NCBI GenBank assembly: GCA_026418625.1
Contig: JAOABA010000051.1
Span: 1 to 64,000 of the forward strand
Direction: 5' to 3'
DNA length: 64,000 nt
Source: Candidatus Kapaibacterium sp.
Lineage (GTDB): Bacteria; Bacteroidota; Ignavibacteria; Kapaibacteriales; UBA2268
Part shown: piece by piece, positions 1 through 64,000 of the stretch
How positions within the stretch are numbered: position 1 is the first letter of the stretch
How the letters are laid out: each line of letters opens with the position of its first letter
Program-made: the position numbers and the translations under genes
The notes under the pieces: generated by a model
What the model saw: only the letters and a program-made list of their open reading frames with translations
What the model was told of the DNA's origin: nothing
Database searches by the model: none

Positions 1-1
1 A

Positions 2-112
2 ATGCTACCAAAGAACATTTTAGGTAGGAAAATAATTAAGAAATTGAAAGTTTACTCAGGCTCTGAACATCCACATACAGCCCAGAAGCCTGAAATTTTA
101 AATTTAAATTAA
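2..112 (+). CDS. rplM: Ribosomal protein L13 (C-terminal end, partial)
   Basis: The window opens inside this gene. Reading from base 2, the frame starts [20 protein letters not shown] and continues to a TAA at 110-112, about 36 residues. This is the conserved C-terminus of ribosomal protein L13, with the Pro-rich/His-Pro-His segment that ends most bacterial L13 proteins. L13 is a 50S assembly protein. It lies 35 bases upstream of rpsI in the same direction, and rplM-rpsI is one of the most conserved bacterial gene pairs, which supports the call despite the short fragment. The 5' part lies outside the window. Confidence 0.93.
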
Positions 113-147
113 TTTATTAGAGTATTAATAATTATTAAGGAATTTAG

Positions 148-534
148 ATGAAAGTTTCACTTGCAACGGGTAGAAGAAAAACCTCTGTAGCACAAGTGAG
201 AATAATACCGGGAAACGGTAATATTATAGTAAACAAAACAGACTTTTTCGATTATTTCCCATTGGAAGTAAATCGCAAAGATGCCCTAAAACCTTTGGAA
301 GTAACTCAGATGGTTGGTAAATTTGATATCATTGCAAAAGTTCACGGAGGTGGCAAAACTGGTCAAACAGGTGCTATGCAACTTGCACTTTCTCGTGCTT
401 TGGTCAATTTCAATGAAGATCTTAAAAGTTCTTTGCGTGGGGCTGGATTGCTCACAAGAGATCCAAGAATGGTCGAAAGAAAGAAATACGGTCTTAAAAA
501 AGCAAGAAAAAGATTTCAATTTTCAAAAAGATAA
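148..534 (+). CDS. rpsI: 30S ribosomal protein S9
   Basis: This encodes a 128-residue basic protein of the 30S head whose C-terminal tail reaches the P-site tRNA. It begins with the S9 signature ATGRRKTSVAQVRI near residues 6-19. It has the GGGKTGQTGA segment near residues 67-76, and ends in the basic KKYGLKKARKRFQFSKR tail whose terminal Lys-Arg is typical of S9. The length is normal for the family. The ATG at 148 follows an AAGG 11 bases upstream. It sits between rplM and rpsB in the translation operon. The call is certain. Confidence 0.98.
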   Translation: MKVSLATGRRKTSVAQVRIIPGNGNIIVNKTDFFDYFPLEVNRKDALKPLEVTQMVGKFDIIAKVHGGGKTGQTGAMQLALSRALVNFNEDLKSSLRGAGLLTRDPRMVERKKYGLKKARKRFQFSKR

Positions 535-632
535 ATTTTTTACAAGCATGTTTCGGGATTGGTTGTGTGTGGCGTTTTGCTGAGCAATCAAAATGAACGA
601 AACAGAAGAATAACACAATTTAAGGAGTTTTT

Positions 633-1532
633 ATGCCATATTCTGTAACAATCGAACAGCTACTCGAATCCGGTGCCCATTTCGGGCATTTAACACGCCG
701 ATGGAATCCCAAAATGTCAAAATACATTTTCGGCGAAAAAAATGGGATTCATATAATTGACTTAAGAAAAACACAAATTCTTATTGACATTGCGAAAAAT
801 GCAATCAATAAAATTGCTGCCGAGGGAAAAATTATATTATTGATTGGAACTAAACTTCAAGCTAAACAGCATATTGAAGAACAAGCCAAAAGATGCTCTA
901 TGAATTACGTTTCAGAAAGATGGCTTGGAGGAATGTTAACGAACTTTTCTACTATCAGAAAGAGTATCAAAAGGCTTGCTGCTATTGACAAAATGGAAGT
1001 TGACGGAACTTTTGACAAAATCACAAAAAAAGAAAGACTACTTCTTACTCGCGAAAGAGACAGATTGAGAAAAGTTTTCGGTGGTATCGAAGATATGACC
1101 CAACTCCCCGGTGCATTATTCATAGTAGATATTAAAAAAGAACATATTGCCGTTAAAGAAGCTAAAATTTTGGGCATACCGGTTATAGCTATTGTTGATA
1201 CTAATTGTGACCCTGATGATATCGACTATCCTATTCCGGCAAATGACGATTCATCTAAAACCATTGAATTAATCACTAAAATAATGGCAGATGCGATTAT
1301 CGAGGGAACTGAAGTTGCCCGTCAGCGAAGAGCCGAACTCGAAGCATCGTCAGAAAGAGCTTCAAAAGAAACAGAAGAAGTTGTCGAAGAAGTTCCTCAA
1401 ATCAAGAGAAAAATGAGAGAACGTAAAATCAAAAAACCCGATGCAGGTAAAGGACGTGGGGGCAACAGAAAATCCTTAGTAGAAGCTGAAACACAAGAAA
1501 CTCCTTCTTCAACTTCGTCAACTGAAGAATAA
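633..1532 (+). CDS. rpsB: 30S ribosomal protein S2 with extended acidic/basic C-terminal tail
   Basis: S2 of the small subunit: the N-terminus carries the hallmark [19 protein letters not shown] near residues 10-28, followed by [16 protein letters not shown] and the [10 protein letters not shown] segment. Residues 1 to about 235 cover the normal S2 fold. The remaining 60 or so residues form a low-complexity tail rich in Glu, Lys, Arg and Ser, making the protein 299 residues where most bacterial S2 proteins have 230-260. The start is set by AAGGAG seven bases before the ATG. It is followed by tsf after 36 bases, the standard rpsB-tsf pair. The tail is probably disordered, and its function is unknown. 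Confidence 0.98.
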
Positions 1533-1568
1533 AAATTGAAAATTATCATTAATTTAAAAAGGTAGGTT

Positions 1569-2423
1569 ATGGCACAGATAACAGCTCAATTAGTTCAAGA
1601 GTTAAGAACTAAAACCGGAGCAGGAATGGGCGACTGCAAACAGGCACTTGTCGAAGCTAATGGTGATATGCAGTCCGCCATAGAAATTTTGCGAAAAAAA
1701 GGTATTGATACTGCCGCTAAACGCTCTGATAGAGCTTCAAACGAGGGTATTATTTCTATTAAAGCCACTGATGATGGGAAAACTATCTCAATGGTGGAAG
1801 TAAATTGCGAGACTGATTTTGTTGCAAGAAATCAGGAATTTGTTAATTTTTCTAACCTTTTGGTTGATGTTATTTTGCAAAATCAACCCAAAACAAGCGA
1901 TGAATTAATGAAAATAAAAGTCAATAATGACACTGTTGAAGGACTTTTTAACGAGATTTTAGCAAAATTTAACGAAAAAATCCAGATTAAAAGATTTGAA
2001 ACACTTAAAACTGATGGTTATTTCTCAAATTATGTCCACGCAGGAAGTAAACTGGCAGTCTTGCTCGAAATTAATATCTCTAATCCAGATGATGAAACCA
2101 AAGTCAAAATTAGAGACATAGCAATGCAAATCGCTGCTATGAACCCTCTTTTCATTGATAGAAAAGATGTGAGTGAAGATATTATAAATAAAGAAAAAGA
2201 AATCTACCGTGAAGTTCTATTAAAAGAAGGAAAAAATCCTAATTTTCTTGATAGAATTATTGAGGGCAAACTTGAGAAATTTTATCAGGAAAAGTGTTTA
2301 GTTGAACAGGTCTTCGTTAAAGATTCTACGAAAACAATTTCAGATGTTCTCAATGATATTTCAAAGTATATCGGGAAAGAAGTTAAAGTTTTGATGTTCA
2401 AACGCTATACATTAGGAGACTAA
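1569..2423 (+). CDS. tsf: Elongation factor Ts
   Basis: EF-Ts exchanges GDP for GTP on EF-Tu. The UBA-like N-terminus AQLVQELRTKTGAGMGDCK (residues 6-24) is the family signature. The second signature, VEVNCETDFVARNQEFV, lies near residues 77-93 and contains the TDFVA motif that contacts EF-Tu. At 284 residues it has the full length of the common bacterial form. AAAGGTAGG precedes the ATG. It is followed by pyrH after eight bases, so the pair is co-transcribed. Confidence 0.98.
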   Translation: MAQITAQLVQELRTKTGAGMGDCKQALVEANGDMQSAIEILRKKGIDTAAKRSDRASNEGIISIKATDDGKTISMVEVNCETDFVARNQEFVNFSNLLVDVILQNQPKTSDELMKIKVNNDTVEGLFNEILAKFNEKIQIKRFETLKTDGYFSNYVHAGSKLAVLLEINISNPDDETKVKIRDIAMQIAAMNPLFIDRKDVSEDIINKEKEIYREVLLKEGKNPNFLDRIIEGKLEKFYQEKCLVEQVFVKDSTKTISDVLNDISKYIGKEVKVLMFKRYTLGD

Positions 2424-2431
2424 TTTTTTAA

Positions 2432-3151
2432 ATGAGCGATAAGCCTATTTATAATAGAGTGCTTCTAAAATTAAGTGGTGAAGCCTTAATGGGTGAGCTT
2501 GAATTTGGAATCGACCCTAATGTTCTTTATTCATTCGCCGAAGAAATCCAATCAGTTCACTCTCTTGGAGTGCAGATTGGTATCGTAATTGGCGGAGGGA
2601 ATATTTTTAGGGGCATAAAATCAGCAGCTCACGGAATTCATCAGGTTTCGGGCGATAATATGGGTATGTTGGCAACCGTAATCAATTGTATTGCTTTTCA
2701 AAATGCTCTTGAGCATATTGGCATTCATACAAGACTTCAAACTGCTATTAAAATGGAACAAATTGCTGAGCCATTTATTAGACGACGAGCCATACGACAT
2801 TTAGAAAAAGGGCGGGTGGTCCTTTTTGGTGCTGGAACCGGAAGCCCATATTTTACTACAGACACAGCGGCAGTTCTCAGAGCTATTGAAATTGAAGCCG
2901 ATATCATACTCAAGGGAACCAAAGTTGATGGTGTTTATGACAGTGATCCAGTCCTAAACGAAAACGCCAAAATGTTTACCGAAATTACCTATTTAGATGT
3001 TATTCAAAAAAATCTAAGGGTGATGGATCAAACTGCTATAACTTTGAGTAAAGAACACAAATTGCCGATGAAAGTATTCAATATAAATAAAAAAGGTAAT
3101 CTCAAAAAAATAGTTACCGGCGAATATCTTGGAACCTTAGTTAGCTCTTAA
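2432..3151 (+). CDS. pyrH: UMP kinase
   Basis: Hexameric bacterial UMP kinase of the amino-acid-kinase fold, making UDP from UMP and ATP. The N-terminus has the [12 protein letters not shown] phosphate-binding segment (residues 10-21), then [13 protein letters not shown] near 50-62. The nucleotide site [15 protein letters not shown] lies near 134-148 and DGVYDSDP near 167-174. The 239 residues are the usual length. It starts only eight bases after tsf and lacks an obvious Shine-Dalgarno sequence, which suggests translational coupling. The order rpsB-tsf-pyrH-frr is the canonical bacterial cluster. Confidence 0.98.
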
Positions 3152-3159
3152 TTTTATTG

Positions 3160-3166
3160 AGGAGGT
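3160..3166 (+). promoter_or_regulatory. Strong Shine-Dalgarno sequence before frr
   Basis: A full AGGAGGT lies four bases upstream of the frr ATG at 3171. Most genes in this window have weak or no Shine-Dalgarno sequence, so this one fixes the frr start and shows that the anti-Shine-Dalgarno pathway is used here. Confidence 0.8.
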
Positions 3167-3170
3167 AAAG

Positions 3171-3731
3171 ATGGAACTAAATGAGACTTTAAACAAAACT
3201 AAAGAAATGATGTCGAAATCTCTTGATTTCACTAAACAACAATTAACCAAAATCAGAACTGGAAGGGCTTCGGCTAATCTTGTTGATAATGTTAAAGTTG
3301 ATTACTATGGCACAATGACGCCCATATCTCAAGTAGCTAATGTTTCAGCTCCTGATGCTAGAACCATAATAATTCAACCTTGGGATAGAAGCACTTTACA
3401 AGCTATCGAAAAAGCTATTCAACAAGCAGACCTTGGCTTCAATCCAATGAACGATGGTAATGTAATCAGAATTCCAGTTCCACCGTTAACCGAAGAGAGA
3501 AGAAAAGAATTCGTTAAACTTGCAAAAAAATATGCTGAAGAAGGTAAAATCGCAATAAGAAATATCCGTAGAGATCAAATTGAAGTGATCCGAAAATCAG
3601 AAAAAGATAAAAAAATAACTGAAGATGAAAAAATTAAGGGCGAAGAAGAAATCCAAAAAATTACTGATGATTTCATAAAAAAAATTGATGCTTTAGCTTC
3701 GCAAAAAGAGAAAGAATTAATGGATATTTAG
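3171..3731 (+). CDS. frr: Ribosome recycling factor
   Basis: RRF splits post-termination ribosomes together with EF-G. The 186-residue length matches the family (about 185). The recognisable segments are LTKIRTGRASANLVDNVKVDYYG (about residues 25-47, first helix of domain I into domain II), the PWD motif near residues 69-71, IRIPVPPLTEERRKE (about 100-114) and IRNIRRDQ (about 132-139). A strong AGGAGGT precedes the ATG. It is the last protein gene of the rpsB-tsf-pyrH-frr operon, and a tRNA gene follows 53 bases later. Confidence 0.98.
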   Translation: MELNETLNKTKEMMSKSLDFTKQQLTKIRTGRASANLVDNVKVDYYGTMTPISQVANVSAPDARTIIIQPWDRSTLQAIEKAIQQADLGFNPMNDGNVIRIPVPPLTEERRKEFVKLAKKYAEEGKIAIRNIRRDQIEVIRKSEKDKKITEDEKIKGEEEIQKITDDFIKKIDALASQKEKELMDI

Positions 3732-3784
3732 TTTGTTCTTTGAAATTCTGTTAAAGATTGTTAATTTTGTATTTTAAATTTTAA

Positions 3785-3859
3785 GGGTCCTTAGCTCAGC
3801 TGGTCCAGAGCGCTTCCTTGACGCGGAAGAGGTCACAGATTCGAATTCTGTAGGACCCA
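3785..3859 (+). tRNA. tRNA-Val (GAC anticodon)
   Basis: A full cloverleaf can be drawn. The acceptor stem GGGTCCT pairs with AGGACCC (3852-3858) with A as discriminator. The D stem is GCTC/GAGC with GG in the loop. The anticodon stem is CTTCC/GGAAG around the loop TTGACGC, putting GAC at 3820-3822. The T arm is ACAGA-TTCGAAT-TCTGT. No CCA is encoded. Anticodon GAC reads valine codons GUC and GUU. It fills part of the 308-base space between frr and relA. The rest of that gap is AT-rich, with a T-rich stretch after the tRNA that may serve as a terminator. Confidence 0.95.
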
Positions 3860-4039
3860 CATCCTTTCTAATCTTTTTTTTCACCTTTTTTTCTTGATTC
3901 AAAAATTAATTTTTAAATTGAATTAATTGCTTAAAATTTTATTTATTAATTTTTTAAAGATTTAAAAAATTTATGTGATTTAAAACGTTAATACATAAAT
4001 AATTTGAATTAATACAAAGTCTCAGGAACGGTTTGATTT

Positions 4040-6274
4040 ATGAATGTTTCAGAAAATTTAATCACTGAAGATATCAAGGATAGGACCAAGTTAATGGAAT
4101 CTCAGGTTGAGGCTTTTGTTAATGAATGTAAAATTAAATTTAAAAAAATTGATGAAAAATTACTAAGAAAAGCCTTCCTTTGGTGCTTCGAATCACATCA
4201 AAATAAAATTTTAAGCTCTGGCAAGCCTTTCTGCTCTTATCCTTTAGAAGTAGCAAAGATATTGCTAAATGAAATACCTTTAGATTTCACTTCAATTATA
4301 TGTGCCTTACTCCACGAAATTCCCAACTCAGGTGAAAAATACACATTAAAAGATATAAGATCAGAATTTGGAAATACTATCGCTGAAATCGTTAATGGAA
4401 TAAATAAAATTCAAGTTGCTGAAAATCTGAGCATAGATCAATTTGAAAATTATAGGAAACTTCTTCTTTCCCTATTCAAAGACGTTAGAATAATGCTCAT
4501 AAAACTTGCAGCAAGACTCTATCTGATGAGAAATCTTGAATATTATGAAACTGAGGAACAAAAAAGGATATCAAGCGAAACTCTTGAAATTTACTCACCT
4601 TTTGCTCATAGATTTGGATTAGGAAAAATTAAGTGGGAGTTAGAAGACCTTGCTTTTAAATTTCTTCACCCTGATAAATATTATGAGATTGAAAAAATGC
4701 TTCAACTCAAATATCAGGAAAGAGTAAAATTTCTCGAAAAATTTATCGAACCAATTGAAGAAAATTTAAAAAAAAGTGAATTACTTCAAAAAAATAATGT
4801 CAAATTTGAAATTCATAAACGTGTAAAACATATATATTCTATTTATAATAAAACTTTAATCCGTCAGAAGCCTGTTGAAGAGCTTAACGATATTTATGCA
4901 ATTAGAATTATCCTCGATACGGACGATGAAGATCTCTGCTTTTATGTCTATGGAATCATCAGCAAATTATATGAACAAGTTCCCGAAACTTTCAAAAATT
5001 ATATTTCTTACCCCAAAAAAAATGGCTATAAATCGCTTCATATTGCATTTAAAGGCGATGAGACAAAGAATGTAGAAGTTCAAATAAGAACTAAAAAAAT
5101 GCATATAATTGCTGAAAAAGGGGTTGCTGCACACTTTGTTTATAAACGTGGTCTTATTCCTGCTCAAAGCATTCTTGAAGATGAAGACTTAGCTAATTGG
5201 ATGGACGAAGTAAAAGAACTTTTTGAACAGGAATATGCTGACTCACGAGAAGTATTGCTTGAGTCAATTAAGAAAAACTTGGCTCTCGAAGAAATATATG
5301 TTTTCACTCCAACCAATGAATTTAAAATTCTCCCAAAAGATTCCACGCCCGTCGATTTTGCTTATTATATCCATACTGAAGTAGGAAATCATTGCATTGG
5401 AGCCAAAGTAAATGGAAAAATTGTCCCATTAAACCATAAATTAAGCAGTGGAGACATAGTAGAAATTTTAACCTCAGAAACTCAAGTGCCTGAAAAAGAA
5501 TGGCTATCATTTGTTGCATCCTATAGAGCAAGAGCTGGAATTAACAAGTTTCTCAAAGAAGAATCGAAAAGAATTACTGAAATTGGCAAAAAAATGTTTA
5601 ACGATTTTCTGTCTTTATCTAAAATCAGTTTCACAAAGGAAGAACTCAACAAGTTTGCTGAATATTTAGGACTAAAAAATATTGACTCAATTTATGAAAA
5701 TTATGCTTTGAATAAAATTGACAATAAAACCATACTCAATTATTACTCCGGGATGGATAATATCTATCGAAAAATCAAAAAGAAATTTAGTTGGAAATCT
5801 GATTCTTACGACTTATCACAAGATGTTATTGAAACCGATAAAAAGAATATAAAAATTCCAAACTTACCGATAATCATTGCTAAATGCTGTAATCCTATAC
5901 GTGGTGACTCTATTATTGGGATTGTTGTAGAGGGAACAAATATTACAGTTCATCGCTCTTTCTGTCAACAGGCAAGGGAAGAACTTACTGACCATTCGAA
6001 AAATTTAATCAATATTGAATGGGATAATATTAATGAACAATTTTTTTATACGGAGTTGGTAATTCATGGTAATGATAATCCAGATTATATTCAAAACATA
6101 ACAAATATAATTTTACAATCCAAAAATACTAAATTAATAGGCTTTAAATTTGACAATACCGATGAAAATTTCAAATCAATTTTAAAAATTAAGGTAACTC
6201 ATCTTGATGATTTGCAGGAGCTTACTGAAAAAATTCTACATCTTGAAGGTATAAAAAAAGCTGAAAGAATTTGA
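4040..6274 (+). CDS. RelA/SpoT-type (p)ppGpp synthetase with degenerate hydrolase site
   Basis: A 744-residue long RSH protein. Order: HD hydrolase-like domain (about 40-190), synthetase domain (about 245-365), TGS domain (about 418-478), the KCCNPIRGD Zn-finger/CC segment near 617, and a C-terminal ACT region. The synthetase half looks intact (ELNDIYAIRIILD, the YPKKNGYKSLH loop near 324-334, EVQIRTKKMH near 346-355). In the HD half the usual His-Pro metal ligand is Tyr-Pro (67-68), HDxxED has become HEIPNS (92-97), and the LADR aspartate is Ala near 158. From family knowledge this predicts a synthetase-only, RelA-like enzyme that makes the stringent-response alarmone. A separate hydrolase should exist elsewhere in the genome. 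Confidence 0.93.
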   Translation: MNVSENLITEDIKDRTKLMESQVEAFVNECKIKFKKIDEKLLRKAFLWCFESHQNKILSSGKPFCSYPLEVAKILLNEIPLDFTSIICALLHEIPNSGEKYTLKDIRSEFGNTIAEIVNGINKIQVAENLSIDQFENYRKLLLSLFKDVRIMLIKLAARLYLMRNLEYYETEEQKRISSETLEIYSPFAHRFGLGKIKWELEDLAFKFLHPDKYYEIEKMLQLKYQERVKFLEKFIEPIEENLKKSELLQKNNVKFEIHKRVKHIYSIYNKTLIRQKPVEELNDIYAIRIILDTDDEDLCFYVYGIISKLYEQVPETFKNYISYPKKNGYKSLHIAFKGDETKNVEVQIRTKKMHIIAEKGVAAHFVYKRGLIPAQSILEDEDLANWMDEVKELFEQEYADSREVLLESIKKNLALEEIYVFTPTNEFKILPKDSTPVDFAYYIHTEVGNHCIGAKVNGKIVPLNHKLSSGDIVEILTSETQVPEKEWLSFVASYRARAGINKFLKEESKRITEIGKKMFNDFLSLSKISFTKEELNKFAEYLGLKNIDSIYENYALNKIDNKTILNYYSGMDNIYRKIKKKFSWKSDSYDLSQDVIETDKKNIKIPNLPIIIAKCCNPIRGDSIIGIVVEGTNITVHRSFCQQAREELTDHSKNLINIEWDNINEQFFYTELVIHGNDNPDYIQNITNIILQSKNTKLIGFKFDNTDENFKSILKIKVTHLDDLQELTEKILHLEGIKKAERI

Positions 6275-6375
6275 TAAGATTTAATTATTCCCCATATTTC
6301 TTTAATTTTGAGTTCTTTTTGTTTTAAATTTATTATTTTTGAAAGGCAGCATAATTTCAACAAGCGAGTTTACTT

Positions 6376-9300
6376 ATGAGAATGAAAATAATTTCTACTA
6401 TAATTATATTATTTATTGCAGTTTCTAACCTTTGGTCTTCTTTGTATATAACTGAAAGGGATTTTTCCAACTATCCAAATGTGTCAATAAAGCTTTTTCC
6501 TTTTAATGCTCAGGATTTGCTGATTAATAATTTAACAAAAGCTGATTTTAAAATTCTCAGCAATAATAAAGAACAAACACCATTAGATTATTCTTGTCCT
6601 AATCAAAATCCAATTGATAATATTTCTTTGGTTTTGATGATGGATTTATCAATTTCAAGCTATGACAGTCTGAAAAAAAATTTTTTGACCTCAAAAAAAA
6701 TTGCTAACCAGATAATCGAAAGAATAAAAACTACTTCAGAAATTGCAATATCGAGTTTTAATGCTGTCAGTTATCTAAATAGAGAGTTCACGAACAATAA
6801 AACTATTTTAACAAATACTATCAATTCTCTGAACAACACAAGTGGTGCTATTTATGATGCCGGTTTTCTTTCCGAGCCTACAGGATCAATCTCAATAGCC
6901 AAGACAGGAAAGAATAAAAAAATAATTTTACTAATAACTGATGGGGCAGGGTCAGCAAGCGTTTCTCAAATTGTTAATGCTGCCAATGTTAGTGATATTT
7001 CGATATATTCAATATGCATCGGTGGTCATCTTTCCAATGACATTAAAGCAATTACCAAACAAACAGGAGGATACTGGTTCGAGGGTGTTAGCGACTCAAT
7101 TTCAATTAAAAATGTTATTAATACATTTATTTATTTGTCATATAACTTCAAACCTTGCACTCTTAGCTGGATTAATGAGCTTAATTGTGATGATATTAAT
7201 AATGTTGAAATAATTAACAAAAGAGATAGTAGTAACGTCAAATTTTCTGAAAAAATAAAAGACCAATTTAAAATTACACTCGAAATTACCCCTCCTTTTC
7301 TTAGATTTGGAGCAGTTCCTCCGGGACTTAGTAAAAGTATAAATGTGAGCTTTACAGCCAGAAATGGCGATATTAATATCAGCTCACTTAATATTAACAA
7401 TCCAAGATTTGTTATAGATTCAGGTAATATCACTTCACCTGAATTATTAAGGAACGGAACTTCTCACACAATTAGAATAAAATTTACTCCAACTGATTCT
7501 GCAATTGTCTTTGACAGTCTAAGGATAAACAGCGATGCCTGCAAAGGTAAGATACTTTATATGACTGGAGGCTATCCTAATACTCCACCAAAAGAAAGAA
7601 CATTAACATTACTCGCTCCAAATTGTGGTGAGAAACTTTTAGTAGGTGACACATTCACAGTAAAATGGACTGGATTACTCCCTGCTGATGTTATCCAGCT
7701 TGAATATTCAACTGATAATGGGCGAACTTGGGATACTTTAGCCAAAGATATGGTTGGTCTTGAATATCGCTGGATTGTTCCCGATAAACCCAGTGATTCC
7801 TGCCTTGTTCGTGTAGTTCAGCTCTGGCCCAATAATATTGGTCAAACTATTGACTTGCACCATTATTCAAGTGTCAATTCAGCTAATTTCAACAAAGAAG
7901 GCGATTTGATAATAACAGCAAGTAAAGACAGTTTGGCGAGAATCTGGAATTCAAATAATGGTGTTGAAATATTCAAATTAAGAGGGCATACAGGTTTTGT
8001 CAATTCCGCTGTAATTGACCAATTTGATGTATTTGCCGTTACTGCAAGTGATGATTCTACTGCTATAATCTGGAATGTCCGAACTGGTGATTCACTTAGA
8101 ACATTAAGAGGTCATAAACATACAGTCAGGTCAGCCAATTTTAGCCCAGACGGTTCAAAAATTATAACTGCCTCATCGGACAGGAGTTTTATCATTTGGG
8201 ATTCTAATACCGGTTCACCGCTTGACACTGTTTGTTGTAATGATGCGGAATTATGGTTTGCTAATTATAGTCCTGATGGGAGCGTTATTTTTACTACTAA
8301 TAATACAGGCTTAGTTAATTTCTACGATAGTAACACTCTTGAACTCATAAAAACTTTTAACACAAGGAATGGTGTTATACCCTATGCAAGTTTCTCTGCT
8401 GATATGAAGTTGTTTGTAACAGCAAGTTGGTTTGGCAAAGCATTGATATGGGATTATGAAAAAGGGGATACATTATATTCAATTGCTCACGACACTTCAA
8501 TAGTTCCTTTGAATTCAGCTAATTTTGACTATAGCGGAGAATATCTTCTCACCGCAGGAAATGACTTTGTTGCTAATATGTGGAATGCTAAAAATGGAAG
8601 TTTCATTGCTAAACTTCTTGAACACACAAGTGCTGTTCAATCCGCTACCTTTAATTTCGACCGAAGTAGAGTTCTAACTTCAAGTTGGGACAGCACAGCT
8701 AAAGTTTGGAATTTAAAGAAAAGAGACCTTCAGACGGACTCATCTGATTGTGTCTTTTCTATTATCAGACCTGATGTAGAAGCGAAAGATATTGATTTTG
8801 GTCCTTTAGCATTCGGTTCAGTTAAAGACTCACTTATAACAACATTCATTAAAAATCGATTACCTATTGAGTTAGAAATCAAGGATATTGATATTTCTGG
8901 AACTAACGACAAAGATTTCACTCTTCTTGATGGTTTTGCTCCATTAAAATTAGCTCCGGGGGATTCACATTCAATCAAACTTAGATTCCTTCCGACAGAC
9001 ATTGGAGATAGATTAGCAAATATCAATATTTCGCTTCCCGGTAGGACTATAACAAAAATATTGAAGGGAAATTCCTATGATCCCGGTCTTTACGTTGTAA
9101 CCCCTGTGATTGATTTTCAGAAAGTAGAGTTAGGAGATTTCAAAGACACCCTCATTACAGCTGTAGTCAAAAACAGGACACCTTTTGATATACAAATATC
9201 AAAAATATCCAAGCTTGGTCCGGATACTAATCAATTTGCCATAATTGAAGGGAATTTACCTGTTGTTTTGAAGCAAAATCAAGAACATAAAATGAAACTT

Positions 9301-10092
9301 CGTTTCTCTCCAATAGAGATTGGTAGAACAATGGGTTCCATTGAGTTTGAGCATAACGCAAAAGGCTCTCCTTCGAAAATTTTGTTGTTTGGTGAAGGTG
9401 TTAAACCTATTACTGATACAGTAACAATTATTATTGGTGATATAACGGGTGCCCCGGAACAAATAATTGAAATCCCTGTCTATTTAAGAAATGTTACTAA
9501 AACTTATAACCCATCGAATATTAGTTATTATGAATTTGATTTGACCTTTAATTCAACGCTTCTCGAACCGCTTGAAAATACTCTCAGTGACAATATTTCA
9601 ACTGACCAGAGAACTGTCAGGTTAAGAATACCTCCAGTTATTCTATCTGATTCAACATTGACAAAGTTAAAATTCAAAGTTGGGCTCGGTAATGACACTC
9701 TTTCTATACTAAAACCATCAAATGTTTCAGTTGTTGGCAAATCAAAGATTGTAATATATGAAAAAGCCGGTATTTTCAAGCTCGAGGGGTTCTGCGAAGA
9801 AGGCGGTCTTAGACTTTTCGAGCCTGACTCAAGATTATATTTAAGTCAGAATAAACCAAATCCATTTGAAACTCAAACCGAAATCTTTTTTGAGGTTTTC
9901 GAGAAAGGATTTACTCAACTAACTATTTATGACATATTTGGAAGAAATATTAAGACTGTTCTCGAAGATTATCTTGAACCCGGTAAATATTCAGTTATGG
10001 TAGATTCTGAGAATATGTCTTCAGGTATTTATTTATATGTGTTATCCACACCAACGCAGAAATTGAATAAATTAATGCAGGTTAAAAAATAA
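6376..10092 (+). CDS. Secreted mosaic protein: VWA, ASH, WD40 and cohesin-like domains with T9SS sorting tail
   Basis: A 1,238-residue exported protein with a signal peptide at about 1-22. Order: a VWA domain with an intact MIDAS DLSIS (90-94), about 84-255; an ASH-type beta sandwich (about 305-398); a segment with YSTDNGRTW (about 408-485); WD40-like repeats (about 487-785) with DGSKIITASSDRSFIIWD-type blades; two more ASH-like domains (about 804-1007); a cohesin-like domain (about 1012-1132); and a C-terminal SQNKPNPF...GIYLYVL sorting domain (about 1154-1238). The sorting domain predicts export by T9SS and attachment to or release from the cell surface. The ligand is unknown. WD40 repeats are usually cytoplasmic, so an exported set is notable. 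The next gene is also T9SS cargo. Confidence 0.85.
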   Translation: MRMKIISTIIILFIAVSNLWSSLYITERDFSNYPNVSIKLFPFNAQDLLINNLTKADFKILSNNKEQTPLDYSCPNQNPIDNISLVLMMDLSISSYDSLKKNFLTSKKIANQIIERIKTTSEIAISSFNAVSYLNREFTNNKTILTNTINSLNNTSGAIYDAGFLSEPTGSISIAKTGKNKKIILLITDGAGSASVSQIVNAANVSDISIYSICIGGHLSNDIKAITKQTGGYWFEGVSDSISIKNVINTFIYLSYNFKPCTLSWINELNCDDINNVEIINKRDSSNVKFSEKIKDQFKITLEITPPFLRFGAVPPGLSKSINVSFTARNGDINISSLNINNPRFVIDSGNITSPELLRNGTSHTIRIKFTPTDSAIVFDSLRINSDACKGKILYMTGGYPNTPPKERTLTLLAPNCGEKLLVGDTFTVKWTGLLPADVIQLEYSTDNGRTWDTLAKDMVGLEYRWIVPDKPSDSCLVRVVQLWPNNIGQTIDLHHYSSVNSANFNKEGDLIITASKDSLARIWNSNNGVEIFKLRGHTGFVNSAVIDQFDVFAVTASDDSTAIIWNVRTGDSLRTLRGHKHTVRSANFSPDGSKIITASSDRSFIIWDSNTGSPLDTVCCNDAELWFANYSPDGSVIFTTNNTGLVNFYDSNTLELIKTFNTRNGVIPYASFSADMKLFVTASWFGKALIWDYEKGDTLYSIAHDTSIVPLNSANFDYSGEYLLTAGNDFVANMWNAKNGSFIAKLLEHTSAVQSATFNFDRSRVLTSSWDSTAKVWNLKKRDLQTDSSDCVFSIIRPDVEAKDIDFGPLAFGSVKDSLITTFIKNRLPIELEIKDIDISGTNDKDFTLLDGFAPLKLAPGDSHSIKLRFLPTDIGDRLANINISLPGRTITKILKGNSYDPGLYVVTPVIDFQKVELGDFKDTLITAVVKNRTPFDIQISKISKLGPDTNQFAIIEGNLPVVLKQNQEHKMKLRFSPIEIGRTMGSIEFEHNAKGSPSKILLFGEGVKPITDTVTIIIGDITGAPEQIIEIPVYLRNVTKTYNPSNISYYEFDLTFNSTLLEPLENTLSDNISTDQRTVRLRIPPVILSDSTLTKLKFKVGLGNDTLSILKPSNVSVVGKSKIVIYEKAGIFKLEGFCEEGGLRLFEPDSRLYLSQNKPNPFETQTEIFFEVFEKGFTQLTIYDIFGRNIKTVLEDYLEPGKYSVMVDSENMSSGIYLYVLSTPTQKLNKLMQVKK

Positions 10093-10154
10093 TTTTGAAA
10101 TTAATAACAATTTTTATTAAATTATAAATTGAAATTAATATATTTTAATAGAAA

Positions 10155-11285
10155 TTGTTCGCTAAAATTAAATATTATTTTGTTCTTGTTTTACTCATCT
10201 ATCCGCTTTTAGCCCATAGCAGAGAAAACAATGACTACACAATAACTAAACTCGATTTCATCAAAAAAGATGTCATTCTTGATAATCTTGATGATATCAA
10301 TTTTGGTCTTGTGCTTTCGGGTGACTCTGTTATCAGAACTATATGGCTCACGAACAACAGTATTGAAGATGTCGAAATTGACAAGCTTTTTGTTCTTGGA
10401 TTAAGCGGAAATGCCTTTTCAGTTAATTCCTCGCCTTTAATTCCCGTAATATTAAAAAAAGGCGAAAAACTTAAAATTAACATCAAATTTGCTCCAAAGA
10501 TAATAAAAGACTTTTCTGACAGCTTAATTATTAATTTTATTTATCCTTTCCCATTTAAACATACTATTCACCTTTCTGGGTCAAGTCAGGTGAAGCACTT
10601 AATTTGGATTAGCGATACCTCAGCTGTGTTGGGCAAGCAATTAATTAAATTACCTGTAAAAATAAAATTCCTTGACGAATTCGAAATTTATAATAAATAC
10701 AATTACACCCTGAAAGTAAGTTTTGATGCCTCAGTTTTTTATCCTACATCCGTTACAAGAGGTAATATTGTATCAAATGAAATTATAAATGGAAGAAGGA
10801 TTTTGGTAATTCAGGACGGTGGTATTAGCTTATACAATTACCCGAGCGTTCTTACAGAAATAATTGGTGAGGTACTTCTTGGTGAAAATTCATTTACCAC
10901 AGTTGAAATTCTGAATTTTTATTGGAATGAACCTTGGATTGTTCCTATACCTTCAAATTCAAGGCTAAGCGTTAGCCAACCTTGTCAGTCTTCTTTGAAT
11001 CTTGTTCAATTATTTGAAAATCAGACCATAAAAATTTATCCCAATCCAAGCATAGAATCAACCAACATTGAAGTTATGTTCCCCGAAACGGGTATATATA
11101 ATATTCAAGTTTTTAGCTTAAATGGAAAATTGATAAAATTGGAATCTATTGATAACTCAATCCAAAACAAAATATCCAAACTTAATATACCAATAGATTT
11201 AACCGACTTCTCCTCAGGAGCTTATTATATTATTATCAACACGCCAACACAACAATTTAAAACATATTTTAGCGTTTTCAAGTAA
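10155..11285 (+). CDS. Secreted protein with ASH and cohesin-like domains and T9SS sorting tail
   Basis: A 376-residue exported protein. The start is a TTG at 10155, chosen because the next residues form a good signal peptide (FAKIKYYFVLVLLIYPLLAHS) and no ATG fits nearby. An ASH-type domain spans about 35-145, with the ILKKGEKLKINIKFAPK turn typical of the fold. A cohesin-like region spans about 150-285. A C-terminal T9SS domain follows (IYPNPSIESTNIEV..., about 298-376). It resembles the C-terminal third of the large VWA/WD40 protein 62 bases upstream, so the two probably arose by domain sharing and may be co-expressed. The ligand is unknown. Confidence 0.75.
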   Translation: MFAKIKYYFVLVLLIYPLLAHSRENNDYTITKLDFIKKDVILDNLDDINFGLVLSGDSVIRTIWLTNNSIEDVEIDKLFVLGLSGNAFSVNSSPLIPVILKKGEKLKINIKFAPKIIKDFSDSLIINFIYPFPFKHTIHLSGSSQVKHLIWISDTSAVLGKQLIKLPVKIKFLDEFEIYNKYNYTLKVSFDASVFYPTSVTRGNIVSNEIINGRRILVIQDGGISLYNYPSVLTEIIGEVLLGENSFTTVEILNFYWNEPWIVPIPSNSRLSVSQPCQSSLNLVQLFENQTIKIYPNPSIESTNIEVMFPETGIYNIQVFSLNGKLIKLESIDNSIQNKISKLNIPIDLTDFSSGAYYIIINTPTQQFKTYFSVFK

Positions 11286-11314
11286 AGTTTTTAGAAAGAT
11301 TTTTTGGATTTTAG

Positions 11315-12571
11315 ATGATTCAATCAGTAAGGGGAACGAAGGATATACTTCCCGATGATATTCATTTATGGAATTTTGTAGAAGGTGTTTTCAAAAAAAT
11401 ATCATCAAGCTATGGTTATTCAGAGTTAAGAACGCCAATTTTCGAAAAAACCGAAGTCTTTGTCAGGAGTATCGGAGAAGAAACAGACATTGTCAACAAA
11501 GAGATGTATTCTTTCCTTGATAGAAGCAATGAATCAATTACATTAAGACCTGAAGGAACTGCACCACTCGTTAGAGCTGTTATACAAAACTCATTAATAC
11601 AGCAGTCAAATTTATTAAGGCTTTGGTATTACGGACCTTTTTTCAGATATGAACGACCACAAAAAGGAAGGCAAAGACAGTTTCATCAATACGGGGCTGA
11701 ATGTATAGGCTCTGAGTTCCCAGAAAGTGATGCAGAAATAATTAGTTTAGCTTGTGATATTTTGAAAGGCATCGGCATAAAAAATTTCAAAGTTCTAATC
11801 AATTCTCTTGGTAATAATGACTCAAGGGATAAATATAGAGAAGAACTTATTGCTTATCTTTCAAATCATTTATCAGAATTATCCGAAGACAGCCGAAGAA
11901 GATTCGAAAAAAATCCTTTAAGAGTCCTTGATTCAAAAGATGAAAAAGATATAGAAATAACAAATTCGGCACCCTCGATACTCGACTTTTTAGATAAAGA
12001 AAGTATAGAACATTTTGAAGGTGTAAAAAAGATATTAACAAAACTTGACATTGATTTTACTATTCACCCGAAACTTGTTAGAGGGCTTGACTACTATAAT
12101 CATACTGTTTTCGAATTCCAAAGCTCTGAACTTGGTGCTCAGGATTCAATTGGTGGAGGTGGCAGGTATAATCAATTATTCACAGAGTTTGGGGCTAAAC
12201 AAACCCCCGCAGTTGGCTTTGCTTTTGGTGTTGAAAGGCTTATCATTATCTTGGAAAAGATAATCGAAAAAGATAAATTAGTACAAAAGCCTGATATTTT
12301 TATTGTTTCTGGCTTAAATCCTGATGATGACTATTATATAAGCTTGGTAAAAAAGCTAAGAAATATGAATCTTAAAGTTATTACAGATTTGAACAGACGC
12401 TCTTTCAAAGCTCAAATGAAGGAATCGAATAGAGTGGGTGCAAAGTTTGCTTTGTTATTGGGCGATGATGAAAAAAATTCTAATAATATTACTCTAAAGA
12501 GATTAGAGGACGGTTTTCAGCAAACCATTGCTTTTGATTCAATAGAAAATTTTAATTTCGATAATCAATAG
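11315..12571 (+). CDS. hisS: Histidyl-tRNA synthetase
   Basis: Class II aminoacyl-tRNA synthetase charging tRNA-His. It opens with IQSVRGTKDILPDD (residues 2-15), the HisRS N-terminal signature. Motif 2 is seen as YYGPFFRYERPQKGRQRQFHQ (about 108-128). The histidine-binding motifs LVRGLDYYNHTVFEF (about 252-266) and GGGGRYNQL (about 278-286) follow, with motif 3 GFAFGVERL near 301-309 and an anticodon-binding domain after about 325. The 418 residues are the usual length. Its TAG stop shares a G with the GTG start of the following sensor kinase, so the two are translationally coupled. Confidence 0.97.
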   Translation: MIQSVRGTKDILPDDIHLWNFVEGVFKKISSSYGYSELRTPIFEKTEVFVRSIGEETDIVNKEMYSFLDRSNESITLRPEGTAPLVRAVIQNSLIQQSNLLRLWYYGPFFRYERPQKGRQRQFHQYGAECIGSEFPESDAEIISLACDILKGIGIKNFKVLINSLGNNDSRDKYREELIAYLSNHLSELSEDSRRRFEKNPLRVLDSKDEKDIEITNSAPSILDFLDKESIEHFEGVKKILTKLDIDFTIHPKLVRGLDYYNHTVFEFQSSELGAQDSIGGGGRYNQLFTEFGAKQTPAVGFAFGVERLIIILEKIIEKDKLVQKPDIFIVSGLNPDDDYYISLVKKLRNMNLKVITDLNRRSFKAQMKESNRVGAKFALLLGDDEKNSNNITLKRLEDGFQQTIAFDSIENFNFDNQ

Positions 12572-13812
12572 TGGCAAAAACATCAAATAAATCAGTCAGA
12601 CTATTCTGGTTGCCTTTTACAAAATGGCAAATCAAACTGATTTTAATGCTTGTTGCTTTGTTGATTGTTTTTGCTGTTGTCATCTATACAAGAATCATTG
12701 TTGATGAACTCATCCAGAGAGAGCAACAAAGCATAAAATTATATACAGATATTTTCAAAAGAACTACCGACCCTGATGCTAATCTCGAGGATCTTTATGT
12801 TTTGATTGAGAAAATATCACCTACTCTCTCTTTTCCAATCATAACAACTGATGAAAATAATGTCCCTATATATCCTTATGAGCAATGGACATTGAACATC
12901 AATATAGACACTTCAAAAACTATTCAGGAACAAAAGAATTTCCTGCTGAATTATATTAACAAGATGAAATCGGATTACGAGCCAATTGTAGTAACGGACT
13001 CAGAAGGAAAAATTCTATTAAAGTTCTTTTATACTCATTCTGAGTTGATAGACAATTTGGAAATGTTCCCTATTATTGAGTTTTTCATAATTGCCTTGTT
13101 TATTATAATTGGATATATAGCATTCAGTAATATCAGAAAATCGGAGGAATCGAAAGTCTGGGTTGGAATGGCAAAAGAAGCTGCACATCAGCTTGGAACG
13201 CCTATTTCGAGCCTTCTCGCTTGGATTGAAATCATTAAATATAACAGGGATCAACCTGAAAAGCTGAATGAAACACTCGATGAGATGCAAAAAGATGTAG
13301 AGCGGCTCAATATGATTGCAACAAGATTTTCTAAGATTGGCTCTCTTCCCGAAAGAAAAAGGGTCAATATCTCAGAAATTTTGGATAATGTTTGTAACTA
13401 CTTCGAAAAAAGAATGCCCCATCTTGGTAAAAAAATAAAAATCGAAAGAAACTTTCAAAAAAACCTTTATTCAGATTTAAATGCAGAGCTTTTTCAATGG
13501 GTTATTGAGAATTTACTCAAAAATTCGGCTGAAGCTATCGAATCAAAAAACGGCAGAGTTTCAATTGAACTGGCAGAGCTTTCCAGAAACAAGATTGTTA
13601 TAACTGTGTCTGACAATGGAAAAGGTATGACCCTCAAGCAAAAAAGACAGATTTTCTATCCCGGATTTACAACAAAAAAACGTGGCTGGGGACTTGGTCT
13701 AACGCTCAGTAAAAGAATCATCGAGGATTATCATAATGGAAGAATTTTTGTGAAGGAAAGTTCGATTGGAAAAGGCACTACTTTCCAGATTGAACTCGAT
13801 AAATCTCCTTAA
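12571..13812 (+). CDS. Membrane sensor histidine kinase (orphan)
   Basis: A 413-residue two-component sensor. The GTG start overlaps the hisS stop by one base. TM1 spans about 22-43, a periplasmic domain 44-164, and TM2 about 165-188. The H-box AKEAAHQLGTPISSLLAW places the phosphorylated His at 206. The ATPase domain has the N-box IENLLKNSAEAIE, G1 box VSDNGKGM and G2 box GWGLGLTLSKRI. No HAMP domain is obvious between TM2 and the H-box. There is no response regulator nearby, so the partner and signal are unknown. The 3' end overlaps the convergent lipoprotein gene by four bases. Confidence 0.9.
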   Translation: MAKTSNKSVRLFWLPFTKWQIKLILMLVALLIVFAVVIYTRIIVDELIQREQQSIKLYTDIFKRTTDPDANLEDLYVLIEKISPTLSFPIITTDENNVPIYPYEQWTLNINIDTSKTIQEQKNFLLNYINKMKSDYEPIVVTDSEGKILLKFFYTHSELIDNLEMFPIIEFFIIALFIIIGYIAFSNIRKSEESKVWVGMAKEAAHQLGTPISSLLAWIEIIKYNRDQPEKLNETLDEMQKDVERLNMIATRFSKIGSLPERKRVNISEILDNVCNYFEKRMPHLGKKIKIERNFQKNLYSDLNAELFQWVIENLLKNSAEAIESKNGRVSIELAELSRNKIVITVSDNGKGMTLKQKRQIFYPGFTTKKRGWGLGLTLSKRIIEDYHNGRIFVKESSIGKGTTFQIELDKSP

Positions 13813-14321
13813 TAATTTGACTCATCTCGCCAAATACTTATTTTCCATTCATCATCTACTGAATTCCGCTTTATTCTCAAATTCACTCTTCCCTGCAATC
13901 TAACTACATCCGATGGAGAAAAAACAATATTAAGAATAAATCCTCTCGATATGTCTTTTATCAATGAATCACCAATCGAGAGAACAACTTCATTCCAAAT
14001 CAAATCTAAATTTTGAGCTGCCTGAAACAAACCCGCAGTGGAACGCATATCTTCCTCTCTACCCCAAGTCCGATTTGTCCCTTGATCATAATTCCAGTAT
14101 ACAAATGTAAAATCATCGGCTAACAAGTTACCATAAACCAAAGTATCTTTGAAAACATAGGCATATCGAAAATTTTTGAATAGTCCTTCAACTGTTTTTT
14201 GGTCTCCAATTATGTCAGAAGTGTTATTTGAATCATCGAGGGTTGGTGCAAAAGGATTAATGCAGGATTGCAAAATTGCAAAGGTAAAAATTATAAATAG
14301 TATATAAAGAGTTTTCTTCAA
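13809..14321 (-). CDS. Predicted lipoprotein of unknown function
   Basis: A 170-residue protein starting with a short basic N-region and a hydrophobic stretch that ends in the lipobox LQSC (Cys20), so it should be lipidated and held in the outer or inner membrane. The mature part has a compact alpha+beta look with TVEGLFKNFRYAYVFKDTLVYGNLLADDFTF, resembling a small SnoaL/NTF2-like fold. That resemblance is weak and is inference only. It sits tail to tail with the sensor kinase (four-base overlap) and 24 bases downstream of the glycosyltransferase pair on its own strand, so it may be the last gene of that minus-strand unit. Confidence 0.7.
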   Translation of the reverse strand: MKKTLYILFIIFTFAILQSCINPFAPTLDDSNNTSDIIGDQKTVEGLFKNFRYAYVFKDTLVYGNLLADDFTFVYWNYDQGTNRTWGREEDMRSTAGLFQAAQNLDLIWNEVVLSIGDSLIKDISRGFILNIVFSPSDVVRLQGRVNLRIKRNSVDDEWKISIWRDESNY

Positions 14322-14345
14322 TTTCTATTGAAAATAAATATTAAT

Positions 14346-15560
14346 TTATATCAGTTTTGCTAATTTTTTATAATTTTCAATCATTATAATTACGTTTGAT
14401 TTCCAAGAAAAGTTTGACAAAGAGAACTTTCGGGCATTTTCACCTAAATCTTTTATCATATTCAAATTTTTAGATAACTGCAAAATATTTTCGGAAAACT
14501 CATTCGCATCGTTACATATAATCAGTCCATTTTCTGCTTTTGCATTTATTCCTTCAGCTGCTATCGAAGTCGCTAAAACAGGTAATTTCATTGCCATAGC
14601 TTCTATAATTTTAATCCTTATTCCAGAGCCAACAAATAATGGAACTATATATATTCCAGCTTTATTTAAATATGGTCGCACGTCATCCACATATCCAATG
14701 ACATTCACTCCTTCACTTTCATAATTTCGGAGAAAATCGGGAATATCTTTACCAATTAAGGATAGTTTTATGTTAGGATTTTGCTTTCTTACTATAGGAA
14801 GAACATTTTTTTTGAACCACAAAAGACCATCAAGGTTATGTTTCCACGAGAAAACAGTTGCAATGATTAATTCATTGGGATTTCTTTCCACAGTTTCGTC
14901 TGGCACCCAAAATGTATCGTCAATTCCGGGTCCGGAAACAACTTGTTTAGAATCAGGTGATAGTTCTAAAGCTAATTTTTTGTCAACTTCGGTTATTGGA
15001 AAGCAAACATCGAACTCTGAATAAATCCTGCTTTCAAATCTTTTTAACAATTCTGCTTGATGTTGGATGTATATTCTTTTTGGATGATTTTTTGGTAATA
15101 TTTCAGCATATCTCTTCCAAATCATAAATTCAATATTATGTAACCTTATACCGATTGGCTTATGAGTCATTTTTTTAAGATACAAAGCAATTGGTGCCAT
15201 TGCAGTATGATCTGTATGAATTACATCAAAATCATTTTTTTCAATGATCTCATCAAAATATCTCAGAACTTTTCTTTCAGAATGTTTTTGAATATAGATT
15301 GATTTATTTGTAAATATTGATTTAATTATTCTTGGGATTGTATTCTTGGTTGAATGCTCTAACAGAAGTGGGTTTGAATACTTTTTCAATTCTTCAACTG
15401 AGTTTCCTGAAACTTCTTCATTTATAAAAGTAAAGAAAGAAACCTCACATCCTTGGCGAAAGAATTCAATAAGTATATTACCGATTCCAATCTTGCCGCC
15501 ATCATCCATCGGGAAAGGGAATCTGGGAGAAAGCTGCAAAATTTTCAATTTTCTACTCAT
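14346..15560 (-). CDS. Glycosyltransferase, GT4-like (GT-B fold)
   Basis: A 404-residue GT-B enzyme. The N-terminal half has the LQLSPRFPFPMDDGGKIG acceptor loop (about 8-25) and DVIHTDHTAMAPIALYL (about 115-131). The C-terminal half has the nucleotide-sugar site VPLFVGSGIRIKIIEAMAMK (about 301-320), matching the E-x7-E region of group 1 transferases. It should add a sugar to a cell-surface glycan in the cytoplasm; donor and acceptor cannot be read from sequence. Its start overlaps the end of the upstream GT2 gene by eight bases, so the two form one transcription unit. Confidence 0.85.
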   Translation of the reverse strand: MSRKLKILQLSPRFPFPMDDGGKIGIGNILIEFFRQGCEVSFFTFINEEVSGNSVEELKKYSNPLLLEHSTKNTIPRIIKSIFTNKSIYIQKHSERKVLRYFDEIIEKNDFDVIHTDHTAMAPIALYLKKMTHKPIGIRLHNIEFMIWKRYAEILPKNHPKRIYIQHQAELLKRFESRIYSEFDVCFPITEVDKKLALELSPDSKQVVSGPGIDDTFWVPDETVERNPNELIIATVFSWKHNLDGLLWFKKNVLPIVRKQNPNIKLSLIGKDIPDFLRNYESEGVNVIGYVDDVRPYLNKAGIYIVPLFVGSGIRIKIIEAMAMKLPVLATSIAAEGINAKAENGLIICNDANEFSENILQLSKNLNMIKDLGENARKFSLSNFSWKSNVIIMIENYKKLAKLI

Positions 15561-16506
15561 TGTTGTTTTGTTTAAACATTTTCTTCAATTTGTTCAGAAT
15601 AACCTGTTTGAAAAATCTCATTTGATTATGTGAAACACTCACCCCGAGTGTTATATCATTAATTTTTTCTGGTGGGACAACGTTCCTTTCATTTCGGTAA
15701 GTATAAAACATTATTGACAGCATACCAAAGAAACCCTCAAAGATGGCTGAGAGAGGGATTTTCGTAAAAATCGCAAGAAGAATCTGAAAAAAAATTATCT
15801 GTGCGGAACGCCACAAAGCTTGCCCAAATGGAAAATACCGCCAATTATATCGAATATACTGTTTGGAAGCCATTACCCAGCGATTTGCATTGTTTCGGTC
15901 AAGCGGCGAAGCAAAATGTAGCGTCCTAATATTAGGAAAATATCTAACATTAAAACCAGCAATTATTGCCCTTGTGCAAAAATCCAATTCCTCAAAACCA
16001 AATTCCCAGAAACCACCAATTTTATCAAATACCTTTCTTTTAATCGCAGCGCCTGTCCCCGGAAAAAAGTTTGCTTTGTAACCATTTTCAGGAACATTAG
16101 TCTTATCAATCGGCAAAGGATACCAGTCCCAAGGCTGATTTCCTTTTCTTACTTCAATATCTTCAGTGGCAATAATATCAATATCAGGGTGTTTCGAAAA
16201 AATTTCTGCGACCCTTTCAAAAGTATCCGGTGACTCAGGATAGGAATCACTGTCCGTTCGCCAGATAATATCACCCGAGGACATTTCAACACCCAAATTG
16301 ATTGTTCTAATGTCAAAATTATCCGGGAGCCAAAGGTATTTGATTTCTGGATAGTCCTTTTTCATCATCTCCCTTGTTCCATCGTTCGAAGCATTATCTA
16401 TTACAATAATTTCCTTGTTTTCGTAAGTTTGAGCAAGGTATCCTTCGATGGAGCGTTTTACATCTTCTTTTCTGTTTCTTGTTACAATAACAACGCTAAA
16501 CTTCAT
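15553..16506 (-). CDS. Glycosyltransferase family 2 with C-terminal membrane segment
   Basis: About 317 residues from the ATG at 16506. An upstream in-frame TTG at 16518 would add four residues, but the GT-A fold normally begins directly with a strand such as FSVVIVTRNRKEDV, as here. EIIVIDNASNDGT (about 30-42) and the donor/metal site IIWRTDSDSYPE (about 80-91) are GT2 hallmarks, and FPGTGAAIKRKVFDKIGGF follows at about 145-163. A hydrophobic stretch near the C-terminus (about 235-270) suggests membrane attachment. It precedes and overlaps the GT4 gene, and both probably build a surface glycan. Confidence 0.88.
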   Translation of the reverse strand: MKFSVVIVTRNRKEDVKRSIEGYLAQTYENKEIIVIDNASNDGTREMMKKDYPEIKYLWLPDNFDIRTINLGVEMSSGDIIWRTDSDSYPESPDTFERVAEIFSKHPDIDIIATEDIEVRKGNQPWDWYPLPIDKTNVPENGYKANFFPGTGAAIKRKVFDKIGGFWEFGFEELDFCTRAIIAGFNVRYFPNIRTLHFASPLDRNNANRWVMASKQYIRYNWRYFPFGQALWRSAQIIFFQILLAIFTKIPLSAIFEGFFGMLSIMFYTYRNERNVVPPEKINDITLGVSVSHNQMRFFKQVILNKLKKMFKQNNNE

Positions 16507-16619
16507 TATCCAAATCAAAATTTCTGAAAAAACAAATATATTAATTTTTTAGCTTAGCTCTTGATTTTGGCTTGATTTTTACATTAATTTTGTTGTTGAT
16601 TATTTTGAAATTCTCCGTT

Positions 16620-16940
16620 ATGGGACTCAAGAAAAAAATATATCACGATATTAAACCGATGTTGAAGAAGCCTTTTCTTCCGGCTGTTGTTTTAATAACT
16701 ACAACAATAGTCGGAACAATTGGCTATTATATCCTTTGGATAGATGAGTATGATGCAACCCTTTTTGATGCATTTTATATGACTTTTATAACAATCGCAA
16801 CAATAGGTTATGCTGAAATTTTTCCTTTGGATATATTTGGCAGAATTTTTACAGTAATAATTGCTCTTGTTGGCATATCAAGTCTGTTTTTTTATGTTTA
16901 CCATTGTTATGGAAAACCTCTTTATTCTTCAAATCAATAA
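16620..16940 (+). CDS. K+ channel pore module (5' part of a frameshifted gene)
   Basis: About 106 residues from the ATG at 16620; an in-frame TTG at 16572 would add 16. It carries TM1 (about 17-38), a pore helix, the selectivity filter TIATIGYAEIFP (TxGY-type) and most of TM2 (IFTVIIALVGISSLFF). It then runs through an out-of-frame tail (YVYHCYGKPLYSSNQ) to a stop at 16940. Removing one T from the run at 16887-16893 joins it to the next reading frame as ...GISSLFFMFTIVMENL..., the pattern of intact 2TM-RCK channels. It is therefore the front half of one gene rather than a complete protein. It is read as a K+ channel of the plasma membrane. Confidence 0.8.
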   Translation: MGLKKKIYHDIKPMLKKPFLPAVVLITTTIVGTIGYYILWIDEYDATLFDAFYMTFITIATIGYAEIFPLDIFGRIFTVIIALVGISSLFFYVYHCYGKPLYSSNQ

Positions 16941-17670
16941 TTATGGGAGAAAGAAAAAAATGTTGAAAACTGTTGAAAATTTGAAAAATCATACCATTTT
17001 AATTGGATATGGCAGAGTAGGACAATTAGCAGCTTTAGAATTACTAAAAAATAATGAGCAATTTGTTGTAATTGATGATGATTTCAAAGAAGAAGATATA
17101 ATAAATCAAAGGGAATCATTATTAAAAATCAAAGGTGATGCTACTCACGACGAAGTTCTGATTAAAGCCGGTGTAGAAAGGGCTAAAGGTCTTATAATTG
17201 CAACAGGTAATGCAGCGACGAATGTGTTTGTTGTTTTAAGTGCAAAAGTTCTTAATCCAAATCTTACAATTGTTGCTCGTTGTGATGAACACGAAAGCAT
17301 AGAAAAGCTCAAAAGAGCTGGAGCAAATCAAATTGTTAATCCTTTCTCGATTGGTGGGCAAAGGCTCGCACATCATATTATTAACCCCAATGTTATTGAT
17401 TTTGTTGAAACAAATTTCGGAACCGGCGAAGAAAAATTTAATATCGAAAATATTAAAATTCCAGAAAATTCAGTTTGGAAAAATCAAACATTAAAAGAGA
17501 TGAGAATCAGAGAACAAACTGGTGTTACAATTTTAGCAATAAAAAGAAATGACAAAACAATACTCAATCCACCGAGTGATTTCAAAGTCAATGATGGTGA
17601 TGAATTTCTTGCTTTTGGAACTTTGAGGGATTTGCAAAAAGTAGAAAGAATGTTATTAAAAATTAGCTGA
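16861..17670 (+). CDS. K+ channel RCK/TrkA domain (3' part of a frameshifted gene)
   Basis: This frame overlaps the pore fragment. Its genuine sequence begins around VMENLFILQINNYGRKKK, the end of TM2 and the linker. The first dozen residues of the open frame are out-of-frame noise. The NAD-binding RCK N domain shows ILIGYGRVGQLAALELL (GxGxxG, near residues 46-62) and VVIDDDF. The RCK C domain ends at KVERMLLKIS. An ATG at 16960 (MLKTVENLKNH) could start a stand-alone RCK protein, as some archaeal channels make from an internal start. Its 3' end overlaps the convergent HAD gene by eight bases. The gating ligand is unknown. Confidence 0.8.
   Translation: MLLLAYQVCFFMFTIVMENLFILQINNYGRKKKMLKTVENLKNHTILIGYGRVGQLAALELLKNNEQFVVIDDDFKEEDIINQRESLLKIKGDATHDEVLIKAGVERAKGLIIATGNAATNVFVVLSAKVLNPNLTIVARCDEHESIEKLKRAGANQIVNPFSIGGQRLAHHIINPNVIDFVETNFGTGEEKFNIENIKIPENSVWKNQTLKEMRIREQTGVTILAIKRNDKTILNPPSDFKVNDGDEFLAFGTLRDLQKVERMLLKIS
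16887..16893 (+). other. Run of seven T at the frameshift joining the two channel fragments
   Basis: The run lies at the exact place where the TM2 reading must move by one base. With six T the two frames fuse seamlessly. The candidates are a sequencing error in the homopolymer, a true inactivating insertion, or transcript slippage that restores a fraction of full-length channel. Confidence 0.7.
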
Positions 17671-18412
17671 TTTTAGTGTCAATTTCATTGACTTTCTGAA
17701 CTATATCAGACCAATTTTCGCAGACCGCATCTGCCATAGTGTGATTGCTCTTACTTACAAAAACACCGGTTTTATCCCCAATAAATTTTATTGCCTTCAT
17801 ACCTAACTTTTTCGCACCAACTATATCAGTTTCTTCAATATCTCCAATGTGAAGACTTTCCTGCGGTTCAATTTCGAATTTATCAAGAATTGCAAGAAAT
17901 GACTCTTTGGAAGGCTTTGAAAATCCGGTTTCGTCACTAAAGCTAAATTCAGAAAAATAATCATAAATACCTGCATCATATAAAACTTTTCTGAGTGTCT
18001 TCCCCGGAGAAAAGCCTGTATCAGAAACAATTCCCAATGGGTAATCGCTACTTAATTTTTCTAAAGCTTCTTTCACTCCGGGCAATAGATTTGGAGGATG
18101 ATAAATGATACAGTCTCCAAAAGCTTCGGCAACATTCTCAATGATTTCTGGCTTTTTTGGTAATTTTAGAAAATCAAACAGAAATTCGACTGTGCTTACT
18201 GTTGAGGGTGTTCTATGTTCATTTCGCCAGATATTATGAAAGTAACCCCAAGAAGCTTCAATAGCTGGATTGAACTTCTCTTCAGTTATCTTATACCCCA
18301 AATGTTCAATTTCCGATTTTAGCGAATTCAACCTATATTGGTTTCTCGCAAAACCATTCTCAGAATCAAAAAGGGTATTCCAGAAATCTATCGTTATTAG
18401 TTTGATTTTCAC
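17663..18412 (-). CDS. HAD-superfamily hydrolase (phosphatase-like)
   Basis: A 249-residue HAD-like protein from a GTG start. Motif I is TIDFWNTLFD (residues 7-16; Asp9 the nucleophile position, although the second acidic residue is Asn). Motif II is the Ser in LGIVSDTGFS. Motif III/IV appears as FSKPSKESF and LHIGDIEETDIVGAKKLGM. A helical cap lies at about 20-100. Proteins of this type remove phosphate from small metabolites; the substrate cannot be told. It is tail to tail with the K+ channel gene (eight-base overlap) and lies 84 bases downstream of hydC on the same strand. Confidence 0.82.
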   Translation of the reverse strand: MKIKLITIDFWNTLFDSENGFARNQYRLNSLKSEIEHLGYKITEEKFNPAIEASWGYFHNIWRNEHRTPSTVSTVEFLFDFLKLPKKPEIIENVAEAFGDCIIYHPPNLLPGVKEALEKLSSDYPLGIVSDTGFSPGKTLRKVLYDAGIYDYFSEFSFSDETGFSKPSKESFLAILDKFEIEPQESLHIGDIEETDIVGAKKLGMKAIKFIGDKTGVFVSKSNHTMADAVCENWSDIVQKVNEIDTKIS

Positions 18413-18496
18413 AAAAAAAAGATAAATAAATATTAAAAATCTATTTGAAAAACGATTTTATCAAACTAATATTTATTTGAATTTTCCGTGAAAAAC

Positions 18497-19009
18497 TTAT
18501 GCCGAAACCTTTTTTTCCTGATTGTATTTTGCTCTCAATGATGAAAGCAATTCAGATACCTGCGTGGGTTTAACATTGCCATAAACAGCATCATTTATCA
18601 TCAGAACAGGAGCAAGAGCACAAACCCCAATACATCTTGCACCTTCAATAGAGAACACACCATCTGAAGTGGTTTCGCCAATTTCAATACCCAGTTCATT
18701 CTGAAAAGCCTTTAATACTAAATCCGCCCCTTTCACGAAACAGGCTGTTCCAAGGCATATAGAGATATGAAAATAACCTCTTGGTTTTAACCTGAAATAA
18801 TGATAAAATGTTGCGACACCACTAACAAATGAAGTAGGCACTCTTAGCTTTTGAGCAACTTCATACATATTTTCCTGAGATAGATAACCATATTTCTCCT
18901 GAATTTTATGAAGAATGGCTATCAGATAGCTCTCAGGATGTTCTTGCTCTTTGCACCAATCAATATAATCAGTAATTTCTTTATCTAAATTATAATCTTC
19001 TTCGAACAT
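18497..19009 (-). CDS. hydC: [FeFe] hydrogenase subunit HydC (NuoE-like [2Fe-2S] protein)
   Basis: A 170-residue thioredoxin-like ferredoxin. After a helical N-domain (PESYLIAILHKIQEKYGYLS), four cysteines bind one [2Fe-2S] cluster: C85 and C90 in ICLGTACFVKG, C126 and C130 in CIGVCALAP. GVATFYHYFRLKPRG is the usual NuoE segment. It is the smallest subunit of the HydABC type, passing electrons within the complex. AGGA precedes the ATG inside the end of hydA, one base after the hydA stop codon, so the three genes are translationally coupled. NuoE of complex I is the alternative, but the hydA neighbour argues for hydrogenase. Confidence 0.92.
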   Translation of the reverse strand: MFEEDYNLDKEITDYIDWCKEQEHPESYLIAILHKIQEKYGYLSQENMYEVAQKLRVPTSFVSGVATFYHYFRLKPRGYFHISICLGTACFVKGADLVLKAFQNELGIEIGETTSDGVFSIEGARCIGVCALAPVLMINDAVYGNVKPTQVSELLSSLRAKYNQEKKVSA

Positions 19010-19010
19010 A

Positions 19011-20771
19011 TTAAATTCCTTTCGGTAATCTTGGATGATAATGTGTATGAAGTAATTTATAAGCTAACTCTCCACCGGGTTTTCCCAAGTATTCTTCATA
19101 TAATTTTTCAATATATGGATTTTCGTGAGCCCGTCGGATTGATTTATTCTCATCAATATCATATAAAGCTTTAGCTCTTAATTTTATCATATTTTTATCA
19201 AGCGGATAAATAAATTCACCTACATCAGGTATTGGTTGACCACCTCCAGCGACACATCCTCCCAAACAAGCCATAATTTCAACAATATGATATTCTTTTT
19301 CTTTGTTCTTAACCCTGTTAAGAATAGTTTTTGCATTGTTCAAACCATTTGCTATAGCAATATTTAAAACTTTGTCACCAATTTTTATAGATGCCTCCCT
19401 CAACCCCTCTACATTTCTTACATCAAAATATTCCAGTTCCTGATTTTGGATGCCAGTAAGCTTTGCCTGACAAGTTCTTAAAGTAGCTTCCATAACGCCA
19501 CCGGTAGATCCAAAAATATCTCCGGCTCCTGTTGAGAAACCTAAAGGCAAATCAAAATTTCCTTTGGGCAAATGATTGAAATCTATACCATAAGCTTTAA
19601 TCATCCAAATAAGTTCCCGTGTTGTAATAACAGCATCTGTATAAGGATAACCACCTTCAACGTTATAATGTTCAGGTCTTCTTGACTCAAATTTCTTTGC
19701 TGTGCAGGGCATAACTCCCACAACAAATATCTTCTTTGGGTCAAGATTGTTCTTTTCAGCATAGTAAGTTTTTAGCAATGTTGAAACCATTTGCATTGGT
19801 GATTTACAGGTTGAAGCATTTGGAATCAATTCAGGGAAGAAATGTTCGAGAAATTTTATCCAGCCGGGTGAACAGGATGTAATCATTGGTAATTTTTCGC
19901 CTGACTCCAAACGTTTCAAAAATTCAACTGATTCCTCGACAATTGTAAGGTCTGCCCCAAAGTTTGTGTCGAAGACAGCATCAAAACCAAGCCTTCGAAG
20001 TGCTGTTATCATCTGTCCCGTTCCATTTACCCCCGGAGGATGTCCAAAACCTTCGGCGATTGCAGCTCTAATCGAGGGAGCAGTTTGGGCTATTACAAAT
20101 ATATCAGGGTCATTTAGTGCTGCCCAGATTTTTTCGGTGTAATCTTTTTCAGTAAAAGCAGCCGTTGGACAAACATTGATACATTGTCCGCACTTTACAC
20201 AAACTGAATTTTCCATCGAGGATAAAAAGGCTGGTGTAACAATAGTATTAACCCCGCGATGGTGTTGACTTAAATTATATACACCTTGAACATTAGCACA
20301 TACACGAATACACTGACCACACAATATACATTTTTCAGCATTTCTCACCACTGAATCGCTCGAGAGATCAAGCTCATAGGATTTTCTAACTCCTTCGAAA
20401 AGCCTTTCCCTTACTCCTAATTTGTATGAAAGTGCTTGTAATTCACAATTTCCGTTTCGAACACACAATTGGCAGTCCATAGGATGATTATCAAGCATAA
20501 GCTCTACAAGATCCCTTCGAGCCTGTCTGATTTCAGGAGAGTTGGTCTTTATCTTCATCCCATCGAAAACATAAGTTGAACAGGATGGCAAATAATTATA
20601 TATTCCATCAACCTCAACTATACAGATTCTACAAGCTCCCTCATTTGACAGAATTGGGTGGTAACATAACCTTGGAATATGAATACCAACCTTATCACAA
20701 GCTTCCATTATTGTTGAATTTTCGGGAACTTCGAGATTTATATCATCTATTTGAATATTTACTTTGTTCAT
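19011..20771 (-). CDS. hydA: [FeFe] hydrogenase catalytic subunit HydA
   Basis: A 586-residue [FeFe] hydrogenase. The N-terminal [2Fe-2S] domain has C36, C47, C50 and C64. A His-ligated [4Fe-4S] cluster has H96, C100, C103 and C109. Two ferredoxin-type [4Fe-4S] clusters use C148/151/154/158 and C191/194/197/201. The H-cluster signatures are complete: L1 TSCSPGW (298-304), L2 MPCTAKKFE (354-362), L3 ACLGGCVAGGGQP (501-513), so the four H-cluster cysteines C300, C356, C502 and C506 are present. The enzyme interconverts protons and H2. With HydB and HydC it should be an NAD(H)/ferredoxin bifurcating complex. That function is inferred from gene order; no maturases (HydEFG) are in the window. Confidence 0.95.
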   Translation of the reverse strand: MNKVNIQIDDINLEVPENSTIMEACDKVGIHIPRLCYHPILSNEGACRICIVEVDGIYNYLPSCSTYVFDGMKIKTNSPEIRQARRDLVELMLDNHPMDCQLCVRNGNCELQALSYKLGVRERLFEGVRKSYELDLSSDSVVRNAEKCILCGQCIRVCANVQGVYNLSQHHRGVNTIVTPAFLSSMENSVCVKCGQCINVCPTAAFTEKDYTEKIWAALNDPDIFVIAQTAPSIRAAIAEGFGHPPGVNGTGQMITALRRLGFDAVFDTNFGADLTIVEESVEFLKRLESGEKLPMITSCSPGWIKFLEHFFPELIPNASTCKSPMQMVSTLLKTYYAEKNNLDPKKIFVVGVMPCTAKKFESRRPEHYNVEGGYPYTDAVITTRELIWMIKAYGIDFNHLPKGNFDLPLGFSTGAGDIFGSTGGVMEATLRTCQAKLTGIQNQELEYFDVRNVEGLREASIKIGDKVLNIAIANGLNNAKTILNRVKNKEKEYHIVEIMACLGGCVAGGGQPIPDVGEFIYPLDKNMIKLRAKALYDIDENKSIRRAHENPYIEKLYEEYLGKPGGELAYKLLHTHYHPRLPKGI

Positions 20772-20784
20772 TTTACCCCCTGTA

Positions 20785-22962
20785 TTATCTTTTTATTATT
20801 GCATCAAATTTACAGGCATTAAAACACTCTCCACACTTAATGCAAAATTCCTGAATAATTGTGTGAGGTTTCTTAGGCAACCCATTAATGCAGGAAACCG
20901 GACATCTCCTTTGACATAATAAACACCCTGTGCATAGTTCAGGAACAATAGTATAAGTAATTAGTTGCTGACATCTCTGGGTCGGACAACGCTTTTCTTT
21001 GATATGAATTTCAAATTCTTCTCGAAAGTTGTGGAGTGTGCTTAATATTGGATTTGGAGCAGATTGCCCTAATCCACAAAGAGAAGTTCTTTTGACAAGA
21101 TTCGAAAGTCTTTCGAGTTTGTCAAGATCTTCCATCACTGCAGTTCCATTTGTAATTCTCTCAAGTATCTCAAGCATACGGTAGGTCCCTTCTCGGCAGG
21201 GAAGACATTTTCCGCAGGATTCATCTTTTGTGAACTCAAGGAAAAATTTTGCAGTGGACACAATACAATCAGCCTCATCAAGTATAATCATTCCACCCGA
21301 ACCCATCATTGAGCCGGCTGCTTTCAAAGTCTCATAATCAACAATAGTATCAATTTTATCAAAAGGAATACAACCGCCCGATGGACCACCCGTCTGAACA
21401 GCTTTCAATGACTTATTATCAGGGATGCCGCCACCAATATCGTAGATAATTTCTCTTAAAGTAGTTCCCATCGGAACTTCCACTAACCCAGTATTTTTAA
21501 CTTTACCAGCTAAAGCAAAAACCTTTGTTCCTTTGCTACCTTCAGTTCCAATTCTCGAGAACCAATCAGCACCATATAAAATTATAGCTGGGACATTAGC
21601 CCACGTCTCAACATTGTTTATGCAGGTAGGATGTCCCCAAAGCCCAACTTTTGAAGGATAGGGAGGTCTCATTCTTGGCTGCCCCCTTTTTCCTTCTATT
21701 GAGTGAATTAAGGCTGTTTCTTCGCCACAAACAAACGCACCTGCACCTAAACGAATTTCGATATCGAAAGAAAAATCAGAACCAAGAATATTTTTACCAA
21801 GTAAATTCTTTTCTCTTGCTTTATTAATAGCATTTTCAATCCTTTTGATTGCTAATGGATATTCAGCCCTTATATAAACGAAGCCTTTGGTTGCTCTAAT
21901 TGCATAAGCACCGATTGTCATTCCCTCAACTATACTAAATGGATCACCTTCGAGGGCACTTCTGTCCATAAAGGCACCCGGATCCCCTTCGTCAGCATTA
22001 CAAATTACATATTTTATTGGATCAGGATTTTCAGTTACAGTCTGCTTCCATTTCAAACCAGTTGGATATCCTCCACCACCTCTACCTCTCAAACCAGATT
22101 TAGAAATAGTATCAATAATATTATCAGGCTGACCTTCATCAAGACAGTTAGAGAGGGCTTCAAAACCTTTTGCGTGAATGTAATCTCCTAAATCTTCGGG
22201 GTCAATAATTCCGCAGTTCCTTAATGTAATTCTTGTCTGCTTGTTAAAAAAAGAAACATCACCGTAAAACCTGATAAATTGCTCTGTTAGGTGCTGAGTA
22301 TGTCTTATATGATCTTCATCAATTTTCTTTTTAATAAAGTGTAAATCAAAAATTTGCTCAAGCTCTTCAACTGTTTTAAAAGAATAAATTACATTTTCAG
22401 GGAAAACCATCATAACACCATTATTGTCTCTTTCCTCTGCTGAGCATAAACCTATGCAACCACCCTGTAAAATTCTTATTTCATCATCTGAAAGATTATA
22501 TTCTTTCATCTTTTTCGAGAAGACTTCAGTGAATTTTTCATTTATCTTGCAATTCGATGATGAGCAGAATGTTACTACGTGTGAATAAAGTTTATCGGTT
22601 GTTTTATCAAGCATAAGGCTTGTTACAGGCTTTTTACCTAAGATATGCTCCTGAAAAATCTGAGGAACTTTGTCAACATAAACCTGTTTATATTTAACAG
22701 GTATATTATCCGGCATAAATACACCAACTATCGGCTCTTGTGAACAACGACCTGTGCATCCAGTTTGCTTGATGATTATGTCAGACCTCCCTGAGGCATT
22801 AATCAACTTTTCAAATTCAGCCCTTACGGCATCAGAACCAGCAGCCTTTTCGCAGGTAGCAGAACCAATCTGAATAATGATTTTTTCTTGCTTCTGTGCA
22901 TCTGTTGATGCTGGATCAAGCTCATTTCTTAATTTATTGAAATTATCTAAAATTTTACCCAT
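20785..22962 (-). CDS. hydB: [FeFe] hydrogenase flavoprotein subunit HydB (NuoF-like) with two N-terminal thioredoxin-like domains
   Basis: A 725-residue NuoF-like subunit. Two thioredoxin-like ferredoxin domains stand in tandem: the first (about 25-110) has C37, C69 and C73; the second (about 125-205) has C133, C138, C169 and C173. The FMN/NADH core follows, with [16 protein letters not shown] (291-306), [14 protein letters not shown] and the [4Fe-4S] motif [15 protein letters not shown]. Two ferredoxin motifs close the protein ([12 protein letters not shown] and [11 protein letters not shown]). It binds NAD(H), FMN and several Fe-S clusters. The usual form has one N-terminal domain and about 600 residues, so this is long. 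It is first in hydB-hydA-hydC, 13 bases before hydA. Confidence 0.93.
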
Positions 22963-23115
22963 AACTTTTTTGATTTTATAAATAAATCAAATTCAAGTTA
23001 TTAAATTAAAATCGATTTAAAAGATTTGTCACTTAGGCTGTAATCAAGGTGTTGGTAAAAAAATACATTTAAGCTATTTATGAAATAAAATTAACTTTAT
23101 TTTCACTATCTCTTT

Positions 23116-23146
23116 AAAAAAAAAGGGATTGAAAAACTCAATCCCT
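23116..23146 (-). terminator. Rho-independent terminator after fumC
   Basis: On the minus strand, a nine-base-pair stem (AGGGATTGA/TCAATCCCT with a five-base loop) is followed by nine T (the A run at 23116-23124 on the plus strand). It lies 26 bases past the fumC stop and before hydB, so it should separate the fumC and hydBAC transcripts. Confidence 0.85.
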
Positions 23147-23171
23147 AAAATTAAAAATACCTAAATGAAAT

Positions 23172-24566
23172 CTACTTTAGACTTGGACCTAACATTTTTT
23201 CAGGTCTGACAACTTCATCAAATTTTTCAGCTGTTAGCAAACCAAGCTCTATTGCAGCTTCTTTAAGTGTAAGATTATTCTTATGAGCGTGCTTGGCTAT
23301 TTTTGCAGCATTATCATAGCCTATATGTGGGTTAAGTGCTGTTACCAACATAAGTGAATTATTCAAATAGAAGTTTATCTTTTCTTTATTAGGCTGAATA
23401 CCTACGGCACAATGCTCATTAAACATTTTTGCAGTATCAGTCAGTAATCGAACACTTTGAGTAAAGTTATAAATAATCAATGGTTTGAATACATTTAACT
23501 CAAAATTCCCGGAAGCACCACCAAAGTTAATAGCTACATCATTACCAAAAACCTGAGCTGCAACCATTGTCATAGCTTCCGATTGGGTTGGATTAACCTT
23601 GCCGGGCATAATTGAAGAGCCGGGCTCATTTTCGGGAATTGTAATTTCACCCAGCCCACAACGTGGTCCAGAAGCCATCCAACGAATGTCATTAGCTATT
23701 TTCATAAATGATGCAGCTATTGTTTTCAAAGCTCCATGAGCAAAAACAAGTGCATCGTGTGCAGCTAAAGATTCAAACTTATTTGGTGCACTCACAAAAG
23801 GCAATCCGGTTAATTCAGCAATCTTGGCTGCGACTTTCGTAGCAAATTCAGGATGTGCATTTAACCCTGTCCCAACTGCAGTCCCACCAAGAGCTAATTC
23901 ATATAACCCCGGCAAAACTAAATGAAGCCTTTCAATTGCATTATCCAATTGCTGAACATATCCAGAAAATTCTTGCCCAAGAGTTAATGGAACTGCATCC
24001 ATAAGGTGGGTTCTGCCGATTTTTATGATATTTTTAAATTCTTCGGACTTTTGATAAAGAGTCTGTCTTAGAGTTGCGAGAGCAGGTAATAAATTGTGAT
24101 TAATCATTTCAGCGGCGGCAATATGCATTGCAGCTGGAAAAGTATCATTAGAGCTTTGGGATTTATTTACATCATCATTTGGATGTATGGGTTTTTTCGA
24201 ACCCATCTCACCGCCCGCCATTTCAATTGCCCGATTTGAAATAACTTCATTCGCATTCATATTTGATTGAGTGCCTGAGCCAGTCTGCCAAATTGATAAG
24301 GGAAAATGAGCATCTAATTTACCATCAATAACTTCATCTGCGGCTTTTGCAATCAGTTCTGCTTTGTCCTTTGGTAGAACTCCAAGTTCAGCATTGGTTA
24401 AAGCAGCTGCTTTTTTTAAAATTCCCATTGCACGTATGACACTTCTGGGCATTTTTTCAACACCGATAGCAAAGTGGATTAGCGATCTTGCTGTTTGCGC
24501 ACCCCAGTAAACATCGGAAGGAACTTCAATTTCCCCCATTGAATCCTTTTCAATTCGTGTTTTCAT
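23172..24566 (-). CDS. fumC: Class II fumarate hydratase
   Basis: A 464-residue fumarase interconverting fumarate and malate without an Fe-S cluster. It has the N-terminal [13 protein letters not shown] segment, [15 protein letters not shown] (about 91-105), the [14 protein letters not shown] loop (about 126-139), [17 protein letters not shown] (about 183-199) and the superfamily signature [11 protein letters not shown] near 316-326. The length is standard. Aspartase is the close alternative, but [10 protein letters not shown] and the overall match favour FumC. It has its own terminator downstream. The next gene upstream on the same strand is the 2-oxoglutarate dehydrogenase, so TCA-cycle genes are adjacent. 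Confidence 0.95.
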
Positions 24567-24594
24567 TTATTTATCCATATAAGTGAAACAATAA

Positions 24595-24632
24595 AAGCAA
24601 TTTGTAATTTTTGAAATTACAAATTTTGCTTT
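24595..24632 (-). terminator. Hairpin downstream of the 2-oxoglutarate dehydrogenase gene
   Basis: An almost perfect inverted repeat has arms of AAGCAA(AA)TTTGTAATTT and its complement around a 3-4 base loop. On the minus strand it is followed by TTTTATT. It sits 29 bases past the kgd stop and 29 bases before the fumC start. It is probably a terminator or attenuator; the T run is short, so confidence is moderate. Confidence 0.5.
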
Positions 24633-24660
24633 AATTATAAAAAATTAGTTTATTAAAACA

Positions 24661-27600
24661 CTATGATAAGGCTTCAACTATTATTTTATCTTGTTCTTGT
24701 TGATGAACCTTAGGCGAGCCTGTAGCAGTAGCTGGACTTGATGGTCTCCCAATATAATTTAATTTTATTTTTTGGGGTAGGACCTCGAATATTTTATCTT
24801 TAATGAAGTAATATGCACCCATATTTTCCGGCTCTTCCTGAACCCAGCAAATATCTTTAGCTTTTTTGTATTTCTTTAAAATTTCTGCCATTAAATCTTT
24901 ATGAAATGGATAAATTTGCTCAACTCGAATAACAGCAATATCTTCAATTCCTTTCTTTATTATCTCGCTCATTAATTCAAAATAAATTTTGCCGGAACAT
25001 ATTAGAACTTTTCTTATATTTTCTGGTTTTTTTGTTCTATTGTCATCCAAAATAGGATTGAATTTTCCTGAATAAAACTCAGCTAAAGAAGAAACTGCTA
25101 AAGGATGCCTCAAAGCTCCTTTAGGGGTCATTATTATTAAAGGCTTTTTATGCACCATCAGAACTTGCCTTCTCAATATGTGAAAATATTGGGATGGTTG
25201 TGTCAAATTAGCAACTATTATGTTGTTCATTGAGGAAAGTTGTAAAAACCTTTCAAGACGCGCACTTGAATGCTCTGGTCCTTGTCCATCATAACCGTGT
25301 GGTAAAAGTAAAACAATATTAGAAGTTTGTCCCCACTTCGATTCTGCACAAACAATAAATTGGTCGATGATTGGTTGAGCCATATTGGCAAAATCACCGA
25401 ATTGTGCTTCCCAAAGCACTAAAATATTATTAGATGCTACACTATATCCATATTCAAATCCAAGAACAGCTAATTCAGACAAAGGACTATCATAAATTCT
25501 TAGTAATTCCTGATTTTTCCTGATATTATTCAGAGGAACATAAGTTTCCTCAGTTCTTACATCTGTTAATACGGCGTGCCTTTGGCTAAAAGTTCCTCTT
25601 CGTGAATCCTGCCCAGAAAATCTGATACCAAAACCATCTAATAATATTGAACCAAATGCTAAAGCCTCTGCCATAGAATAATCTATCATTGCTTTGTCGG
25701 AGTCTACCATTTCTTTTCTTTTCTTGAGAAGATTTACAATTTTCGGATTTGGCTGAAAATTTTCAGGGAAAAAAGTCAGAGCATTAGTAATTTCTTTTAA
25801 TTTAGCTAAATCATATGATGTATCAATTTCTTCGAATAAATTATGTTCAGTAAATTGAAAACTGGATTTTTTTCCTGATATTAATTCTTTCCTCGAAGAA
25901 TAAGCGTTATAAAATTTCTCTTGGATTTGTCTTAAATATTTTGTGGAGTCCTCTTCAGTTAAAATTCCCTCTTTTTGTAATTCTTCAAAGTAGATTTTAG
26001 TAACCGGCTCCATTTGCTTAATTTTTTTATAAAGCAAAGGTTGGGTATATGTTGGTTCGTCTCCCTCATTATGTCCGTATTTTCTATAACAAAGCATATC
26101 AATAATGATATCTGAATTGAATTTGTTGCGATATTCGAAAGCAAACTGAGCTACACCGGCACAAGCTTCTGGATCATTACCATTAACATGAATTATTGGA
26201 ACTTGAATCATCTTGGCTATGTCAGTCGCATAAATTGTAGAGCGAGCATCCTGAATGCTTGTGGTAAATCCAATTTGATTATTGATTATGACGTGAATAG
26301 TTCCACCAGTTTTATAGCCTTCAAGTTGAGATAAATTAAGTGTTTCTGCAACGATACCTTGTCCAGCAAAAGCTGCATCGCCATGAATTAAAACGGGTAA
26401 AGTTTTTGTGTAATTTTTATCCCCGATTTGATCATCATAAGCCCTAGCCATCCCTTCAATCACAGGATCGACAAGCTCAAGATGGCTTGGATTAGGAGCA
26501 ATGATAACTTTAACTGATTTACCATTTTTAGATTGATAAATACCTTTGCTACCAAGATGATATTTGACATCTCCAGAACCATGATATGAATCAGGATCTA
26601 TCTCCCCTTCGAACTCATTAAATACTTTCTGTAATGGTTTTCCTATTAGATTCACCAAAGTGTTTAATCTTCCTCGATGAGCCATACCAAGAGTTACAGC
26701 ATACAATCCCTTTTCAGCAGCTTTATTAAAAATCCTGTCAATAATTATCATCACAGATTCGCTACCTTCAAGTGAAAATCTTTTATGCCCAACAAATTTG
26801 GTGTGTAGAAAATTCTCGAACTCTTCGGCATCAACGAGTTTTTTAAACATTTCGACTTTTTCTTCTGACGTAAATTTCCAAACACCACGAGTTTTCTCTA
26901 ATGTTGATTTAATCCAGTTCTTTTTGTCTGGATCCTGAATATGCATAAATTCAATTCCGAAGCTACCACAGTATGTCTCTCTCATTATTTCAATTATATC
27001 CCTGAGAGGAAGATTATTTTTATCCCAATTGTCGTCTGCGTGGAACACTCTGTCTAAGTCCCAAATTGTGAAGCCATAATGGGAAGGATCGAGTTCAGGA
27101 TAATAATAAGATGAAAAACCGAGTGGATTAACAGATGCTAAAAGATGTCCTCTAACTCTATATGAATTAATCATTAATACTACGTGGGCACTTTTTTCAA
27201 TAGCTTCCTTTTCATCAAATCTTCCAAATTGATTAACGGGCATCGCATCGGTTGTCCATCTCACTGGTTCAAAAGGTATTTTTAAAATAGCAAAAATCTG
27301 ATCATAAAATTGCTCTTCGCCAAGCAGTAATTTGTTGATATATGCCAAAAATTCTGCAGATTCCGCCCCTTGAATTATTCTATGGTCGTAAGTGCTTGTA
27401 ATCGTGATGACCTTTGAAATTGCAAGATTTGTTAATATCTCGGGCCTAACTGCTTGAAATTCAACAGGGTAATCAATAGCTCCGGTGGCTATAATAAGAC
27501 CCTGTCCTTTCATTAATCGGGGATTCGAAGCAGTTGTTCCAATCATTCCCGGATTTGTAAGGCTAACGGTAGTATCAACCAAATCGTCAACGTTTAATTT

Positions 27601-28224
27601 ATTGTTTCTTGTATTTTCAATTAATTTGTCAAATGCTGTAATAAACTCACTGAAATTCAAATCTTGAGCATTTTTAATATTTGGAACGAGCAAAAGCCTT
27701 GTTCCGTCATTTCTTGTAATATCTGTGGCAAAACCTATGTTAATGGATTTTCTTTTTACTCTGTAATATTTTCCATCCTTCTCAGTAATTGTGTCATTAA
27801 GTTGTGGAAATTTGATTAATGCCTTAACAATTGCCCAGCCCAAAATATGAGTAAAACTAACTTTAGGGCGTTTTAATTTAGTTAAATATTTATTTATGAT
27901 TCGCCTGTTTTCATCAAGTGCCTTAACCGGAATAGTTCTTACTGATGTTGCAGTCGGAACATAGAGACTTTGTTCCATATTTTCTGCAATTTTTGCTTGA
28001 ATTGAATTCAATGGTTGGTAAGAACCATTCATTTCTTTTGGGGTTGTTATTTCATTAAAGTTGTTTTCAGATTTTTCTTCTTTTACTCTTAAAAAATCAA
28101 TATTGGTGCTTTTTGGAGTGTAACCCTTTTTAAAAAATTCCCGCCATTCTTCTGAGACTGAGTCAGGATCTTTTAGGTAGTTAAAAAACAATTCATCAAT
28201 AAAAGCTATATTGGGATCTATCAT
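24661..28224 (-). CDS. kgd: Multifunctional 2-oxoglutarate dehydrogenase (E1 with fused E2 catalytic domain)
   Basis: 1,187 residues. A short E1 N-tail (FIDELFFNYLKDPDSVSEEW, 8-27) and a linker precede an E2 succinyltransferase-like domain (about 88-305). Its site reads TYDHRIIQGAESAEF, the form also seen in mycobacterial Kgd/OdhA. The thiamin-diphosphate E1 follows (about 315-1187), with MAHRGRLNTL, IHGDAAFAGQG and NNQIGFTT near 600-650. No lipoyl domain is present. From the actinobacterial family it should decarboxylate 2-oxoglutarate and pass the succinyl group to CoA using lipoyl domains of another E2. Separate E1 and E2 are the more common arrangement in Bacteroidota. fumC lies downstream. 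Confidence 0.92.
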   Translation of the reverse strand: MIDPNIAFIDELFFNYLKDPDSVSEEWREFFKKGYTPKSTNIDFLRVKEEKSENNFNEITTPKEMNGSYQPLNSIQAKIAENMEQSLYVPTATSVRTIPVKALDENRRIINKYLTKLKRPKVSFTHILGWAIVKALIKFPQLNDTITEKDGKYYRVKRKSINIGFATDITRNDGTRLLLVPNIKNAQDLNFSEFITAFDKLIENTRNNKLNVDDLVDTTVSLTNPGMIGTTASNPRLMKGQGLIIATGAIDYPVEFQAVRPEILTNLAISKVITITSTYDHRIIQGAESAEFLAYINKLLLGEEQFYDQIFAILKIPFEPVRWTTDAMPVNQFGRFDEKEAIEKSAHVVLMINSYRVRGHLLASVNPLGFSSYYYPELDPSHYGFTIWDLDRVFHADDNWDKNNLPLRDIIEIMRETYCGSFGIEFMHIQDPDKKNWIKSTLEKTRGVWKFTSEEKVEMFKKLVDAEEFENFLHTKFVGHKRFSLEGSESVMIIIDRIFNKAAEKGLYAVTLGMAHRGRLNTLVNLIGKPLQKVFNEFEGEIDPDSYHGSGDVKYHLGSKGIYQSKNGKSVKVIIAPNPSHLELVDPVIEGMARAYDDQIGDKNYTKTLPVLIHGDAAFAGQGIVAETLNLSQLEGYKTGGTIHVIINNQIGFTTSIQDARSTIYATDIAKMIQVPIIHVNGNDPEACAGVAQFAFEYRNKFNSDIIIDMLCYRKYGHNEGDEPTYTQPLLYKKIKQMEPVTKIYFEELQKEGILTEEDSTKYLRQIQEKFYNAYSSRKELISGKKSSFQFTEHNLFEEIDTSYDLAKLKEITNALTFFPENFQPNPKIVNLLKKRKEMVDSDKAMIDYSMAEALAFGSILLDGFGIRFSGQDSRRGTFSQRHAVLTDVRTEETYVPLNNIRKNQELLRIYDSPLSELAVLGFEYGYSVASNNILVLWEAQFGDFANMAQPIIDQFIVCAESKWGQTSNIVLLLPHGYDGQGPEHSSARLERFLQLSSMNNIIVANLTQPSQYFHILRRQVLMVHKKPLIIMTPKGALRHPLAVSSLAEFYSGKFNPILDDNRTKKPENIRKVLICSGKIYFELMSEIIKKGIEDIAVIRVEQIYPFHKDLMAEILKKYKKAKDICWVQEEPENMGAYYFIKDKIFEVLPQKIKLNYIGRPSSPATATGSPKVHQQEQDKIIVEALS

Positions 28225-28304
28225 CTTTTTGCTGAAATTTCTAATACAATGAAAAACGAAAGCAATGACGTTATTTTATGTTAATTATTAAATTTTTATT
28301 AAGA

Positions 28305-28769
28305 TTATTTGTTCTTTCTTTTTGAAAAATCAAGTAAATGGAACAATTCATCAATACTTTTTGATTTCTGAACTTTAAAACGATTAAAATCATCTTGAAA
28401 AAAGCGGGCTACTTTGCTAATTAGTGACAAATGGATTGCTGGGTTTTCGTTTGGACTAAGAATCATCACAACTATACTGACAGGTATGTTATCAAAAGAT
28501 CCATAATCAATTGGTTTGGCAAGAGTTACCAAAGCGGCTGTTGCTTTGGTAACCCCTTGAGATTTTGAATGTGGTAAGGCTATGCCCTTGCCTAAACCAG
28601 TTGTCATAATGTTTTCTCTATGTATCACGGATCCTTTAACTAACTCGTAATCTCTGATATTTCCACTTAGAGAAGCTAATAATAACAATTCATCAAATAA
28701 ATCAATCTTGGATGCAACGGTAATATTTAATTTGACTGATTTCTTCGAAAGAATGTCAACTAATTGCAT
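28305..28769 (-). CDS. PTS fructose/nitrogen-type IIA domain protein
   Basis: 154 residues from the ATG at 28769 (MQLVDILSKK). An open frame extends 13 residues further, but that part lies inside the upstream gene, and the ATG falls one base after that gene's stop. It is a single PTS EIIA domain of the mannitol/fructose/Ntr class, with the phosphorylated His67 in the GKGIALPHSK motif. No EI, HPr, EIIB or EIIC gene is near, so it is probably a PtsN-like regulator rather than part of a sugar transporter. It is coupled to the nucleotidyltransferase/mutase fusion upstream. Confidence 0.88.
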   Translation of the reverse strand: MQLVDILSKKSVKLNITVASKIDLFDELLLLASLSGNIRDYELVKGSVIHRENIMTTGLGKGIALPHSKSQGVTKATAALVTLAKPIDYGSFDNIPVSIVVMILSPNENPAIHLSLISKVARFFQDDFNRFKVQKSKSIDELFHLLDFSKRKNK

Positions 28770-28770
28770 T

Positions 28771-31275
28771 TCAACCTTCTTCTTCCCATTGAGAAACAAG
28801 AGTAGCATATTTTTTGGCTAAGCTTATAGCAGTATCATATTGTTTGCTCTCAGCTATGACAGAAAATGCTCCTTTTTCTTTATCGGGTAAAAATAAGACA
28901 GCATTATCGTCTTTAAAAATTTTAACCCCTTCAACCAATTGCCTGTCAAATTTTTCAGAAAATTCCATCGCTTTTCTCATAACAGTCCCTTTTGATTCCC
29001 AAGGACAATTAACATTTATTACATATTGGTATCTTCGTGGCAAATTTTCATCCAAATCTGAAATTTTGAGATTAGTTTCCGCTAACATTTCGAGTATCTT
29101 GCCAATAGAAAACATTCCATCAGCAGCAAATAGAAATTCAGTGAATATATAACCACCCCAAACACCTCCAACAAATTTTATAGCTTCATCTCGTGTGGCT
29201 TCCATCATAGCAGAATGAGAGTTCTTAATTCTGACAACTTCAACATTATAATCCTTTGCAATCTCATCAATTTCATTTGTTGCAACTATTGAAATTCCGA
29301 TTTTATAAGGTTCTTTATCTCGATTGGTTTCTAAAAATAACTTAGTGATAATTGATAAAAGCCTTTGAGTGGATATCAATACTCCTCTATCATCAATTAA
29401 CAAAATCTTTTCAGCACCGGGTTCGATAACAAAACCAAGTTCGTATCTTAAAGATCGCATAATTTTTGCTACTTCGTCACCACCTGCTGTATCCATTGTT
29501 GGGTCAGGTTTATATCTTGAGGCATCAACATAATCGTGTAAAGACAAAGTTTCTATATTTAAACTTCCTAATATATATGGAAATATCGTAGAAGCTAAAC
29601 CATAAGAATAATCCATTAACAGTTTAAATTTCCTTGATTTTATAAGATCCTTCTTCAATGTTTGAAGATAACGATTTATATAAATTTCATTTGTTCGTTC
29701 AGGATAGTAAATATGGCCAATCTCGTCGTGATGAACACGTTTAATATCCTCACCAAAGAAATATCTTTCGATTGATTTTGTTCTTGAAATTGGTATATCC
29801 CTACCTTCTTTGTTAAATATTATTATGTCTGTCATATTAGAGGCTCTTGGTGAGCGTCTAACGTGAAAACCACCGGCATATTTACCAATTCTTAATTCCT
29901 GCCTTGTTTGAGGTATAGACGTTGTTTGCAAATCATTTATATTAACTCCCACGGACGAAATTCCAGCAGTTATTGATCTTTTCATTATTCTTGAGACTCT
30001 ATCGGGATCTCTACTTGCAAGAAGGGTTACATTCTGTCCGAAAGCCATACCTATAGCCGCCCCAAGCTTAGCACCAAATTCAGGATTAATCTCTATATTT
30101 GATAATCCTGTTATTCTTGCGTCTGTGAATAACTCCCTTAACCATTTTTCTTCCTGAACTAATGAGCTTGAAAGAGTCGCTCCTTCTTCTATGTGTTTCA
30201 GGGGCCATAATTTGATGTTTGGATTAAGTTTAGCTTTGTTTCCTATTGAGCAGCCAACGGATATGAAAACATTTTCACCAATCGTAACTGATGCTCCAAT
30301 AACGCAGTCATTACAAATCACATCATCATTAAGTTCTGAGAAATTCCCAACTACCACATTATTCCAAATTGTAGTTCCTGTCATTACCACACCAATCCCG
30401 ATAGACACATTGTCTCCAATAACGCAGTTTGTTATTTCGCAATGCTCGCCAATTGATGTATTATTTCCTATTACAACATTTCCCTTGAATTTGACTGTTG
30501 GCGCTATTTTTGTATTTTTTCCAATAACAACATTATTCTTCTTAATTCCTTGAACATTTAGCTTTATGTCTCCTCTGAGTGCGTCCTGCTGACCAAGTTG
30601 ATACTCCGATAAATTTCCAACATCCTTCCAATATCCTTCGGCAATATATCCATATAGAGGTAATTTCTGGCTTAACATATACGGAAATAAATCTTTACTA
30701 AAATCAAATTCCTGTTGATATGGTATAAAATCTAATACTTCCGGTTCAAGAATATATATTCCTGTATTTATAGTATCCGAAAAAACCTCACCCCAACTTG
30801 GCTTTTCTAAAAAACGGGTAATTAAACCATTTTGGTCAGTCATTACGATACCATATTGCAAAGGCTTTGTTACCCTTGTTAAAAGGATAGTAGCCAATGC
30901 TTTCTTTGATTCATGGAATTCGATTGCTTTGGTAATATCAAAATCTGTTAGAACATCACCACTAATTATGATAAATCTTGAATCAAGGTATTCATAAGCA
31001 TTCTTGACTGCCCCGGCTGTTCCATAATCAGCTTGAGCCAGAACATATTTCATCTCGACACCAAATTTGGAACCATCTTCAAAATGAGATGTAATAATTT
31101 CAGGTTGAAAATATAGCACTGAGACAATATCATTAATATTGTGAGTTTTTAATAAATTTACAATGTGTTCCATCATTGGAATATTCAATATTGGGACCAT
31201 TGGCTTAGGAATTGTCATTGTTAGCGGCCTAAGCCTTGTTCCAAAACCACCTGCCATAATTACTGCTTTATTCAT
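28771..31275 (-). CDS. Sugar-1-phosphate nucleotidyltransferase fused to a degenerate phosphohexomutase
   Basis: 834 residues in three parts. Residues 1 to about 235 are a nucleotidyltransferase with KAVIMAGGFGTRLRPLT and PKPMVPI, the activity expected to be intact. About 250-365 is a left-handed beta helix of hexapeptide repeats (for example VIGNNTSIGEHCEI). About 385-834 is phosphohexomutase-like, but the TASHNP phosphoserine loop is replaced by AGGFHVRRSPRASN near 466, the DxDxDR metal site by LLIDDRG, and the GGEESGH sugar site by VGGVWGGY. The fusion is annotated in other phyla as mannose-1-phosphate guanylyltransferase/phosphomannomutase. Mutase activity is doubtful here. The sugar (mannose or glucose) cannot be settled. 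The ATG follows AGAGGGA. Confidence 0.88.
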   Translation of the reverse strand: MNKAVIMAGGFGTRLRPLTMTIPKPMVPILNIPMMEHIVNLLKTHNINDIVSVLYFQPEIITSHFEDGSKFGVEMKYVLAQADYGTAGAVKNAYEYLDSRFIIISGDVLTDFDITKAIEFHESKKALATILLTRVTKPLQYGIVMTDQNGLITRFLEKPSWGEVFSDTINTGIYILEPEVLDFIPYQQEFDFSKDLFPYMLSQKLPLYGYIAEGYWKDVGNLSEYQLGQQDALRGDIKLNVQGIKKNNVVIGKNTKIAPTVKFKGNVVIGNNTSIGEHCEITNCVIGDNVSIGIGVVMTGTTIWNNVVVGNFSELNDDVICNDCVIGASVTIGENVFISVGCSIGNKAKLNPNIKLWPLKHIEEGATLSSSLVQEEKWLRELFTDARITGLSNIEINPEFGAKLGAAIGMAFGQNVTLLASRDPDRVSRIMKRSITAGISSVGVNINDLQTTSIPQTRQELRIGKYAGGFHVRRSPRASNMTDIIIFNKEGRDIPISRTKSIERYFFGEDIKRVHHDEIGHIYYPERTNEIYINRYLQTLKKDLIKSRKFKLLMDYSYGLASTIFPYILGSLNIETLSLHDYVDASRYKPDPTMDTAGGDEVAKIMRSLRYELGFVIEPGAEKILLIDDRGVLISTQRLLSIITKLFLETNRDKEPYKIGISIVATNEIDEIAKDYNVEVVRIKNSHSAMMEATRDEAIKFVGGVWGGYIFTEFLFAADGMFSIGKILEMLAETNLKISDLDENLPRRYQYVINVNCPWESKGTVMRKAMEFSEKFDRQLVEGVKIFKDDNAVLFLPDKEKGAFSVIAESKQYDTAISLAKKYATLVSQWEEEG

Positions 31276-31367
31276 TTTTCCCTCTATTTTTGAGTTTATT
31301 ACAATTTACAATATATTCAAATTAATATCTAAAACAAATATACTCATAAAATTTATTTTCTGTTAAT

Positions 31368-33749
31368 TTAGTCAAAAACTAAAAATCTGAATACTCTGAC
31401 TCTTTCTCTGTTCTTAATATAGATAAAATAAATTCCCGAATTAAGTTGATTTGCATTTAGATAACACAATTTTGAATTTTCAATTATTTTTGGCAATACA
31501 TACTCATTGCCTAATAAATCATAAACCTGTAAATTACATTCAATCAAATTAAGGTTTTCAATCCTGATAAATTTATCATTGTTATTTATGAAATTTGGAT
31601 AAACTTTAATTTTTTCAATCTCTGGCATAGATTCAGTTGAATTAATATTTTGGTAAAATTTTATTTTTATATTTTTCAAATACCAACCATCAAAGTTTTT
31701 ACTCAAATCGCTAAGAAGACCAAATCTTAGTAAAATATCTTTCCCGTAATAATCTTTAAGGCTTACTGATTGCGTAACCCAATAATGAAAAGTTCCATGC
31801 AAACCATATAGACCGGTAACAAATTTTGACCTCGAAGCTCCATCACCTTCAATCATTCTTTGAGTTTTTAGATAAATCCAAGTGCTTCCATTATCAGTTG
31901 AAATCTGGACAACACAAGCATCTCGATTAGATTCTGTGCTCCATTTTGTAGTAAACTCAAGTATAGTATTTTCTGAAACTATTCTTACTGGTGTCATTAG
32001 CTGTAAGTAATTCTCAGTTGAATTTTTATAATACCCTTTTGGACTATCACTTAGAACAAATTCTTTGAATTCCTCAATAAATTCCAAGCCCCATTCTCCC
32101 ATATTCCAATTACCCTCAAGCTTTCCGTTTTCAAATATATTTAAAGAATCATATCTTCCTATGAAAAGTTTTACCGTATCTTCCAAGACATAATTTTCGT
32201 TGAAAATTGACAATTTAAAAGTTTTTAGTATTTGGCTATCGTATTTATTTATCAAAATTTTGAAATTTTCTATCTGAAACTCTGCAGGATTAAGTTTCTT
32301 GGAATATCTTATAGGATTAATAACCATTAGATTATCATCCAAAGATTCCAACTTTATAATGCAATCATTGACAATTGTCCTCAAACCAATATTTTGAAAT
32401 TTAAACTCCAGATTAATTTCGTTTGATTGAAAATCAATAAAATTCTTTATTTCTATTGGAACCAAATTTGAATAGGAAATACCAAGAAAATCATAATAAA
32501 GAGAAAGACTTTTTTGACAGTATGGAATAATCTTTGATTTAGGAGCCCAGAATAAATCTGCTGGGTTCCCTATTTCTGCAGTAAAAGCCATAATTTTGTT
32601 TTTATCAGGTAAATCAAGATACATCCAATCATCAGACGTTCCACGGGAAGTATAACCAACCGTTTCCAAATCCCTGCCAAAAGTAAACAAATTTTTTTCG
32701 GTTATATACTTCGAAATACCTCTAAACAAAGCAGAATCTTTGGTTTCACTCGATAATGCAGAATTTGGATAAAGCAACATATTACCAAAAGAATGAAGAT
32801 TTAAGGCTGCTACGAATTTGTTTTGCTCACATAAAGCTTTGATGGCTTGAATTTCAGGTTCTGAAAAAGGTGCTTTTCCCCTGTAGGTTTCAATCGTCGA
32901 ATCTGTTGAAGAACCAAAATTTGTCGAGTTCCAATATTCATAAGGACCATAATTTCTGTTTAAATCAACCCCAAAAGTCGAATCGTTAAATTTCCTGCGA
33001 TTTTTTCTCCAAAGACCGCCTCCCTGAGGATATCTCATCTGATTAAACATATACCCGTCAGGATTAACCACAGGAATTATGTAGATTAAATTTTTATCAA
33101 GGATACTTTGAGCTTTGTTATTGTTAGATTCATAATTTTTCAAAATATCCTGAACAAAATAAGCAAGTGTCATCAAACATAATGGCTCTCTTGAATGATG
33201 AAGTGCCGTAATCAAAATTTTTGGATTGTCTGGATTATTTAAATTTCCAAGTTTATAACAATAAATAGGTCGGTTTTCGATGCTGCTACCGATTTCAAAT
33301 CTCTCAGAGAATAAATCTGGATATTTACTTGATAAAAAATCAAAAAAATCATAAATCTCACCTAAAGTGAAATAACCACTCATTGAACCAAATTTAAAAT
33401 CAGTTGAATCCTGAAGGAAATAGTCAGTCTTTGCTGATTCATTTAAATTCTTTTCAATGTAGGTTTCTAAATCATTAATTATAATTTCATAGGGAATTTT
33501 CTTGTTTTCTAAAATGTTTAAAAATTTCTGGTCTAAAATGGCTTCAATATAACTTTTTTCAATTGATATTATGTCTTCATAATTTATTTCTAAGTTATTT
33601 ATTTTTAAATAATTTTCAATTTCTCCTTCAAAATGAATTTTTACCAAACTGTAGCGTATATTTTCAGCTTGTAATTGTAAAGAAAATAAGACAAGTATAA
33701 ATGTAATCTTGAATATTTGATGAATTTTTTTATTATTCAAATTTATCAT
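31368..33749 (-). CDS. Secreted M14 zinc carboxypeptidase with T9SS sorting tail
   Basis: About 793 residues from the ATG at 33749 (MINLNNKKIHQ); an in-frame ATG 51 bases earlier gives a poorer signal peptide. The signal peptide covers about 1-28. The M14 domain has the zinc pair HxxE in TALHHSREP (about 180-188), the third ligand His in NLHSFGNML (about 315) and the catalytic Glu in FTAEIGNP (about 390). Middle domains have a MAM/jelly-roll look (LQISTDNGSTWIYLKTQ-type). The C-terminus is a T9SS domain (YPNFINNNDKFIRIE ... SGIYFIYIKN). It should trim C-terminal residues from peptides outside the cell. It is divergent from the large surface-protein gene at 34026. Confidence 0.9.
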   Translation of the reverse strand: MINLNNKKIHQIFKITFILVLFSLQLQAENIRYSLVKIHFEGEIENYLKINNLEINYEDIISIEKSYIEAILDQKFLNILENKKIPYEIIINDLETYIEKNLNESAKTDYFLQDSTDFKFGSMSGYFTLGEIYDFFDFLSSKYPDLFSERFEIGSSIENRPIYCYKLGNLNNPDNPKILITALHHSREPLCLMTLAYFVQDILKNYESNNNKAQSILDKNLIYIIPVVNPDGYMFNQMRYPQGGGLWRKNRRKFNDSTFGVDLNRNYGPYEYWNSTNFGSSTDSTIETYRGKAPFSEPEIQAIKALCEQNKFVAALNLHSFGNMLLYPNSALSSETKDSALFRGISKYITEKNLFTFGRDLETVGYTSRGTSDDWMYLDLPDKNKIMAFTAEIGNPADLFWAPKSKIIPYCQKSLSLYYDFLGISYSNLVPIEIKNFIDFQSNEINLEFKFQNIGLRTIVNDCIIKLESLDDNLMVINPIRYSKKLNPAEFQIENFKILINKYDSQILKTFKLSIFNENYVLEDTVKLFIGRYDSLNIFENGKLEGNWNMGEWGLEFIEEFKEFVLSDSPKGYYKNSTENYLQLMTPVRIVSENTILEFTTKWSTESNRDACVVQISTDNGSTWIYLKTQRMIEGDGASRSKFVTGLYGLHGTFHYWVTQSVSLKDYYGKDILLRFGLLSDLSKNFDGWYLKNIKIKFYQNINSTESMPEIEKIKVYPNFINNNDKFIRIENLNLIECNLQVYDLLGNEYVLPKIIENSKLCYLNANQLNSGIYFIYIKNRERVRVFRFLVFD

Positions 33750-33942
33750 ATAAATTTTAAAATTTTTGTAACAAAAGTAATTAAAATTTGTTATATACAA
33801 TATAAAATTAATGAATAATTTAGAATAAAGGATACAGTTTGTAAAATTTTAGTATAAAACAACTTATATTTTAGAGTTGTTAAAATTTTTATATTAATTT
33901 TTTTTAATTTTTTTTTGAAATATTTTAAAAATCTATTGTTTA

Positions 33943-33971
33943 TTTGAATATTTTTTTGTAATATTACTTTG
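33943..33971 (+). promoter_or_regulatory. Possible promoter of the first giant surface-protein gene
   Basis: TTTG at 33943-33946 and TTACTTTG at 33964-33971 are 17 bases apart. The second box differs by one base from the Bacteroidota -7 consensus TAnnTTTG. It lies 55 bases before the ATG at 34026 in a very AT-rich intergenic stretch, so chance matches are likely. Confidence 0.28.
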
Positions 33972-34025
33972 ATAAATAAGACAGAAAATCAAGAAAAATT
34001 ACTTTTTTAAATTAAAGGAGTTAAA

Positions 34026-37000
34026 ATGATAAAATCTTCTACTAGTCGTTTCAAGGTGATTAGTATATTGCTATTCGCCTTATTATTCAGCGGTCTGCAA
34101 TCATTTGCTCAACCGCTAATACAAGAAGAAATTACTGAAGGAAGAGAATATTGGTTCGGATTACCCTATTGCGCCCGTGAAGATGGCGAAGCAATCCGAG
34201 GTCAATATCCTATTCTTATTTGGATTTCTTCTAAAGTTGACACTCGTGCAACTGTTTCTGATGCAGAAACTGGCACTAAAACTAATTATGTTATTAGAGC
34301 CAATCAGATCACACAGGTTCCTTATGGTGATGCTGTTATGAACAGACCGCCTTTTGTTGAAGAACCTAAAAACTTTGGTATTAATATAACTGCTGATGAC
34401 CCAATCTCAGTTGTTATTTATATGTCCTATCGTTGGTCTGGTGAAGCTTTAAGGGTTACCCCTGTAGAATGGCTTGGCAAAAAGTATGTTACACTTTGCC
34501 TTTATTTAGACAAAACAGATAAATACAAACCGGGTCAAATTCTGATAACTGCAACTGATGACAATACAAAAGTTGATTATATCCCAACTGCACCCACCGA
34601 AAAGTATGAAAGAGGACAAAAGGCATCGGTTACATTAATGAAAGGACAAACTTACCTTATCCTTGGCAGAATTAAAGGTTTAGAGGGCTTAGTTCACGAT
34701 ATCTCAACTGATTTGACAGGAACATATATTACATCCAACAAACCAATACAAGTAATATCTGGACATTCAAAAGGAGCTTTCCCCAGATATCAAGCTACTA
34801 TGTTAGGTCGTCCCGGTAACTTTATGAGAAATATGATGACCGATGCTATGTGGCCTATTGAGTTACTTGGAACTGATTATATTTCTGCCCCACTTCAATA
34901 TAACCCTGAAAGAATCAGAGGACAAATCCAAGATGATAAAGGTGACCTAATTAGATTCGTTGCCTCTGAAGATAAAACAAAAATTATGCAAATGAGACAA
35001 GACGGCACAGGATTTATGACCATTAGCCGTGAATTAAAGAGGGGCGAATACCACGATATTATCAATCAGGAAAAAGCAGCATATTATAGAGCTACAAAAC
35101 CAGTATTAGCTGGTCAATACGGAAAAACTTGGTGGAATTATGCTGTTACACCCGGAACTGATAAAAATGGTGATGACATCCAAAATCCATCAAGGAATGG
35201 TCAGGGTATGCTTGTAACCTTAACTCCAATTGAAAGATACACAAGCTATGCAACATTCAGAGCTCCCGAAAGCATTGATAACTTTGTTTATCTAACCTTC
35301 AAAGCAGAATATATGAACAAATTAAAATATGACGGTGTTCCATTTAGTGCAAAATTTGGAAATGCTATTAAATACCTCGAAGGAACTGAATACGCATATA
35401 TTACCCAATCCATCAGTGCTGGTGACCACTGGATTGAAGGAGATTATCTTGACGAAACCAAAAAAGCAAAAGCTGTTTTCACTGGCTATGCTTATGGTAA
35501 CTGGGATCGTTCAAAAGACGGCTTCGCTTATGGTTACCCAATTGGTATGAATTACAACACACCTTGTGAAGATTCTTTAACTGTTCAAGATGCTATGGAA
35601 TGCGGCACAGTTACTGGTGTTGCTACTGCCCTTCCTCCTACTGCAGAATGCGCTGGCATTTATAGTATAATCTTCCGCGAAAAAGAATCAGAAAATTATA
35701 ACTTTTGGATTGATCCAAAATTTGTTTCTGGCGACAAAAAAGCTAATTTCAAATTAGAGGTTATTGACCCAAGAAAACCTGCTAAGGGAGTTATAAAAAT
35801 ACAGACTCGTTCAGGAAAAACAATGTATAAAACTTATGAATACACACCTGAACAAATTGCTGTTCAACCTCTGGCAATTGATTTCGGAAGATTGAAAGAA
35901 GGCGAAAAAGTTTGCAAAACCTTCACATTCAGTAATCCCGGCACTGTCCCTGTGACTGTTAAAGACATAAAGCTAAAATTTGGTAAGTCTGAATTTGTTT
36001 TAGATAAATCAAGCATTCCTTTCACTCTCCAACCCGGAGAAACAAAAGATATTGAAGTTTGTGCCACAGCACTTGTGATGTCTTCAGTTCCTGTAAGAGA
36101 CACTGTCATTGCTGTTTTGAGCTGCTACGAGGAGAAAAATCCTGCTCTCGAACTTAGAACTGGCGAACCCATTGTTTGGATTGGTGATGCTGATTGGGGT
36201 GAAATCCCAATTAACGTTGAAATGCCAAAAATGGTTCAAATCATAAATCAAAGCGATTTCCCGGTTGAATTGTATTCAATCGAATGGAATGATAAATTAC
36301 ACTTCACAAGAACTGATTTACCATTCCCAAATAAGATTGTCATTGAACCCAGAAAAGATTATTGGTTTACTGTTTGGTATAAAGCTGATGTTCCGGGTGT
36401 AAAACATACCGATCGAGCTATTTTCAAAGGCAATACCGAAAAAGTTAAATTGTATTCTGATTGGGTTGGTGCTGGTCTGGATGCTGGTCCCTTCATTCAA
36501 GGCTATGACTGGCAAAGAAAGAGAGTCATTGACCAATGGGCTGGCGTTACTCACTATACCGGAACAATGACTATTGATAATGTTGGTGGAAATGCTCCAT
36601 TACAAAACGTAAGGATCGTAAAAGAAGATGATCCTGATGATGTCTTCTACTTTAATCCGAATGATGTCCCCGGAACATTACAACCGAACAATCCAATAAC
36701 AGTTCCAGCTACTTTTGCTCCAAAAGAAGAAAAAGTCTATAAATCAAAAGTTACTTTGATAGCTACCTTCAATGGAGAAGAAAAGAAAGCTTCTGGTTGG
36801 TTAGAAGGTATTGGTATTCTTCCTCACATTAAAGTAACAGGTCACGAATTCCAACCACCAATTCTTGTTGGAAAATCTCTTGATAACTTTGGTAGAGTTG
36901 AGCACGTTAATTTGAAACCCGGACACGAAATGCCATTGACAATTTTCGATCTAAAGATTGAAGGACCTGATAAAGACGCTTTTGAAATTGACCAAGATTG

Positions 37001-38297
37001 GTATAACAATACAATTAAGGGCAAGAACCTTGTTATCAATATAAGTGATGGCATTGATGTTCCAATTAAATTCACAGCAAAACATCCCGGCAAACATACT
37101 GCTGAATTAGTAGCAGAAAGTGATGCACCTGATTATGCAAGAGATTATCTCTATGGGTATGGTTATCTTGAAGGATTACTGACAACTGATTGGGATCACG
37201 GCAAGATATTCAAGACACTCTCGAATTTAGGAGTTGTATACCTTGTCAATTTAGGGGATAAACCCATTACTATCGCACAAGATATTACAGCAAGTATTCA
37301 GGGTGACTTCAATAATTTCTATATCCAAGGATTAAAGAGAGCTTCCGATGGAGAAACAAATCTAAAGGCTCCATTTACTCTTGCTTCAAATGATACTTTG
37401 TTTGTAACCGTTAAATTCACACCTGACGCTGTTAGGACATTCAACGCGCAGATAGAATATAAACTTTCTGATGGTAAAGTTGCATATTCAAAAGTTGTTG
37501 GCGAAGGTATGATTCTCAAGACAATTGCAAGAATACCTAAAGACAAATATCGTGTAAATCCCGGTGAACCTGTTAATTATATTGAGTTCTTGATTGATCA
37601 ACATCCTGACGAACAAAAAGCACTTGAGCAAGCAAACATAACAGACTTCAAAGCAATTATTCATTTCAAATCTGAAGGACGTTTTGGAATTCAGGATGTA
37701 TTCCCAGATGTTAAATCTTGCACAGATCTTATTACTGCAGGAACTATGACTGAAGGATGGACTTGCGAATATGCCGAAATTCTTAACAACCAAACTTTGA
37801 TGGTTCATATGAGCAACAATCAACCCTTGAAATTCAGTGGCAGTAGTGGAACATTATTCAAATTCAGGATGCTCACTTTCTTGAGTGATCTTGATTTGAT
37901 CCCATTACCCTGTGAATTCCAAGTTCTTGGTGTGCCCTCAGGTTACGTTGAGGTTGAAGAGAAACCCGGTGATATTAAGATTAACCCTGTCTGTGTTAAC
38001 ACAGCACGTTTAATCGAAATAAGTGGCTTCAGATATTCATTATCTCAAAGCAATCCAAATCCCGCTTCAAACACAACCTCTATTGATTATGAAGTAGGAT
38101 TAGAGAGCCATACAACAATATCTTTGTATAATAGTGCTGGAGAAAAAGTTACTACACTGATAAATCAAACATTAAAACCCGGTCAATATACATTAACAAT
38201 TGACCTCAATGCTCTTGGTTTATCATCCGGAGTTTATCATTACAAGATAGAGTCCGGTCCATTCTCCGATTCAAAAGCTATGATTATTGTAAAATAA
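34026..38297 (+). CDS. Giant T9SS surface protein, paralog 1 (IgGFc-binding-like N-terminus)
   Basis: 1,423 residues with a signal peptide at about 1-29. The N-terminal third (EGREYWFGLPYC..., about 36-520) resembles the IgGFc-binding N-terminal family, a lectin-like or adhesive beta domain common in gliding/T9SS bacteria. ASH-type 'choice-of-anchor' domains follow from about 613, for example IDFGRLKEGEKVCKTFTFSN. The C-terminal T9SS domain (SQSNPNPASNTTSI ... LSSGVYHYKI) lies at about 1340-1423. Conserved cysteines recur at equal places in paralog 2. It has AAAGGAG upstream and a strong terminator after it, so it forms a single-gene transcript. It is probably an abundant surface protein or adhesin; the ligand is unknown. 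Confidence 0.85.
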   Translation: MIKSSTSRFKVISILLFALLFSGLQSFAQPLIQEEITEGREYWFGLPYCAREDGEAIRGQYPILIWISSKVDTRATVSDAETGTKTNYVIRANQITQVPYGDAVMNRPPFVEEPKNFGINITADDPISVVIYMSYRWSGEALRVTPVEWLGKKYVTLCLYLDKTDKYKPGQILITATDDNTKVDYIPTAPTEKYERGQKASVTLMKGQTYLILGRIKGLEGLVHDISTDLTGTYITSNKPIQVISGHSKGAFPRYQATMLGRPGNFMRNMMTDAMWPIELLGTDYISAPLQYNPERIRGQIQDDKGDLIRFVASEDKTKIMQMRQDGTGFMTISRELKRGEYHDIINQEKAAYYRATKPVLAGQYGKTWWNYAVTPGTDKNGDDIQNPSRNGQGMLVTLTPIERYTSYATFRAPESIDNFVYLTFKAEYMNKLKYDGVPFSAKFGNAIKYLEGTEYAYITQSISAGDHWIEGDYLDETKKAKAVFTGYAYGNWDRSKDGFAYGYPIGMNYNTPCEDSLTVQDAMECGTVTGVATALPPTAECAGIYSIIFREKESENYNFWIDPKFVSGDKKANFKLEVIDPRKPAKGVIKIQTRSGKTMYKTYEYTPEQIAVQPLAIDFGRLKEGEKVCKTFTFSNPGTVPVTVKDIKLKFGKSEFVLDKSSIPFTLQPGETKDIEVCATALVMSSVPVRDTVIAVLSCYEEKNPALELRTGEPIVWIGDADWGEIPINVEMPKMVQIINQSDFPVELYSIEWNDKLHFTRTDLPFPNKIVIEPRKDYWFTVWYKADVPGVKHTDRAIFKGNTEKVKLYSDWVGAGLDAGPFIQGYDWQRKRVIDQWAGVTHYTGTMTIDNVGGNAPLQNVRIVKEDDPDDVFYFNPNDVPGTLQPNNPITVPATFAPKEEKVYKSKVTLIATFNGEEKKASGWLEGIGILPHIKVTGHEFQPPILVGKSLDNFGRVEHVNLKPGHEMPLTIFDLKIEGPDKDAFEIDQDWYNNTIKGKNLVINISDGIDVPIKFTAKHPGKHTAELVAESDAPDYARDYLYGYGYLEGLLTTDWDHGKIFKTLSNLGVVYLVNLGDKPITIAQDITASIQGDFNNFYIQGLKRASDGETNLKAPFTLASNDTLFVTVKFTPDAVRTFNAQIEYKLSDGKVAYSKVVGEGMILKTIARIPKDKYRVNPGEPVNYIEFLIDQHPDEQKALEQANITDFKAIIHFKSEGRFGIQDVFPDVKSCTDLITAGTMTEGWTCEYAEILNNQTLMVHMSNNQPLKFSGSSGTLFKFRMLTFLSDLDLIPLPCEFQVLGVPSGYVEVEEKPGDIKINPVCVNTARLIEISGFRYSLSQSNPNPASNTTSIDYEVGLESHTTISLYNSAGEKVTTLINQTLKPGQYTLTIDLNALGLSSGVYHYKIESGPFSDSKAMIIVK

Positions 38298-38320
38298 TCA
38301 TTATGACTTAATGAAAACAA

Positions 38321-38351
38321 AGCCCGATAAAAAATATCGGGCTTTTTTGTT
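38321..38351 (+). terminator. Rho-independent terminator after paralog 1
   Basis: AGCCCGATA (38321-38329) pairs perfectly with TATCGGGCT (38335-38343) around a five-base loop and is followed by a T run. It separates the two paralogs into independent transcripts. Confidence 0.92.
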
Positions 38352-38430
38352 TTTGTAATTTTTTTATTGTAACTTTATCCTGAAAAAAATGTTAATACTA
38401 AAATATATGTCATTTTAAGTTTTTACCGTA

Positions 38431-38437
38431 AGGAGGT
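38431..38437 (+). promoter_or_regulatory. Strong Shine-Dalgarno sequence before paralog 2
   Basis: AGGAGGT ends three bases before the ATG at 38441, the best ribosome binding site in the window together with that of frr. It supports high translation of this surface protein. Confidence 0.8.
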
Positions 38438-38440
38438 AGA

Positions 38441-41400
38441 ATGAAAAAACTATTTACTCTTTTTCTGTTTTTAACATTCCCTATTTTCTCTCTTATTGCT
38501 CAAGAAATGAAATCTGGTGAAATAACTGACGGTAGAGAATATTGGTTTGGTCTTCCATACTGCAAAATTTCAACACAAAATCCTGAGCCAATCAGGGGTG
38601 AGTTCCCAATAGCAGTCTGGATATCATCAAAGGTCAAAACCACAGCCACAATAAGTGAAGTTGAAACAGGGTGGACTAAAACTGTCAGCATTGAACCACA
38701 CAAAGTAACTCAAGTGCCAATGCCGGACGCACTAATGAATCACGAATCCGAAGTTGTTAAAAACTATGGGATTCACGTTGTTTCTGAGGATCCAATTACA
38801 GTTGCTGTCTATCTTTCCTATCGTTGGTCTGGTGAAGCATTTCGTGTCATTCCTGTTGAGTGGCTTGGCAAAAGGTATTTTTCTCTTAATCTTTATCAAG
38901 ACGAAACAGATGAAATAAAGCCACCACAAATATTAATTATTGCAACACAGAACAATACAAGCGTAACTTACTTTCCTACTACCTCAACCGAAAAAGTAGA
39001 GAGAGGTGCCTCAAGAAGAGTTACACTCAATAAAGGACAAACCTATTTAATCCTTGGTAAGCCAAAACCGGGATTATCTCAGGACTGGTCAACTGATTTA
39101 ACAGGAACTGAAATTATTGCTAACAAACCAATTGCTGTTATATCAGGTCACACAAAAGGAGCTTTTCCAAGATATTTCATAGGTATGCGATCTGGTTGGC
39201 AGGAACCTTGGGCTAATTTTTCAAGAAATATGCTTTGCGAAATGCTTTGGCCCGTTGAGCTTTGGGGTAACACTTATATTTCTGCACCTATTAAGTATGT
39301 CAATAGGCCACGTGGAAAAACAATTGTTCAGGATGATTTCGGAGATTTGATTAGAATTGTTGCAAGTCAAGACGGAACTGAATTGCTCCAGATGAGGCAG
39401 GACGGCTCAGGCTTTATGCGTATTGGCAAAACTCTTAAAAAAGGTGAGCGACACGATATCATTAATATGGAAGTCCCAGCCTTATTTAAGTCTAATAATC
39501 CTGTCATTATTGGACAATATGGAAAAACTTGGTGGGATGACAATGGAATGATGGGTTCAATAGATAAGGGTGGCGATGAACCACAGAACCCTTGGAAGAG
39601 TGGACAGGGTATGATGTTAATTCTTGCCCCATTAGAAAGATGGTGCTCTTACGCAGCATTTAAATCTCCCGAAGCTATTGATAATTTTATTTACATTACT
39701 TTCGAAGAAAAATATCGAGATAAAATTTTCTTCGATGGCAAGTCAATTACTTCTATTTGGGGAACAAAAATTCAAAAAATTCAAGGCACCGATTATGTTT
39801 ATATCACTGAAATGGTTCCTGCTGGGGATCATTATTTTGAAGCAATTGACAGTGCTAAATTCGCAGCTTATGCCTATGGTAATTGGGACAGAACTAAAGA
39901 CGGTTTCGCCTATGGATACCCCGTTGGTATAAATTATTCAACACCTTGCGAAGATTCTCTATATGTAGTGGATAAAATGTTCTGTGGCGATGTTGAAGGT
40001 AAAGGTTTTGCTATCCCTGATACTGCTGAATGTGCCGGTATATTTTCTGTTGTTTTCCGAGCATCTGAATCAGAAAATTATGAATTTATTAAAGATCCTA
40101 ACTTTATATCAGGAGATAAAACTGTTTCTTATCAGTTAAAAGTAGTTGATATTACTAAACCCGCAAAGGGAGTTGTTTTAGTATTAACTCGCTCTGGAAA
40201 ATCTATTACAAAAGTTTATGAATATGAACCAGAACAAATCGCAGCCGATCCTACTTACATTAATTTTGGTATGTTAAAGCTGAACCAAAAAGTGTGTAAA
40301 ACCTTCAAAATCTCTAATCCCGGAAAAGTTCCTATGACTGTCAACGAGCTTAAACTTAAATCCGGCGTAAAAGATTTTGAAATTGATACAAAAGATATTC
40401 CCTTGACATTGCAACCCGGTGAGTCAAAGGAAATAACAGTATGTGCTACTGCTCTGAATATGTATAATAGACCAGTTAAAGACTCAATCATTGCTGTTTT
40501 GACCTGTTTCCCAAAAACTATTGTTGGACTTGAATTCACTACTGGTGAACCAATTGTATGGATTGACGATGCTCGATGGGCACCAACCCCAGTTGGAAAA
40601 GAAGTTCCCAAATTAGTTCAAATAATCAGTAAAGGCTCAACCAGAGTCGAACTCACAGAAATCACTTGGGATGACAAACTTCACTTCACAAAAGTCGAAA
40701 ACCTCGACTTTCCATTAGTTTTGGAACCCGGTCAAGTTCATTATTTCACTGTTTATTATAAACCTGATAAACCCGGTGTTACAGACTCTACAAGAGCTTT
40801 CTTCAAAGGAAACACCGAAATTGAAAAATTATATTCAGATTGGGTAGGAACTGGTATTGAAGCAGGTCCTCTTATCGTTGGCTATGATTGGCAAAGAAGA
40901 AGAATTATTGATCAATACGCTGGAGTTACTGAATATCCGTGGCACATAACTGTTGATAACTCAGGAAATACAAATTTGAGAGTAAAAGATATTATTATCG
41001 AAGATGATCCCGACAATGTTTTTAGAATTAACCCCGCTCAAATTCCCGGAACTCTCAGCCCAAATACTCCGGTTCAGATAGATGCTTTCTTTGCTCCCAA
41101 AGAAGAAAAAGCTTATTTTGCAAAGGTCAAAATTATAGCTGATTTCGAAGGAACTGAAAAAACTGCTTTCGATTATCTCAAAGGTATCGGAATTCTTCCA
41201 CATATCAAGGTTATTGGAAAAGAATTTCTGCCCCCAATAAAAATTGGTGAATCTCTTGACGATAAAGGAGAAGTCCAACATATAACCATTAATCCTGAAA
41301 CTGCAATGGATTTGACTCTATTTGATCTAAAAATAGAAGGTCCAGATAAGGATGCTTTTGAAATTGATCCAAACTTCTATGAAAACAATATCAAAGGCAA

Positions 41401-42664
41401 AAATACTATTATTAAAATTAATGGATTTTTGGATGTTCCTATTAAATTTACAGCGAAAAAACCCGGAAAACATACAGCTGAATTAGTTGCATTCAGCGAT
41501 GCCCCAGATTATGCAAGGGACTTTCTCTATGGCTATGGATTCAATCAAGGAATTTTAGCATCCGATTATGATTATGGCACTATATTTATTACTTTATCTA
41601 AAGATGGAAAAGTATTTCTGACAAACACTGGCTCTGTCGAAACAAAGATTACAAGAGACATTCCCGCAAGCCTTACGGGGGATTTAGCTAATTTCAGTAT
41701 AAATTCTTGGTATACTGCCAAATCAGGTTTAATGAACCCTTCGGCTCCATTTACTTTGGCTGCTGGTGACACACTTTGGGTTGACGTGAAATTCACTCCA
41801 ACTGAAGTAAAACAATATAATCTGCAAATTAATTATCAAACCGATTTTGGAGATGCAGTTTCCAACTTAATTGGCAGAGGAATGATTATCAAAACAATCG
41901 TAAAAATTCCCAAAGGTGTTTATAAAGTTGAACCCGGATTTCCAAAAATCATCGAAGTAATAATTGATAAGCATCCTGATGAAACTAAACTCCTTGAAAC
42001 AGCAAATATCAATTCCATTACTGTTGAAGTTACTTTCAAATCACAAGGCAGAAAAAATGTCCAAGATGTTTACCCGAATGTAAAGGGATGTATTGATATT
42101 GATACAAAAGGCACTATGCTCGAAGGCTGGACCTGCCAAGATGTAAAAATTCTTGATGGTCTCATTCTGAGTGTTACGTTCAGCGGTAATACACCTTTGA
42201 CATTGGGAAATAGTAACTCAAGAGTCCTATTCAGATTTTTGATGAACACGTTCCTCAGCGATTTGGATATAATTCCACTGCCTGTGAAAATGACTGTATT
42301 CAACAAACCTTATGTTATTATCGAGGAATATCCGGGTGATATCGAGATTCTTCCAGTATGTGTTAACACAATTAGACTAATTGAAATTGCTGGTGCAAGA
42401 TATTCACTTACTCAAAATCAGCCCAATCCAGTCGTTGATAACACAACTTTTGAATACTCGATTGCACTTGAAGGAATGACTAACATCTCACTCTTTAATT
42501 CTCTTGGCGAAAAAGTTGCCACTTTGGTTAACGAATACCAAAAACCCGGACATTACGAAGTGAAACTCAATATATCAGCATTAGGTTTGCCTTCTGGTGT
42601 TTATCATTATAAGCTTACTTCAGGTCCTTTTGTTCAAACAAAAGAAATGGTAATTACCAAATAA
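38441..42664 (+). CDS. Giant T9SS surface protein, paralog 2 (IgGFc-binding-like N-terminus)
   Basis: 1,407 residues with a signal peptide at about 1-21. It matches paralog 1 end to end with the same domain order: IgGFc-binding-like N-terminus (ITDGREYWFGLPYC), ASH-type domains (YINFGMLKLNQKVCKTFKISN), a cohesin-like stretch and a T9SS domain (SLTQNQPNPVVDNTT ... LPSGVYHYKL). By eye, more than half of the positions are identical in the N-terminal part. Tandem duplication followed by divergence is the likely origin. The strong Shine-Dalgarno sequence, own leader and own terminator suggest that it is expressed separately from its neighbour. Function and ligand are unknown; a role in adhesion or surface coating is inference. 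Confidence 0.85.
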   Translation: MKKLFTLFLFLTFPIFSLIAQEMKSGEITDGREYWFGLPYCKISTQNPEPIRGEFPIAVWISSKVKTTATISEVETGWTKTVSIEPHKVTQVPMPDALMNHESEVVKNYGIHVVSEDPITVAVYLSYRWSGEAFRVIPVEWLGKRYFSLNLYQDETDEIKPPQILIIATQNNTSVTYFPTTSTEKVERGASRRVTLNKGQTYLILGKPKPGLSQDWSTDLTGTEIIANKPIAVISGHTKGAFPRYFIGMRSGWQEPWANFSRNMLCEMLWPVELWGNTYISAPIKYVNRPRGKTIVQDDFGDLIRIVASQDGTELLQMRQDGSGFMRIGKTLKKGERHDIINMEVPALFKSNNPVIIGQYGKTWWDDNGMMGSIDKGGDEPQNPWKSGQGMMLILAPLERWCSYAAFKSPEAIDNFIYITFEEKYRDKIFFDGKSITSIWGTKIQKIQGTDYVYITEMVPAGDHYFEAIDSAKFAAYAYGNWDRTKDGFAYGYPVGINYSTPCEDSLYVVDKMFCGDVEGKGFAIPDTAECAGIFSVVFRASESENYEFIKDPNFISGDKTVSYQLKVVDITKPAKGVVLVLTRSGKSITKVYEYEPEQIAADPTYINFGMLKLNQKVCKTFKISNPGKVPMTVNELKLKSGVKDFEIDTKDIPLTLQPGESKEITVCATALNMYNRPVKDSIIAVLTCFPKTIVGLEFTTGEPIVWIDDARWAPTPVGKEVPKLVQIISKGSTRVELTEITWDDKLHFTKVENLDFPLVLEPGQVHYFTVYYKPDKPGVTDSTRAFFKGNTEIEKLYSDWVGTGIEAGPLIVGYDWQRRRIIDQYAGVTEYPWHITVDNSGNTNLRVKDIIIEDDPDNVFRINPAQIPGTLSPNTPVQIDAFFAPKEEKAYFAKVKIIADFEGTEKTAFDYLKGIGILPHIKVIGKEFLPPIKIGESLDDKGEVQHITINPETAMDLTLFDLKIEGPDKDAFEIDPNFYENNIKGKNTIIKINGFLDVPIKFTAKKPGKHTAELVAFSDAPDYARDFLYGYGFNQGILASDYDYGTIFITLSKDGKVFLTNTGSVETKITRDIPASLTGDLANFSINSWYTAKSGLMNPSAPFTLAAGDTLWVDVKFTPTEVKQYNLQINYQTDFGDAVSNLIGRGMIIKTIVKIPKGVYKVEPGFPKIIEVIIDKHPDETKLLETANINSITVEVTFKSQGRKNVQDVYPNVKGCIDIDTKGTMLEGWTCQDVKILDGLILSVTFSGNTPLTLGNSNSRVLFRFLMNTFLSDLDIIPLPVKMTVFNKPYVIIEEYPGDIEILPVCVNTIRLIEIAGARYSLTQNQPNPVVDNTTFEYSIALEGMTNISLFNSLGEKVATLVNEYQKPGHYEVKLNISALGLPSGVYHYKLTSGPFVQTKEMVITK

Positions 42665-42687
42665 TTCATTTAAGTCATCTCCAATTA

Positions 42688-42716
42688 AAGCCCGGACAGT
42701 TTCCGGGCTTTTTTTT
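42688..42716 (+). terminator. Rho-independent terminator after paralog 2
   Basis: AAGCCCGGA (42688-42696) pairs with TCCGGGCTT (42702-42710) and is followed by T residues. The stem is nearly the same as the one after paralog 1 (both have AGCCCG/CGGGCT), so the terminator seems to have been duplicated with the gene. Confidence 0.92.
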
Positions 42717-42836
42717 GTTTACTTTTTTCACCAAATTTTATGAAAAAGAGAATAGTATAATTGATTAATAATCATTCTGAAAATCGATGCTTGGAAGAAA
42801 TCAATATTTTTTAAGTGCTTCCTTAGATTGAGTCTG

Positions 42837-42933
42837 TATAAAAAGTGGTTATTCTGAGCTAAGGCGAAGAATCCATATTACATAAGTCATTTATATTTAA
42901 TGGTCTCTTCACTTCGTTAAGAGTGGCTTATTT
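42837..42933 (-). repeat. Dispersed intergenic repeat, copy 1
   Basis: Read on the minus strand, this stretch aligns with 57886-57983 over roughly 95 bases. A 24-base core is identical (42867-42890 against 57921-57944), beginning ATGACTTATGTAATATGGAT. Flanking parts share the AACGAAGYGAAGAG and CTCAGAAT words. It lies in the 365-base gap between the giant surface protein and rqcH, after the terminator. Nothing else is visible in that gap. It may be a REP-like or non-autonomous mobile sequence. Confidence 0.8.
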
Positions 42934-43029
42934 TTATTTTTTATACTTTTACACAACCTCGATTTTAGCTATGAATTCTAAGAAAGATTTTTATAACCTA
43001 TTGAGTTGATAAAACTTTTTCTATAAAAT

Positions 43030-44649
43030 TTATGTTTCATCGGGTAATTTCGGTTCGACCATAATCACTTCTTCACGCATCAGGACAACCGAGCCGGGAT
43101 TTGCACCTTTGGGCTTTTTGATATATTTTCTGTGAGTATAAGCAACAGGAACGTATTTAGCGTTTTTCATTCCTGAATAATATGCAGCAATTGATGCAGC
43201 TTTTTGCAAAATTTGTTTTGATGGTTTTTGATTTTTCTCCAATGGCAAAACAGCGTGAGCACCGCTCGAGCCTCTTGCGTGGAACCACAAATCATTCTGT
43301 TTGGCAAATTTAAATGTAAGCTCGTCATTATTTGCAGCACTTTTTCCAACGTAGAGTGTATAACCTTCTCCTAAATCGAATTGACGGTATTTTGAAGATG
43401 GGTCATTTTTATTTTCAGACTCAATCTTAAATCCTGTATTTCGGATATCCTCTACCAATTTTTCCAAATCTTTCATATTTGATATGCTATTAAGACTTTC
43501 CAAAAAGGAAGTAATTTTGTTTAATTTCTCATTAATTTCAGGAAGAAACTTTTTCCTGTTTTCTATGTTTAACCTTGTTTTTCTGGACTTTTGGAAATAA
43601 AGTTGAGCATTTTCGATTAAATTCAATTTGTCATCGAGCGGTATAACTATCTCGTTACCATTAAAATCAATCAATGTAATGCTTTTCAATCCTTTTTTCT
43701 TTATATCAGGTTGCGAAGATAGAAGAACAGCCCAAGAGCGATATTGTTCTTCAAGATATAAATTACTCTCAGCGAGCTTTATGTCCTGTAGCTTTTTCTC
43801 CATTTTTTTTAATTCTTTAGAAAGAAAATCTTGAATTCCCTTTATTCTTTCTTCAAGGACATCAGTGATTTTCAGGCTTTTATATTTTTGATAAATGCAA
43901 TGGCTGATAGAATTAGATTTAAAAATAATATCAGGATAGTTCTTTAGCGGAATCATAGAAACTATCAGCTCATTTTTTTCATTTTTCAGTAAAAAATATT
44001 CATTTTGCTTTTCAAGAATATCAATGAATTCGATTGCTTTTTGCTCAATATTTATCAATTCTGCTTGTGTAAATTCTGAAATTTTTTTCTCGGCTGGAAT
44101 TTTTTCAAGAAGACAGAATTCCGCAGCTAATTCCTTGCTTAATAAAAATTTTGATTTGACCAATGCCTGCTGAATGCTCGATTCAGGTTGAAATTCAGAT
44201 AATTTTTTTAGTCTTTGTTCTTTTAGTTCGAATTTTGTTTCGATGATATCATCATTTTTTTTGAATGAATCAAGAATTATATCCTGATGATTCAAAATCA
44301 AACAATTCGATTTTGCCCCACCAAAAAGGAAAAAAATAATATTTGTATGAATACATTTAATATCAATAATTCTCTCGTTCTCGAGCAAACCTATATCCTG
44401 AATTATTTCCCCAACTACATCAGGAAATAAATCAACAGAATTTGCTTTTGCACGGTGGAATTGATTTTTGAGATAAATGCAGCTTAAATCAGTGGTAGCG
44501 TCAAAAATAATATGCCTGAATGTTTCCCCATCATAAAGGCTAAAGACCAAAATATCTTTTTCCTGAGAAAAAACCTCAATTACTTTAAAGCCGATTAATT
44601 GCTTAAACTCTTTAACTGTATGTTTAAGGGTATGATAATTTCTTATCAT
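43030..44649 (-). CDS. rqcH: RqcH/NFACT-family ribosome quality-control protein
   Basis: 539 residues of the NFACT (Rqc2/FbpA) family: an N-terminal NFACT-N domain (about 1-170), a helix-hairpin-helix and long coiled coil (about 180-400), and an NFACT-R domain (about 420-515) with TLYVGKSAANNDELTFKFAK, DLWFHARGSSGAHAVL and VAYTHRKYIKKPKGA-type motifs. Characterised members bind obstructed 50S subunits carrying peptidyl-tRNA and add C-terminal alanine tails. Older annotations call it fibronectin-binding protein, which is unlikely as the main role because no export signal is seen. It starts on the last base of the yicC stop codon (TAATG), so the two are translationally coupled. Confidence 0.9.
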   Translation of the reverse strand: MIRNYHTLKHTVKEFKQLIGFKVIEVFSQEKDILVFSLYDGETFRHIIFDATTDLSCIYLKNQFHRAKANSVDLFPDVVGEIIQDIGLLENERIIDIKCIHTNIIFFLFGGAKSNCLILNHQDIILDSFKKNDDIIETKFELKEQRLKKLSEFQPESSIQQALVKSKFLLSKELAAEFCLLEKIPAEKKISEFTQAELINIEQKAIEFIDILEKQNEYFLLKNEKNELIVSMIPLKNYPDIIFKSNSISHCIYQKYKSLKITDVLEERIKGIQDFLSKELKKMEKKLQDIKLAESNLYLEEQYRSWAVLLSSQPDIKKKGLKSITLIDFNGNEIVIPLDDKLNLIENAQLYFQKSRKTRLNIENRKKFLPEINEKLNKITSFLESLNSISNMKDLEKLVEDIRNTGFKIESENKNDPSSKYRQFDLGEGYTLYVGKSAANNDELTFKFAKQNDLWFHARGSSGAHAVLPLEKNQKPSKQILQKAASIAAYYSGMKNAKYVPVAYTHRKYIKKPKGANPGSVVLMREEVIMVEPKLPDET

Positions 44650-45524
44650 TATTCAATATTTTGAAGTTGCTCTCTGATTCGCTCCAGTTCTTCTTTGAAG
44701 GAAACTACTAATTGTGAAATATCTGCATCATCAGCTTTTGAACCAATTGTATTAATCTCTCTATTCATTTCCTGAAGAAGAAAGGTAAGCTTTTGACCAA
44801 CCTGTTGATTGTTTTTCAGGTTTTCTTTGAAGAACTTAATATGAGACCTTAATCTGACGCACTCTTCTGAAATATCGAGCCTGTTTGCTAAAAATGCGAT
44901 TTCCATTTGAATTCTGTTTTCATCAATCTCGTCACTTTCGAAGAGAAGTGCCACTTTGCGTCTTAGTTTTTCTCTCTCTTCGGGTATTCTATTCAGTGAT
45001 AAAGACTCTATTTTATCAAGCATAGAAGTAATATTTTTCAAACGATTATTGAAATCTTTAAGAATTTGGTTGCCTTCCTTTGACCTCATTTTATCAAGCT
45101 CTTTTAGTGCATTGCTAAGACACTTTTCCAAAAGTTTGAACTCCTGCTGCCCATCTGAATCATTATCTTTTTGAGTAAAGAAAGAAGAAAATTGAAGCAG
45201 GTTGTTCAATTCAACTTCGCCTTTCATTTTCAGCTTCTTTCGAAGTGCGACTAATGATTTATAAACAGTCTCGGCATTTTTTTCATTAACGAAGAAGGGT
45301 TGAGCCGCTCCATCGTATTCAATATTTACAAAAACTGATATTGAACCTCTTGAAATATATTTTTTAATAATGTCTTTTATTTCCAACTCTTTATGAGAAA
45401 TAGTCCTTGGCAAACGTGTGTTAATCTCCAAAAAGCGATTGTTAATACTTCTAAGCTCAACAGATAATTTAATTCCATTTTCAGTAATTTCAGCTTTGCT
45501 GAAACCGGTCATACTTTTCAACAT
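44649..45524 (-). CDS. yicC: YicC/YloC-family endoribonuclease
   Basis: 291 residues, opening with MLKSMTGFSKAE, the invariant start of the family. The middle has ELRSINNRFLEINTRLPR (about 26-43), and the C-terminal domain ends with QEMNREINTIGSKADDADISQLVVSFKEELERIREQLQNIE, the other conserved block (the C-terminal HxxxE/NREINT region). Members are hexameric endoribonucleases in RNA turnover. The length is normal. It is coupled to rqcH by a TAATG overlap, linking RNA cleavage with ribosome rescue. It lies divergent from the decarboxylase gene, with 119 bases between the starts. Confidence 0.93.
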   Translation of the reverse strand: MLKSMTGFSKAEITENGIKLSVELRSINNRFLEINTRLPRTISHKELEIKDIIKKYISRGSISVFVNIEYDGAAQPFFVNEKNAETVYKSLVALRKKLKMKGEVELNNLLQFSSFFTQKDNDSDGQQEFKLLEKCLSNALKELDKMRSKEGNQILKDFNNRLKNITSMLDKIESLSLNRIPEEREKLRRKVALLFESDEIDENRIQMEIAFLANRLDISEECVRLRSHIKFFKENLKNNQQVGQKLTFLLQEMNREINTIGSKADDADISQLVVSFKEELERIREQLQNIE

Positions 45525-45643
45525 TTATCAACCCATAAAATTTAAATAAACACAAAATTACTTGATTTTACGCTTGAAAAAAAATTATTACTAACGACTA
45601 AGTTTTTATTAATTTAATTTTTTTGAAAAAATAATATTGTTTT

Positions 45644-47080
45644 ATGAACACTGAAGAATTCAGAAATAACGGTTATAAAATAGTTGACTGGCTTTGCGAT
45701 TATTTCGAAAACATAGAGAAATTTCCTGTTAAATCTCAGGTAGAACCCGGAGAAATTTTCAACAGAATCCCTGACAATCCACCTGAAAATGGAGAAAATT
45801 TCAATGATATCTTAAATGATTTTGATGAAAAAATCATTGATGGAATTACTCATTGGCAAAGCCCCAATTTTTTTGCTTATTTTCCTGCAAATAACAGCTA
45901 TCCTTCGATTCTTGCCGAGTTTTTAACTACCGGTCTTGGATTGCAATGTATGATGTGGCTCACTTCACCTGCTGCGACAGAACTCGAAGAAAAGATGATG
46001 AACTGGCTAAGAGATTCCATCGGTTTGCCATCATCTTTTAGTGGAGTGATTCAGGACACAGCCTCCACTGCTACATTGGTATCACTTTTAACAGCAAGAG
46101 AGAAATATTCAGATTTTGAAATAAATAAGTATGGATTCAATGATAAATATAAATACAGAGTATATTGTTCAACAGAAGCTCATTCCTCAATAGAAAAGGC
46201 TGTTAAAATCACAGGAATTGGGAGTCAAAATTTAGTGAAAATCGAAGTTGATGATAAGTTTGCAATGAAATCAGAAATCCTAAGAAAAGCTATTATAAAT
46301 GATATTGCTCAAGGTTTCACACCTTTGTGCGTTGTAGCAGCTCTTGGAACAACTGGTAGCACTGCTGTTGACCCAATTTCTGTTATTGGAAATATTTGCA
46401 AGGAATTCAATATTTGGTTTCATATTGATGCTGCTTATGCCGGTTCAACATTGATTTTGGACGAATATAAGCATTTAAGAAAGGACATAGACCTATGTGA
46501 TACATTTGTATTTAACCCACACAAATGGCTTTTAACCAATTTTGATTGCTCAGCTTATTTCGTAAAAGACAAGGAAGCTTTAATACGGACTTTTGAAATT
46601 TTACCTGAGTATTTAAAAACCACAGAAGTAAAGTATGTAAATAATTATAGGGACTGGGGAATTCAACTTGGCAGACGTTTCAGAGCCTTGAAACTTTGGT
46701 TTGTTCTCCGCCATTATGGTTTGGAGGGACTTAGGTCAAAATTAAGGCAGGATATCGAATTAACTAAGTATTTGAAAGAAAAAATTGATAGTGATAAAGA
46801 ATTTGAAATTCTCGCTCCGGTTGATTTTAATGTAATTTGCTTTAGATTTAAGCCAAATGAAATAGAGGATATAGATACCCTAAATAAAATCAATGAGGAA
46901 TTGATGAATTTGGTAAACTCAACTGGTAAAGCTTTTTTCACTCACACAAAATTGAATGGTTCTTTCGTTATTAGGTTTGTGATTGGTCAAACAAACGTTA
47001 CAAAAGAAAATGTTGATAAAGCGTGGGAATTGATTAAATCGAAAGTTAATGAATTGAAAATTATAAAAGGATATAAATGA
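45644..47080 (+). CDS. Group II PLP-dependent amino-acid decarboxylase (aromatic-type)
   Basis: 478 residues of the pyridoxal-phosphate decarboxylase family that includes aromatic L-amino-acid, tyrosine/tryptophan and glutamate decarboxylases. Hallmarks are the N-terminal PNFFAYFPANNSYPSILAE (substrate entry), GVIQDTASTATLVSLLTARE (PLP phosphate region), WFHIDAAYAGS (cofactor Asp) and FNPHKWLL with the Schiff-base Lys294. WQSPNFFAYFPA is typical of aromatic-type members. The product is probably an aromatic amine (tryptamine, tyramine or phenylethylamine); the exact substrate cannot be read. Its TGA stop overlaps the ATG of the following exported protein by four bases. Confidence 0.88.
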   Translation: MNTEEFRNNGYKIVDWLCDYFENIEKFPVKSQVEPGEIFNRIPDNPPENGENFNDILNDFDEKIIDGITHWQSPNFFAYFPANNSYPSILAEFLTTGLGLQCMMWLTSPAATELEEKMMNWLRDSIGLPSSFSGVIQDTASTATLVSLLTAREKYSDFEINKYGFNDKYKYRVYCSTEAHSSIEKAVKITGIGSQNLVKIEVDDKFAMKSEILRKAIINDIAQGFTPLCVVAALGTTGSTAVDPISVIGNICKEFNIWFHIDAAYAGSTLILDEYKHLRKDIDLCDTFVFNPHKWLLTNFDCSAYFVKDKEALIRTFEILPEYLKTTEVKYVNNYRDWGIQLGRRFRALKLWFVLRHYGLEGLRSKLRQDIELTKYLKEKIDSDKEFEILAPVDFNVICFRFKPNEIEDIDTLNKINEELMNLVNSTGKAFFTHTKLNGSFVIRFVIGQTNVTKENVDKAWELIKSKVNELKIIKGYK

Positions 47081-47724
47081 AAAAGCTTGGTGTTTATCTT
47101 CTAACTTTTACTTTCTTGTTCATCAATGTAATTAATGTTACGACTCAGGAAAGTGATTCCGGATTGATTAATGCTCTAAAAACCAACAAGGGCATATTGC
47201 TCATCTACAACAAAGATAAAAATAATTTTAAATTCGAAATTGAATGCAAAGATGCTTTCCCTTTTGACCCTGAAAGTATGGCTTTCCTGATTGATAAAAG
47301 ATTCTTTCAATTAGTAATTGTGCCAATTAATGAAGTTATTCGTAAACCAATAGCAAATATGACTGACATCGAAATTTTGACTGCACATAAAAATTTTGAG
47401 ATGGATTATATTTATGAAGTTTCCGGAATGAATTTCACCACAAAAATTGATACTATCATCAACAATCAGAATCGAAAATTTCTCTATTGGGAATTAAATA
47501 TTCCATTAACCCCCCAAGATACTGCTTCAGACATAATCAAAACGAAGCTATATATGAATACATTATTAGATGACGAAATTCTCTCTCTGTCTATGGCAGT
47601 TACTGTGAATGACAATTCAGATGAAGCAAGAAAGCTTCTTAAATCTATTTCTCAGAATTTTGAACACACAATAACGAGTTACAACGTAGAACAAATAGCT
47701 GATTCATTGAAGGCAATAAAGTAA
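47077..47724 (+). CDS. Exported protein of unknown function
   Basis: 215 residues with a signal peptide at about 1-24 (MKKLGVYLLTFTFLFINVIN...). I recognise no family. The mature part alternates strands and helices (SGLINALKTNKGILLIYNKDKNN, then a Cys-containing segment FEIECKDAFPFDP). It has neither a lipobox nor a T9SS tail. The start overlaps the decarboxylase stop (ATGA), so it is co-translated with that cytoplasmic enzyme. The operon suggests a linked role, for example in amine handling at the envelope, but that is inference. Confidence 0.65.
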   Translation: MKKLGVYLLTFTFLFINVINVTTQESDSGLINALKTNKGILLIYNKDKNNFKFEIECKDAFPFDPESMAFLIDKRFFQLVIVPINEVIRKPIANMTDIEILTAHKNFEMDYIYEVSGMNFTTKIDTIINNQNRKFLYWELNIPLTPQDTASDIIKTKLYMNTLLDDEILSLSMAVTVNDNSDEARKLLKSISQNFEHTITSYNVEQIADSLKAIK

Positions 47725-47759
47725 ATCTCAAAAACTATAGAATTTTTGTAAAAAAAGTT

Positions 47760-48650
47760 TTATATCAAGCTTCTGATAGCTACTTCTAATTCTTTATAAC
47801 TGAAATTAAAACCACTATCCATTAGCTTACGTGGTATGGCATTTTGTCCCTTTGTTACTATCATTGCTTGTTCTCCAAGGACTGTGTTAAGCAAGAATTC
47901 AGGAACTTTCATTAAAATCGGCCTTTTTGTAACCCTACTAATAACTTTTGCGAACTCACTCATTGTAACAGGATTGTTACTCACGAGATTTATTGGACCG
48001 GAAAGTTTTTCATTTTGAATTATCCAATGATAAGACATAACTAAGTCATCGATGTGGATCCATGGCATCCATTGTTTTCCGCTACCGAGAATAGCACCAG
48101 TGAAGAATTTGAATGGCATCATTAGTTTTGGAAATGCACCTTCTTTTTTATCCAAAATTACACCCATTCTTGCATTGACTTGCCTGATATTTGGGTTATC
48201 AATCAAAGAAGCTTTTTCCCACTCAACACACACTTTTGATAAAAAATCTACCCCCGGAGGTGAGGACTCATCAGTTAACTCTACCGTATTTCCGTATATT
48301 CCAATTCCCGAAGCAGTAATAACTAATTTAGGAGGATTTTCAAGAGTTTGAATAATTTCAGCAATTATTCTTGCTGGCTTAGTTCTGCTTTCTAAAATTA
48401 TTTTTTTGTACTTTTCAGTCCATCTCTTATCAGCTAATGAAGCACCTGATAGGTTAATTAGAGTTTCTGTTGAATTAAGAATCCTTTTTAAATCGGAAGT
48501 TTCCCACGTAGCAAAATCATCAGCATAAGGAACCTCCGAGACAGCCTTTCGACTGTCCCGTGAGATTATTCCAATTTTCAGTCCCTTATCTTTAAAACTT
48601 TTAGCTAATTTTTTACCAATAAAGCCTGTGCCGCCAGCAATTGTTATCAT
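47760..48650 (-). CDS. TIGR01777-family SDR epimerase (YfcH-like)
   Basis: 296 residues of the short-chain dehydrogenase/epimerase class. It has the N-terminal NAD(P)-binding GGTGFIGKKLAKSFKDKGLKIG (about 5-26, GxxGxxG), the SGASLADKRWTEKYKKIILESRTKPA block (about 88-113) that marks this family, the GIGIYGN strand with a Tyr (about 135-141), and a C-terminal NLVSNNPVTMSEFAKVI. The reaction is unknown even in characterised relatives; the name 'cell division inhibitor SulA' sometimes given to it is unsupported. It follows mscL on the same strand with one base between stop and start. Confidence 0.9.
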   Translation of the reverse strand: MITIAGGTGFIGKKLAKSFKDKGLKIGIISRDSRKAVSEVPYADDFATWETSDLKRILNSTETLINLSGASLADKRWTEKYKKIILESRTKPARIIAEIIQTLENPPKLVITASGIGIYGNTVELTDESSPPGVDFLSKVCVEWEKASLIDNPNIRQVNARMGVILDKKEGAFPKLMMPFKFFTGAILGSGKQWMPWIHIDDLVMSYHWIIQNEKLSGPINLVSNNPVTMSEFAKVISRVTKRPILMKVPEFLLNTVLGEQAMIVTKGQNAIPRKLMDSGFNFSYKELEVAIRSLI

Positions 48651-48651
48651 A

Positions 48652-49059
48652 TTATTTTGATTTTAGCAAATCTCTGATTTCAGTTAATAATTGTTCCTCT
48701 TTCGTTGGTTCAGGTGGTGCAGGAGGAACAGGTTCTTCAGCTTTTTGTCTTTGTAACTTATTTATTCCTTTAACAACCATAAAAATGACAAAAGCTATAA
48801 TCAAGAAGTCAATTACTGTATTGATAAAAATCCCATAACTTAGAAATACGGGCTCAACTCCTTCGCTTCCTTCCTTGATTAAAATCTTTAAATTCGAAAA
48901 ATCAACACCCCCAAGTAGATATCCAATCGGTGGCATAATAACGTGATTAACAAGTGAACTTACTATCTTTCCAAATGCTCCTCCAATGATAACACCTATT
49001 GCAAGGTCAATAACATTGCCTCGCATTGCAAATTCTTTAAACTCTTTCATTAAAGACAT
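48652..49059 (-). CDS. mscL: Large-conductance mechanosensitive channel
   Basis: 135 residues with the MscL fold: [34 protein letters not shown] (residues 4-37) is the N-helix and pore-lining TM1 with the constriction region. The periplasmic loop is short, TM2 follows (about 72-98), and the C-terminal helix ends [15 protein letters not shown]. The channel opens under membrane tension in hypo-osmotic shock. It is first of a two-gene unit with the SDR gene downstream. The intergenic Pro/Glu linker before the last helix ([15 protein letters not shown]) is common in the family. Confidence 0.96.
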
Positions 49060-49176
49060 AACTCCTCCCTACAAATAGTGTAACTTAAAATAAATTACAA
49101 AAAATTAATAATTGTGATAAATTTTTTTATATCACACCTCTAATTTACAAAAAACTTTCTGAAATAATTTTTCATA

Positions 49177-49207
49177 TTGCTATAAAGTTATAAAAATAGT
49201 ATTTTTG
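49177..49207 (+). promoter_or_regulatory. Possible promoter upstream of the exported protein at 49241
   Basis: TTG at 49177-49179 and TATTTTTG at 49200-49207, separated by 20 bases, match the Bacteroidota -33/-7 consensus (TTG and TAnnTTTG). The gene starts 33 bases further on. Assigned by eye only. Confidence 0.4.
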
Positions 49208-49240
49208 TTTAACGTTTTTTTTATTTTTTAAGGTTAAACT

Positions 49241-50827
49241 ATGAAAAGAACTCTTCTACTGTCCATTCTTATGGTCGTTTTTATTATTTTAACTTCAGTA
49301 GCACAAATTCCTCAATCTATTAGTTGGCAGGGTATTTTACAGGATGCCCAAGGTAATAATTTAAACGGTGTTCATACTGTTCATTTTAGTTTTTATGACG
49401 TAGCTAATGGTGGAACTCCATTATGGCAAGAAGTTCAAAGCGTTGCAATTAACAATGGATTAGCATCTGTAATTCTTGGGGATTCCTTCCCTATCAATCT
49501 TCCATTCAATAAACAATATTGGATAGAAATAAAAGTTGGAGAGAATACTCTACCAAGAATCAAACTTACTTCAGTCCCCTATGCAATTTCAGCTCAAAAT
49601 AGCAACAGCTTAGGAAATGTTATACAGAACGACTCATTAGTTCTAAAAGATGCAAATGGAGTAAATCGAATAATTATCAATCCAAATACCAGCACGTTCA
49701 AAATGATGAATAATGATACTGTTTGGTATAGCATTAGTGTCAATTCTCCTCCTTCTACGACATTCTTGAATAAGGATGGAAGTAAAGTAGTCTTTTCTGG
49801 GGGTGGTAAAGAAGTAAAAGTCTACTATCCAAATGGAAATATTTTTGAAGAATCATATAGTGATATAAAGGATAATGTAGAAAATTTTGTCCGAACTACT
49901 TATGACAAGGATGGTAACAAGGTAATGAATGAATCATATGTCTATAATATGAAAGATTATATTCGAAAAGGAACAATTGAAAAATATCAGAACGGTAAAT
50001 TGCAATCCAGAGAAGAAGAAGTGATTGAGCCAGAACCGACGAGTATTCCATCAGCTTTTATTAATTTTTTTGTAAGTAAAAGAACAAAAAAAATTTTTAA
50101 TGAAAATGGTGAAGTAATTCGTGAAATTAACGAAGGGGAAGATCAAAAAGATTTTATTAGAACTGAAGAACTAAAAATAAGCAATCCAGAACAAAAATTT
50201 TTGCAATACTATAAAACTAACGAGAAAACGGGTGTAAAGTGGAGTAATGATTACTCAATTAATCAAAGAACAACTACTGATCAAAAGGGGTGGATTTATG
50301 AACTTATAACTCCACATCAAAATAATCCTTATCTCATTTTTTCTAATGATGGAAAAGGTAGTAAAGCTTTCTTAGGTGCTGAATCTATATTTTTGGGTTC
50401 AATGCAATTATCCTGTTACAAAGATTTTGAAGTTGGTAATAATCTCACAGTTAAAAAAGATATTAAAGCTGAGGGCGTTAAGAATTTCCGTATCGAACAT
50501 CCTATTGACAAATCCAAATATATTCAACACGCTTCAATTGAATCTAATGAAGTCTTAAATGTCTATTCTGGAAATGTTACAACTAATAATCTGGGCTTAG
50601 CCACTGTTCATCTTCCAGATTATTTCTCACTAATTAACATTGATTATCGTTACCAACTGACTGTCATTGGTGAATTCGCTCAAGCTATTATTTTTAAGGA
50701 GATTGAAAATAATTCATTTGTCATTAAAACCGATAAACCAAATATTAAAGTAAGTTGGCAAGTAAGTGCTAAACGAAATGATGAATATATTCAAAACAAT
50801 AATTTCCACGATCTTATTGATAAATAA
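49241..50827 (+). CDS. Exported protein with MORN-like repeats
   Basis: 528 residues with a signal peptide at about 1-21 (ending SVAQ). The N-terminal domain (ISWQGILQDAQGNNLNGVHTV... to about 120) is a beta-rich module I have seen at the start of many Bacteroidota/Ignavibacteria exported proteins. Residues about 190-255 carry MORN-like units (YPNGNIFEESY, YDKDGNKVMNESY, YQNGKLQSREEE). The C-terminus has no recognisable T9SS tail. The following gene, 15 bases away, does have one, so the pair may work together at the surface. No function can be assigned. Confidence 0.65.
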   Translation: MKRTLLLSILMVVFIILTSVAQIPQSISWQGILQDAQGNNLNGVHTVHFSFYDVANGGTPLWQEVQSVAINNGLASVILGDSFPINLPFNKQYWIEIKVGENTLPRIKLTSVPYAISAQNSNSLGNVIQNDSLVLKDANGVNRIIINPNTSTFKMMNNDTVWYSISVNSPPSTTFLNKDGSKVVFSGGGKEVKVYYPNGNIFEESYSDIKDNVENFVRTTYDKDGNKVMNESYVYNMKDYIRKGTIEKYQNGKLQSREEEVIEPEPTSIPSAFINFFVSKRTKKIFNENGEVIREINEGEDQKDFIRTEELKISNPEQKFLQYYKTNEKTGVKWSNDYSINQRTTTDQKGWIYELITPHQNNPYLIFSNDGKGSKAFLGAESIFLGSMQLSCYKDFEVGNNLTVKKDIKAEGVKNFRIEHPIDKSKYIQHASIESNEVLNVYSGNVTTNNLGLATVHLPDYFSLINIDYRYQLTVIGEFAQAIIFKEIENNSFVIKTDKPNIKVSWQVSAKRNDEYIQNNNFHDLIDK

Positions 50828-50842
50828 TCAAATAGGCAAATT

Positions 50843-51376
50843 ATGAAAAGAATATATTTATTAATATTGATCTTATTATTTAGTTTAGCAATGGCAAATG
50901 CTCAGGAAGTTAAACTAAAATCTTATGTCTTTGGTTCCGCTTATTCAACTCAAAATAGTTATAATCGAGTTTTAAGCACTTTTGGACAGCCTATTACAGG
51001 TGAAATAACAAATCAATCTAACAAAGTTGAATCTGGTTTTTGGCATATTTACAATCATCTTCAAAAACCAACAGAAGTAATTGATAATTTTAAAATTAGC
51101 GATTTTAATTTTTCAAGGAATAAGACTTTTAGCTTTTTTATTAATCCAAACCCAATTGATAAAGAACTTTCTCTAACAATAAATTCTTCAAAACAGTCGG
51201 AATTTATTCTGCAAATAATTGATTTAATTGGTTCAGTTATTTTTGAAGACAAATTTTATGTTAGTAATTTTAATTATCAAAGAAAGTTAGATCTTCAATA
51301 TTTGCCAATCGGAACTTATTTTATTTATCTAAAAACAAATCTTGATTTTGCATTCTTTAAAATACAGAAAAAATAA
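50843..51376 (+). CDS. Small exported protein with T9SS sorting tail
   Basis: 177 residues with a signal peptide at about 1-20 (MKRIYLLILILLFSLAMANA). The first half has YVFGSAYSTQNSYNRVLSTFGQPITGEITNQSNKVESGFWHIY, a short segment that recurs in Bacteroidota exported proteins. The second half is a T9SS type A domain (SFFINPNPIDKELSLTINSS ... GTYFIYLKT). It is a minimal T9SS cargo, probably co-transcribed with the preceding exported protein. A hairpin with a T tract follows. Function is unknown. Confidence 0.78.
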   Translation: MKRIYLLILILLFSLAMANAQEVKLKSYVFGSAYSTQNSYNRVLSTFGQPITGEITNQSNKVESGFWHIYNHLQKPTEVIDNFKISDFNFSRNKTFSFFINPNPIDKELSLTINSSKQSEFILQIIDLIGSVIFEDKFYVSNFNYQRKLDLQYLPIGTYFIYLKTNLDFAFFKIQKK

Positions 51377-51414
51377 TTCATTCTAAAGATTTAATAATTC
51401 ATTCCAATAATATT

Positions 51415-51456
51415 AAGTATTGTGTTACTTGTAAAAAAAGTAGCACAATACTTTTC
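51415..51456 (+). terminator. Hairpin terminator after the small T9SS cargo gene
   Basis: AAGTATTGTGTTACT (51415-51429) pairs with AGTAGCACAATACTT (51439-51453) with a mismatch or bulge, then TTTTC. It lies between convergent genes (the channel on the minus strand ends at 51522), so it could act for either. Confidence 0.7.
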
Positions 51457-51521
51457 TTAAAAACCATTGCGAAACTTTGCTAAAATATTATTGTTCGAAA
51501 AATATTGAAAAACTTAGAATT

Positions 51522-53483
51522 TCAACCAATCTGTTCCTCATCCGAAAGCACAATTATTTTGTCGCCTTCAGAAAAGAATAATTGATTTGATTTTACTGGA
51601 TTCACCATCACACCGTGGGAAAGAACACCACCTTCGTATCTTGGTTTGGCTTTATGTAGTTTATACCCAATCGCTATCTGATTTTGTTGTCTGGCTGATT
51701 CCATTACGGTATAGAAATTCACGGGTCTTCCAAGCTCAACATAATATTCAGCAGGTTTGATATAAATTGCTGGACCGCCAGCACTGAAAAGTAATTCAAA
51801 GACGGTCTTAAGCTCTTTATTCTCTGAAATTTGAGAAAGCATTAAACTATCAATTTTGACGCTGACAATAAAATCATCTGTGTGTGTTATTTCAGCAAGT
51901 TCTCTATTTCTATCATCCAACATTTCTGAAACAATTGAGAAAGTGTGTTTCTTTTTTGTAGCTATATCTCTTAAATGCAGCAATGTGCTAAGTGTTCTTG
52001 CATCTGTTGCCTGAACATCTTGCAAATCGGTTTGACTTAATACTATAATATGGTCAAAATTTTCGATATTGAGTTCATCAAGTATTTTTCTGTTTGTTGT
52101 ATCTCCAAGCCAGAATGTAACAGTTTGATGTTTTAAACCGGCACATTTTTCGGATAGCTCTTGCTCGACTGTTTTATTATCAGCCACAATCATAATCTTT
52201 GAACCGGGCCAAACATAATTATCAAGCTCATTAATAATCAAGGGTGCGCGTCGATTCCAACCTAAAATCAAAGTGGATTCTGGTTTTGCTGGAACTATCT
52301 TGGGTGCTTTTCTAATGGCACCGGGATCAATATTATACTCCGTAAGACCTGAAAGTATTATTGTATCGTCATCTTCTGAGATTGCAATAATTTTATCCCC
52401 AGCTTCAATCCTCGTATTCATAGGTGGTTTTAATAAAATTTTCCCGTCCTTTTTCCTAATTCCTATGATGGAAGATGTTTCGAATGCAAAAAGAGCTTCA
52501 ACGAATGTTTTACCAATCACCTTCGGTTCTTCCTGAAAATAAATCTCATCACCACTAAAATCAAGTAATTCAGTAAAAACAACTGATAAACCCGGTTGAC
52601 GGCAAGTTTGTGCTGTAATTCTCGATATCAAATAGTCAAAAACAACAAGTTGAACCTCGTCACCACCAGCAATTTCAGCGATTGGAACATTCCTTGGATG
52701 CCTTATTTCTGCAACTATATGATATTTTTCAGGTAAAGGTTTCCTGTGCGGGTTATTGGTTATTGCTAAAATTGTCTTAATTACATTTGAATCTGGCTCA
52801 GGTGTATCAGGAGCTATAACAATTATTGACTTTGCTTCGTGCAAATTGATTATTTCAAGATCTCTTAAATCTATTGGATTGCCCGTTCTGCAAATTATCT
52901 TGGTATTTTTTGTGTTTCCGACTTTCACTCTAATTTCATCTTCCATTTCAACTTTGTCTTTTTCTGCAAGTATTGCAATACAAGCATTGGATTGGTTTTC
53001 ATTTGCTATAACAAGTTCAGAAATAATTTGGAAGACCTGAAATGACCAACCAAGTATCACTGTGTGATTACTTTCAACTACAAAAGATTTCCCTTTTCTT
53101 AAATTAGTAATTTTTGTTAAAACGCCTGTGCTTATTATACCGATTAATAAGCTAAGAACAAAAATACCTCCAACAGTAGAAATAAACATAAAAAATAAAA
53201 AGCCAAATTCAACAGGGTCATCCGCTATCACTCCACCATCTAATGTTCTGAGAATTGTAACCCACATTATATCTATGAAGTTATAATTCTTGTTATCTCT
53301 TAATCCTTGAATATGTTGATTTGAATCTACTGGTAAGGAATTTGTTAAATATATTGCTAATGAAATAATAAACACTGTTATTAGCGATAATATAAAGACC
53401 AATACTATTGGAGCAAAAGAACCTTTTGACATCAAATTGTCAAAATGATACTTAATTCTTTGAGAAAACTTAACTTTTTTCAT
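51522..53483 (-). CDS. CASTOR/POLLUX-like ion channel with two RCK-type domains
   Basis: 653 residues. TM1 is at about 22-47, a pore loop at about 70-88 (IMWVTILRTLDGGVIADD) and TM2 at about 91-120. Two RCK/TrkA-like NAD-binding domains follow: HTVILGWSFQVFQIISELV (about 140-158) and ESTLILGWNRRAPLIINEL (about 400-418). The pore does not have the K+ filter TVGYG. The order matches the CASTOR/POLLUX channel family of plant nuclear envelopes, with many bacterial members; ion selectivity here is unknown. It differs from the split K+ channel at 16.6 kb. The neighbours, a small T9SS cargo gene and a protease, do not clarify its job. Confidence 0.85.
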   Translation of the reverse strand: MKKVKFSQRIKYHFDNLMSKGSFAPIVLVFILSLITVFIISLAIYLTNSLPVDSNQHIQGLRDNKNYNFIDIMWVTILRTLDGGVIADDPVEFGFLFFMFISTVGGIFVLSLLIGIISTGVLTKITNLRKGKSFVVESNHTVILGWSFQVFQIISELVIANENQSNACIAILAEKDKVEMEDEIRVKVGNTKNTKIICRTGNPIDLRDLEIINLHEAKSIIVIAPDTPEPDSNVIKTILAITNNPHRKPLPEKYHIVAEIRHPRNVPIAEIAGGDEVQLVVFDYLISRITAQTCRQPGLSVVFTELLDFSGDEIYFQEEPKVIGKTFVEALFAFETSSIIGIRKKDGKILLKPPMNTRIEAGDKIIAISEDDDTIILSGLTEYNIDPGAIRKAPKIVPAKPESTLILGWNRRAPLIINELDNYVWPGSKIMIVADNKTVEQELSEKCAGLKHQTVTFWLGDTTNRKILDELNIENFDHIIVLSQTDLQDVQATDARTLSTLLHLRDIATKKKHTFSIVSEMLDDRNRELAEITHTDDFIVSVKIDSLMLSQISENKELKTVFELLFSAGGPAIYIKPAEYYVELGRPVNFYTVMESARQQNQIAIGYKLHKAKPRYEGGVLSHGVMVNPVKSNQLFFSEGDKIIVLSDEEQIG

Positions 53484-53700
53484 TTTTTAGAAATAAAATA
53501 CATTTATATAAACATATTTCTGCAAATATAAAACTAATTTAACAAGTTTAAAAAACATTTAGCTTATTTGTTCCCTTTTAATAGATTTTAAATCTTTAAG
53601 CTATTTTTTCTAATACTCCACAGAATTCTTTCGCCTTATTCATTTCCTTATTTAATCTGAAATATTTACTTATTTTTAACGACTTTTTAAATTTTTTGAC

Positions 53701-54951
53701 ATGATGAATCTTTACTTCTATATAATATTAATAACCATAATAATCGGATTTATTCTTGATTTAATTGCCGATTACCTTAACTTAAAGAAACTTGGCGAGC
53801 CACTACCCGATGAGTTCAAAGATGTTTATTCACCCGAAAGATATCAAAAATCTCAGGAATACACAAAAGTCAGAACAAAATTTGGATTCCTGACTTCAAC
53901 ACTTTCTTTATTTGTGATGCTATTATTCTGGTTTTCTGGTGGGTTTAACTATGTTGATTTATTAATCAGCCAATATTCCGACAATTTAATTATTAGAGGC
54001 TTACTTTATATCGGAGTTTTGGCTTTTGCAGTATCTATTCTGTCACTTCCTTTTTCAATTTATTCAACCTTTGTCATTGAAGAAAAATTCGGTTTTAATA
54101 AAACCACGCCCAAAACATTTATTCTCGATTTAGTCAAATCATTTCTGTTGACTCTTGTTCTTGGAGCCCCTCTATTGGCACTTATCCTCTATATCATTGA
54201 TTCAGCCGGTCAATATGCTTGGCTTTATGGTTGGGGAGCGATAACATTATTTTCGCTTATTATTCAATATATAGCTCCGACTTATATTATGCCTATATTC
54301 AATAAATTCAAACCTTTGGAAGAAGGTGAGTTACGCAATGCTATTTTGGAATATGCCGAAAAAGTAAAATTTCCCCTGACTAATGTTTTTGTCATAGACG
54401 GCTCAAGAAGAAGCACAAAAGCTAATGCTTTTTTCACCGGTTTCGGCAAAAACAAAAGAATTGCTCTTTACGACACTCTAATGGAAAAGCATTCAATTCC
54501 AGAAATTGTTTCAATCATAGCTCACGAAGTCGGACATTTCAAAAAAAGGCATATCCTCGTGGGAACTCTGATTGGATTTTTCCATAGCGGCATACTTTTC
54601 TTTTTATTATCATTATTTTTAGGTCAAAAGGAATTATATGATGCTTTCTTTATGCAAAACCAACCCATTTACGCAGGTTTGATATTCTTTGGTATGCTTT
54701 ATTCACCGGTGGAATCTCTGCTCTCTTTAGCCTTGAATTTGCTTTCCCGTAAAAATGAATACGAGGCAGATGAATTTGCTGTTAAGACAACACAAGACAA
54801 GGATTCTATAATCAAAACGTTGAAGAACCTATCAGAGACAAATCTTTCGAACCTTACTCCCCATCCCTTTTATGTTTTTCTGAATTATTCCCACCCGACC
54901 GTCCTCCAAAGAATTGAAAGGATTAGAAAAATTAGCCTGAATGGCTCATAG
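53701..54951 (+). CDS. M48-family zinc metalloprotease (Ste24/CAAX protease-like)
   Basis: 416 residues with several membrane segments (about 1-20, 60-80, 100-130, 145-200, 285-325). The HExxH zinc motif is in IIAHEVGHFKKRH (H275, E276, H279), with the third ligand Glu in NEYEADEFA near 353. PVESLLSLALNLLSRKNEYEADEFAV is typical of Ste24-type proteases. Eukaryotic relatives trim prenylated CAAX proteins; bacterial ones have been linked to membrane protein quality control, so the substrate is unknown. The ATG is doubled (MM), and either may start the protein. It is convergent with batE. Confidence 0.92.
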   Translation: MMNLYFYIILITIIIGFILDLIADYLNLKKLGEPLPDEFKDVYSPERYQKSQEYTKVRTKFGFLTSTLSLFVMLLFWFSGGFNYVDLLISQYSDNLIIRGLLYIGVLAFAVSILSLPFSIYSTFVIEEKFGFNKTTPKTFILDLVKSFLLTLVLGAPLLALILYIIDSAGQYAWLYGWGAITLFSLIIQYIAPTYIMPIFNKFKPLEEGELRNAILEYAEKVKFPLTNVFVIDGSRRSTKANAFFTGFGKNKRIALYDTLMEKHSIPEIVSIIAHEVGHFKKRHILVGTLIGFFHSGILFFLLSLFLGQKELYDAFFMQNQPIYAGLIFFGMLYSPVESLLSLALNLLSRKNEYEADEFAVKTTQDKDSIIKTLKNLSETNLSNLTPHPFYVFLNYSHPTVLQRIERIRKISLNGS

Positions 54952-55710
54952 CTAAATTATTTCGATAGCGTTCTTGTCTATCCAGCCCACGTCGCCACGG
55001 GGTATTCTGATTTTTGTCCATTCCCCGACAGAATCAAGTAGCTCAACTTTGGTTCCCTCGTGAAGTATAAAAAGAACAGTGCTTTTATCATCCGGAGAAC
55101 TACGAACATCAACTCTTGGACTAAAGATAATGGCAGATTGCTGATATTTTTCATTTTTTTGCTTTTGAATTGCAAAGAATCCACTTGTTAAAGACAATAT
55201 CAATGACCCTAAAGCAATAAAGAAAAGCAACCTTTTAATCAATATATTCCAAGAAATCATAAAACCAATTAAAGATAAAAAGGTAATCCATATCAAAGCT
55301 ATTAGAATTTTAGCCCAACCTTCAGATGAATACATATCACGAATGCTTTCAATCCACTCGGTAATAAAAAATTTTGGAACAACTTCGAATTTATCAACTA
55401 TACGAAGGTTAGCAATTTTCAGATTGAAGTTAATATCTTCATCTTCAGGAGCTATTTTTCTTGCTCTTTCATAATAAAGAATAGATTCGGGGATTTTTTT
55501 TAGCTTGTAATATGAATTTGCTATATTAAAATAAATTTCAGCTGATTCATAACCATCTTTTATAATACTCTTGTAATTCTCAATAGCCTCTGAATAATTT
55601 CCTTTGGCATATAATTCATTAGCTTTATTAAAAATTTGATTATAATCCTTTGCATTAGTAATGTTGAATAAAAAAATCAAAACAAACGAGATAACGGATA
55701 ATTTCTTCAT
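54952..55710 (-). CDS. batE: BatE-like TPR and SH3-domain protein
   Basis: 252 residues: a signal peptide (about 1-20), TPR repeats (about 22-100; FNKANELYAKGNYSEAIENY, YFNIANSYYKLKKIPESILYYERA), two membrane segments (about 135-180) and a C-terminal SH3-like domain (DVRSSPDDKSTVLFILHEGTKVELLD ... GDVGWIDKNAIE). This is the architecture called BatE in Bacteroides aerotolerance operons. It overlaps the batD stop by four bases (ATGA), so it is co-translated. In the typical order batA-batB-batC-batD-batE it comes last. Here the operon seems to start at batD. Confidence 0.85.
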   Translation of the reverse strand: MKKLSVISFVLIFLFNITNAKDYNQIFNKANELYAKGNYSEAIENYKSIIKDGYESAEIYFNIANSYYKLKKIPESILYYERARKIAPEDEDINFNLKIANLRIVDKFEVVPKFFITEWIESIRDMYSSEGWAKILIALIWITFLSLIGFMISWNILIKRLLFFIALGSLILSLTSGFFAIQKQKNEKYQQSAIIFSPRVDVRSSPDDKSTVLFILHEGTKVELLDSVGEWTKIRIPRGDVGWIDKNAIEII

Positions 55711-57539
55711 CTCAGCTTTCCTTCGAGTTCAACAATGGATTCCTCAGCATTTTTATATACATCAGCAAGTGATATTTTTTCGTTTGACGGTGCAAAGCGT
55801 GCAAATTCGCAATATTCAATAGTGTTTAGAATTTTATCAATTGCTTCCTGCTCCACATTTCTTTCATTCAATATTTTAGCAGCAGAGTCTTTTGTTAAGT
55901 CAGCAATTGGAATAGAAAGCCTATCGCTCAAATATCCCCATAAAGCCCTTGATATCTCCTCGAAAAACTGCTCTTCCATATTTTTGGTTAGTAATTTTTT
56001 AGCAAGGGAAAGTCTTTTCTTAGCAAGTGAGACAGCCTTCCTTGTTTTTAATAATGCAAGATTACCTTGTAGCTTTTCATTTCTTCTTTGAATAAAAATA
56101 AAGGCAAAAAACAACACCAACGGAGCCGCTGCTAAGCCATAAAAAGCGGCAGAACCAAAGAAATTATCATCTTTTTTCCTCAAATTGAAATCTTTTAGTT
56201 TGATATGCCTTATGTCCTGCCCCAAATATTTAACATCTTCTTTATTTACTCCGCTTATCATTGGGACTGTTCCAGTTTCACTACCCTTTTCGGCTCGAAG
56301 AACCAATGGCTCAGACCTTAAAGTAACATAAGCTTTTTTGCTTAAATCGAAATAAGCAAATTCAATTGGGTCAATTCTGAATTCACCCTGATGTCGAGGC
56401 ACTAAATAATATTCAAATGTTTTGTTACCTGACATCCCTGCAGCTGAAACACTAACATTATCAACTGTTTTAGGGTCATAAACATCAAGGTCATTTGGCA
56501 AATTAAGATTGAAAGGCTCAAGCAATTTAAGGTTTCCTGTGCCGGATATCTGAACTTTCAAGGTAGTTGACTCATTTGCTCTGACAGTCGTCTTATCAAG
56601 CCAAGCTTTCATCTGCATTTGTCCAACTCCGCCACGAAACTCAACAGGTTGATTTGGTGGCAATGGCTTCACACTGACAGTCCCCGAACTTGAACTGGCT
56701 TTGAAGTTAAAATCCTGATAGCTCTGCCTGAAAAAAGGGTCATCGAAAATATCAAAGGGGTCTCTGCTTCTTTTCTTCCCTTGAACTGCAAGACGAACCA
56801 CAAAATCAACGCTCATTGCATCAACATTCAATGAACCCGTTTGTTGAGGAATAAGTAATGTTTTCTTTAGCTCAGCTGTTTGATATGCAACTCCATCTAC
56901 TACTTCTCTCGAATACTGTAAATTCTTTAATTCAATCAAGTCCTGTGTCCAAAAACCTCCCAAATTTGGATATGAGATATTAGAGATATTGAACTGCCCA
57001 GCTAATGTTGGTGTTACATACAATTTATAAGTTGCTACTAAAGACTCACCTTGATAAACGCTTTGTTTGCTTAAAGATAACTTAATAAATAAATTCTTAC
57101 GGATTAGTTCGTTAGCTTGTGCTTCTAATGATCCTGCTTCGCTGCTTTTTTGTTTTTCGCTCTCAGATCCCTTAACAACTGTTATTGTAATGCTGTTGGA
57201 ATTAATTCTTTTCCCGTCAACAGTTATGGAAGCTGGCTCAATTGTGAACTTTCCTTCCATATCAGCCCTCAAAATATAAGAATAGGTAACAGTTCGGCTG
57301 GAGCCACCTGTCCCCCACTGAAAACTCTGAGATGTATTTGGACCTGAAAGCACTGAAAAGCCTTTGAAACTTGGTGCCTTGAATTCCTTCCCTTCAGCAT
57401 TGGATAATGAAAAACTGACCTGAAATGTTTCCCCAACAGTCAATTGGTTTCTCTCGACTGAAGCGGTAAAATTTTGCGAATATAAATTTGAAGAAAATAA
57501 TAAAAGCAAAAACAAATATTTTACTATTTTGTTATTCAT
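55707..57539 (-). CDS. batD: BatD-like protein
   Basis: 610 residues with a signal peptide (about 1-21), then several beta-sandwich domains: ASVERNQLTVGETFQVSFSLSNAEG (about 26-50), LKNLQYSREVVDGVAYQTAEL, GVGQMQMKAWLDKTTVRANESTTLKVQISG. A membrane segment follows near 460 (FFGSAAFYGLAAAPLVLFFAFIFIQRR) and then a cytoplasmic helical tail (LSLAKKLLTKNMEEQFFEEISRALWGYLSDRLSIP). This matches BatD (BatD/oxygen tolerance family). It begins a two-gene unit with batE. No batA/batB VWA genes precede it: the 628 bases upstream are non-coding. Its exact role is unknown. Confidence 0.85.
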   Translation of the reverse strand: MNNKIVKYLFLLLLFSSNLYSQNFTASVERNQLTVGETFQVSFSLSNAEGKEFKAPSFKGFSVLSGPNTSQSFQWGTGGSSRTVTYSYILRADMEGKFTIEPASITVDGKRINSNSITITVVKGSESEKQKSSEAGSLEAQANELIRKNLFIKLSLSKQSVYQGESLVATYKLYVTPTLAGQFNISNISYPNLGGFWTQDLIELKNLQYSREVVDGVAYQTAELKKTLLIPQQTGSLNVDAMSVDFVVRLAVQGKKRSRDPFDIFDDPFFRQSYQDFNFKASSSSGTVSVKPLPPNQPVEFRGGVGQMQMKAWLDKTTVRANESTTLKVQISGTGNLKLLEPFNLNLPNDLDVYDPKTVDNVSVSAAGMSGNKTFEYYLVPRHQGEFRIDPIEFAYFDLSKKAYVTLRSEPLVLRAEKGSETGTVPMISGVNKEDVKYLGQDIRHIKLKDFNLRKKDDNFFGSAAFYGLAAAPLVLFFAFIFIQRRNEKLQGNLALLKTRKAVSLAKKRLSLAKKLLTKNMEEQFFEEISRALWGYLSDRLSIPIADLTKDSAAKILNERNVEQEAIDKILNTIEYCEFARFAPSNEKISLADVYKNAEESIVELEGKLR

Positions 57540-58167
57540 CTTGTCAAAATATCTGTTAAAAATACAATGTTTTTTAACGGTTTATAAGCTCATTTGTTTT
57601 TATCATAATAATTTAGATTTACTTCAAACACATAAAATCATCAATCAAGGATATTTAAAACTTTTTAAGATTAATAAATTCACCTAAATGAAATAATTTT
57701 AAATCTTTTTTTTGACAGAAAAGATTATGGAAAACCAGAGTGCTCAGCTATTAATCATATATTTAAAACATTATATTATTAACTAAGAAAATGCAATGGG
57801 AGATTAATAATTATTCCTGATACTTATGACAACTGTAATTCTGACAAACGAAGCTGTATATAAAGTATAAAAAGTAGTTGTTTGTTACTCTGAACGAAGC
57901 GAAGAGTCTATTATATTTCAATGACTTATGTAATATGGATTCTTAGTCTACGCCTCAGAATGACTGCTTTTTACATAGTCTCAAACAAAGTGAGTAAGAA
58001 TCCAGTTCAGCTTAAATAGAAGCTTCACTTCGTTCAGCTTGACATTGAAATGTTTTTTATTTCTCTAAAGCATAATTAGGAATATAAAGTGTTTATAAAA
58101 TTTTAATCATAAATTAACGTATTAAATTTGGTTAATAATTATTATACAAACTTAGTCTTGTTTATTT
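57540..58167. other. Long intergenic region between batD and dapB
   Basis: A 628-base region without genes. It is AT-rich and holds the second copy of the dispersed repeat at 57886-57983. From about 57991 to 58045 a further stretch (AAGAATCCAGTTCAGC, then CTTCACTTCGTTCAGC) contains words also seen in the array at 60.1-61.1 kb. No other feature is evident. Confidence 0.6.
57886..57983 (+). repeat. Dispersed intergenic repeat, copy 2
   Basis: It aligns with the minus strand of 42837-42933 over roughly 95 bases, with an identical 24-base core at 57921-57944. It lies in the 628-base gap between batD and dapB. The flanking words GAACGAAGCGAAGAGTC and GCCTCAGAATGAC give the element an inverted-repeat look. 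The following 60 bases share words with the tandem array near 60.5 kb. Confidence 0.8.
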
Positions 58168-58917
58168 ATGCCGGATTTAGTGAAAATTGCTCTTATTGGC
58201 TTTGGTTCTATGGGCAAGGAAATTAAACGATTGGCGGACAACTCACCCGAACAATTTAATGTTACTGAAATTTTTGAAATTGATAAGAAAATTTCTTCAG
58301 ATGGTAAATATGATTTTGATGTTGCAATTGACTTCACCCATCCTAATCAAGTAATTGAAAATTTGAAAACTCTTGCTGCTTTAGGTAAAAACTGCGTCAT
58401 TGGAACAACCGGCTGGTATGATAGCTTAAATGATGCTAAAGAAATTGTAGAAAAAGCTAATATCGGTGTTGTTTATGGTTCTAATTTTTCTATCGGTGTT
58501 CAACTTTTTCTTAAAATAATTGAACTTAGCTCAAAGTCTCTTAATCAATTCGAAGAATATGATATTTTCGTTCACGAAATCCACCACAAGAATAAAATAG
58601 ACAGTCCAAGCGGAACAGCTCTATCAATCGGAAAAGTCATAATTGATAACCTTGAAAGAAAAAAAGAAATTTTTACTGAAACTTCACATACAAAAATTTC
58701 TCCAGAACAGCTTCATATAAGCTCAACACGGGGAGGTGAAGTTCCCGGAAAGCATACTGTTTATATAGATTCATTAGCTGATACTATCGAGATTTCACAT
58801 TCTGCCAGAAACCGAAGCGGTTTTGCTTTTGGTGCCTTGAAAGCTGCAAGTTGGATTAAAGGAAAAAAAGGATTTTTTGATTTTTCTAATGTTTTTAATT
58901 CATTGTTGGAAATTTGA
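58168..58917 (+). CDS. dapB: 4-hydroxy-tetrahydrodipicolinate reductase
   Basis: 249 residues of DapB, in the lysine/diaminopimelate pathway, reducing the cyclic intermediate with NAD(P)H. It has the cofactor motif ALIGFGSMGKEIKRLA (about 8-23), the CVIGTTGWYD strand (about 78-87), the active-site GSNFSIGVQLFLKII, and IHHKNKIDSPSGTALSIGK (about 140-158) with the catalytic His-Lys and SGTA motif. The length is close to the family norm (about 240-270). The ATG is placed by the short distance to the first beta strand. It is followed by the DUF1573 gene one base later. Confidence 0.95.
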   Translation: MPDLVKIALIGFGSMGKEIKRLADNSPEQFNVTEIFEIDKKISSDGKYDFDVAIDFTHPNQVIENLKTLAALGKNCVIGTTGWYDSLNDAKEIVEKANIGVVYGSNFSIGVQLFLKIIELSSKSLNQFEEYDIFVHEIHHKNKIDSPSGTALSIGKVIIDNLERKKEIFTETSHTKISPEQLHISSTRGGEVPGKHTVYIDSLADTIEISHSARNRSGFAFGALKAASWIKGKKGFFDFSNVFNSLLEI

Positions 58918-58918
58918 T

Positions 58919-59356
58919 ATGCAAAGGTTAGTTTTTATAATTTTGACTTTAGTATTATTTTACTTAATAACTGATAAAACCACATTTGCAAATGACATAA
59001 ATCAAGAATCAACTCCTCCAATAATTGATATAAAACCAGACTCATTCTTTGTGAGCATTTCCGAAGGAAAATTTATAACAAGAAATATAAAAGTTCTCAA
59101 TCGAGGCGGTGAACCGCTATATATTAAATCAATAACCTCATCTTGCCAATGCGGCTCATCCCGTATATTAGCCGGAAAAGTTGAGCCTCTCGGTATCGGC
59201 AAAATTCAACTATCTGTTAATACCGAAGGTCTCTATGATGGCAACAATATAGTTGAATTCATTGTAAACAGCACTGCAAGAAATTCACCTACTCAAATTA
59301 AATTCGTGATTGATACTACAGCTGTTGATACTAATAAAACCGTAATCGAAAAATGA
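58919..59356 (+). CDS. DUF1573-family exported protein
   Basis: About 145 residues from the ATG at 58919 (MQRLVFIILTLV); an in-frame ATG 42 bases upstream lies inside dapB and is unlikely. The signal peptide is about 1-22. A single beta-sandwich of the DUF1573 type follows, with NRGGEPLYIKSITSSCQCGSSR (the CxCG motif) and PLGIGKIQLSVNTEGLYDGNN. It is an ASH/MSP-related fold common in Bacteroidota; its function is unknown. It starts one base after the dapB stop and its TGA overlaps the coaX ATG, so all three are co-translated. Confidence 0.85.
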   Translation: MQRLVFIILTLVLFYLITDKTTFANDINQESTPPIIDIKPDSFFVSISEGKFITRNIKVLNRGGEPLYIKSITSSCQCGSSRILAGKVEPLGIGKIQLSVNTEGLYDGNNIVEFIVNSTARNSPTQIKFVIDTTAVDTNKTVIEK

Positions 59357-60105
59357 CTCAAGAAAACAAAATAGCAGCTATTGATATAGGTAATTCATAT
59401 ATCAAAGCTATCATTGAAAGCGAAAAAATTTCTTGCGATTATTCAAATGAATGGTCAGATAAAATTTCCTTTTTTTTGGATAAAAATCTTCCAAAAAACA
59501 GCATAGTTGGAATTTCATCTGTTCAACCTGAAAGATTTAATCAACTCGTTGATAAAATTAAATATAATTATAAAATAGTGGCAGCGGAAGAACTGCTTAA
59601 AAATCAGAATCTCATCAATTTTGATGAAATAGAAGGAATCGGCAACGACCGTCTTCTTGGTTTGATAGGTGCTTTAAAAAAATTTTCTCCACCTTTAATC
59701 ACTATTGACTGTGGCACTGCCATCACAATTAATGTTCTTGATGAACAAAGAAAATGCCTTGGTGGAACAATTTCGGCAGGTATTGAAACCCAACTCGAAG
59801 CTCTATCAGAGAAAACAGCTCAACTTAAAAAAGTAGATTTATTTCTTGAAAACAACATCATTGGGAAAAATACCGAGTCAGCCCTTCGGAATGGTATAAT
59901 TAAGGGTGCAGTTGGCTCTATTCTTTATATTATCGAAAATATAATCAGTCAATATGATTTTAAAGATGACATCGATCTAATCCTTACAGGTGGCACTTCA
60001 AAATTAATTCTTCCATTACTCGAAAAATCTCATCTTAATATCCATTTCGATGAAAATCTTGTTCTTAATGGTTTAACTAATTTAATCCATTCAATTTATC
60101 ATTAA
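59353..60105 (+). CDS. coaX: Type III pantothenate kinase
   Basis: 250 residues of the CoaX (type III PanK) family, first step of coenzyme A synthesis. Visible motifs are AIDIGNSYIKA (about 9-19, phosphate binding), GIGNDRLLGLIGA (about 96-108), LITIDCGTAITINVL (about 115-129, catalytic Asp) and GGTISAGIETQLEALSEKTAQL (about 137-158). The class is insensitive to CoA feedback and needs a monovalent cation. It overlaps the DUF1573 gene by four bases. It is followed by a long non-coding array. Confidence 0.94.
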   Translation: MTQENKIAAIDIGNSYIKAIIESEKISCDYSNEWSDKISFFLDKNLPKNSIVGISSVQPERFNQLVDKIKYNYKIVAAEELLKNQNLINFDEIEGIGNDRLLGLIGALKKFSPPLITIDCGTAITINVLDEQRKCLGGTISAGIETQLEALSEKTAQLKKVDLFLENNIIGKNTESALRNGIIKGAVGSILYIIENIISQYDFKDDIDLILTGGTSKLILPLLEKSHLNIHFDENLVLNGLTNLIHSIYH

Positions 60106-60128
60106 TAAAACCATAATCTATCTATCTT

Positions 60129-61116
60129 CTCTGCGAACTCTGCGTCCTCTCTTTGCGTCCTCTGCGAGAAATAAATTAAAAACCCTATTTTTTATAAAAA
60201 AGATACGAACGGCTGATTAAATTTTATTTATTGGTCATTCTGACAAATAAAATTTGGAAGAATCCAGTATTTTTTTATGAATTTTTCTTCTTCGCACTGA
60301 ATTAACTGTTTCACGCAGAGCTCGCAGAGAATAATTTCTTGAATATAAAAGGAAATTGATCATTCGCAAAGCTCGCAGAGGTTTTTGAATTCGGTTAAGA
60401 ATTTAATAATCATTTTCTGAAAAATAATTTAAATTCCTTGAAAAAACTCTGCGATCTCTGCGTCCTCTCTTTGCGTCCTCTGCGAGAAATTTATTATAAA
60501 CCCCAATTATTAAAAAAAAAGATATATACGGGTGATATTATTCTTTTTATTGATCACTCTGACAAATAAAATTTGGAAGAATCCAGTATGTTTTTATAGA
60601 TTTCTCTGCTTAGCTCAGAATCAATTGTTTCACGCAGAGCTCGCAGAGAATAATTTCTATCGAATATAAAAGAAATTGATCATTCGCAAAGCTCGCAGAG
60701 GTTTTTAAATTCAGTTAAAAATTTAATTATCATCTTTCTGAAAATAATTTAAATACCTTGAAAAAACTCTGCGATCTCTGCGTCCTTTATTTGCGTCCTC
60801 TGCGAGAAATTTATTATAAACCCTATTTTTATAAAAAAGATACGATCGGGTGATAAAATTTTATTTATTGGTCATTCTGACAAATAAAATTTGGAAGAAT
60901 CCAGTATGTTTTTATAGATTTCTCTGCTTAGCTCAGAATCAATTATTTCACGCAGAGCTCGCAGAGAATAATTTCTATCGAATATAAAAGAAATTGATCA
61001 TTCGCAAAGCTCGCAGAGCTTTTTGAATTCAGTTAAAAATTTAATTATCTTCTTACCGAAAATAATTCAAGTACCTTGAAAAAACTCTGCTATCTCTGCG
61101 TCCTCTGCGAGAAACC
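60129..61116 (+). repeat. Tandem array: three copies of a roughly 319-bp unit plus a partial fourth
   Basis: Copies begin at 60129, 60447 and 60767, each with CTCTGCGA followed by TCTCTGCGTCCT, and a fourth partial copy runs 61085-61116. The spacing is 318, 320 and 318 bases. Copies 2 and 3 are nearly alike; copy 1 is more divergent. Each unit holds CTCTGCG words on one strand, then TTCTGACAAATAAAATTTGG and AAGAATCCAGTA, then inverted CGCAGAGCTCGCAGAG and CGCAAAGCTCGCAGAG words. The array fills most of the 1,123 bases between coaX and the lipoprotein gene. No reading frame is credible inside it. It could fold into strong hairpins on either strand. Confidence 0.93.
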
Positions 61117-61228
61117 AAAATTCATTTTAAACATATTTTTTAATAAGCATTGGAACAAATTTTGCTAAATTTTAAGTGGATTTTTACGATATTTTTTCAT
61201 TGTATTAAGGAATCTTAAACCAAAAAAA

Positions 61229-63085
61229 ATGAGAAAAATTTTATTCAATATACTAATCTTATTAATTACATCTTTGCTTATCTCCTGCTCAGCAAGATAT
61301 ATAACAATCAATTCACTGAATCATAATATTGAGGCTTTCAAGGGAGATACGGTTCAACTTAATTGGAATATCAGCAATGCCGATTATGTAAAAATCAATG
61401 GCTTTGATAAAAGATTTAGCACTAATGATTATATCAATATCGTTGCTGACACAACAACAAATTTTATCCTTACAGCCTATAGTGGCAAAAAAGATTCAGT
61501 TGTAAGAAGCATTAATTTAAACGTCAAGCAAACTGAAGCAATTTCTGGTATTGACTACTCGGACACTCCTGACTTCATTCTGAAAGAATCTAAAGAAGTT
61601 AATGACTTTTTCACCGGAATTAAGAATTTTTCTAAAGAGATTTCAATTTCAAAAGTAAAAATAACAAGTATTTACAAAGAATCAGAGAATTCCCCTGAAT
61701 TTGCTATTAGATTTATTTTGCTCGACGATTTCGGCAATTTCCTTGATAAAATTGATTTGAATGAAAACGAACTCCAACTTTCATTAGCCCAAACCTATGG
61801 CGACGAGAAATATACTCATATTTATAGCAAAATTAAAAAATGCGAAAATAAACCTTCAGATATATCAATTTTACTTGATAATTCTCTAAGCTCCTCGAAT
61901 CAGGATGAGATTTTATCTGAAATTGACGATTTCATCGGAAGACTGCCTTCTGAATCAAATGTTATGCTTTCCACATATAATCATAAATATGAAAATTTAA
62001 TTCAATTAACCCCCAAAAAAATTACAAGAAAATTACTTAAAAATATTAAACTAAAACCAAATGGCTTGAATTCTTTTTTTGAATCAATTTATCAAGCACT
62101 CTTGGATTTATCTAAAAGCAACAATAATAATAAGATTTTGATTGTCTTACTGAATAATTCCGATAATTCATCCTTAACAAAAGATTATACTGACTGCCTT
62201 GAATTATCGAAGAAATTGAAGATTCCTGTTTATTTCGTAATAATGAATGATTTCATTTCTACTTATCCGATGAAATTAATTTCTTCAAATAGTGGTGGTT
62301 ACGTTTTCTATAAAAGTGATTTTAGCAATAATTTCAACTTGAGTTCACTGCTTTCGGAAACTGAATTATCAAGCAGATTTTATTACGAAATAAAAGCACC
62401 ATTTTTTCATTCTTCAGAGAAAAGCAAAATCATTGGTATTAATCTTAATTTAGTCCAGAATGAAGAGAAAATTTCTGATAAAACTTTATTTTATTCATCC
62501 AAAATAAAAACACCAAATGAAAGAAAAATCATAGCAACTTTTGATGAAGATCAACACAGACTTAAAGAAGAATATGCCGATAAAATTTTCACCTTTGCAG
62601 AAATGTTAATTAAAAACCCAGAAAAAAGCATTCGGCTTTTTGGTCATTCTTCTAAAAACGAAGATATTTCCTCGTCTGAATCAATTTCCCTAAAAAGAGC
62701 TAATGAAATAAAAGAAAAGCTTATTAATCTTGGTGTAAAGGCAGAACAAATCGAAGTCAGAGATTTGGGAAGTTCTAAACCAGTATATTCATTTGAGCAG
62801 GATGAATGGCAAAGAGAAATGAATCGCCGAGTTGAATTTAAATGGATTGAGCCTTCTGCTCTGCCCTATGAAATCATTGCTCAAACTACTAATTCAGAAT
62901 ACTCTGCAATTAAATTAACCGAAGAATGGGAAAAACAAGGTTTCCGCTCATATTTCGAAAGAACGGAGTCAATGAATGAACCAATTTATAAAATTAAACT
63001 CTGGGGCTTCCCCTCCAAGGAAGAAGCCGAAAAAGTCATCAAAAAACTAAACCAAAAATTTAGTCTTGTCTTTGATATTGAGTAA
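61229..63085 (+). CDS. Lipoprotein with VWA-like, OmpA and SPOR domains
   Basis: 618 residues. The lipobox LLISC places the lipidated Cys at 20. An immunoglobulin-like stretch runs about 30-105. A VWA-like domain (about 205-385) has the MIDAS-like DNSLS near 216. An OmpA-type peptidoglycan-binding domain (about 430-545) shows IRLFGHSSKNEDI, LSLKRANEIKEKLINLGV and NRRVEFKW. A C-terminal SPOR-like domain (about 548-618; YSAIKLTEEWEKQGFRSYFERTE ... KLWGFPSKEEAEKVIKKL) should bind denuded glycan. The protein is predicted at the outer membrane, tethered to peptidoglycan. VWA, OmpA and SPOR in one lipoprotein is an uncommon combination. Function is unknown. Confidence 0.83.
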   Translation: MRKILFNILILLITSLLISCSARYITINSLNHNIEAFKGDTVQLNWNISNADYVKINGFDKRFSTNDYINIVADTTTNFILTAYSGKKDSVVRSINLNVKQTEAISGIDYSDTPDFILKESKEVNDFFTGIKNFSKEISISKVKITSIYKESENSPEFAIRFILLDDFGNFLDKIDLNENELQLSLAQTYGDEKYTHIYSKIKKCENKPSDISILLDNSLSSSNQDEILSEIDDFIGRLPSESNVMLSTYNHKYENLIQLTPKKITRKLLKNIKLKPNGLNSFFESIYQALLDLSKSNNNNKILIVLLNNSDNSSLTKDYTDCLELSKKLKIPVYFVIMNDFISTYPMKLISSNSGGYVFYKSDFSNNFNLSSLLSETELSSRFYYEIKAPFFHSSEKSKIIGINLNLVQNEEKISDKTLFYSSKIKTPNERKIIATFDEDQHRLKEEYADKIFTFAEMLIKNPEKSIRLFGHSSKNEDISSSESISLKRANEIKEKLINLGVKAEQIEVRDLGSSKPVYSFEQDEWQREMNRRVEFKWIEPSALPYEIIAQTTNSEYSAIKLTEEWEKQGFRSYFERTESMNEPIYKIKLWGFPSKEEAEKVIKKLNQKFSLVFDIE

Positions 63086-63278
63086 AATTATTTTTTATAT
63101 TTTATTATAACTGTTTTTTCTCTTAAAAGTTTTTTAGCTACTGGGCTCAAGATATAGAGCAAACATCAATGTTTGTTTTTGAAATCAAATAATTTTTATC
63201 TTTCCAATTGTAAAATATTAAATCAAATTTATTAAATTTGACTTGCCAATTTTTCAATTTACGAGCAAGAAAAAAAGT

Positions 63279-63752
63279 ATGACTGACATCAAACCAAAAC
63301 AAACGGTTTATCAAAGAAAACTGGATTTCTACTGGCGGTTTTTATCAATTTATACAATTTCTTTGCTTGTTTATTCCATATTGAAAGGTTCGATGGAAAA
63401 TTGGACAATCTCAATAGTTCTTAGAGATCCGCTTGTGATTCTTCTGATTATTTTCATCCTTATTACCCTCGGAGGATTAATCTATAATTTTTACAAAAAA
63501 GCAGAAATAATAATTGGAAAAGACTATATTATCTTTAAAACCCGCTTCAGAGAGAAAAAATATTCCTTTAATGAAATCAATAAAATTATTCTTGGCAAGG
63601 ACAGAGCTATCAGAATTAAGAGTTCAACCCCTATAATCAAATTTTTTGTTACCGGACGGCGAACTTCCATTAGAATCAGACCTTCATCATATCAGAATGA
63701 AAAAAATCTGATACACGACATTCAGGCTTTTAAGAAATCATTCAACAGGTAG
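63279..63752 (+). CDS. Small membrane protein with a PH-like domain
   Basis: About 157 residues from the ATG at 63279 (MTDIKPKQTV); a TTG 36 bases earlier is possible but less likely. Two membrane segments (about 18-38 and 50-75) are followed by a beta-rich tail that starts EIIIGKDYIIFKTRFREKKYSFNEINKIILGKD, a pattern like the bacterial PH (bPH) domain, with a C-terminal helix. No catalytic motif is seen. It lies between the lipoprotein gene (193 bases upstream) and the next partial gene (five bases downstream), so it likely belongs to the latter's transcript. Function is unknown. Confidence 0.6.
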   Translation: MTDIKPKQTVYQRKLDFYWRFLSIYTISLLVYSILKGSMENWTISIVLRDPLVILLIIFILITLGGLIYNFYKKAEIIIGKDYIIFKTRFREKKYSFNEINKIILGKDRAIRIKSSTPIIKFFVTGRRTSIRIRPSSYQNEKNLIHDIQAFKKSFNR

Positions 63753-63757
63753 AATAA

Positions 63758-64000
63758 TTGGCTAATTCCGTCATTAATAAACATTTATTTTTATTAATTC
63801 TTTTCTTTGCTGTTTTCTATCAAGTATCATCTGCATTAAGAACTAATATCGATATATTTGATTCACTTTCAAAAAGAATTACTGAAGAATTTATTAAATC
63901 GAGTGCTTTCAGTGAATTTGACACAGTTAATCTCATTTTCAAAGGCAAAGATGATTTCCTCGTTAAAAAACACATCCTCAATCATTTCAATAATTTAAAT
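63758..64000 (+). CDS. Exported protein of unknown function (N-terminal part, cut by window end)
   Basis: A frame from the TTG at 63758 stays open for 81 codons to the end of the window. It starts ANSVINKHLFLLILFFAVFY, a good signal peptide, then a mature part with ALRTNIDIFDSLSKRITEE and SEFDTVNLIFKGKDDFLVKKH. The TTG is assigned because no ATG lies in frame nearby and it falls five bases after the stop of the membrane-protein gene. I do not recognise the family. The rest lies beyond the window. Confidence 0.6.
   Translation, partial: MANSVINKHLFLLILFFAVFYQVSSALRTNIDIFDSLSKRITEEFIKSSAFSEFDTVNLIFKGKDDFLVKKHILNHFNNLN

Follow-up and report, generated by a model that had tools for sequence, protein, structure and literature searches.

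Tandem hairpin elements between coaX and a lipoprotein gene of Candidatus Kapaibacterium sp.: probable MITE-like relatives of elements that carry a GxxExxY gene

The tandem array that follows coaX in the window (the whole 64,000-nucleotide stretch of DNA that was analysed) probably consists of non-autonomous, ORF-less elements similar to miniature inverted-repeat transposable elements (MITEs). They would belong to a family of elements that bear a GxxExxY gene and are bounded by inverted arms of iterated words. Of the three ideas in the preliminary description (a structured RNA, a chromosome-structuring repeat, and a non-autonomous mobile element inserting beside its own copies), the last comes closest to the evidence: copies are dispersed, a same-genus genome has an empty site, several loci have tandem arrays, and a nuclease gene lies in a sister array. 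Several independent tests link the words with the GxxExxY gene. At unrelated sites the arms and the gene act as a unit, and word kinds vary with the protein subfamily. Presence/absence patterns and paralogues point to mobility of the elements, in which the nuclease probably has a role. Intergenic regions of many phyla repeatedly contain words such as CTCTGCG, CTCTGTG, CTTTGTG, and ATCCGTG, for which the papers searched offer no explanation, and GxxExxY is itself a common protein family to which no function is assigned. A link between the two suggests functions that can be tested: GxxExxY would be the enzyme of a minimal mobile element and the words its recognition sequence. Many intergenic regions now taken as "unique" would then count as remnants of elements.

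Layout and insertion site of the window array

The copies start at 60129, 60447, and 60767, with a partial copy from 61085 and a period of 318-320 bp, as the preliminary description had placed them, and no ORF of at least 80 aa crosses the array, which agrees with its statement that no reading frame runs through. Copies 2 and 3 had been called nearly identical; they are highly alike, but the wording is slightly strong for an identity of 92% (copies 1 and 2, 87%; copies 1 and 3, 88%). With up to two mismatches, CTCTGCGNNCTCTGCG has 14 matches in the window, all of them within the array, against 0.03 expected. The natural unit is a hairpin element of about 180 bp and not the 319-bp period. Its ends are TTTCA-CGCAGAG and CTCTGCG-AGAAA, and it follows the pattern TTTCA-CGCAGAG..CGCAGAG, 35 nt, CGCAAAG..CGCAGAG, 66 nt, CTCTGCG..CTCTGCG..CTCTGCG-AGAAA.

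The array is composed of three complete elements and one half element, all on the + strand, with spacers of about 137 nt. The half element at the array start (60129-60171) has the right arm only, CTCTGCGAACTCTGCG..CTTTGCGTCCTCTGCG-AGAAA. Element 1 (60309-60489) is complete with both arms, element 2 (60628-60809) is also complete, and element 3 (60946-61114), complete as well, has a right arm shortened to CTCTGCTATCTCTGCGTCCTCTGCG-AGAAA. The spacers contain a second repeat that was missed in the preliminary description, here called repeat B (GTCATTCTGAC..GAAGAATCC, also given as GTCATTCTGAC..GGAAGAATCC). Its copies lie on the + strand at 60235-60265, at 60554-60584 (read from the sequence and homologous to the other repeat B matches), and at 60872-60902, and copy 1, TCATTCTGACAAATAAAATTTGGAAGAATCC, is a REP-like imperfect palindrome that is dispersed elsewhere. 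The repeat B palindrome TCATTCTGACAAACGAAGTTTGGAAGAATCC is also found in or near several other word arrays (G000:C10:79132, C19:26166, C53:42800, and others), and presumably resembles the cross-phylum phrase GTCATTCTGAGCGAAGCGAAGAATC. A tail at 61115-61146 (+ strand) resembles the right flank of another array (L019) and reaches up to the point where the ancestral sequence resumes. The array is not a CRISPR array, since its spacers are homologous between units and not unique.

The insert (60072-61146, no strand assigned) is absent from the syntenic locus of the only same-genus genome compared, G001, in which the gene order dapB, DUF1573-like gene, coaX, and lipoprotein gene is kept around the insertion site. 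The local alignment with G001 stops in the 3' end of coaX at 60071 and resumes at GC(A/T)TTGGAACAAATTTTGC at 61147; in place of the roughly 1,075 bp between these points, G001 has a few tens of bp. The left neighbour, coaX (59353-60105, + strand; type III pantothenate kinase), differs from G001 in its last codons at the junction, and the right neighbour (61229-63085, + strand), which is syntenic in G001, encodes a 618-aa lipoprotein with an OmpA-like C-terminus. G001 has no array at this locus and no such words anywhere in its genome. No excision product was seen, nor could a target-site duplication be read at the junctions, where the flanks in G001 and in the Algoriphagus genomes described below have diverged too far. 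The empty sites could partly be losses.

The units fold into large hairpins as the preliminary description had predicted (RNA -51.3 kcal/mol, z -5.7; DNA z -4.65), and one strand of the window element, as seen for element 2, forms two stems, one outer and one inner, and a side hairpin of 35 nt. The idea of a structured RNA has this strong fold in its favour, but the covariation among 13 homologous copies is slight, and no family of Rfam 15 matches the window array above its gathering score.

GxxExxY genes and inverted arms across phyla

The preliminary description, which has no nuclease link, had placed such words among the intergenic repeats of other phyla, and the word pair is indeed present in genomes of many phyla, where it often forms inverted arms 60-150 nt apart. 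In an all-against-all clustering of the ORFs near the words, PF13366/TIGR04256 was the only small family that recurred across loci; an ABC-transporter ATPase cluster and one further cluster were treated as background. The first residues of the Scytonema GxxExxY protein, MNRRGAENAERR, are the words read in frame. The family was then tested for directly in the window genome, whose only PF13366 (GxxExxY) gene sits inside a CTCTGCG array (G000:C33, gene at 498-875, words at 1-431 and 957-1267). The chance of a single GxxExxY gene landing inside an array is about 0.7%.

The gene-bearing element encodes a protein of about 125 aa. The product of the sister-array gene is a clear member of the GxxExxY family (TIGR04256, PF13366), which is named only by its motif, with 142 bits against a cut-off of 35, a score that applies to the gene and not to the window array. 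It keeps E27, D67, ExK 77/79, and QxxxY 91/95, and the GxxExxY glutamate, D, ExK, and QxxxY are 94-100% conserved among 124 proteins. These conserved residues are the signature of RecB/Cas4-type PD-(D/E)XK nucleases. PADLOC gives weak Cas4 matches only (E 0.005-0.05), phmmer against the PDB gives no match, and an AlphaFold model from 3 sequences has a mean pLDDT of 42 and is too poor for a fold search. The open literature searched holds no description of a function or a mobile element for this family.

PF13366 genes in relatives are flanked by inverted iterated words whose letters vary by locus (CACAGAG, CACAAAG, CACGGAT, GGATT-type). Arms were scored by comparing the upstream flank with the reverse complement of the downstream flank, and the flanks of other loci provided the null. 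Inverted arms exceeded 99% of this null at 24 of the 46 GxxExxY loci of the first set and at 72 of the 129 of the full set, which covers many phyla and an ANME archaeon, compared with 0 of 26 coaX control loci; about 44% of GxxExxY loci have no significant arms. A kinship-only set, scored apart because some genomes had been picked for their words, gave 23 of 39. The arm alignments come from Acidobacteriota, Bacteroidota, Chloroflexota, Cyanobacteria, KSB1, Lentisphaerota, and Planctomycetota, as well as from several proteobacterial lineages and an ANME-2 archaeon, and a 9-nt period is common to the arms of GxxExxY loci.

The more identical two proteins are, the more alike are their arms (Spearman 0.275; the maximum of 500 permutations was 0.118). 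Words that end in AG accompany LGPGLLES-type proteins, CACRGATT accompanies the LG(H/F/Y)GFLE type, and GTCTGAA together with GGATT accompanies LGNGFQEVIY. The co-variation of word kind and protein subfamily would amount to a natural code for the specificity of a Cas4- and RecB-related nuclease; co-inheritance alone could also yield the correlation. A GxxExxY gene is present in 10 of the 12 genomes with at least 5 CTYTGYG pairs and in 13 of the 48 others (p 6e-4). Inverted iterated flanks, built of other words, also occur at S23 four-helix genes (PF05635), where 9 of 25 exceed the same threshold. The arms are thus not exclusive to GxxExxY and may characterise a broader group of small elements.

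Arms plus gene as one unit in Algoriphagus and Sporomusa

The joined flanks of five Algoriphagus elements were searched against 40 congeneric genomes. At the L373 site, five species are empty with 38-65 nt between the flanks, three species hold the arms plus the GxxExxY gene, and further species have shorter inserts, some of which are arms without the gene. At the L396 site, the full element is present in twelve other species, several species have the right arm only, and one is empty. Among the orthologues of this second site, the left arm matches its own right arm above those of other species (permutation p 0.0013, with relatedness not controlled). The paralogues L373 and L374 of one Algoriphagus genome align arm to arm and have unrelated flanks.

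Sporomusa has three gene-less units of about 140 bp in tandem after the gene, the first of which keeps the arm and the gene start (81% over 81 bp). The Sporomusa gene-less unit is an internal-deletion derivative, and its tandem array is like that of the window. The series, a gene-bearing element followed by the three units, occupies 2237-3140 of the Sporomusa sp. KB1 locus L321, and its copies lie in a 4.9-kb stretch that is present twice in identical form, so the element borders are not shown by them. Plasmids, with only 8 records that have a GxxExxY protein, are of no help for the borders.

These sites bear on the question of whether the words are an independent repeat family into which GxxExxY genes insert, with a nuclease that does not move words. 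Insertion into REPs is known from some IS elements. Gene-less arrays outnumber those that have the gene, the L225 gene sits between the arms of neighbouring units, and two relatives, G003 and G025, have 23 and 38 CTYTGYG pairs with no PF13366 gene detected, which would be explained by orphaned word families or by incomplete assemblies. All this would suit an independent family, but five congeners at the L373 site are without gene and arms together, L373 and L374 have arms and gene in common and not their flanks, and the word kind tracks the protein subfamily; we therefore consider independent words unlikely.

If the window array consists of MITE-like members of the GxxExxY-bearing family, the arms would fold as hairpins (ssDNA or cruciform) or act as paired iterated binding sites. 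The GxxExxY nuclease, in cis or in trans, would cut at or near an arm, and host repair or replication would copy the element to a new place. A preference of the nuclease for its own words would favour insertion beside an existing copy, and insertion of this kind would produce tandem arrays. Ordinary unequal recombination after one insertion accounts for the growth of the array equally well, given how alike copies 2 and 3 are.

The repeat family in the host genome and comparison with known systems

The preliminary description had considered that the units might be unique to this locus, and they are not. The 3.3-Mb host genome contains 52 exact word pairs, 26 per strand, in about 36 clusters (reversed control pattern, 0), and about 50 other places in it match the window unit. 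Family copies elsewhere in the genome are only 55-75% identical to the window copies, and 13 homologous cores align along their length with end motifs in common. The clusters have a grammar of doublets with a 2-nt gap, in which one arm has an insert of about 35 nt and the other of about 5 nt, and their centres measure about 18 and about 65 nt. Word clusters occupy well under 1% of the genome and none of the 36 overlaps an ORF of at least 100 aa, while convergent gene pairs flank 17 of 28 clusters (p 6e-8 by gene pairs; 1e-4 by intergenic length).

Such a strong bias to convergent intergenic regions, together with the strong fold, could reflect a structure that is useful to the host and under selection, such as a bidirectional terminator, an mRNA 3'-end hairpin, or a nucleoid-organising repeat. 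The bias is also expected if insertions survive where they are harmless. Moreover, the same-genus genome and almost all relatives lack the array in this form, and compensatory changes are few, which makes a host-useful structure quite improbable.

Movement of REP/REPIN-type elements by RAYT (Y1 transposase) is the best known system of such kind, and the host genome carries Y1_Tnp sequences. REP, BIME, and REPIN sequences with RAYT (PMC2817692, PMC3116915) resemble the window family in their alternating inverted short words, mosaic arrays, hairpins, and intergenic position, and in having one associated enzyme gene per genome. In contrast, the window family is without a GTAG-type tag, its enzyme is a PD-(D/E)XK nuclease, and within one genome its word kinds vary by locus. 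The RAYT-like locus of the host is flanked by palindromes different from those of the array and has no CTCTGCG words within 1.5 kb, and a RAYT origin is accordingly very improbable. At this locus (L061, G000:C14:~42000), the Y1_Tnp-like genes have their own palindromes, CCACGAATAAATTCGTGG and ATTCATCCGATGACTTAGAGTCATCGGATGAAT. An assembly artefact or chance expansion is hardly credible. Near-identical copies in tandem are a well-known hazard in assembly, and the draft genome has 58 contigs, but the three units differ from one another at 8-13% of their positions, and about 35 other loci, on other contigs, have members of the family.

Bacterial MITEs (reviewed in PMC10969869) and the window family are both short, AT-rich, intergenic, foldable, and present in many copies with terminal inverted arms; both are related to a rarer gene-bearing element and include internal-deletion derivatives. 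The family of the window array is short and ORF-less with inverted ends and dispersed intergenic copies, and a gene-bearing relative with the same ends is present in the same genome, though its right arm is not intact. MITEs differ in having one unique terminal repeat, whereas the arms of the window family consist of iterated 9-nt words, and in having a known transposase as partner instead of a RecB/Cas4-like nuclease; for the window family, no target-site duplication was resolved. The S23 element known from 23S rRNA intervening sequences is regarded as selfish, with unclear mobility, and has complementary arms at its borders (PMC4990558). It resembles the GxxExxY elements in having a small ORF between complementary arms that form a long stem, and S23 genes outside rRNA have inverted iterated flanks as at GxxExxY loci. 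The GxxExxY elements differ from it in protein, in words, and in not being located in rRNA, and the S23-like gene of the host genome (L425) has no such arms. The window array, lying between coaX and the lipoprotein gene, is not an intervening sequence of this type. The TAACTGA heptamer repeats of Beggiatoaceae, cyanobacteria, and Bacteroidetes (PMC4679880) are similarly intergenic and patchily distributed across phyla, but they are direct repeats of a single word upstream of start codons, with no link to a nuclease or to inverted arms.

A broader proposal is offered tentatively, and it may well prove wrong. The GxxExxY genes and iterated-word repeats of bacterial phyla and archaea may form one superfamily of mobile elements, not described before, in which a single RecB/Cas4-like nuclease would move a hairpin element whose 9-nt words, specific to each locus, it recognises as a code; the S23 four-helix elements would be a class parallel to it. 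The open literature searched has no description of a GxxExxY element with word arms, and a literature search with the words themselves found none.

Several further loci show the variety of such flanks. S23/four-helix-bundle genes outside rRNA (L401-L430, e.g., L409, L411, L413, L414, and L419) have the words TTAGGCT, CTTGGTTA, GAATTAAG, GTTCATA, and GGGACGA. Fischerella muscicola PCC 7414 has three tandem units of about 114 bp made of CACGGATGAA words beside one GxxExxY gene (L323, 1700-2000) and CTCTGCG-type units beside another (L324); these copies belong to different arm classes. Two GxxExxY copies of a member of Spirochaetales (L328 and L330, G093) have about 700 bp in common, and their flanks are long and GC-rich (GGGTTCAGCTTCGCTGAAGCC), of a type other than iterated words. 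The genome of L092 (G073) contains at least 40 PF13366 matches, many of them short or with stops, and this graveyard of GxxExxY copies is useful for timing element activity.
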